In this document: positions 1-33,886 of the stretch, piece after piece
Layout of the letters: every line of letters starts with the position of its first letter
Numbering within the stretch: position 1 is the stretch's first letter
Assembly (NCBI GenBank): GCA_021735645.1
Contig: JAIPGP010000038.1
Location: 1-33,886 of the forward strand
Reading direction: 5' to 3'
Length of the DNA stretch: 33,886 nt
Source of the DNA: Candidatus Cloacimonadota bacterium
Lineage (GTDB): Bacteria; Cloacimonadota; Cloacimonadia; Cloacimonadales; TCS61
Made by a program: the position numbers and the translations under genes
Notes under the pieces: generated by a model
What the model was told of the DNA's origin: nothing
Database searches by the model: none
What the model saw: only the letters and a program-made list of their open reading frames with translations

Positions 1-130
1 CAGATTCGACTGATGAAACTGTGAATGCTTGGAATGAACTTTGTCGGAAAGCCGTGTGCGGGAAAACCGCATGCACGGTTTGATGAGGGGGACAGGTGGA
101 TAGAATACTTGAAGCCTGTCTCTACTCTAC
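1..130 (+). mobile_element. 3' end of a group II intron (domains V and VI)
   Basis: The 3' part of a bacterial group II intron; the 5' part and any reverse-transcriptase ORF lie left of the window. Domain V spans about 49-82: catalytic triad A50-G51-C52, a lower helix 50-57 paired with 73-80, a two-base bulge A71-T72, an upper helix 58-61 with 67-70 and a GAAAA-type loop. Domain VI follows: 85-96 pairs with 115-127, leaving A124 as a single bulged base, the expected branch point seven bases from the end. The intron ends in the usual pyrimidine-A-C at 128-130, so the 3' exon starts at 131. All of this is read from the sequence. The subclass and mobility cannot be judged because EBS sites and the protein are outside the window. 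Confidence 0.9.
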
Positions 131-141
131 TGGTTAAAAAA

Positions 142-205
142 TCTTACATTACATTCTCTCGTGTTATTTCGTGGTTTTAGTCGTTGATAATTCTTACATT
201 ACATT
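142..205. repeat. Pair of 14-bp direct repeats
   Basis: TCTTACATTACATT occurs at 142-155 and again at 192-205, exactly 50 bases apart. The first copy starts 12 bases after the intron 3' end. The function is unknown. Confidence 0.7.
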
Positions 206-623
206 TCCCTCAAACTTCTCACTTGTTTTCCCATTCACTCTTCCAGGCAAGTAGATGTGCACCGCCAGTGTACTCGCAGGTGGGGCGCAGATACGATCAT
301 CCTGACTTAGCTAAAACAAGCAGAAAACACCTGTCCTATTTCTCAAAGTTTTAGTTTTCATAAGCCCTTTTTTCTATTGATTTCAGATATAATCGCATTC
401 TTAGCTACATAAATGCCTGCAATATGAAAGAATAACATCGGTAAATATATATCAACCGTTTCTTAAAGTGGCAATAGAGTGGACTCCCTGTGGCTTTAAA
501 GCTCAATTTGTGATGTTACACTCCCTTATCGGTACATTAGTTCTACTATATTTTATCTTTTGGACTGACTAATTATTCTCATCTCTCACTATTTTTCTGC
601 CTGCAATTCTGTTTAATGTAAAC

Positions 624-643
624 CCAGACCAGGGATGGTCTGG
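624..643. repeat. Short perfect hairpin
   Basis: CCAGACC (624-630) and GGTCTGG (637-643) form a perfect 7-bp stem with a 6-base loop. No T-run follows on the + strand, so it is not an obvious terminator. It lies just upstream of the 9-bp tandem repeat. Confidence 0.5.
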
Positions 644-652
644 ATACAATCC

Positions 653-697
653 GTCCACTGCGTCCTCTAAGTCCACTGCGTCCACTTTGTCCACTGT
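653..697. repeat. 9-bp tandem repeat, five copies
   Basis: Five consecutive 9-base units start at 653, 662, 671, 680 and 689. Each begins GTCC, and four of the five begin GTCCACT; the consensus is GTCCACTGC. The second unit (GTCCTCTAA) is the most diverged. There are no unique spacers, so it is not a CRISPR array. The period is a multiple of three, but no ORF covers it. Confidence 0.85.
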
Positions 698-938
698 TCA
701 CCAGCCTGATGATACAGGATTAGCCTGAAAGGGAGAAATTCTGGAGCAACTCAGTAAGTTGAAAGGTATATCAACTGGATTGAAAAATAAGGGCTTGAAT
801 CAGAAATTGAGTTAAGAAAAAAAAAATTTACTGATCAAATAAAGTACCGAGGATAATAGATAGCTGACTATGAGGGAGGTTACATCAACTTACCTGCAGT
901 CCTAATATCTTTAATAATAATTAGTAAGAAAAATATAT

Positions 939-967
939 TTGACAGTAATGAGTCAGAATGTGAATTT
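939..967 (+). promoter_or_regulatory. Likely sigma-70-type promoter for the dcw cluster
   Basis: A perfect -35 box TTGACA (939-944) is followed 17 bases later by GAATTT (962-967), preceded by an extended -10 TG at 959-960. It lies about 40 bases upstream of the mraZ start and is the best promoter candidate before the 16.7-kb run of + strand genes. The -10 match is only fair. Confidence 0.5.
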
Positions 968-1004
968 TGGCAGTGAAATTAAGTCAAAATAGAAGGGAGA
1001 AAAA

Positions 1005-1481
1005 ATGAAAATTGCACATGACCTGCTTGGAACTCAAGAGATGGCATTGAGCGATAGTCATTTTTTCATACCCCAGCAATTTGCTCTGATAATCAGCAAA
1101 TTAGACGACCCCAGATTATTCGTAACTATTGGAGATAGACGGATATTGATATTTCCCGTTGATGCCTGGACAAATTATATGGATAGGCTCCATAAATTCA
1201 GAGATCCCAGGTTACTGCAGCAAATCCACCATCAGGAGATGTTTGGAGCACCTCCTTCTAAGCTTGATAAATCTCATAGATTGAAAATTGCAGCTATGCA
1301 CTATAAATTTCTGGATGAAGCCGCAAGAGTGAAAGTGATGGGAACTAAAGAGTATTTGCAGGTATTTACCCTTGAGAATTATGATCTAATATTTAACGAG
1401 ACAATTAAAGATAAAACGGCAATTGTTTCAGAGGATAAGCTTGGTTATGCACCCGTATCACATACCAGTATTGTTGAATGA
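1005..1481 (+). CDS. mraZ: MraZ-like transcriptional regulator, first gene of the dcw cluster
   Basis: 158 residues, close to the usual MraZ length of about 145. MraZ is a DNA-binding protein built of two SpoVT/AbrB-type half-barrels and normally controls its own dcw operon. Two half-repeats can be made out, around residues 14-55 (ending in the FPVDAW element) and 85-130. The family's DxxxGR signature is degenerate in both: residues 17-23 read SDSHFFI, and the second copy reads LDKSHRLKI, lacking the Gly. Identification therefore rests partly on position, directly upstream of and overlapping rsmH, as is usual. A good ribosome-binding site (AGGGAG) sits before the ATG. I did not find the TGGG-type direct repeats that MraZ binds in better-studied species. 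Confidence 0.8.
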   Translation: MKIAHDLLGTQEMALSDSHFFIPQQFALIISKLDDPRLFVTIGDRRILIFPVDAWTNYMDRLHKFRDPRLLQQIHHQEMFGAPPSKLDKSHRLKIAAMHYKFLDEAARVKVMGTKEYLQVFTLENYDLIFNETIKDKTAIVSEDKLGYAPVSHTSIVE

Positions 1482-2361
1482 AAGTATAAAGGCGATGAAC
1501 CTTAAACCCGGAGGGATAGCAGTGGATTGCACCCTGGGTGGAGGCTCACATTCGCAGGCAATACTGGAGCGAGAGCCAGGCGTGAAGCTGTACAGTTTTG
1601 ATCAGGACCCTGACGCCGTGCAGCATTGCCGCTTTTTAAGCGAGCAGTATGGCGACAGATTTAAGATAATAAATGATAATTTCGCAAATCTGAGGACAAG
1701 GCTGTCATTAGAGAGAGTAAAAAAGATAGACTCTATCTTATTTGATCTTGGTGTATCAAGTCATCAAATTGATACAGACGTAAGAGGTTTTAGCTATATG
1801 AGAGACGGCAGACTTGACATGCGAATGAATCAGTCTGGAGAACTTACTGCCGAAATAGTGGTAAATGACTATAGCAAAGAAGAATTAGTCCGGATATTCC
1901 GGGAATTAGGAGAGGAACGAGAGAGCAGCCGGATAGCGGCAGCAATCTGTAAATATCGCCAGGAACAAAGGCTGGCTACAACCGGGGAATTAGCCGAGAT
2001 AATAGACCGGGCAACCATGTCCAAGCTAAAGATCAAGGCAAGGACACGTATTTTTCAAGCCTTGCGAATTTTCGTCAATCAAGAGCTTGAAACCCTGAGA
2101 ACAGCCTTAAAAGATGCAGTTAACATCTTGAACCCAGAGGGCAGGATAGTAGTGATCACATATAATAGTTTGGAAGATCGTATTACTAAGAAATACTTCC
2201 TATATGAACAATTATCATGTGTTTGTCCAGTATCGTTTCCCCGGTGTTTGTGCTCAAAGCAGCAAAGATTAATTATTAATCCCGATCTTACGCCAGCCGC
2301 TGATGATAAAGATAATAATAGAGCAAGATCAGCGCGGCTCCGTAGTGCTACTCGAATTTAA
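1447..2361 (+). CDS. rsmH: 16S rRNA (cytosine(1402)-N(4))-methyltransferase RsmH
   Basis: 304 residues. It methylates N4 of C1402 in 16S rRNA using S-adenosylmethionine. The Rossmann motif VDCTLGGGSHS lies near residues 26-36, DLGVSS at 100-105, RGFSY at 113-117 and GRLDMRM at 121-127. ARTRIFQALRI and the C-terminal RARSARLR element are also typical. The start is placed at the ATG at 1447 rather than an in-frame ATG at 1423, because homologs begin near the HIPVLLNE element and GAGGA sits at 1431-1435. The gene overlaps the end of mraZ by 35 bases, which implies translational coupling. The former name is mraW. Confidence 0.96.
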   Translation: MHPYHIPVLLNESIKAMNLKPGGIAVDCTLGGGSHSQAILEREPGVKLYSFDQDPDAVQHCRFLSEQYGDRFKIINDNFANLRTRLSLERVKKIDSILFDLGVSSHQIDTDVRGFSYMRDGRLDMRMNQSGELTAEIVVNDYSKEELVRIFRELGEERESSRIAAAICKYRQEQRLATTGELAEIIDRATMSKLKIKARTRIFQALRIFVNQELETLRTALKDAVNILNPEGRIVVITYNSLEDRITKKYFLYEQLSCVCPVSFPRCLCSKQQRLIINPDLTPAADDKDNNRARSARLRSATRI

Positions 2362-2376
2362 TTTCAGGGGGAGATT

Positions 2377-2739
2377 ATGAGTAGAAAATTATTTGTTTTA
2401 TTTATCCTGGTTTTCTTTGCCTATGTACTCAGTTATTTTTTAAATATGGATACAATACTCAGAACAAATGAGGATACCGATCAACTCGATAAGAGTTATG
2501 AATTATCATTAACCAGACATTATGAGTTATTATCAACTCATAATGAGCAGATCAGCCGGGCGAATCTTAAATATCTGGCTGAAGAGAAATTAGGATTAGA
2601 ACTGCCTGACACCTTTGAAGATTATGCTTTTTATCAGGTATATGTAGAAGATGGAGGAAAGAAAGGAGTAACCCTGCTGCGTTTTATCACGCCAACGGCA
2701 GAAGCCCTCAGTACAGAACCACCAAGCCAGTTACGGTGA
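2377..2739 (+). CDS. ftsL: FtsL-like small membrane division protein
   Basis: 120 residues with one N-terminal membrane segment (about residues 4-22) and a short, charged, mainly helical extracytoplasmic part. FtsL is a bitopic divisome protein that pairs with FtsB and FtsQ and helps activate FtsW-FtsI. The call rests on topology, size and position between rsmH and ftsI, because FtsL sequences are too variable to recognise by motif. A leucine-zipper pattern is weak here. A strong ribosome-binding site (GGGGGAG) precedes the start. It lies 15 bases after rsmH and 7 before ftsI. A septum-formation-initiator (FtsB/DivIC) type protein is the alternative. Confidence 0.55.
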   Translation: MSRKLFVLFILVFFAYVLSYFLNMDTILRTNEDTDQLDKSYELSLTRHYELLSTHNEQISRANLKYLAEEKLGLELPDTFEDYAFYQVYVEDGGKKGVTLLRFITPTAEALSTEPPSQLR

Positions 2740-2746
2740 GTTCATC

Positions 2747-4978
2747 ATGGAGAAGCGACTAAAAGAATTTCGAATCGTAATGTACTTGTTATTGGGTTAT
2801 ATCCTCTTCCATATTATAACTATCACCTTATTTGATCCCTTTCATCTGGATTCTGAGATCAATAAACGTCATAAAATAGCAAAAGAACTGGAATACTATC
2901 ATCGAGGCAACATCTATGATTGTGAAGGCAATCTTCTGGTAACCACGCAATATTATTATCAGTTGGATTTTGACAAGCGAATAATCCGCAAAGCTCTGGA
3001 AAAAGACGGTTTAAGACAGAGGAAAGTTTACAAAATAGTTAGTAAGGCATACGCAAAAGCAACCGGCAGGGATGGCGATCAAGTGTACAGATGGCTTACT
3101 AATGAGAATTATGCCAGTATTTTCATGGGCAGCAAGCTTCTGGTTTCCGATATAAATGCCACCAGATCTGAATTAGATACACTTCTGAGCCAGACAGCAG
3201 ATCTCAGGATTAGTAATGCCAAAGTTCAAGAGGCTCTGCTTGCCCGGAAAACTTCAGAAAAGCGGATTTATCCTTATAAAAATCTGGCATCAAGGTTATT
3301 AGGTTTGGCAATGGCAGACACCAGCACAGTAACCAGTCCTGATGAGCGGGGAAACCGGGGAAAGGAATTCCGTCACATTAAGGGTCGCTGTGGAATGGAA
3401 GGCACTTTTGATAAGTTATTATGTGGCGAAAATGGCTGGGAAGAAATAATTTATGATGCTTTAGGTGATAAAGTACTTAAACCATCATTAAAATTTCGTG
3501 ACCCGGTGCACGGAGAGGATATTTATCTCACGATCAATGTACGCTATCAGGAAATCCTGGAAGAAAAGCTGCATGAAGGTTTAGGAAAATATCAGGCAAA
3601 AAACGCTATGGGTGTGATAATGAATGTGCATACAGGAGAAATCCTGGCACTGGCAGGTGAGCAGGAAAATGACCATACTCTCCCCCCCGCCACCTTGCGG
3701 ACTTTTTCTAATTTGCCGGTTTCTTTCAGATTGGAACCTGGCTCTACGATGAAACCCATTACAGCACTTCTGGCGCTGGAAAATAGTCTCTATAAACCGG
3801 ACGAATTGATCGATTGCAGTCCCTTAATCTTTGATTACGCTTCCGGATCACGGAAGATCAAAGATCATGAAGATATGGGTGAATTAACCCTGGAAGGCAT
3901 TATAGTACATTCCAGTAATCCCGGAATCAGCCGGGTGGCTACCAGGTTAGGCAGTGACAAACTGGAAGATTATTATAATGAGATAGGATTAGGAAGAGAA
4001 ACCCTTTCCGGAATACACGGCGAGACCAGGGGTTTATTCCGCAGTCAGGAAGAGTGGTCAGAATATAGTTTATGTTCCATAGCCTTTGGACAGGAGATGT
4101 CAGTAAATATGCTTCATCTGGCGGTAATCTATGCAGCATTTGCAAATCTGGGCAATATTCTGCAGCCACAGATATTAGCCTATAGCAAAGATCAGGCCGG
4201 TAATATTAACCATGTATTGAAGCCTAAGATCATTAATACGATTTCACAGCCGGCTCATTTGAAAACACTGCAGGGCTTCCTTCGGAAAGTAGTGAGTGAG
4301 GGAACAGCAACAGCGACAAATCTTGATTATATAGAAATCAGTGGTAAAACAGGCACGTCGGAGATTATCACAGTGGACAGTAAAAACAGAGTAGAGACCA
4401 GGCATAATTCGTTATTTGCCGGATACTTACCAAGTAATGACCCCAGGATTGTTATTGTGATTGCCTTTGACCGATGTGTGGAAGACAAAAATAAATATTA
4501 CTTTGCTTCCCAATCAGCGGTTCCTACTTTCAGAGAAGTAGTAAAGAATATTCTCCTGCTCAAGGATTGCGATCTGGTCACCAGCACTACTTCCTATCAG
4601 GAAATGATAGCTATCCTTCCCAATATGGTAGGAATGAAAAAGCAGGAAGCAGTGAAGATACTTAATGATATGGGCATTGACTACTCATTTATCAATAACC
4701 AAAAAAACGGGATAATCTCTGATCAATACCCTCCTGCCAATATAAAATTCAGCAAACATCAGCCCGTGAAATTAGCTTTGGCACAGCCGGGAGAGATAAT
4801 CACTGATAAGAAGTTGATGCCTGATTTTAGGGGCATGACGCTTAGACGTGCTCTTGATCTTGCCCGTTCGAGATTTATCAAACTCACTGCCAGTGGTAAT
4901 GGTATAGTAGTGAAACAATCAATTGAGCCATTAACCGAGATTTCACTGGAGGATGGATGCCATTTAAGCTTACGCTAA
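2747..4978 (+). CDS. ftsI: FtsI/PBP2-type transpeptidase with C-terminal PASTA domains
   Basis: 743 residues, a class B penicillin-binding protein that cross-links septal peptidoglycan with FtsW. There is a short cytoplasmic tail, a membrane segment at about 11-29, and a PBP dimerisation region to about 260. The transpeptidase follows with all three motifs: SxxK at S333-K336, SxN at S389-N391 and KTG at 534-536. Two PASTA-like repeats end the protein (about 620-680 and 688-743). These are common in Gram-positive PBP2x-type and SpoVD proteins and absent from E. coli FtsI. The protein is longer than the roughly 590-residue E. coli FtsI because of them. The 3' end overlaps murE-murF by 22 bases. 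Some hydrophobic residues in the pedestal region are replaced, but the active site is complete. Confidence 0.95.
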   Translation: MEKRLKEFRIVMYLLLGYILFHIITITLFDPFHLDSEINKRHKIAKELEYYHRGNIYDCEGNLLVTTQYYYQLDFDKRIIRKALEKDGLRQRKVYKIVSKAYAKATGRDGDQVYRWLTNENYASIFMGSKLLVSDINATRSELDTLLSQTADLRISNAKVQEALLARKTSEKRIYPYKNLASRLLGLAMADTSTVTSPDERGNRGKEFRHIKGRCGMEGTFDKLLCGENGWEEIIYDALGDKVLKPSLKFRDPVHGEDIYLTINVRYQEILEEKLHEGLGKYQAKNAMGVIMNVHTGEILALAGEQENDHTLPPATLRTFSNLPVSFRLEPGSTMKPITALLALENSLYKPDELIDCSPLIFDYASGSRKIKDHEDMGELTLEGIIVHSSNPGISRVATRLGSDKLEDYYNEIGLGRETLSGIHGETRGLFRSQEEWSEYSLCSIAFGQEMSVNMLHLAVIYAAFANLGNILQPQILAYSKDQAGNINHVLKPKIINTISQPAHLKTLQGFLRKVVSEGTATATNLDYIEISGKTGTSEIITVDSKNRVETRHNSLFAGYLPSNDPRIVIVIAFDRCVEDKNKYYFASQSAVPTFREVVKNILLLKDCDLVTSTTSYQEMIAILPNMVGMKKQEAVKILNDMGIDYSFINNQKNGIISDQYPPANIKFSKHQPVKLALAQPGEIITDKKLMPDFRGMTLRRALDLARSRFIKLTASGNGIVVKQSIEPLTEISLEDGCHLSLR

Positions 4979-7770
4979 AAGAAATTACGGCTTTACTTAA
5001 AGAGCAGAAAATATTGGTTTCTGAGCCTGTAGTAGAAACTGAAAGTGTTTACTGCGGAATTGAGACGGATTCACGTAAAATTAACAGCGGCGACATTTTT
5101 ATCTGCCTGAAAGGGTATGAGACTGATGGGCATTTATATGCCCCTAAAGCAGTGGAAAATGGCGCAGCACTGCTGATTTCTGAAAAGGAGACAGGAGCTG
5201 CAGCAGCAGAAATAATCGTTACTGACAGCCGCATGGCTGCAGCTTATTTGAGTAAATTATTTTACGCTGTTGATGACCATAGAATGAAACTTGTGGGCGT
5301 AACAGGAACCAATGGTAAAACCACAACTGCCTGGCTGGGCTATCAATTAGCTGGCAGATTAGGCAGGAAAGCAGGTTTTATCGGCACGATTGGATACTAT
5401 ATAGAAAATAAGCATTACCCTACAAGGCTAACAACTCCCGATGTGCTGGAGATGAGTCGAATATTAGCTCAAATGCAGGCAGCAGGGATTGAGATAGTAT
5501 TTCTGGAAGCATCCTCTCATGCTCTGGCTATGGACAGGCTGGCAGGCTACCGGTTTTCCGCTGCCCTGTTTTTGAATTTAAGTCAGGATCATCTGGATTT
5601 CCATACGAGTTTCGCTGATTACTTTGCCTGTAAGTCACGGCTATTCAAGCTCATGCTTCCGGGTGGCATTTCCCTGATAAATACGGCAGATATTTATGGA
5701 GAGCGATTATGGGAGCAGGTGAGTGAGCCCAAATACAGTATAGGCTCACAAGATAGTGATATAGTATTTAATATTAATAAGTTAACCTCTAATACATCAA
5801 TATTTACTTTAACTATAAATAATGAGAATTTTACCGTGAAATCAGGCTTAACTGGTGATTTTAATGTGCAGAATCTCAGTTTTGCACTTGCCAGTATCAT
5901 GCTGCTTTATCCGGAAATTGAGCCAGCGGACATCATGGCAGAATCTCCTGCTTTGCAGGCAGTTCCGGGCAGATTAGAAAGCGTGGATAATCCTGAGCAG
6001 AAGAAAATATTGATAGATTATGCTCATACACCAGATGCAATCAGTAGAGTATGCCGAACTATAGCTGATTTGAGTAAAGGCAGATTGATAACGCTGCTGG
6101 GTGCAGGAGGAAACCGGGACAAAACGAAGCGTCCTTTAATGCTGGCGGCAGCCCTGGAATACTCTGACCTGGTGATAGTGACTACTGATAATCCCCGTGA
6201 TGAAGACCCTGTGGCAATTATCAAAGACATAATGGCAAATGCTGACCCTGCTTGTGCTGTCTGGTTGAAAGAAGACCGTAAATCCGCCATAATGGATGCT
6301 CTTTACATTTCGGGGGGACAGGACACTATATTGATAACAGGCAAAGGTCATGAGACCTATCAGGAGATTAAAGGGAAAAAATTCCCGTTTGATGATCGGG
6401 AGATAATCCGGGAATATTATAAAAAACCGGCAGCCACGGAATATCAGCTCCATTTTGACAGAATAGCAATAGAATTTGCCTGTAATGGTCAAATTACAAC
6501 AAATAGCAACTGCCAGGTTCATAATATTTGTACAGATACCAGGAAGCTAACTGATCAATCCCTGTTTATTCCCTTGAAAGGTGACAATTTTGACGGGCAT
6601 GATTACCTTGAGCAAGCCCTGCAAATGCCGGATAATCTGGCACTTTGCAGCCGGGAATATACCCTCCGGCATCCGCAGCTGATCAAAGTAGATGATCCCC
6701 TGCCGGGCTATGGCAGAATCGCCCGTATGTACCGGCAATTATTCAGTGCCCGGCTGATAGCAATAACCGGGTCAACGGGTAAAACCAGTGTGAAAGAATA
6801 TCTTTATAATCTAATATCGGAGCATGGCAGCACAATCAAAACACACTCAAATGAAAACAATTATATAGGTGTACCTAAGACATTACTTAAACTAAATGGT
6901 GAAACAGAATATGGTATAGTAGAGTTAGGAACAAATCATTTTGGCGAGATAAAGTGGCTCACTCAGATAGTGCAGCCGGATGTGGCAGTTATCACAAATA
7001 TAGGTGCTTCACATCTGGAGTTTTTAGGTGATGAAGCAGGAGTTTTTCAGGAGAAGAAAGCTATATTTGAGGAAAATGACTGCCTGAGGATATTCCCGGG
7101 TGATGACGAGAAATTTAACGGAATGAAGGGAAAGGATTTTGGTTATAAAGCAGAGCGGGAATACAGAATTCATGGAGTTTATAGGACCAGTAATGGTTAT
7201 TCCTTCAAAATCAATGAGCAGAAATACCAGATTGCCGCTGAGGGTGAATTCCAGATAACTAATGCTTCCATAGCAATAATAATAGCCCTAAATCTGGGAA
7301 TTGACCCGGATGAAATTCGCACAGGCATCAGTAAAACTCTGAATTTACCTCTGCGAATGGAAATCATTGAAGATAAAGATCAGTATATTATTGCCGACTG
7401 CTATAATGCGAATCCCCAATCAATGAAAGCTGCTGTCAAGCACTGGCAGCAGATATTGCCGGCAAAACCGCACGTGGCAATTCTGGGCTCAATGCTGGAA
7501 CTGGGAGATAATTCCAGAGCACTGCATACAGATATTGGATATTTATTGACCGGACATGCGGGTGATTTGCTTATATCTGTCGGTAAAGATGCCGAGTATT
7601 ATGGTTTTAAGCATCATTTTGCAAGTATTGAGCTTTTGCTCAACAGTCTGATAATCCGGCAAATCCCTGCTGATGCCGTAATTCTGCTCAAAGGTTCACA
7701 TGGTATTCATCTGGAGAAACTATTGCAGAAATATGATCCAAGTGGAATATTTGGGTCTAAGAGGATATAG
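4957..7770 (+). CDS. murE/murF: Bifunctional MurE-MurF ligase fusion
   Basis: 937 residues holding two complete Mur ligases. Residues 1 to about 490 are MurE, which adds meso-diaminopimelate to UDP-MurNAc-L-Ala-D-Glu: the ATP loop GTNGKTT is near 117-123, the carbamylated-lysine candidate is K226, and the substrate-selecting DNPR is at 411-414, which indicates meso-DAP rather than lysine. Residues from about 495 are MurF, which adds D-Ala-D-Ala: GSTGKTS at 605-611, SNEN near 631-634, and CYNANP near 815-820. No stop or internal ribosome-binding site separates the halves. MurE-MurF fusions are known in some other bacteria such as Bordetella. The usual next gene, mraY, is absent: murD starts after a single base. 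Confidence 0.96.
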   Translation: MPFKLTLKEITALLKEQKILVSEPVVETESVYCGIETDSRKINSGDIFICLKGYETDGHLYAPKAVENGAALLISEKETGAAAAEIIVTDSRMAAAYLSKLFYAVDDHRMKLVGVTGTNGKTTTAWLGYQLAGRLGRKAGFIGTIGYYIENKHYPTRLTTPDVLEMSRILAQMQAAGIEIVFLEASSHALAMDRLAGYRFSAALFLNLSQDHLDFHTSFADYFACKSRLFKLMLPGGISLINTADIYGERLWEQVSEPKYSIGSQDSDIVFNINKLTSNTSIFTLTINNENFTVKSGLTGDFNVQNLSFALASIMLLYPEIEPADIMAESPALQAVPGRLESVDNPEQKKILIDYAHTPDAISRVCRTIADLSKGRLITLLGAGGNRDKTKRPLMLAAALEYSDLVIVTTDNPRDEDPVAIIKDIMANADPACAVWLKEDRKSAIMDALYISGGQDTILITGKGHETYQEIKGKKFPFDDREIIREYYKKPAATEYQLHFDRIAIEFACNGQITTNSNCQVHNICTDTRKLTDQSLFIPLKGDNFDGHDYLEQALQMPDNLALCSREYTLRHPQLIKVDDPLPGYGRIARMYRQLFSARLIAITGSTGKTSVKEYLYNLISEHGSTIKTHSNENNYIGVPKTLLKLNGETEYGIVELGTNHFGEIKWLTQIVQPDVAVITNIGASHLEFLGDEAGVFQEKKAIFEENDCLRIFPGDDEKFNGMKGKDFGYKAEREYRIHGVYRTSNGYSFKINEQKYQIAAEGEFQITNASIAIIIALNLGIDPDEIRTGISKTLNLPLRMEIIEDKDQYIIADCYNANPQSMKAAVKHWQQILPAKPHVAILGSMLELGDNSRALHTDIGYLLTGHAGDLLISVGKDAEYYGFKHHFASIELLLNSLIIRQIPADAVILLKGSHGIHLEKLLQKYDPSGIFGSKRI

Positions 7771-7771
7771 C

Positions 7772-9109
7772 ATGGAAATTTACGGGAAGAAATTTACAGT
7801 AATAGGTATCGCCAGAAGCGGGATAGCAGCAGCAAAAAAGCTTACAGAACTGGGTGGAGAAGTATTTTTAAGTGATAATAAGCCGCAGGAAAAGATAGAA
7901 AATGCAGAAATTCTGAAAAAGAATTTTGCTTGCGAGTTCGGAGGACACAGCCAGAAAGTGCTGCAGGCAGATAAGATAATTGTTAGTCCTGGAGTCCCGC
8001 TCTCCCTTCCGATATTAAAGCAGGCTCAGGCGTCTGGTATTGAACTGCTAAGTGAAATTGAATTAGGTTTCCGGCTTAAATCACCCGATAGCAAAATTAT
8101 CTGTGTAACAGGTAGTAATGGGAAAAGCACTACAGTGAGTCTGATTCATCATATATTACTGACCTGTGGTTATCATTCAATACTGGGTGGTAATATTGGC
8201 ACTCCATTCACAGCTTTTCCCATTGAGAAACCCGGTATAGACTTCATTGTGCTGGAGCTGAGCAGTTTTCAACTGGAATTAGTGAAGTATTTCAAAGCAG
8301 ACGCTGCCATAATTCTCAATATCACCCCTGATCATCTGGATAGATACAAAGATTTTGAGCATTATGCCAGAACAAAATTTAATATCTTCCAGAATATGGA
8401 AAAGAATGATCTGGCAGTGATGAATCTGGATGATGAAACTATTAGAAGGCTTTCAGAACAAATAAAAGCTGGCAGGAAGTGGTTTTCACTGGAACATGAA
8501 TCTGATGCCTGGAGAAACGGAAATAATTTATTAGTTGGCAAAGACGCATATAAGACAGCAGAAATATCAATTGCCGGACCGCATAACATGATGAACTGTC
8601 TGGCGGCACTGCTGGCTACCGCAAGATATACTGCAGGCAGGCAGGCCCAGGTTTGCCAGGCTTTGAAAACATTTGCCTCTCTCCCCCATCGTCTGGAATA
8701 TGTCACAACCAGTAAAGGTATCCGCTTTATCAATGATTCCAAGGCAACTAATACAGATGCCGTGAAATATGCCCTTCTTTCCTTTACTGAGGGCGTACAT
8801 ATAATCCTGGGCGGTTCAGACAAAGGAGAAGATTATTCCATACTTCTGCCTTATTTACAAAGGGAAAACGTCCATACTTACCTGATCGGTGCCACACGTA
8901 CCCGGATGCAGGCAGCTTTTGCGGGAGCACTTGAATATGAAATGTGCCAGGACATGGAAACGGCAATGAAGCTGGCATATTCACGGGCAGCAGCAGGTGA
9001 AGTGATCCTGCTATCTCCAGCCTGTGCCAGTTATGATGCTTTTAGAAATTATCTGCATCGGGGAGATACATTTAGAAAAATTGCTGAGGACATTGCTCAT
9101 GAAATTTGA
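7772..9109 (+). CDS. murD: UDP-N-acetylmuramoyl-L-alanine--D-glutamate ligase MurD
   Basis: 445 residues, near the family's usual 440-450. It adds D-glutamate to UDP-MurNAc-L-Ala in the cytoplasm. An N-terminal Rossmann-like uridine-binding domain (residues 8-35, IGIARSG) is followed by the ATP loop TGSNGKST (113-120), the GGNIGTP element and the NDSKATNTDA element of the C-terminal domain. The start at 7772 is chosen over an in-frame ATG at 7700 because it follows AAGAGGAT (7759-7766) and matches the family N-terminus; the longer form would add 24 residues that overlap murF. It sits one base after murE-murF. Confidence 0.96.
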   Translation: MEIYGKKFTVIGIARSGIAAAKKLTELGGEVFLSDNKPQEKIENAEILKKNFACEFGGHSQKVLQADKIIVSPGVPLSLPILKQAQASGIELLSEIELGFRLKSPDSKIICVTGSNGKSTTVSLIHHILLTCGYHSILGGNIGTPFTAFPIEKPGIDFIVLELSSFQLELVKYFKADAAIILNITPDHLDRYKDFEHYARTKFNIFQNMEKNDLAVMNLDDETIRRLSEQIKAGRKWFSLEHESDAWRNGNNLLVGKDAYKTAEISIAGPHNMMNCLAALLATARYTAGRQAQVCQALKTFASLPHRLEYVTTSKGIRFINDSKATNTDAVKYALLSFTEGVHIILGGSDKGEDYSILLPYLQRENVHTYLIGATRTRMQAAFAGALEYEMCQDMETAMKLAYSRAAAGEVILLSPACASYDAFRNYLHRGDTFRKIAEDIAHEI

Positions 9110-10382
9110 TATAGGAACTTTGTATGATAAACTGATAAACGAGCTGAGAAAAGTCGATACGCAGATGATGGTATATTATCTGCTGCTCATAATATGTGGA
9201 CTTTTTATTCAGCTTGACATCACTTCTGCCAGTGGAACTCTGCATTTTTTTTTGAAGCAGTTTTTTCTTAGCCTCACCGCGATATTTTTCTGCTTGCTGA
9301 TCTTTCTGTTCTGGAAGATAAAATGGTTTAAATGGTCATTTTGGATATTCTATTTATTCACACTGGGACTGCTGATCTATGTATTGCATCATGGTGAAGA
9401 TATACTGGGAGCTATGCGTGTATTACGGGTAAATCTTATAGTAACTTCAATCAGTGTACAGCCCAGTTTACTGGCACGTCTGGTGCTGGTTATCCTTTTT
9501 GCCCGAGTACTGAGTTCGCGGGAAAATCTAATAGCGAATTCCAGCGTTGTACCTTTCGTAAAAAACTTCTTCCCCTTACTATTATTTACGGGTATCTATT
9601 ATATCCAGATTCTGAAGGAAAATCATCTCTCAGCAGTTCTCACCTCCGGATTCACTCTGATATCACTGCTCTTTCTGGCAAATATCCGCAAGGCAACTAT
9701 TGCGATCCTGATAATTTTTGGACTAATACTTGGCTCATTTGTGGTCGTTTTCCAAAAAGATGGAAAATTTACATTTCCCAATATGTCTACTATTGCCAGG
9801 ACCGAGCAGACTACTGCTCAATCTGATGATATTAACGATGAATTAGCAACAAAACAGCCCGAGGAGAAGGAAAGCTTCCGGATAGGTAGAATTGAATCTT
9901 TCATAGAATCATCATTGATCATTCGCTGGATTACAGGTAACAAAACTAATAATGGGATGGATAGAAATAACCGGGAAAGTATTATTTGCCTTACAACCGG
10001 AAAAGTGATCGGTTGCGGTGCGAATGGAGGAATGGGTAAACTGAAATATCTGCCAGAACCACGAACAGACTTTGTGTTCGCCATTATCGCCGAAGAATTT
10101 GGTTTATTAGGTGCATTATTTATAATATTTCTCTATATGGGACTGGTTATCAGAGGTATCAGTATTTCTTCACACCAGAAATCAATGTTCAATCGGATAA
10201 TTGGTTATGGTTTCAGTTTAAATATTTTCTATAATATCATCATTCATATAGGAGCAGTTGCCGGATGTTTACCTACAACCGGCGTAACCTTGCCATTTAT
10301 CAGCCAGGGAGGTTCATCCATGATAGTAAATTCAATGGCAATAGGAATTCTGCTGATCCTCGGAAAACAGGAAACGGTGTGA
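9099..10382 (+). CDS. ftsW: SEDS-family peptidoglycan glycosyltransferase FtsW
   Basis: 427 residues with about ten membrane segments. It polymerises lipid II at the septum together with FtsI. The C-terminal half is clearly FtsW: LPEPRTDFVFAI with the essential acidic residue D324, then AEEFGLLG, and PTTGVTLPFISQGGSS near 392-407. Two oddities are visible. The conserved QPSE/QPAE motif reads QPSLLAR (about 121-127), so its Glu is Leu. The large extracytoplasmic loop (about 218-300) is long, polar and poorly conserved. The start at 9099 (GAGGA at 9086-9090) overlaps murD by 11 bases; an upstream in-frame ATG would add 25 residues inside murD. RodA is the alternative, but context favours FtsW. 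Confidence 0.92.
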   Translation: MKFDIGTLYDKLINELRKVDTQMMVYYLLLIICGLFIQLDITSASGTLHFFLKQFFLSLTAIFFCLLIFLFWKIKWFKWSFWIFYLFTLGLLIYVLHHGEDILGAMRVLRVNLIVTSISVQPSLLARLVLVILFARVLSSRENLIANSSVVPFVKNFFPLLLFTGIYYIQILKENHLSAVLTSGFTLISLLFLANIRKATIAILIIFGLILGSFVVVFQKDGKFTFPNMSTIARTEQTTAQSDDINDELATKQPEEKESFRIGRIESFIESSLIIRWITGNKTNNGMDRNNRESIICLTTGKVIGCGANGGMGKLKYLPEPRTDFVFAIIAEEFGLLGALFIIFLYMGLVIRGISISSHQKSMFNRIIGYGFSLNIFYNIIIHIGAVAGCLPTTGVTLPFISQGGSSMIVNSMAIGILLILGKQETV

Positions 10383-10384
10383 TT

Positions 10385-11464
10385 ATGAAGACAATACTTA
10401 TCAGTGGTGGCGGAACCGCGGGACACATTAATCCGGCATTAAGCATAGCGGGATACCTGAAAAAACAGGGTTGGGAAATTCACTTCATAGGCAATAGAGC
10501 CAGTCTGGAAGAACGGCTTGTAATTGCTGCCGGTTATCAGTTTCATGTTATTAATATTCAGAAACTATACCGCAAAGTCACCTTTGCTCATTGTAAGTTC
10601 CCATTTAAACTTATCAACAGCATTATTAAATCTTCTCTTTTGATAAAAAAAATTAAGCCTGACTTTTTCCTGGGAACAGGCGGGTTTGTGAGTGGACCGG
10701 CAGGATTTGCTGCCCATCTACATGGAATACCTGTATTTTTACAGGAACAAAACAGTTTTCCGGGGATAACAACCAAAATACTTGCTAAATGGGCAAAAAT
10801 GATATTTTTAGGAAATTCTCAGGCAGTGAAATACCTGCCTGAGAATAAAACCAGTTATACCGGTAATCCAATAAATCCTGGATTTTTCCAGAAACCGCAA
10901 CCTGTAGATATGCAGAAACTAGGCTTAAGCTCAACTACAAAGAAAATCTTTCTGGTTGGTGGCAGTCAGGGTTCTTTGCTTTTAAATAACACACTGTCAC
11001 CAATTGTGGATAAGCTGCTGGAAATGGGACTGGAACTCATCTGGCAAACCGGCAGCTATAGTTATACCAGGTTTCAGCAGCAATTTGGCAGTAGAAAAGG
11101 GATTTATCTCTTCTCATACACAGATAATATTGCTGCTCTCTATGAAATGAGTGAGCTTGTGATAGCCCGGGCAGGAGCTATCACACTGGCTGAACTGGAA
11201 TACCTCCGCAAGCCTGCAATATTGATACCTTTGGCATCAGCAGCAGAAAACCATCAATTTTATAATGCCACAGAATTAGCTGAAAAAGGGGAAGCAGAAG
11301 TTATTGAGGAAAAGAATTTGACACCTGCACTTCTTCATAAAATTCTCATCACCATGCTAGGTAATATAGAGAAATATAAAGCCAGATTTGGTGATACTCT
11401 GCATCAGCATTCTGCTGAAAATATTGCGGCTGTTATTAATAAGTTTTATAGGGAGATGGTATAA
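10385..11464 (+). CDS. murG: UDP-GlcNAc:lipid I GlcNAc transferase MurG
   Basis: 359 residues, a GT28 family glycosyltransferase that converts lipid I to lipid II on the inner face of the membrane. The N-terminal glycine-rich loop GGGTAGHINPA starts at residue 8. GTGGFVSGP, QEQNSFPG and the C-domain UDP-GlcNAc site VGGSQGSLLLN are all present, as is the RAGAITLAEL element that contacts the donor. The start at 10385, two bases after the ftsW stop, matches the family N-terminus; a longer frame from 10265 would lie inside ftsW. Confidence 0.96.
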   Translation: MKTILISGGGTAGHINPALSIAGYLKKQGWEIHFIGNRASLEERLVIAAGYQFHVINIQKLYRKVTFAHCKFPFKLINSIIKSSLLIKKIKPDFFLGTGGFVSGPAGFAAHLHGIPVFLQEQNSFPGITTKILAKWAKMIFLGNSQAVKYLPENKTSYTGNPINPGFFQKPQPVDMQKLGLSSTTKKIFLVGGSQGSLLLNNTLSPIVDKLLEMGLELIWQTGSYSYTRFQQQFGSRKGIYLFSYTDNIAALYEMSELVIARAGAITLAELEYLRKPAILIPLASAAENHQFYNATELAEKGEAEVIEEKNLTPALLHKILITMLGNIEKYKARFGDTLHQHSAENIAAVINKFYREMV

Positions 11465-12834
11465 TGTTTGGAAGAATGAAAAAAATCCATTTTGTAGGAA
11501 TTGGCGGTATTGGCATGAGCGGGATTGCGGAATTACTCTGTAATCAGGGATTCATCATTTCGGGTTCAGACATGAGAGCTTCATCAATAACTGAGCATTT
11601 GAAAAGCAAAAATATCAGGATCAATATCGGGCATGATCCCCAGAATGTGTGGGATGCCGACGTTATCGTGAAATCTTCTGCAGTTACTGATGACAATCCT
11701 GAAGTGACATCCGCCTTACAAAGAAAAATACCTGTAATCCGCAGAGCAGAGATGCTGGCAGAAATCATGAGAATGAGTTATGGTATCTGCATTGCCGGAA
11801 CACATGGTAAAACAAGTACCACCAGCATGGTGGGAACTGTTTTACAGGCAGCCCTGTTTGACCCCACCGTTATTGTAGGCGGCATTGTTAAAAATTATGG
11901 CTCAAATAATCTATTGGGCTCCGGGAAGTATATAGTAGCCGAAGCAGATGAATTTGACCGCTCCTTTCTCTCACTCTATCCCTGCATAGCTGGGATCACC
12001 AATATTGACGCAGACCATCTGGACTGCTATTTAAATCTGAACAGTATAAAATCTGCCTTTATTGAATTTGCCAATAAAGTACCATTCTTTGGCTCTGTGA
12101 TCTGCTGTCTGGAAGATAAAGGAGTTCAATCAGTAATACCCTCTATCAAGAAACATATTTTCACCTATGGATTTTCTGCCCAGGCTTCTTTACGGGCAGT
12201 TAATATTGAAATGGCAGATTTTGAAACCAGCTATACTGTCCTGCTGGAAAATCAGGAATTAGGAAATGTCAAATTAAAAGTGCCGGGCAGGCATAATGTT
12301 CTTAACTCGCTGCTGGCAATTAGTGTAGGCTTGGAATTACAGGTACCTTTTTCTGCAATCCAGCAGGGTTTATCGGATTTTAACGGAGTATTCCGCAGGT
12401 TTGAATACAAAGGCAGCATCGATGATATCACTCTTTATGACGATTATTGCCATCATCCCACAGAAATAATTGCTACACTGAATGCCATTAAAGAGAATAC
12501 AGACCGCAGAATTGTGGCTGTGTTCCAGCCTCATCTATATTCCAGAACCCGTGATTTCTTTGAAGAATTTGGCAGATCATTTTTCCAGTCTGATATCCTG
12601 CTGGTTACTCCCATATATCCTGCCAGAGAAAAACCAATTCCCCATATCAGTGGTAAAATGATCGCTGATGCAGCTATTCAATCCGGTCATAAACACGTGC
12701 ATTATATAGAAAACAATGACCAAATCGTGGAAGTGATGCAAACGCACTGCCAGCCAGGAGATATTATCGTTACAATGGGTGCCGGAAATATCTATCAATA
12801 TGGCGAAGAGTTCTTGAAAAATGCCCGTAATTAA
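11464..12834 (+). CDS. murC: UDP-N-acetylmuramate--L-alanine ligase MurC
   Basis: 456 residues, the usual length. It adds L-alanine to UDP-MurNAc, the first ligase step. The N-terminal dinucleotide-like motif GIGGIGMSG (12-20), the ATP loop GTHGKTSTT (112-120), EADEFDRSF and DDYCHHPTEI are all diagnostic. The ATG at 11464 shares its A with the murG TAA stop (overlap TAATG), a classic sign of translational coupling. The 3' end overlaps murB by 14 bases. Confidence 0.97.
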   Translation: MFGRMKKIHFVGIGGIGMSGIAELLCNQGFIISGSDMRASSITEHLKSKNIRINIGHDPQNVWDADVIVKSSAVTDDNPEVTSALQRKIPVIRRAEMLAEIMRMSYGICIAGTHGKTSTTSMVGTVLQAALFDPTVIVGGIVKNYGSNNLLGSGKYIVAEADEFDRSFLSLYPCIAGITNIDADHLDCYLNLNSIKSAFIEFANKVPFFGSVICCLEDKGVQSVIPSIKKHIFTYGFSAQASLRAVNIEMADFETSYTVLLENQELGNVKLKVPGRHNVLNSLLAISVGLELQVPFSAIQQGLSDFNGVFRRFEYKGSIDDITLYDDYCHHPTEIIATLNAIKENTDRRIVAVFQPHLYSRTRDFFEEFGRSFFQSDILLVTPIYPAREKPIPHISGKMIADAAIQSGHKHVHYIENNDQIVEVMQTHCQPGDIIVTMGAGNIYQYGEEFLKNARN

Positions 12835-13672
12835 ACCACTTTCTGTGAACCTGTCTGAATGGTCACATATAAAAATCGGCACAGAATGTTCAGATTTTTA
12901 TTTACCTGAAAGTCTTGAGCAATTGCTGGAAATGTATGATATTGCAGCCAAAATTAATAAAAAAGTACTGCTTCTGGCAGGCGGCTCAAATATCTTGTTT
13001 GGCAAAGTTGACGATTACATAGTGGTTAGCGATGCCAGACTGCCCAGTTACTGGCGCCAGGAAGGAAAAGAGATAATTGTCTCCGGTAATTACAATATCA
13101 CCAGACTATTGATGAAAATTGCCAGATTGGATTTAGGAGGACTTGAGTTTTTAGGTGGTATTCCTGCCCATATTGCAGGACTTGTGCGGATGAATGCTGG
13201 AGCATTTGGCTCACAAATTGCTGATTATATAAAATTTATCACAATTATTGACCAGCATAAATCAAGAGTGATACCTCGGGCGGATATTAATTTCTCATAT
13301 CGTCATTCTAATATCACTGGATGTATCACAGAAATCCGCCTTGCTCCCGAAATAGTGCCTTATAAAGAAATCCTGACAAAAATAAAGGCAAATATCCTGA
13401 CCCGAAGCCGGCTGACACCTATAAATCTTCCAAATCTCGGCTCTATATTCAAGAATCCTCAAGATGCCAGTGCCGGATACCTTTTGGATAAAGCAGGCTT
13501 TCGAGGAAAAAGACTGGGTGATGCAGCTTTTTCATCTCTTCATGCTAATATCATGGTCAATCTGGGTAAGGCAACATTTTCTGATGCCTGGTCATTGATC
13601 ACTGCAGCTCGTGAAAAGGTAAAAAAAGATTTTAACATCAATCTTAAACTGGAAATTGAGGTAGTAAACTAA
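12821..13672 (+). CDS. murB: UDP-N-acetylenolpyruvoylglucosamine reductase MurB
   Basis: 283 residues, a type II (short) MurB. It is an FAD enzyme that reduces UDP-GlcNAc-enolpyruvate to UDP-MurNAc. The FAD-binding AGGSNILF (53-60), GGIPAHIAGLVRMNAGAFG (112-130), FSYRHS with Tyr160-Arg161, the proton-donor Ser in LGSIFKNP (S208) and the C-terminal acidic LEIEV (E278 or E280) are present. Only the N-terminus is slightly short. The usual neighbour ddl (D-Ala-D-Ala ligase) is absent: ftsQ follows with a one-base overlap. Confidence 0.95.
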   Translation: MPVIKPLSVNLSEWSHIKIGTECSDFYLPESLEQLLEMYDIAAKINKKVLLLAGGSNILFGKVDDYIVVSDARLPSYWRQEGKEIIVSGNYNITRLLMKIARLDLGGLEFLGGIPAHIAGLVRMNAGAFGSQIADYIKFITIIDQHKSRVIPRADINFSYRHSNITGCITEIRLAPEIVPYKEILTKIKANILTRSRLTPINLPNLGSIFKNPQDASAGYLLDKAGFRGKRLGDAAFSSLHANIMVNLGKATFSDAWSLITAAREKVKKDFNINLKLEIEVVN

Positions 13673-14421
13673 TGAAGAAACGCAGAGGGAATACCCGATA
13701 TTTTGCCTGGTTTATATCTATTATTATTGCATCATATATTATCTTCAGATTGATTATGCTTCTGTTCTATAGCCTGAATATCTTTATGATAAAGGAATTG
13801 GATTTCAGCGGAAACAAAGCCTTGTTAGCGGATAATCTCAGGATGGCTGGTGCAAGTCTGATAGGACAAAATATGTTTCGGGTTACAAGTTCGGAAGTCA
13901 AAGAACTTTATTCTGCTTTTTCTCGCATCAAAGATTTATCTGTAAAAAGAAGACTGCCCGGTAAATTAAAGATCAAGATTGTTGAACGGCAGCCAGTATT
14001 TCAGATACTCACTCAAGATGGTGAAATTCTGGTAGTTGATATTGAACAGATACTACTCTCTTTCACAGAGGCAGCCATATCGGATGATATCACCATTATC
14101 TCAGTGCAGGCTTCTTCTGATACCCTGCAAGAGGGAAAGAAAATAAATGACCCATTTCTAGAGCAAATGATCAGCCTGTTTCCTGCTATCCAGGAAGCTG
14201 AGCCGGATTTCTTCGATTATATTTCTGAAATTTATTTAGACGGGCAAGACTTGTACATGGTTGAAAATAAGCAGGGCTATAAAATAATATTACCTCAAGA
14301 GAACCTGCTGCAAAGTATTATTGATTACATGGATATTAAAAATACTTACTCATTTGATAATAAGACAATAATCGATATGACAATTGAAAACAACTACCGT
14401 GTAATAAAGCGGGAGGAATAG
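13672..14421 (+). CDS. ftsQ: FtsQ/DivIB-type division protein
   Basis: 249 residues with a short cytoplasmic tail, one membrane segment (about 11-33) and a POTRA domain (about 38-108) containing the FSGNKAL and VKRRLPGKLKIKIVERQP elements typical of FtsQ. The remaining beta domain ends near residue 245. FtsQ bridges FtsA/FtsZ-side and periplasmic-side divisome components with FtsL and FtsB. The ATG shares its A with the murB TAA stop. Position between murB and ftsA supports the call. Confidence 0.88.
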   Translation: MKKRRGNTRYFAWFISIIIASYIIFRLIMLLFYSLNIFMIKELDFSGNKALLADNLRMAGASLIGQNMFRVTSSEVKELYSAFSRIKDLSVKRRLPGKLKIKIVERQPVFQILTQDGEILVVDIEQILLSFTEAAISDDITIISVQASSDTLQEGKKINDPFLEQMISLFPAIQEAEPDFFDYISEIYLDGQDLYMVENKQGYKIILPQENLLQSIIDYMDIKNTYSFDNKTIIDMTIENNYRVIKREE

Positions 14422-15710
14422 TGAAAAAGAAACAAAAAGATATAATCACGGTGGTGGATATAGGAACCACAAAAGTATGCACAGTAATTGCCGAAAAAAA
14501 GATCAGTGAAGAGGGCGAGGTAAACTTCATAGTCAAAGGATTTGGGCTTACTGCTTCTGAGGGAATGGTTAGAAGTGCTGTAGTGGAAATGAACAAAGCT
14601 TCCACTTCCATAGATAAATCGATTAAAGCTGCTGAAAAAATGGCTCAAATCAATGCGGCTAATATCTATATCGGTATTGCCGGAGACCATATTAGAAGCG
14701 GAAATTTCAAGGGTGAAATCAATCTCTCCGCCACTGCTCAGGGTGCTAAAAAGAAGATTACTCAGGAAGACATCGATCTGGTAATCAACGACGCTAAAAA
14801 AACCGCTGGCTATCAGCCGGATTTCGCCAATCTGAAGATTATTCACGCTATTCCGCATTATTTTAATACAGATAATGGCAGAGGAATTCCGAATCCACTC
14901 GGTATGGAAGCTTCCAGTCTTTTTACTAAAGTGCACATTGTGTTTGCCAATGAGGCAAATGTTAATAATATTCTCAGTTGCTTTAAAATCTCTGGTTATA
15001 ATGTAAATCCGGAAAATATTGTTTTAGAGCCAATTGCTTCCTCCTATGCAGTTCTTAATGAAGATCAGAAAGAATTAGGTGCTATTATGATAGATATCGG
15101 GGGTGGAACTACAGATGTTGCCATCTATTACCGGAAAAGCATCAGGTTTTCTGCAGTATTCCCTTTTGGCGGATATGAGCTCACTCGCAAGCTGTCCGGA
15201 CGCATTGTGGCATCTCCCAGTACTACGGAAATTCTGAAAATCAAAATGGGACAGGCAACTATTGCTAATATTGATCCCAATGAAGATATTGAGGTGGCAG
15301 ATATTACCGGTAATCATACAAAATTATATAATCGGCAGCAGTTTGCCAATGATATCATAGCAGAGATGTCACGGTTGATCAAAAAAATATATCACCATAT
15401 CAGCCAGGGGATTGCCATTGAGAGTATCAAAGCTGGAATTTATCTGACTGGAGGTGCTGCTAATTTAAAGGGGCTTGATGACTTGATAATGGCAGAAACA
15501 AACATGAAATGCACCATCTGCACACCCGATCTGTCCCTCTTTCAGGGAAGGATATCTTCTCTGGAAAAACCGGAATTTTCCACTACTGTGGGAATTTTCC
15601 TTTACGTACTTGATAACCAAATTAAAAAAGGTTTTAATAGTGTGCCTGGAGAACCAAAGACTAATTTCTTTAAGAGAAGTCTGAAAATAATTAGTGGCTG
15701 GTTTATCTAA
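14421..15710 (+). CDS. ftsA: Cell division protein FtsA
   Basis: 429 residues, an actin-like ATPase that tethers FtsZ to the membrane. The phosphate-1 motif VDIGTTKVCT is at about 12-21, the SHS2 (1C) domain lies near 80-160, and phosphate-2 IDIGGGTTDVAIY and YLTGGAANLKG are intact. The C-terminus ends in a short amphipathic helix (about 415-429, FFKRSLKIISGWFI), the usual membrane-targeting element. The start is GTG at 14421 after GGGAGGA and overlaps the ftsQ TAG stop by one base. Confidence 0.96.
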   Translation: MKKKQKDIITVVDIGTTKVCTVIAEKKISEEGEVNFIVKGFGLTASEGMVRSAVVEMNKASTSIDKSIKAAEKMAQINAANIYIGIAGDHIRSGNFKGEINLSATAQGAKKKITQEDIDLVINDAKKTAGYQPDFANLKIIHAIPHYFNTDNGRGIPNPLGMEASSLFTKVHIVFANEANVNNILSCFKISGYNVNPENIVLEPIASSYAVLNEDQKELGAIMIDIGGGTTDVAIYYRKSIRFSAVFPFGGYELTRKLSGRIVASPSTTEILKIKMGQATIANIDPNEDIEVADITGNHTKLYNRQQFANDIIAEMSRLIKKIYHHISQGIAIESIKAGIYLTGGAANLKGLDDLIMAETNMKCTICTPDLSLFQGRISSLEKPEFSTTVGIFLYVLDNQIKKGFNSVPGEPKTNFFKRSLKIISGWFI

Positions 15711-15737
15711 ATAATATATTATGCGGAGGAAAACATA

Positions 15738-16946
15738 ATGAGAATAGAACCTGTCTTAAATGAAAAATATGTTAATTCTCAAATCAAGATCAAGATACTG
15801 GGAGTTGGTGGTGCCGGTGGCAATACAATTAACACATTGGTCGAAAAGAAGCTGCAGGGTGTGGAATTTGTAGCAGCCAATACTGATTGGGGTGACCTTC
15901 AAAAATCAAAAGCAGATAAGATTCTCCAGCTTGGCGAACTAACATCCCGCGGACATGGTGCGGGAGCAGACCGGGAGATTGGCAAGCTGGCAGCCGAAGA
16001 ATCAGAAAAAGAGATAATTGATATTTTCCATGATGCCGATATGGTCTTTCTGGTAGCAGGTATGGGCAAAGGAACCGGTACTGGTTCTTCGCCTTCTATT
16101 GTGAAAACAATCAAGAGCATAAATAATGAATCTGGAAATCCAAAACTGGTGGTGGCAATTGTCTTCTTCCCTTTCCAGTATGAAGGTGCCAAACGCATTC
16201 AAAACGCTGAAAAAGGACTGGATGAACTAGTTGGACTGGTGGATACGCTCATCGTGATCCCCAACGAGAAAATCCATGAAGAATACAAAGGCTCTTCCAT
16301 TATTGAAGCCTTCAAAAAGGCGGATGATATCATCTATCATGCTGCCAGTGCCATCACTGACCTGCTCCTTAAAAAAGGCTATCTGGAAGTCGATTTCAGA
16401 GATATTCTCACAATTCTTGCCAATAAAGGCTTTGCCTATATCACCAGTGGCGAGGCAGAAGGTGATAACCGCGCTCTGGAAGCCGCTGAACGTGCCATGA
16501 ATAACCCGCTGCTCTCTGATATTGAACTGAACGGCACTAAAGGCTTATTGATCAATATTACTTCTGGACCTGATCTGGGGCTTAATGAATTCTACGATGC
16601 TTTGACCAAGATCACAGATACTACTGGAAAAGAAGGTGACATCATCCACGGTTATGTGATCGATAATGATATGAATAACAAGGTTCGAGTTACGATGATC
16701 GCGACCGGATTGCAGATTAAATCTCAATCTTATTATAAAGTCCCCGCTCCGGCAAAATCTAATACTCATTCTGACCTTAAATATAATTCACCCAGAAATG
16801 ACTGGCGAAAGATTGATAATGATGATGACCTTGATATAGACAAAAACAGCTACCAGTCTCAGAGAATTGAGATTGAAGATGATAATGATGCCAATGAAGT
16901 AAATAACGATATCCCGGCTTTTTATAAAAAATTCAATAATGACTAA
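15738..16946 (+). CDS. ftsZ: Cell division protein FtsZ, divergent signature
   Basis: 402 residues, the tubulin-like GTPase that forms the Z ring. GVGGAGGN lies at 22-29 and the C-terminal peptide DIPAFYKK at 391-398 matches the FtsA-binding tail, after a long acidic, Asn/Asp-rich linker (about 335-388). Two normally near-invariant places differ. The GGGTGTG G-box reads GMGKGTGTGSSP (108-119), with Lys at 111 and Ser-Ser instead of Ala-Ala. The T7 loop reads EVDFRD (217-222), with Glu in place of Asn but both Asp residues kept. The protein otherwise aligns along its length. A strong GGAGG ribosome-binding site precedes it. Confidence 0.95.
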   Translation: MRIEPVLNEKYVNSQIKIKILGVGGAGGNTINTLVEKKLQGVEFVAANTDWGDLQKSKADKILQLGELTSRGHGAGADREIGKLAAEESEKEIIDIFHDADMVFLVAGMGKGTGTGSSPSIVKTIKSINNESGNPKLVVAIVFFPFQYEGAKRIQNAEKGLDELVGLVDTLIVIPNEKIHEEYKGSSIIEAFKKADDIIYHAASAITDLLLKKGYLEVDFRDILTILANKGFAYITSGEAEGDNRALEAAERAMNNPLLSDIELNGTKGLLINITSGPDLGLNEFYDALTKITDTTGKEGDIIHGYVIDNDMNNKVRVTMIATGLQIKSQSYYKVPAPAKSNTHSDLKYNSPRNDWRKIDNDDDLDIDKNSYQSQRIEIEDDNDANEVNNDIPAFYKKFNND

Positions 16947-16964
16947 ATTAATCGAGGAGTATTT

Positions 16965-17750
16965 ATGAAAAAATCATTCATTTTCACGGTAATACTTAGT
17001 CTGATATTGTTCCTAAACTTATCAGGAGAAGATATGTACAAAGATTTTACTAAAACAGATTCTGGTCTTAAATATAAGATCACCACCCATGGCGATGGTA
17101 AACTGGCAAAAGCCGGTGACACGGTTATCATGCACTACACCGGTAAATTTGAAAATGGTGAAGTATTTGACAGCTCACTGGAACGCGGTGAGCCTTTCAG
17201 TTTCCCGCTCGGAGCAGGACGCGTGATCAAGGGCTGGGATGAAGGCGTTGCCTACCTGCATATTGGCGATAAAGCCACCTTTGTGATCCCACCCGAAATC
17301 GGATATGGTTCTACTCGTAGAGGCAGTATTCCCGCTAATTCCACCCTTATTTTTGATGTGGAACTCCTGGATATCATGTCCATCGATCCCTATGACATCA
17401 CCGGACTTGAATTGCATACTACTGATTCGGGGCTGCAATACTACATTGTAGATGCCGGTAAAGGTGATTCTCCCAGCCAGGGTTCAAATGTGGAAGTTCA
17501 TTATACCGGCTACCTGCAATCAAATAACGAGATGTTTGATTCAAGCCTGAGTCGCGGTACTCCTTTCCGTTTTTCTTTGGGAGCTGGCAGAGTTATAAAA
17601 GGCTGGGACGAAGGTGTCGCTTTAATGAAGATCGGAGCCAAATATCGTTTTATCATTCCTCCCAACCTGGGATATGGCGAACGTGGTGTTGGGCCCATTC
17701 CTGCTGGCAGTACTTTAATATTTGATGTAGAATTATTAAACTTTAATTAA
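16965..17750 (+). CDS. Exported tandem FKBP-type peptidyl-prolyl isomerase
   Basis: 261 residues. A signal peptide (about 1-20, LILFLNLSG) is followed by two complete FKBP domains at about 45-135 and 167-260. Each has the expected HYTG, FDSS, GAGRVIKGWDEGV and IPP...GYG elements, so both active sites look intact. The two domains are very alike, indicating internal duplication. FKBPs speed cis-trans isomerisation of proline bonds and help proteins fold outside the cytoplasm. The gene is 18 bases after ftsZ with its own ribosome-binding site (GAGGAG), so it is probably the last gene of the dcw transcript. Whether it acts on division proteins is unknown. The second Cys-type lipobox position is absent, so it is not an obvious lipoprotein. 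Confidence 0.95.
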   Translation: MKKSFIFTVILSLILFLNLSGEDMYKDFTKTDSGLKYKITTHGDGKLAKAGDTVIMHYTGKFENGEVFDSSLERGEPFSFPLGAGRVIKGWDEGVAYLHIGDKATFVIPPEIGYGSTRRGSIPANSTLIFDVELLDIMSIDPYDITGLELHTTDSGLQYYIVDAGKGDSPSQGSNVEVHYTGYLQSNNEMFDSSLSRGTPFRFSLGAGRVIKGWDEGVALMKIGAKYRFIIPPNLGYGERGVGPIPAGSTLIFDVELLNFN

Positions 17751-17756
17751 TCACCC

Positions 17757-17784
17757 GGGAGAGGTTCGCCTCTCCCTCACTTTT
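17757..17784 (+). terminator. Hairpin terminator of the dcw cluster
   Basis: GGGAGAGG (17757-17764), the stable TTCG tetraloop, and CCTCTCCC (17769-17776) form a perfect 8-bp stem. It starts just after the FKBP stop codon. The following T-run is short and interrupted (TCACTTTT). Confidence 0.75.
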
Positions 17785-17815
17785 CACCATTCCCTCTTCA
17801 GCAAACCACTTTTCC

Positions 17816-17843
17816 TTGACACCTGATTTATGATATTCATTTT
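17816..17843 (+). promoter_or_regulatory. Possible promoter of the ABC ATPase gene
   Basis: A perfect -35 box TTGACA is at 17816-17821. The -10 is weak: CATTTT at 17838-17843 with a 16-base spacer. The promoter is placed mainly because the dcw terminator lies upstream. Confidence 0.35.
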
Positions 17844-17871
17844 TACTCAAAATTATGTGACAGGAGTTATC

Positions 17872-18987
17872 ATGGCAAAAGTGGTAGTTAACAGTGTAGA
17901 TAAAGTATATGAAAATGGTTTTAAAGCTGTCTCAAGTGTCAGCTTCGTTGCCGAAGATAAGGAATTCGTGATTCTGGTAGGTCCTTCAGGTTGTGGAAAA
18001 TCTACTACACTCAGAATGATAGCCGGTCTGGAAGAGATCACTGATGGAGATATCTTTATCGCTGATAAACTGGTTAATAATATTCCACCCAAAGATAGAG
18101 ATATAGCTATGGTTTTTCAAAATTATGCCTTATACCCACACATGACAGTATATGAAAATATGTCATTTGCTCTTAAACTTAGAAAAACACCTAAAGCAGA
18201 AATCGACCCGATTGTCCAGGAAGCGGCTAAACTACTGGAAATTGAAGACCTGCTTGACCGCAAGCCCAAGCAGCTCTCTGGGGGTCAGAGGCAGCGTGTT
18301 GCATTAGGCAGAGCAATAGTACGTAAACCCAAAGTTTTCCTGTTTGATGAGCCCCTTTCTAATCTTGATGCCAAGCTGCGTGTACAGATGAGAGCGGAAA
18401 TCACCAGACTCCATCGCAAACTGGCAACTACCATGATCTATGTTACACATGACCAGGTGGAAGCAATGACAATGGCAGATAAAATTGTGATCATGAAAGA
18501 CGGCTTCATCCATCAGATTGATACTCCGCTCAATGTCTATAACAACCCGGTAAACCTCTTTGTCGCCGGATTTATCGGCTCTCCAGCGATTAATCAATTT
18601 AATGGCAGAATTGATGAAGTGAATGGTTCTCTCTCTTTTATTACAGCTTCATTCCAGGTACCGATCCCTCCGGAATTCAGAACAGCGATTCAATCGCATA
18701 TCGGGAAAAATGTGATTATGGGGCTGCGACCAGAAGATGTATATGATGCCCAATACGATAGTATGGCAGAAATACCGGTTAATATCACTGCTCTCTGCGA
18801 TGTAGTGGAACCAATGGGCAATGAATATGTTGTTTATTTATCGACAGGTGATACCACAATGATTGCCAGGCTTGATCCCAAGAAACTGCCTCAGGTTGAA
18901 CAGGATCTATTGATAAGTCTTGATATGAAAAAGGTTCATTTCTTTGATCCCGAAACGCAGGATTGCTTGACTCATAAAAAAAAATAA
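17872..18987 (+). CDS. ABC transporter ATPase, MalK/UgpC/MsmX family
   Basis: 371 residues. Walker A GPSGCGKST is at 37-45, Q-loop VFQNYALYPH near 81-90, signature LSGGQRQR at 135-142, Walker B FLFDEP at 156-161, and switch His193. A C-terminal TOBE/regulatory region (about 240-371) marks the CUT1 sugar-importer subfamily. No permease or binding-protein gene lies next to it, so it may serve several importers, as MsmX does in Bacillus. The start at 17872 has AGGAG five bases upstream; an earlier in-frame ATG at 17830 would add 14 residues with no ribosome-binding site. Confidence 0.9.
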   Translation: MAKVVVNSVDKVYENGFKAVSSVSFVAEDKEFVILVGPSGCGKSTTLRMIAGLEEITDGDIFIADKLVNNIPPKDRDIAMVFQNYALYPHMTVYENMSFALKLRKTPKAEIDPIVQEAAKLLEIEDLLDRKPKQLSGGQRQRVALGRAIVRKPKVFLFDEPLSNLDAKLRVQMRAEITRLHRKLATTMIYVTHDQVEAMTMADKIVIMKDGFIHQIDTPLNVYNNPVNLFVAGFIGSPAINQFNGRIDEVNGSLSFITASFQVPIPPEFRTAIQSHIGKNVIMGLRPEDVYDAQYDSMAEIPVNITALCDVVEPMGNEYVVYLSTGDTTMIARLDPKKLPQVEQDLLISLDMKKVHFFDPETQDCLTHKKK

Positions 18988-19008
18988 CTCTGCCGATTGA
19001 CAGAGTTA
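18976..19008 (-). terminator. Terminator between convergent genes
   Basis: TAACTCTG (18985-18992) and CAGAGTTA (19001-19008) form an 8-bp stem with an 8-base loop. On the - strand the stem is followed by nine T residues (18984-18976), a textbook intrinsic terminator for the 19034-20089 gene. It overlaps the lysine codons that end the ABC ATPase gene on the other strand. It could also weakly stop + strand transcription. Confidence 0.8.
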
Positions 19009-19033
19009 AATAAAATTATTAGTTTTTTAGGAT

Positions 19034-20089
19034 TTATTTATTTAATAGCTCGGAATATTTTTTCTGAGCTATTTCTTTTTGGATATAATCATGATCCAGA
19101 GCCCATTTGAGCACTTTCTCCGGTTTCTCCCGGGGATCATAGAGAACTCCTACCGGATAAAAATCACGCTCAGCAGCATCATTATTACGCACTGACAGCA
19201 TCTCATCCTCAAACAACATGATGTTTTTCTTTTCTTCATTATCTGCTATATAACTATAGCGCTGCGATTGGGCTTTTGACTTATTCTTGGGATCAATCAG
19301 CATATCAAGGAAGGACTGGGCTTCTATCAAACGGATGGAAAACAGCTCATCCCCTTTACGGATAGATTTCTTCTCAAACACTGCCCGTTTCCATTCTATT
19401 TTTACTACTTCCTGCACTGATCCCGAATCAAATAAGTGATTCTTAAGATCTTCCCTGATGTCACTAGCAAAAGTTTCAGCATCTATATCAAGATGTGATA
19501 CATCAAAAATATCCAGTAATTGCTTTTGGTTATGGAAATACTTCTCGATTAAATGATCAGCATTTGTATAACCCAGCGATTTCAGGATTGCCGGGAGCCC
19601 TTTCATCATTTTCGGTGAGCAGCTATCCAGATAATTACCGATATTCCTGCGGTCTGGCTCAATGATCAAAGTAAGCAGCCAGGCTAACTCAATAGCACTA
19701 TATCCTGCCATAATACTGATTTCTCCGATCATCTCTTCTTCTCGATGATTGGGTTTCTGATGCCGGTATTTCCTGAGCATATCACAGATAAACTGGTCTA
19801 TATAATCACTGCTGCGTAACCATAAAATGATTTTTTCCATCTCTTTCTCGTCAGGATTCTCAGCAAAATCACGGTACTCAGTGATCTTCTCATAAGACTG
19901 ATTTGCCGAAGCTATGAACATGCCCAGATAGTTTATGTCTTCAGGGGTAATCTGAAAATCAATATTAGTATATAAAGCAAGTCCTTTTATATATTTTTCC
20001 TGATCCTCGCGGCACATATTTGCCAGAGGATGATCCTCAATTCTTTCAAATCCGGTACTAACCCGCTTTATTGTTTCGAGAAAATCCAT
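19034..20089 (-). CDS. Conserved-looking helical protein of unknown function
   Basis: 351 residues; I do not recognise the family. The sequence is soluble, without signal peptide or membrane segment, and predicted from composition to be mostly helical and charged. Several parts are worth noting. Residues 40-140 are rich in acidic and aromatic positions. Residues 120-150 are a moderately hydrophobic helix pair around an EEEMIGEISIMAGYSAIELAW segment. The C-terminal third has a region with DPREKPEKVLKWALDHDY. It is a single-gene unit: its own AGGAGG ribosome-binding site, an upstream promoter candidate and a strong terminator. No catalytic motif stood out. Confidence 0.85.
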   Translation of the reverse strand: MDFLETIKRVSTGFERIEDHPLANMCREDQEKYIKGLALYTNIDFQITPEDINYLGMFIASANQSYEKITEYRDFAENPDEKEMEKIILWLRSSDYIDQFICDMLRKYRHQKPNHREEEMIGEISIMAGYSAIELAWLLTLIIEPDRRNIGNYLDSCSPKMMKGLPAILKSLGYTNADHLIEKYFHNQKQLLDIFDVSHLDIDAETFASDIREDLKNHLFDSGSVQEVVKIEWKRAVFEKKSIRKGDELFSIRLIEAQSFLDMLIDPKNKSKAQSQRYSYIADNEEKKNIMLFEDEMLSVRNNDAAERDFYPVGVLYDPREKPEKVLKWALDHDYIQKEIAQKKYSELLNK

Positions 20090-20127
20090 CTATTTCCTCC
20101 TGATTAAATATCCAGTTCTTTTTTATT

Positions 20128-20156
20128 TATTTTTTTTTTCTGCATTTTTTTGTCAA
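20128..20156 (-). promoter_or_regulatory. Possible promoter of the unknown 351-residue gene
   Basis: Reading the - strand, TTGACA (20156-20151) is followed after 17 bases by AAAATA (20133-20128), in a very A/T-rich leader about 40 bases before the start codon. The -10 is poor. Confidence 0.35.
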
Positions 20157-20230
20157 CTAAGTTAATCATTTTTTATATTATTAGTTTATTGTGTTTAATT
20201 AATTTTTTCGGGATCGCTAATGTATTAATA

Positions 20231-20268
20231 AAAATGCAGAGACTTTCTACAAAGGCAGAAAGTCTCTG
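20231..20268 (-). terminator. Terminator of the nfu-cupin-M42 operon
   Basis: CAGAGACTTTCT (20237-20248) and its perfect complement AGAAAGTCTCTG (20257-20268) form a 12-bp stem with an 8-base loop, ten bases past the M42 peptidase stop. On the - strand it is followed by a T-rich tail (complement of 20231-20235). Confidence 0.85.
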
Positions 20269-20278
20269 ATTATTAGTG

Positions 20279-21343
20279 TCATACACCTGGAATGAAATTC
20301 GTATCAACGCTAATCATCCGGGCAAATTCTGCCAGCATCTTTGCTGCTGATGCTAAATCCTCTAAGTGGATTACTTCATTCTGAGTATGCATATATCGAT
20401 TGGGAATACTGATGAGTCCTGCAGCTACACCAGCCCTGTTCACCTGCAAGGCATTCGCATCTGTGCCGGTTGCACGCGGGGCTGCTTCAATCTGATATTT
20501 CACTTTAGCTGTATCTCCGGCTTTCTTTAATAATTTGAATACCATTGGATTAATATTACAGCCCACTGAAATTACCGGTCCCTTGCCTAATCTAATGTCT
20601 CCCAGCGTATTCTTATCCATACCGGGAAAATCGGTAGCGTGTGTCACATCTAGGGCAATACCCACATGCGGGTCGATACCAAAGGCTGATGTCCGTGCAC
20701 CTCGCAATCCCACTTCTTCCTGTACAGCTGCCACGGAATACAGATTGCAGTCTATATTTTCTTTAGACAGCTCTTTCATCACAGCTGCCACCACATATAC
20801 TCCAGCTTTATTATCTGTTGCTTTGCTGGTAATTATATCCCCCTGCAAATACTCTAAACCAGGGCTAAAGGTGATGGGGTCTCCGATTCCTACTCTTTTC
20901 TCTGCTTCTTTGCGATCTGCTGCCCCGATATCGATCCATAAACTCTCCAGTTTGGGAGCATCTTTACGTTCTTCCGGCTTCAATAAGTGAATTGCTTTTC
21001 TGCCTATCACACCTCGAACCAGTTCACCTTCATGATAGATATTTACCCGGCTGCCCGGTAATAAAGCTATATCAACTCCTCCTATCGGAGTAAAATGAAT
21101 AAATCCATTATCATCAATGTAGCTAATCATTAAACCGATCTCATCTGCATGACCTACTATCATTAGACGAAGATCGCCTTTGCCTTTCTTATACGCAATC
21201 ACATTACCATGTACATCTGTGTTTACTTCATCTGCATACCTGGCGATAAATTTGCGATAGACTTCCTGTGCTGGCTGCTCAAATCCCGACGGACTGGGAG
21301 CTTCCACCAGTTCTGTAAAAAATTTCTTCATCACTTTGTCCAT
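20279..21343 (-). CDS. M42-family metallo-aminopeptidase
   Basis: 354 residues, the usual M42 length (about 350). M42 enzymes are large cytoplasmic, di-metal aminopeptidases of the TET/FrvX/YsdC group that trim short peptides. All expected ligands and catalytic residues are visible: His65 in VGHADE, Asp177 in ATDNKAG, catalytic Glu209 and ligand Glu210 in QEEVGLRG, Asp232 in ALDVTHA, and His319 in MHTQNE. The specificity for peptides over sugars is a family statement; some relatives were misnamed endoglucanases. The start at 21343 has AGGAGA upstream; Met5 is a possible alternative. It is the last gene of a three-gene - strand operon. Confidence 0.93.
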   Translation of the reverse strand: MDKVMKKFFTELVEAPSPSGFEQPAQEVYRKFIARYADEVNTDVHGNVIAYKKGKGDLRLMIVGHADEIGLMISYIDDNGFIHFTPIGGVDIALLPGSRVNIYHEGELVRGVIGRKAIHLLKPEERKDAPKLESLWIDIGAADRKEAEKRVGIGDPITFSPGLEYLQGDIITSKATDNKAGVYVVAAVMKELSKENIDCNLYSVAAVQEEVGLRGARTSAFGIDPHVGIALDVTHATDFPGMDKNTLGDIRLGKGPVISVGCNINPMVFKLLKKAGDTAKVKYQIEAAPRATGTDANALQVNRAGVAAGLISIPNRYMHTQNEVIHLEDLASAAKMLAEFARMISVDTNFIPGV

Positions 21344-21377
21344 GTCTTCTCCTGCATTATATATTTATTTCTTCATA

Positions 21378-21779
21378 TTAACAGTTATTTGCCACCCCTT
21401 TCGCAAAAGGATTTACCTTCTTCTTAGGAACATCTACAGCTTCCGGATGAGGAATAATACACAAAAACTTCAATACTCCACTACCGGTGTTTCTGTAACT
21501 GTGCTTATAGAAAGGGGGTACATAGATAACATCACCTTCCTTAAAAGGCTTGTCTCCTTCTTCTGTAACCAATACGCCTTCTCCGGAGAGGATATAGTTC
21601 TCATGCTCCCAGCTATGGGTATGATAAGGAGTAAAACCTCCAGCTGCCACTTCAAACATCCGCGTGGCAAAATTAGGTGCCCCATCTTTCTCGGAGATCA
21701 GCCAGCGTATGGATGCACCCCGTGCTCCTTCCATAGTCACTGCTTCCAGAGGGATATCACTATAATGCTTCAGTTTCAT
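21378..21779 (-). CDS. Small single-domain cupin protein
   Basis: 133 residues. The cupin motif 1 is clear (HTH at 53-55, Glu60, then ILSGEG), and motif 2 supplies His93 in PPFYKHSY, so a 3-His/1-Glu metal site is likely. Such small cupins range from isomerases and dioxygenases to sugar-binding or regulatory proteins; the substrate cannot be assigned. It sits 22 bases after the NifU-like gene and 34 before the M42 peptidase. Confidence 0.9.
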   Translation of the reverse strand: MKLKHYSDIPLEAVTMEGARGASIRWLISEKDGAPNFATRMFEVAAGGFTPYHTHSWEHENYILSGEGVLVTEEGDKPFKEGDVIYVPPFYKHSYRNTGSGVLKFLCIIPHPEAVDVPKKKVNPFAKGVANNC

Positions 21780-21801
21780 CTGTTCTCCTATGTCGAATTA
21801 G

Positions 21802-22029
21802 TTAGACTGAAATCACTTCTTTCACTTCAGGAATCTCATCCTTCAGTACTCGTTCAATGCCGGCTTTCAAGGTTAAAGTCGCCATCGGACAACTGCCACA
21901 GGCTCCCTGTAAACGTACTTCCACTACTCCATCTCCGCGGACATTGATCAATTCACAATCTCCGCCATCAGCCTGTAAGGCAGGTCTCACCTTATCCAAT
22001 ACTTCCTGAACTTTCACTTTATCAAGCAT
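21802..22029 (-). CDS. NifU-like iron-sulfur cluster scaffold (C-terminal-type domain)
   Basis: 75 residues, equivalent to the NifU/NfuA C-terminal domain alone. The conserved CxxC (Cys44-Gly-Ser-Cys47) in [10 protein letters not shown] and the [11 protein letters not shown] segment are diagnostic. Two monomers usually share one [4Fe-4S] cluster through these cysteines and pass it to client proteins. It is the first gene of a - strand operon with a good promoter and an AGGAGT ribosome-binding site. Confidence 0.95.
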
Positions 22030-22056
22030 AAGTTACTCCTTTTCTTATTTTATCAT

Positions 22057-22085
22057 ATTATAATGAATATTTAGCATTAAGCCAA
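22057..22085 (-). promoter_or_regulatory. Promoter of the nfu-cupin-M42 operon
   Basis: On the - strand TTGGCT (22085-22080) is separated by 17 bases from a perfect TATAAT (22062-22057), about 28 bases before the start codon of the NifU-like gene. Confidence 0.7.
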
Positions 22086-22210
22086 AAAAACCAACAAATA
22101 TATCTTCTTAATTAAGGCAAGAAATATCATTATATTGCAGCAATCTGCTAGTCAATTAAGAAATCTTTTCACTGAATTCTGGGATGAATTTGATAAAAAA
22201 TAGAAATGAA

Positions 22211-22240
22211 TTGACTAAAAGGATAGAATTTTTCTTATAA
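22211..22240 (+). promoter_or_regulatory. Promoter candidate for the aro operon
   Basis: TTGACT (22211-22216) and TTATAA (22235-22240) are 18 bases apart. Transcription would begin around 22247, leaving an almost leaderless start at 22250 or 22256. A weaker alternative is TTTCAC/TGATAA (22167-22196), which would leave room for the ribosome-binding site. Confidence 0.5.
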
Positions 22241-22255
22241 AACTTAGGAATGAAT

Positions 22256-23599
22256 ATGAATGGAAATAAATATGGCAGATGGCTGGGAATAAGCGGTTTT
22301 GGTGAGAGTCATGGACGCGCAGTAGGAGTATTGCTGGAAGATATCAAGCCAGGGATATTATTTCCGCTGTCAGAGATAGAGCATGAACTTGAGCGTCGGC
22401 GTCCAGGCAGACATAAATATAGCAGTCAGCGGAACGAAAGCGACCGGATACAGATACTTTCAGGAGTAATCGAAGGGAAAACAACCGGAATGCCGATTTG
22501 CCTGGTAGTATATAATGAAGATCAGCGTAGTGGTGATTATGAAAGTCTGCGGGAAATATTTCGACCCGGGCATGCTGACTGGAGCTGGTTTCAGAAGTTT
22601 AAGATATTGGACTGGCGTGGTGGCGGCAGGGCATCTGGACGTGAAACAATCGCCAGAGTGGCAGCAGGAGCAGTCGTGAAAGAGCTGATTGCCCCCGCTA
22701 AAGTGGAAGCCTACCCGGTGCAGATAGGCAAAGTGAAAGCCGGAGAATTTCAGCCAGGATTCACTAATCAACTTTTCTGGCATGATCCTTCAACTTATGA
22801 CGCTGTCCTGAATGAACTTATGGAAACTAAGGCAGCAGGTGATTCTGTGGGCGGAATTCTGGAAGTAGATATCTCGGGATTGCAAGCTGGTCTTGGAGAC
22901 CCGGTGTTTGGCAAACTTGATGCGCGTCTGGCAGAAGCATTGCTTTCTATAGGTGGAGTGAAAGGGATAGAATTTGGAGCAGGGTTTAAGCTGGCAGGTT
23001 TTCACGGCAGCCAGTCAAATGACCAGATGAATGCTGACGGGTTTATCAGCAATAATAGCGGAGGAATTCTGGGTGGAGTTTCCACGGGGTCTGTAGTTAA
23101 ACTTCGTCTGGTTATCAAGCCTACATCTTCCATATCTATGAAGCAGGAAACTATTGATATCAGTGGTAAAGAGCAGGAAATAACCATTAACGGCAGACAT
23201 GATACCTGCCTGCTGTTCAGGATCATTCCCGTAGTGGAAGCCATGATACGGCTGGTGCTGGCAGATTGCCTGAGCTATCAGAAACTGGTGACAGGAGAAA
23301 ACCGGAACTTGAATGATATGCGGGAAGCACTGGATAGAATTGATGAAGATATATTACTGGCTCTTAAAAGAAGATCAGAAATAGTCAAACTTATTGGTGA
23401 ATATAAATTTCTGAATGGAATAAGAGTGAAGGATGAAGGACGCGAAAAGCAGTTACTGACTAATTTGGAAGAAAAAGCACAGCTTTGGGAGATCAATCAG
23501 GGATTAGTAAGAAATATCTGGCGAGAGTTATTATCTGAGAGCTGCCGACTGCAGGAAGGAAAAGAATATGGTAATATTAAGTCTGATCCCAGAGAGTAA
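22256..23599 (+). CDS. aroC: Chorismate synthase fused to chorismate mutase
   Basis: 447 residues. The first 345 or so are chorismate synthase, the FMN enzyme that turns EPSP into chorismate: [49 protein letters not shown] and GRHDTC are all present. The last 90 or so form an AroQ-type chorismate mutase (to prephenate), with the family arginines and lysine in [19 protein letters not shown] and GREKQ. No linker stop or second ribosome-binding site divides them. The ATG at 22256 is preferred to 22250 because TAGGA (22245-22249) fits its spacing. It overlaps aroDE by 32 bases. A direct fusion of synthase and mutase channels chorismate to prephenate. Confidence 0.94.
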
Positions 23600-24977
23600 A
23601 GCAGAAATACTGGCAATCAGGAAGCGTTATCCGGATTATTATCTGGAGTACCGGCTTGATCTGACCAGTGACTGGAGTTTTTTAGACAAAGAAACCGTGG
23701 ATGAACATGTGATCTTGACCTTGCGAGACCGCAGTGAATGCAGCAAAGATGTATTACAGAAAAAGAATATATCACTTCCTGACAAAATTAAGTTCTACTG
23801 CAACTGGATAAAAGAATTTAATTGCTTAGTTGATATAGAGCAATCCGTTCTTCACAGAATTTCAATACCGGAATTATTGAAACTGAGCAGCAATAATCTG
23901 ATCATATCAATTCATATTCATGATTATGATTGGAATGTTGCTGACCTGGCAAGGCGTTGTCTGGAAATAGAACGTAGTGAATGCCGCTATACCAAGCTGG
24001 CTTTGGCAAGTAATAGTTGGATGAAACTGCAGGGACTTGAGACTCTTATACGGACGACCGGCAGCCAGGTATTAGTGGCGTTTATGGGAGATGATGGCGT
24101 ATCCAAGCGTTGTTTCTACCGGCATATAGGAGCAGAAGGCACTTATGTGAGTTTGAAAAACAGAGCAACTGTCAACGGGCAAATGGATATTGAGCAGGCA
24201 GAAACACTGGGATTAAAGAACATTTCCGGTGTTGACCTGATCGGCGGAATCATCGGTGGTAAACAGGTAGTTTATTCTGAAGGATTAGAATATTATAATA
24301 AACTCTTTCGGAAAAAGCTGCTGAATGCCGTATATCTTCCGCTAATCATCAATGATATACATGATTTTCATTCCTGGCTGCATAGTGGCAACAGGATGGA
24401 TTATCTTTATGGTTTTTCCATCACCATGCCTTATAAAGCCGAGATCGCAGCTCTGGCAGGTAGAGAAGGAGAAACAGCAAATCTGTGGGATGGTGGGATA
24501 ATGATATTGAATACCGATTTAAAAGCAATGAATCAAATACTCAGGGAAAATATGAAGCCGGGAGAAACCGGGAAAATCTTATTACTTGGCAGTGGTGCCA
24601 GTGCTAATACTGTATTGCAGGCAACTGCCGGGAAAGCAAAAGTAACTATTTGCTCGCGTAATTTTCCGGCTGCTATCGAACTGGCAAAAAAATATAAGGC
24701 AAAATATGTAATCGCTGAAAATCTGCGAGGCAGACATTTCGATATTTTGATCAATACAACACCGCTAGGTGCGAATAATGAAGATCTGCTTGAATTTGCT
24801 GCAGGTGTTAATTTTGATACAGCTATTGATCTGCCTTACCGGACTGGTGGAACACCCCTGGGCAGGTATTGCCAGGCAAACGGCAAGAAGTATATGAGTG
24901 GTCAGGAATTCTGGATATACCAGTCAAAACCGCAAGAGAACTTTTTTTTAGCCGCTATCCATGATAAGGATAAATAG
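23568..24977 (+). CDS. aroDE: Bifunctional 3-dehydroquinate dehydratase (type I)-shikimate dehydrogenase
   Basis: 469 residues. The N-terminal half is a type I dehydroquinase, a Schiff-base enzyme: EYR (27-29), His118 and the lysine Lys143 in TKLALAS are the expected residues. From about residue 222 comes shikimate dehydrogenase: the catalytic Lys290 in SITMPYK and Asp317 in LNTD are kept, and the NADPH loop is LGSGASA (340-346). The SxS shikimate-binding motif at its start (normally GxPxxHSxSP) is degraded to GGKQVVYSEGL (230-240). Such AroDE fusions are best known from plants and Chlamydia. It starts inside the 3' end of aroC, after AGGAAGGA. Confidence 0.92.
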   Translation: MVILSLIPESKAEILAIRKRYPDYYLEYRLDLTSDWSFLDKETVDEHVILTLRDRSECSKDVLQKKNISLPDKIKFYCNWIKEFNCLVDIEQSVLHRISIPELLKLSSNNLIISIHIHDYDWNVADLARRCLEIERSECRYTKLALASNSWMKLQGLETLIRTTGSQVLVAFMGDDGVSKRCFYRHIGAEGTYVSLKNRATVNGQMDIEQAETLGLKNISGVDLIGGIIGGKQVVYSEGLEYYNKLFRKKLLNAVYLPLIINDIHDFHSWLHSGNRMDYLYGFSITMPYKAEIAALAGREGETANLWDGGIMILNTDLKAMNQILRENMKPGETGKILLLGSGASANTVLQATAGKAKVTICSRNFPAAIELAKKYKAKYVIAENLRGRHFDILINTTPLGANNEDLLEFAAGVNFDTAIDLPYRTGGTPLGRYCQANGKKYMSGQEFWIYQSKPQENFFLAAIHDKDK

Positions 24978-26545
24978 TGGATAATCGGCTATTTTTTATA
25001 ATTTTTATAGTTCTGCTGATAATGGCTGGCATTATTTATACTACAGAAGAATACCTGCCTTTCTGGAGATGCCCTCTGCAGGTTCGTAAAAATATTAACC
25101 AGTCAAATGCAAATATCAGCGAAATCCTCAAAGTTACGGAGCATTATCAAACTGCTGGTGAGGCAGAAAAGCTGCAGGCTCTTTATTTTTTATTAGAGAA
25201 TATGTCGGGGCATTTGTATGCAGATGTCTGCATTCAGAATGAGCAGGGTAAACAGTTAGAATATGATTCCAGCTTTTACGCTAATCTGGAGGAAGCACAG
25301 CAAGCATTGGAAGCTCTTGAACAGGAATACGGAGAGGTTAGCTGGCATCTGAAAAAAGCCTGGTTTGATCAGGAAACCATGACAGCAGAACTGCTGATAG
25401 AAAATATTGAAGAAGCCTTTGACGCCTGGCATTTCTTACCCTGGAGCAGAAATTATGATCTATATACATTTTTGAACTATATCCTGCCTTATCGGGGCAG
25501 CAGTGAGCCACTGGAATCTTTTCGACCTTATTTCAGAGCTCAATATTCCAATCTTTCAGAAATAAGCGATCCGGTACTGGCAGCCGCAGAGATCAATGAA
25601 AGTTTGAAATCTGTTTTTGGCTTCAATCCTAAATATTATCTGCATCCTACGGATCAGGGACTGGCGGAAATGCTGGCAAGTGGAGAAGGTCGCTGCGAAG
25701 ATATGACAAATCTGGCAATCTATGCCCTACGGGCAAATGGCATAGCAGTAACCAGTGATTATACACCTTACTGGGCAGACAGCGGCAATAATCATGCCTG
25801 GAATGCCGTACTTACCCCTGCGGGTGAAGCAATCCCCTTTATGGGTTGCGAGAGTAATCCTGGTGATTACGGATTGCGGCAACGAATTGCCAAAGTATAT
25901 CGGAAAATGTTTTCGGAACAAGCCAGCAGTCTGGGCAGCCAATTGCAGGTAAACGAAAAAGCACCAGGCTGGCTGCGAGGGAAAAGCTATATAGACGTGA
26001 CAGACTCTTATGTTCCCACCGCTAATATTGCTGTTGTCGTAGATAGCTTGCCCACTTCCCCACCGCGGTTTTTGTATCTGGCAGTTTTTAATGATGGGAA
26101 CTGGGAAGCAATAGCCTGGAGTCAGCTGGAAAATGGGAAAGCAGAATTTAAAAATATTGGAATAGACCTGGTTTATTTGCCTGTTTATTATATAGATGAT
26201 AAGCTAATTGCAGCCGGAGAAGCATTTCTGTTGAACAGCAATGGTGGGAAAGAAGAATTGCGGGTAACAGAGAGCTTCCAGAACATGGATTTACGATCAA
26301 CAACGCGTATGAAGATAAGTAATTTAACCGGAGAGAATGACATCACGAATTTGAAATCCGGCAAAGAATATGAGCTTTATTACTGGCAAAAAGGCTGGCA
26401 GATAGTGGCAAATGATACCTTTAAGGCAGAGAAACTGCATTTTATGCAAGTACCAGAGAATGGGTTATACTGGCTGCGGGAAAAGGATTCTGATAAAGAA
26501 GAGAGAATATTTATCTATCGTGATCAGCAGCAAATCTGGTATTAA
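24977..26545 (+). CDS. Membrane-anchored transglutaminase-like protein
   Basis: 522 residues beginning with GTG, which shares its G with the aroDE TAG stop. An N-terminal membrane segment (about 5-22) anchors it with the rest outside the cytoplasm. Residues 225-300 look like a transglutaminase core: Cys240 in GEGRCEDMTNLA and His273 in NNHAWNAV are the catalytic pair; the third residue (usually Asp) is not clear. The C-terminal 170 residues look like beta-sandwich modules. Proteins of this group in Bacteroidota-like bacteria often act on peptidoglycan or cell-surface peptides, but substrate and activity are unknown. It is 8 bases ahead of the next gene and likely cotranscribed with it. Confidence 0.8.
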   Translation: MDNRLFFIIFIVLLIMAGIIYTTEEYLPFWRCPLQVRKNINQSNANISEILKVTEHYQTAGEAEKLQALYFLLENMSGHLYADVCIQNEQGKQLEYDSSFYANLEEAQQALEALEQEYGEVSWHLKKAWFDQETMTAELLIENIEEAFDAWHFLPWSRNYDLYTFLNYILPYRGSSEPLESFRPYFRAQYSNLSEISDPVLAAAEINESLKSVFGFNPKYYLHPTDQGLAEMLASGEGRCEDMTNLAIYALRANGIAVTSDYTPYWADSGNNHAWNAVLTPAGEAIPFMGCESNPGDYGLRQRIAKVYRKMFSEQASSLGSQLQVNEKAPGWLRGKSYIDVTDSYVPTANIAVVVDSLPTSPPRFLYLAVFNDGNWEAIAWSQLENGKAEFKNIGIDLVYLPVYYIDDKLIAAGEAFLLNSNGGKEELRVTESFQNMDLRSTTRMKISNLTGENDITNLKSGKEYELYYWQKGWQIVANDTFKAEKLHFMQVPENGLYWLREKDSDKEERIFIYRDQQQIWY

Positions 26546-26553
26546 GGAGAAAT

Positions 26554-29496
26554 ATGAACAATATCGGGAAGTATTATAAACGCTTTAAGTTTGGGGAAGA
26601 CAATTTTCACAGGTTGATGAAACACAGGATCAGGACGATTCTTCTGGTTTCTTCCTTTTACGATGCCTTTATATTTGAACAGGATGGCAGATTGAGCGAG
26701 CAGGTTTTTGGAGAATACCGGCAGTTGAATTTGAGCACTGCCCCACGAATTATCTCAGTTCCTACGGGTGATGAAGCCCTGAAAATTCTGGAGGATTTTA
26801 ACTTTGATCTGGTGATAACCATGATGCGGATCGGAACACTGAGCCCCTGGGAATTTGCCGATAAAATCAAAGCACAGAAACCTGATATGCCAGTATTACT
26901 GCTTATAAATGTGAAAAATGATTTGATTCTAATTGATAAAACTTCTGAGGAAATGCAGAATATAGATGATGTGTTTTCCTGGAATGGTGATTCCACCCTG
27001 CTGCTGGCAATGGTGAAAGAAATTGAAGATAAATGGAATGTAGCAGATGACACCTATAATGGTCTGGTGCGAGTGATAATACTGGTGGAAGATTCCATTG
27101 AATACTATTCAAAGTTCCTGCCGGTATTTTATCAGCAGATTATGAAACAAACCCAGAAACTGATCAATACTGAGCTGGATGACGTGAATAAGCGGCTGCA
27201 AATGAGAGCCCGTCCCAAAGTTCTGCTTTGCCATGATTATGAAAGTGCTGTCGAATATTATGATAAATATAAGGAATTTGTGATCGGTGTTATCTCGGAT
27301 GTGAAATTTCCTCAGGAAAATGAATTAAATCCTTTGGCTGGATTCAATCTGATCAATTACATTAAACAGCATAACAGTACAATCCCGGTGTTACTGAACT
27401 CTTCTGAATCAGAAAATCAGCAACTGGCAAAAAAAATGGATATCACTTTTCTGAAAAAATACTCTAAAAACTACCTGGAGCAAGTCCGTCATTTCATAAA
27501 AAATAATCTTGGGTTTGGTGATTTTATCTTCAAAGATGAGGATGGGAATTATTATGGAAAAGCAGCTAACACTGCCAGCTTTGAAAAACAACTTCGTTTA
27601 ATCCCGGATAAATCTCTACTCTTTCATAGTCATCATAATCATTTCTCCGGCTGGCTGGCTGCCCATGGTGAATTTCTGGTAGCAAAACGCATCCGCTTTG
27701 TGAAAATAGAAGATTTTGACTCCACCTCGGCTATCAGGGATTTTCTGATCAATGCCTTCTGTGAGGTAAAAGAATTACGTCTGCGAGGCAAGATGGTGCG
27801 CTTTGATCCACAATATCTGGATATAGAAGATGTAGTGATCAGACTATCGGAAGGTTCTATGGGCGGAAAAGGAAGAGGTCTTGCCTTTTTGAATGCTCTT
27901 CTGGTTTCTATGAACTGGGAAAAGCATTATGCCGAACTGGATGTGAGAATCCCGCGTACATTTATTATCGGTACTAACGAATTTGATGATTTCTGTGAAG
28001 CACATAATCTGGAAGAGTTTATGGAAAAATCAGATGATAAGAGCTTGCAGAATTTCTTCCTGCAAAATCCACTTTCTGAAGATTTACGGGCAAATCTAAG
28101 GGAAATGCTGCAAAATGTTCATTACCCGCTGGCAGTACGGTCTTCGGGCTTATTAGAAGATTCTCAAAGTCAGCCTTTTGCCGGGGTGTATGAAACTTTT
28201 ATGCTGCCCAATAATCATCCAGACCTCGATGTTAGATTCTATCAACTGTGCACAGCAATAAAACTTGTCTATGCTTCTATCTTTAAGAAAGACGCCAGAA
28301 ACTATATAGAAGGCTTTAATTTTAAAGTGGAAGAAGAGAAAATGGCGATAATTATTCAACAGATTGTCGGCTCACAACAAGACAGGTATTTCTATCCCCA
28401 AATTTCTGGTGTTGCCCAATCATATAATTATTATCCAGTTTTCCAGATGCAGCACGAAGATGGAATAGCCAGCATCGTTGTAGGCATGGGGAAAGCGGTT
28501 GTAGATGGTTTGAGAACCTTTAAATTTTCACCTTCCTGGCCTCACATGAATATTTTGAGTCCAGAAGACCAGATTGGTGAAGCTCAACACAATTTTTATG
28601 CTATTGACCTCTCAAATAATGATTTTGACCTGACCAGCGGTGAAATGGCTACATATAAACAGATCGAGATTGATAAAGCAGGAGAATTCAAATGCCTGAA
28701 ATATGTGACTGGTTACTGGGACGCCTATCAGAAGAAATTCGTGGATGGAAAATTTGTCAAGGGAACCAGAGTGATCACTTTCAATAATATCCTTAAATAC
28801 AATAATTTCCCCTTTGCTGATGCTTTAAAGAAAATTCTCGAGATTGGGACAGCAGCTTTTGGCGTGCCAGTCGAAATTGAATTTGCCCTTGATCTGAATG
28901 CTCTATCGCTTGATAAGAAAGCCGTGCTTTATTTACTTCAAGTCAGACCTATGAACGTGAACCTGAACGTGCATACTCTTAGAAAAGAAAATATTGATTT
29001 CAAAAAATCATGGCTGTTTAGCGAAAAAGCGATGGGTAATGGGAAATATGATTTGCAGGATATCATCGTTATTGACCCCAAAAAATTCGTATCTACCAAA
29101 ACACTGGAAATGGTTTCTGAAATTGAGCAGTATAACAGCAGCTTTCGGGCGATAGATAAAAACTATATTCTCATAGGTCCCGGACGCTGGGGCAGTAGTG
29201 ACCGCTTTCTGGGAATTCCCGTGAAATGGAACCAGATCAATTATGCACGTATAATAGTAGAAACTACTATGGATAATTTCCGGATTGACTTCTCGCAAGG
29301 TACACATTTCTTTCACAATCTGATTGCCCAGAATACCGGATATATTTATCTGGATAAAGATGGTCAATTAGATTGGGACTGGCTTTTCTCCCAATATGTG
29401 ATAAAACGAGGTAAATACACTATTCATATCAGAACCAAAGAAAGTATTCAGGCAGAATTATGTGGGGTATCCGGATTAGCAGTAATTTACCGATAA
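26554..29496 (+). CDS. Receiver-receiver-PEP-synthase-type ATP-grasp protein
   Basis: 980 residues. Residues 27-160 fold like a response-regulator receiver but lack the acidic pair (SS at 33-34) and the phosphoacceptor Asp (about 89-90 reads TM). Residues 172-315 form a second receiver with ILVEDS (acidic pair near 179-180), candidate phosphoacceptor Asp249 in VISDV, Ser283-284 and Lys301-302, and an insertion after the first helix. A conserved linker (about 357-402) leads to a PPDK_N-like ATP-grasp domain (about 430-800): GGKGRGLAF, LAVRSSGLLEDSQSQPFAGVYETF and QVRPM. The phosphohistidine swivel and PEP-binding barrel of real PEP synthases are missing. The C-terminal 180 residues contain GPGRWGSSDRFLGIPV. 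The AAGGAG ribosome-binding site is strong. It is a family seen in Bacteroidota-type genomes; its substrate is unknown. Confidence 0.85.
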   Translation: MNNIGKYYKRFKFGEDNFHRLMKHRIRTILLVSSFYDAFIFEQDGRLSEQVFGEYRQLNLSTAPRIISVPTGDEALKILEDFNFDLVITMMRIGTLSPWEFADKIKAQKPDMPVLLLINVKNDLILIDKTSEEMQNIDDVFSWNGDSTLLLAMVKEIEDKWNVADDTYNGLVRVIILVEDSIEYYSKFLPVFYQQIMKQTQKLINTELDDVNKRLQMRARPKVLLCHDYESAVEYYDKYKEFVIGVISDVKFPQENELNPLAGFNLINYIKQHNSTIPVLLNSSESENQQLAKKMDITFLKKYSKNYLEQVRHFIKNNLGFGDFIFKDEDGNYYGKAANTASFEKQLRLIPDKSLLFHSHHNHFSGWLAAHGEFLVAKRIRFVKIEDFDSTSAIRDFLINAFCEVKELRLRGKMVRFDPQYLDIEDVVIRLSEGSMGGKGRGLAFLNALLVSMNWEKHYAELDVRIPRTFIIGTNEFDDFCEAHNLEEFMEKSDDKSLQNFFLQNPLSEDLRANLREMLQNVHYPLAVRSSGLLEDSQSQPFAGVYETFMLPNNHPDLDVRFYQLCTAIKLVYASIFKKDARNYIEGFNFKVEEEKMAIIIQQIVGSQQDRYFYPQISGVAQSYNYYPVFQMQHEDGIASIVVGMGKAVVDGLRTFKFSPSWPHMNILSPEDQIGEAQHNFYAIDLSNNDFDLTSGEMATYKQIEIDKAGEFKCLKYVTGYWDAYQKKFVDGKFVKGTRVITFNNILKYNNFPFADALKKILEIGTAAFGVPVEIEFALDLNALSLDKKAVLYLLQVRPMNVNLNVHTLRKENIDFKKSWLFSEKAMGNGKYDLQDIIVIDPKKFVSTKTLEMVSEIEQYNSSFRAIDKNYILIGPGRWGSSDRFLGIPVKWNQINYARIIVETTMDNFRIDFSQGTHFFHNLIAQNTGYIYLDKDGQLDWDWLFSQYVIKRGKYTIHIRTKESIQAELCGVSGLAVIYR

Positions 29497-29713
29497 ATTC
29501 TATATCGACTACCCAGTCTTCAAGAATATATTGCAATTGCTTGAAAATTAAAAAATATTCTTTTGCGTTAACTATTCACTCCAATGAATATTTAAATTGA
29601 CAATATTTTGCTAAACTGAGATGGAGTGATGAAATAGTTTGGGTTATGATATAGTGTGTTAATGTCGTAAATTATGGGTGAATTAATAACAAAAAAAGAC
29701 TTAGGAGAAAAAA

Positions 29714-32700
29714 ATGAAGAAACTTTTAGTACTTTGTATCATTATGATACTTAGCGTATCAGTATTTGCTGTCTGGGAAGTTGGAGACGTCGTAGAAGAT
29801 GACTACAGCTGGACAGACAATAACAACGAATACCACTCAATTCATGAGCTGACAGAAGCCGGAAAAGCGGTCTTATTGTTCTGGGGGACAACTGGCTGAG
29901 GTGGCTGTGTTGCGGCGGCGCCGCAATTAGCTACCTGGTGGGGAAATCAGAACCAGGATGAAGTATATGTAATTTGTGAAACTAATTGGAATAATGGCTT
30001 ACCTTACTCAGGAGAAATTGATCCCTATTACTGGGATTTTGGTAATGGATATGTACCATTCTTTGCTGTTGTAGGCGCATACAACATTCTGTATTATGGA
30101 GAGAACTCTGTAACAGCAGCGATGAACACCGTTCCTGAAGCTGTAGCATCGTTTAACAATATGGGAGTCACTGGTCCAGTGGCTGACCAGGTGATGTTCT
30201 TTGGTGATGAAGTCACTATTGATGTTTCGGGAGTCTTCGCCAGCCCTAATGGTGATGTTACCGTTACTCTTGAAGAAAACAGCAACCCAGCATTTGCGGA
30301 TGTGGTTCTTACCGGAGAGATATTAACAATTACTGCCCTGAATACAATGGGTCAAACTATGATCACCCTGATGGGAGATGATGGAGTGATGACAGCTACA
30401 GACGAATTCTATGTAACTGTTCTTGATCCTAATCCTAATACTGAGACTGTAGAATATGTTATTGAAGATACACCCGAACAGCAGAATTATCCAGGAAATC
30501 CTAATCCTTATGAAAATAGTTATGATGATCTGGATTGGATAGCAGTGGAAGTGCAGGAAGATGCTACTGTAATCAGCGTTCGCATTACCGGAGACCTGTT
30601 CAGTGATAATTACCCTGCCGAAGGATCACTATGGATAACCTCTCCAAGTGGAACATCTGTGATGATTGCAGACGGTTTTACCGGTGGAACACATGCTGTA
30701 GATATTGAAGCAGAAGGTTTTGCTGCTCAATCAGCTTTTGGTGAATGGATCATTTTTTTTGTTGATAGCGTTGGCGATGGTGGACATGGTTTATCTAACG
30801 GCACATTGATAATTGAAATAGCTGCCAGTGGCGCACCTGTGGTCACCCCTACAAACCTGGTTGCAGAAATTACCGATGATGACGTTCATCTTACCTGGGA
30901 ATATGAAGCTGGCGGTGGTGAAGCTGTTATACTCGCCTGGGATAATGGTGAAAATGATGATGCTATTGGTCTCACTAATGGTGGCAGCTTTCTGGTTGCC
31001 AGTCGCTGGACTCCTACTGAACTGGTTAATTATCATAATATGCCCATTAATATGATCAGCCTTTTTCCAAATGAAGCTGGCACTACTCTCACTCTTAAAA
31101 TATGGACTGGTGCAGATGCTGCTACTGAAGTATATTCCCAGGCAATGGATGACCTGGTGATGGGAGAATGGAATGAAGTAGTTCTTGATACTCCACATGT
31201 TATTGATGCCTCTGATGAACTCTGGTTCGGATATGCCTGTGATAATCAACCTGCTGGAACTTATCCTGCCGGCTGCGATGTTGGTCCTGCTGTTGCCGGT
31301 TTTGGCGATATGATCAGTATGGACGGAGTTGCCTGGAATACATTAAGTGGTTATGGACTGGATTATAACTGGAACCTGCAGGCAACTGCCGGTGGTCGTG
31401 CTATGCAGCGTCACAGCATACCTCAGGAAATTGAAGTTGCCAGATTGCATAATGATCTCTTCAGTCAGGCAAACCTGCATAACTCCACTCTGAGAGACCG
31501 TCTCCTGCTTGGATTTAAAGTTTATCGTGATGACGCAGAAATCTCTTATATCGAAGATATCGATGCTCGCATGTTTGATGATATGGATCTGGAAGACGGC
31601 ACTTATGAATACTACGTTACTGCTGTATATGACACTACTGAATCTAATCCGTCAAACACTGTTGAAGCAGTTATTAATACAAACCTTATCATGGACCCAC
31701 CTGTAGGACTGGAAGTTACTGAAAACGGACTGATGACCTGGATGGCTCCGGGATCTGGCATTGGCGGTATATTACTCGTTGATGATGATGGCAGTATTGA
31801 CCTTGATTTCACTGACACCGTGCCTTATTATGAAACTATACTGGATGCCAGTGGCTATGATTATGAAATATATGAAATCACCACTGCTGGTAATGATGGT
31901 CCTGATGCGGATTATATGGCTGATTTTGACCTGGTTATCTGGGAATGCGGAGAACAGTGGGCAAGTGCTCGCACTTTATCTGCTACAGACGAAGCTCAGT
32001 TAGGAATCTATCTTGATAATGGTGGCTACCTCGTACTATGTGCTCATGATTACCTTTGGGATCGCTACCCAAGTGCCGGCAATTTCAGTACTGGTCAATT
32101 CCCTTACGATTATCTGGGATTAGGCTCAGCTATTCAGGATGCCTTCACAGTTGGTGTTTCTCAAGGTGGACCGGAAACGGTCGATATCGTTGGAGCAGGT
32201 GCTACAGCTGGATTAACTGTTGGATTACAGGATATTTTCTCTGCAACACGTGATGGAGTTTATCTCGATTTTCTCACTCCAAATGCAATGGGTTCAGCTT
32301 ATTCTACTTATAATAACAATAATGTTGGCATTCAGACATCAAACACTATCTTCACAACCGCTGGCTGGGCTGGTTTGATTGATGGCACCAGTACTGTATT
32401 AGATTATGCTCTGGCATCATTCGACTACTTCGCGACCTGCGGTCGTCCTCTGGAAAACTATAATGTTTATCTTGATAATGTATTAGTAGATGATACTACT
32501 GATCTGCAATATCAATTGATGGACCTGGTTGCCGGAACTACCTATACAGCAGGAGTTAGCGCTGTTTACACTGATGGTGAATCTGATATAGTTGAAGTTG
32601 ATTTCGTTTATAATCCAAGTGCAACTGATGGTCAGATTCCAAATGTTAATGCCCTGATTGGTAATTATCCGAATCCCTTCAATCCCGAATGTAAGATAGC

Positions 32701-32920
32701 TTACGCTGTAGCACAGGAAGCTGAAGTTACTATCGCTGTCTATAATGTTCGCGGTCAGAAGATCTGCACCCTGGTTGATGGAATAATCGAAAGTGGAAAC
32801 CACGATGTGATATGGAATGGAACTGATGATAATGGCGTTAGTGTTTCTTCAGGAGTTTATTATTATAAGATGGACTCAGGAAAATTCACTTCTTCCAGGA
32901 AAATGGTTCTGATGAAATAA
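29714..32920 (+). CDS. Putative secreted selenoprotein: Sec-thioredoxin-like domain on a large multi-domain surface protein
   Basis: 1068 residues if the in-frame TGA at 29897-29899 is read as selenocysteine 62; otherwise a 61-residue stub. The downstream 932-codon stretch is in the same frame, with no stop between 29900 and 32917 and no ribosome-binding site at its first ATG (30122). Domains in order: signal peptide (1-19); thioredoxin-like fold (about 25-150) with FWGTTG-U-G-G-C-VAAAP and a cis-Pro candidate P115; Ig-like region (156-236); P-domain-like sandwich (246-370); fibronectin-III pieces; a second sandwich; a flavodoxin-like stretch (GGILLVDDDG, WECGEQWASA); FN3; and a C-terminal FlgD-like sorting domain (about 981-1068) with NYPNPFNP and NVRGQKI. 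AGGAG precedes the start. Alternative: a nonsense-mutated gene. Confidence 0.75.
29897..29935 (+). promoter_or_regulatory. Candidate bacterial SECIS hairpin with its UGA codon
   Basis: The UGA at 29897-29899 is followed directly by a hairpin. The lower stem is 29900-29907 with 29928-29935 (eight pairs, two of them G-U). A small internal bulge follows (T29908-G29909 against T29927). The upper stem is a perfect 7-bp TTGCGGC/GCCGCAA (29910-29916, 29920-29926) closed by a GGC loop (29917-29919). The apical loop begins 17 bases after the UGA and its first base is G, as in known bacterial SECIS elements. The codons used (four consecutive gcg/ccg) are unlike the AT-rich surroundings, which suggests selection on the RNA. 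Confidence 0.7.
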
Positions 32921-32937
32921 ATTATTGTGAAATATAC

Positions 32938-32972
32938 AAAAGCCCCTGGAATTCCAGGGGCTTTTCTTTTTT
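32938..32972 (+). terminator. Strong intrinsic terminator after the selenoprotein gene
   Basis: A perfect 28-base palindrome spans 32938-32965 (AAAAGCCCCTGGAA and its complement), followed by CTTTTTT to 32972. It works well in the + direction and could act on the - strand too through the leading A-run. Confidence 0.92.
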
Positions 32973-33036
32973 ATCAAATAATGCTCATATGGAATATAAT
33001 GTGAGAGCCTTCAAACTATTAAAAATGATATTTTAT

Positions 33037-33064
33037 TTGACAAAATTAATTGATTGTATTCAAT
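33037..33064 (+). promoter_or_regulatory. Likely promoter of the HEPN-like gene
   Basis: TTGACA (33037-33042) and TTCAAT (33059-33064) are 16 bases apart, about 50 bases before the start codon. The -10 matches four of six consensus positions. Confidence 0.45.
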
Positions 33065-33113
33065 TTGTATAAGTTTTTTTAATGTACTTCAAAGATTTTA
33101 AAGGAGAATATTC

Positions 33114-33776
33114 ATGGAAGATCATGAAAATAGTGGATTATTAACAAACTTATGGGAAAGGTATAATAAAATTGAAAAGAATTTACCTACACCAATCATA
33201 GAAATATATAATAAGTTACGTAATATAAGTTCCTTTTCAGATCGAGGTTTAGAAAAAAAACTACTTGATGTTTTTGAAGTTATACTGAAATTGGATACTT
33301 CCATTATGATTGCTAAGTATGTTGAAGATAAAGGATCTGTACCGAAAATTGACAATCAGATATCTCAATTAATCCATCCATCAACGGGTATATATAAAGC
33401 ATCATTAAGAGTTTTAGTAAATTTTTATAAAAAAAAGGCAAGTTCTGAAAATGAAAATCCTCCTTTCGTGGTAGATATAATAAACTTCTTATTTGATAAA
33501 ATTTCATCAGACTGTTTTCAGTGCCTGAGATTCATAACAAATAAATTAAATCTACCAAGACTCAAAGATAACGAAAACACTATTGATTTATTAATTGATA
33601 AATTAATCACTTACAGGAATAATTTTGCACATGGTGCTGATAAAAAAGATGACAGCTATGCAGAGCTAATGGCATCTCTATATATTGTAGTTATAGAATT
33701 GACAGAGAAATTTAGTCAAAGATTGTCATACGAATTGGTTTATATCGAAAATGACTATCCGTATAGCTCCGCATAA
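33114..33776 (+). CDS. HEPN-like protein of unknown function
   Basis: 220 residues, all-helical in appearance, with no signal peptide. The only motif I recognise is RNNFAHG at residues 168-174: Arg168-x4-His173 fits the Rx4-6H active site of HEPN-domain RNases, preceded by a DxLIxYRN helix typical of the fold. HEPN proteins often serve in toxin-antitoxin and anti-phage systems, but no partner gene is visible here. The gene is more AT-rich than its neighbours, has its own promoter and AAGGAG ribosome-binding site, and its last seven codons overlap a transposase fragment on the other strand. The C-terminus may therefore have been replaced by insertion-sequence DNA. Function is inference only. 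Confidence 0.7.
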   Translation: MEDHENSGLLTNLWERYNKIEKNLPTPIIEIYNKLRNISSFSDRGLEKKLLDVFEVILKLDTSIMIAKYVEDKGSVPKIDNQISQLIHPSTGIYKASLRVLVNFYKKKASSENENPPFVVDIINFLFDKISSDCFQCLRFITNKLNLPRLKDNENTIDLLIDKLITYRNNFAHGADKKDDSYAELMASLYIVVIELTEKFSQRLSYELVYIENDYPYSSA

Positions 33777-33886
33777 GTAATTCCGCAAGAATTTGTACAA
33801 GCCGTAATTACTCTGTCTAATAACTCATTCTCATGAAATCTCCTATTCAACCTGTAGCAGAATTCATCAAGATATGACTGAAGGTG
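33755..33886 (-). mobile_element. 3' end of an IS1595/ISXO2-type transposase gene (partial)
   Basis: Reading the - strand from the window edge gives 43 residues and a TAG stop (33757-33755). The stretch begins HLQSYLDEFCYRLNRRF and later has VITAC and ITYAEL, which match the C-terminus of ISXO2-like (IS1595 family) DDE transposases as I remember them. The rest of the gene and the other end of the element lie right of the window, so intactness cannot be judged and the terminal inverted repeat could not be located. The element points toward the HEPN-like gene, tail to tail, and overlaps its end by 22 bases. Confidence 0.8.

Follow-up and report, generated by a model that had tools for sequence, protein, structure and literature searches.

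A gene with an in-frame TGA

The window, the 33,886-nucleotide stretch of Cloacimonadota DNA analyzed here as a whole, contains a frame from 29714 to 32920 in which TGA at codon 62 is the sole internal stop and TAA (32918 to 32920) is the terminal stop (Table 1). An earlier note on this DNA had described two open reading frames (ORFs) in one frame split by this TGA alone, which the frame confirms; U62, C65, and P115 likewise lie where it had placed them. Mechanical ORF calling returns 30122 to 32920, starting at ATG 30122. With this start, the active site would be lost along with the signal peptide and the larger part of the thioredoxin domain, and standard annotation would truncate the candidate selenoprotein gene at its in-frame TGA.

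TABLE 1 Positions in the window of the candidate selenoprotein gene and its features
Feature	Position	Strand	Description or basis
AGGAG, Shine-Dalgarno-like	29703..29707	+	Read directly; 6 nt upstream of ATG
Predicted selenoprotein CDS	29714..32920	+	1068 residues if TGA 29897 is decoded as Sec
Predicted signal peptide, residues 1-19 (MKKLLVLCIIMILSVSVFA)	29714..29770	+	By eye from the sequence
Thioredoxin-like domain (TlpA/ResA-like), residues 19-156	29768..30181	+	AlphaFold, Foldseek
UGA codon, predicted selenocysteine U62, first UxxC position	29897..29899	+	TGA in 37/38 homologues
Predicted SECIS hairpin	29899..29936	+	17 bp, one bulged U; z -4.4, covariation, bSECIS rules
Codon of predicted resolving Cys65 of UxxC	29906..29908	+	Invariant in Sec forms (alignments)
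Conserved SECIS core GCGGCGGCGCCG	29912..29923	+	Nearly fixed across the family
Pro115 (cis-Pro of the thioredoxin fold)	30056..30058	+	Invariant; alignments and model
Fibronectin type III domain, residues 911-958	32444..32587	+	Pfam fn3
Type IX secretion (type A) C-terminal sorting domain, residues 985-1065	32666..32908	+	TIGR04183

Nearly all homologues whose 5' end is complete have an N terminus similar to the predicted signal peptide. The AlphaFold model of the domain that follows has a pLDDT of 93.7 and a pTM of 0.88, and Foldseek matched it to Bcp1 (E value, 7e-7) and a ResA-like oxidoreductase (E value, 4.5e-6; TM score, 0.74), its best solved relatives being Bcp1, ResA-like proteins, and extracellular thioredoxins. 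In the model, as in thioredoxins, the first long helix has Sec62 and Cys65 at its N terminus, and P115 directly precedes a strand. The APQL helix proposed in the earlier note is recovered as helix 45-59, directly after Sec44 in domain numbering, and its candidate cis-Pro, P115, corresponds to P97, immediately preceding a strand. The predicted structure is thus a thioredoxin fold with C/UxxC at the helix N terminus and a cis-Pro. No curated family model scored above its cutoff for the domain (Thioredoxin_7 fell below it), and no NCBIfam model matched it. The AhpC-TSA, Redoxin, and ResA profiles gave weak matches, those to AhpC-TSA and Redoxin recurring in 19 to 20 of 25 members.

Between the thioredoxin-like domain and the sorting tail, the protein also contains beta domains. 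The sorting domain model TIGR04183 scored 28.1 bits (cutoff, 23), and SprA, through which the type IX secretion system (T9SS) translocon was tested, is present in the host genome with 449 bits summed (cutoff, 200). The features of a T9SS cargo are found together: a signal peptide (recognized by eye), a sorting domain, and, as represented by SprA, a translocon.

The neighbors of the gene in the window, among them a HEPN-like ORF and a gene for a PPDK_N-domain protein, are uninformative as to function, and no redox gene adjoins it there. The PPDK_N protein (26554 to 29496) has 980 residues; besides this domain, the ATP-binding one of pyruvate phosphate dikinase, it gave a weak match to response regulators. 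The HEPN-like ORF (33114 to 33776) has weak similarity to HEPN of the RiboL-PSP type and, from this similarity, may encode the toxin of a toxin-antitoxin pair.

A family found across Cloacimonadota

When 125 genomes of the phylum were searched with a profile reading through stops, 38 copies of the thioredoxin-like domain were recovered in 32 of them, a count from which weak matches in G018, G062, and G066 were excluded. Exactly one TGA is present in 37 of the copies, and 33 distinct nucleotide sequences carry it at the aligned codon; the one copy without TGA has Ser. The presence of TGA at codon 62 is not a matter of chance, since all but one of the 38 homologues have it at this codon. The earlier note had asked whether homologues carry Cys or TGA there and had named a plainly decayed frame in close ones as a refutation. 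The copies gave 37 TGA, 1 Ser, and 0 Cys, and the homologues are not decayed, with TGA held under strong constraint and the frame open on both sides of it. C65, AAP, GNG, and P115 are invariant among the aligned Sec forms. Given 37 conserved copies, a base error in sequencing is untenable and a pseudogene was rejected.

No Cys orthologue was found by profile searches through stops in the 125 genomes; weak matches in G017, G018, and G066 were considered and rejected, being TlpA-type CxxC proteins. A pair of Sec and Cys homologues was accordingly not recovered, the CxxC proteins found being distant and of the TlpA type. Published methods use such a pair as a criterion in their searches, but Sec insertion does not require it.

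In the copy without TGA (L042, G027 C160), Ser occupies both positions of the active site; its genome also contains a Sec copy (L027). It is nested within the Sec family in the tree, with the TlpA proteins far outside, the placement of long branches in this tree being unsure; it is a degenerate paralogue and likely a pseudo-enzyme. A divergent Sec copy (L032, G012 C110) has a very long branch and retains TGA, downstream of which lies a different hairpin, with an AGUGC loop.

The regions C terminal of the domain vary, comprising PKD and beta-helix domains (L059 and L066), carboxypeptidase regulatory-like domains (L021 and L026), or fn3 (the window protein), and each of these five proteins ends in a T9SS sorting tail. 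The host genome encodes a second Sec copy (L038, G000 C32:19808-20224), in which the UGGC thioredoxin domain is accompanied by a dockerin type I domain in place of the T9SS tail. By eye, the C terminus of L039 (G015 C62) resembles that of L038.

When 84,980 species genomes were scanned by pattern, matches were confined to records belonging to Cloacimonadota, the nearest relatives among named records being "Candidatus Stygibacter frigidus" and other "Candidatus Cloacimonadota." Phage records gave no match to the family. One record, JABMPU010000168.1 (L045), is titled Armatimonadetes bacterium, yet it is identical to a contig of G010, from the window's family, and the title is probably a mislabel.

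Selenocysteine machinery and a SECIS-type hairpin

The host genome, a 3.77-Mb draft in 151 contigs (95% complete, 2% contamination; phylum Cloacimonadota), contains the full machinery for which the earlier note had proposed a search, namely tRNA-Sec, SelA, SelB, and SelD. The tRNA-Sec scored above the Rfam cutoff and was confirmed by ARAGORN, with anticodon TCA, and the profile scores were 319 bits for SelB, 545 bits for SelA, and 358 bits for SelD. A Cloacimonetes-type tRNA-Sec is mentioned in the literature (PMC5330540). That the machinery genes sit on contigs other than that of the window counts against the reading, though the pattern recurs in 31 genomes. In-frame TGA is also carried by the host SelD gene itself and by the gene for the α subunit of formate dehydrogenase (FdhA; TGA at the classical Sec site, ..CARL-U-HSSTVAGL), so that for at least two known families this organism very probably decodes UGA as Sec. 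A second SelB-like N-terminal fragment lies at a contig edge (L010, G000 C132:20-889; 182 bits), and the genome may have two SelB genes or include a strain variant.

SelA is present in 31 of the 32 domain-bearing genomes versus 30 of the 93 without the domain (Fisher P = 2.7e-11, phylogeny ignored), the single exception being 61% complete. At five loci (L054, L058, L062, L063, and L066), the Sec-thioredoxin gene is followed on the same strand by selA and selB, and in family f13 the domain lies about 2 to 3 kb from selA in seven of the eight genomes carrying it. The gene may there be cotranscribed with its own insertion machinery.

The RNA directly downstream of the UGA is predicted to form a hairpin with an 8-bp upper stem and a GGC triloop (29917 to 29919), 17 nt after the UGA. 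Folding of the 42 nt from the UGA gave -26.1 kcal/mol (z score, -4.4), and none of 5,000 synonymous redraws with amino acids kept and the codon usage of the window was as stable (mean, -13.3 kcal/mol; standard deviation, 3.0 kcal/mol). Codon choice within the motif departs from that downstream in the same genes: Ala is encoded by GCG in 88 of 90 cases versus 36 of 603 (6%), and Pro is encoded by CCG in 30 of 33 versus 60 of 418, counts that ignore relatedness. The core GCGGCGGCGCCG has one exact copy in the whole 3.77-Mb host genome. RNAalifold, applied to 32 sequences, favored a different 5-bp pairing, without covariation; instead, a direct test was made of the named apical stem. This 6-bp stem has 17 double-changed cells versus 7.6 in shuffles and surpasses every slid version in paired cells, double-changed cells, and covariation score.

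Published rules for the bacterial SECIS (bSECIS) call for a loop of 3 to 9 nt, G within the first two loop positions, a distance of 16 to 37 nt from the UGA, and a stem of at least 4 bp (PMC13188914). Of 33 homologues, 30 have a hairpin that agrees with them, its loop lying 17 nt after the UGA; at that position, L028, L032, and L035 depart from the simple hairpin rules, and the Ser paralogue L042 has no such hairpin. Lacking TGA, Cys, and hairpin together, L042 serves, at the level of its sequence, as a natural control. A search of Rfam found nothing relevant at the TGA, and weak matches at the 3' end resemble low complexity.

Could the TGA be an ordinary stop, separating two genes or marking a pseudogene, with the main ORF beginning at ATG 30122? 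The ORF call agrees with this, as does the normal use of TGA as a terminator, for which the earlier note had named examples and which holds for 4 of the 20 listed coding sequences of the window (ends at 1481, 2739, 9109, and 10382). With TGA kept in 37 of 38 homologues in a frame open on both sides, fold residues invariant across it, and synonymous codons after it under selection, this explanation is highly improbable. We assign an equally slight chance to TGA being read as Trp, Gly, or Cys through a changed code or a suppressor tRNA. Codes with TGA reassigned do exist in other bacteria and speak for such a reading; it is rejected because TGA serves as a stop in other genes and because tRNA-Sec(UCA), SelA, SelB, and SelD are present, and a SECIS-type hairpin would be superfluous under it. 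The proposal of a selenoprotein made in the earlier note is thus strongly supported; to it are added the hairpin, the gene neighborhoods, and a whole family in which no Cys form was seen.

Proposed function and relation to known selenoproteins

In our judgment, this is very likely a genuine selenoprotein gene, representing a family of exported thiol/disulfide oxidoreductases that is new and depends on Sec. Considered separately, Sec insertion at codon 62 appears nearly certain from the sequence comparisons, and the role of exported disulfide oxidoreductase is likely. The conserved RNA and the machinery suggest that SelB with Sec-tRNA, guided by the hairpin after the UGA, inserts Sec at this codon. 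The signal peptide would export the product, and the C-terminal sorting domain would direct it to the cell surface through the type IX system; there, the TlpA/ResA-like domain would act as a thiol/disulfide oxidoreductase. From the fold and motif, Sec62 is the presumed attacking nucleophile and Cys65 the resolving thiol. The likeliest substrates would be disulfides of exported or surface proteins or a small oxidant.

Gene neighborhoods suggest a source of electrons for one group. L050, L055, L057, L059, and L064 have a nearby cluster for DsbD (DsbD_TM plus thioredoxin), a CxxC-containing secreted protein, TlpA, and DUF6029, and part of the DsbD-TlpA-DUF6029 cluster is found at L053, L061, and L063. 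Electrons in this group would probably come from the adjoining DsbD-TlpA relay. A point against this route is that DsbD belongs to the periplasm, whereas the T9SS tail implies the outer surface. The conserved secreted protein encoded between DsbD and TlpA at L059 (1649 to 2752) includes the CxxC stretch CVNCPIVEEAL; it gave a weak match to DUF1223 and matched no known family.

The DsbD and TlpA neighbors, together with the weak AhpC-TSA and Redoxin matches and the peroxiredoxins Bcp1 and AhpE among the top Foldseek matches, would also fit a periplasmic selenoprotein, acting either as a reductase fed by TlpA/DsbD or in peroxide removal, with the tail as a mere anchor. This is the less likely function, given the type A sorting tail with SprA and the location of Sec, which occupies the CxxC site of TlpA together with a resolving Cys rather than a TxxU peroxiredoxin motif. 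Returning to the surface oxidoreductase, we consider it reasonably likely that the family is obligately Sec dependent, sorted to the surface, and confined to Cloacimonadota, with no Cys form, a near-fixed SECIS core, and a likely selA-selB operon partner in one family.

If this is correct, the protein would be among the first known selenoproteins exported by type IX secretion, and its dockerin-bearing paralogue would be among the first with a cohesin-binding type of module; selenocysteine would be placed both in a type IX cargo and in a dockerin-type protein. A Sec-dependent family is also a likely reason for part of a largely uncultivated phylum to retain the Sec machinery, and the highly conserved hairpin offers material for studying RNA recognition by SelB. 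Published selenoprotein searches rely on Sec/Cys pairs, and the authors of deep-Sep state that families lacking a Cys homologue may escape their own method (PMC12013277); the present family is a well-supported case of this blind spot.

The literature searched contained nothing on such proteins that links selenoproteins to Cloacimonadota, to type IX secretion, or to dockerin. The 2026 inventory of 119 prokaryotic selenoprotein families (PMC13188914) contains no match by name or architecture, and a sorting domain or dockerin occurs in none of its family descriptions; the groundwater MAG survey that it cites (its reference 66) could list the family. UxxC thioredoxin-fold selenoproteins are a kind already known, and the Cloacimonadota family, compared by name and architecture, is previously unlisted. 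Within the host, in-frame TGA is common to the window gene, SelD, and FdhA, and the SelD hairpin, with a GGG loop, has the same 17-nt spacing; SelD and FdhA are cytoplasmic metabolic enzymes, proteins unrelated to the surface-sorted candidate.

The prokaryotic UxxC thioredoxin-fold selenoproteins, among them the Prx-like thiol:disulfide oxidoreductase, thiol-disulfide isomerase-like, Redoxin, and HUIPC thioredoxin-like families (Table 1 of PMC13188914), share with the present family UxxC at the start of helix 1 and a bSECIS directly after the UGA. Nearly all of them have Cys homologues, whereas no Cys form was found among the 38 Cloacimonadota copies. The thioredoxin-fold selenoproteins that likewise came from analysis of TGA-containing ORFs in a single clade are small, belong to PF13192, and have Cys homologues. 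TlpA, including that of the DsbD-TlpA neighborhood, and ResA (PDB 4nmu and 1st9) have the same fold (TM score, about 0.6 to 0.74), CxxC site, and cis-Pro position, with weak sequence similarity; the Cloacimonadota family differs from them in having Sec for the first Cys, a GNGYVPFF block, and a multidomain architecture with a sorting tail.
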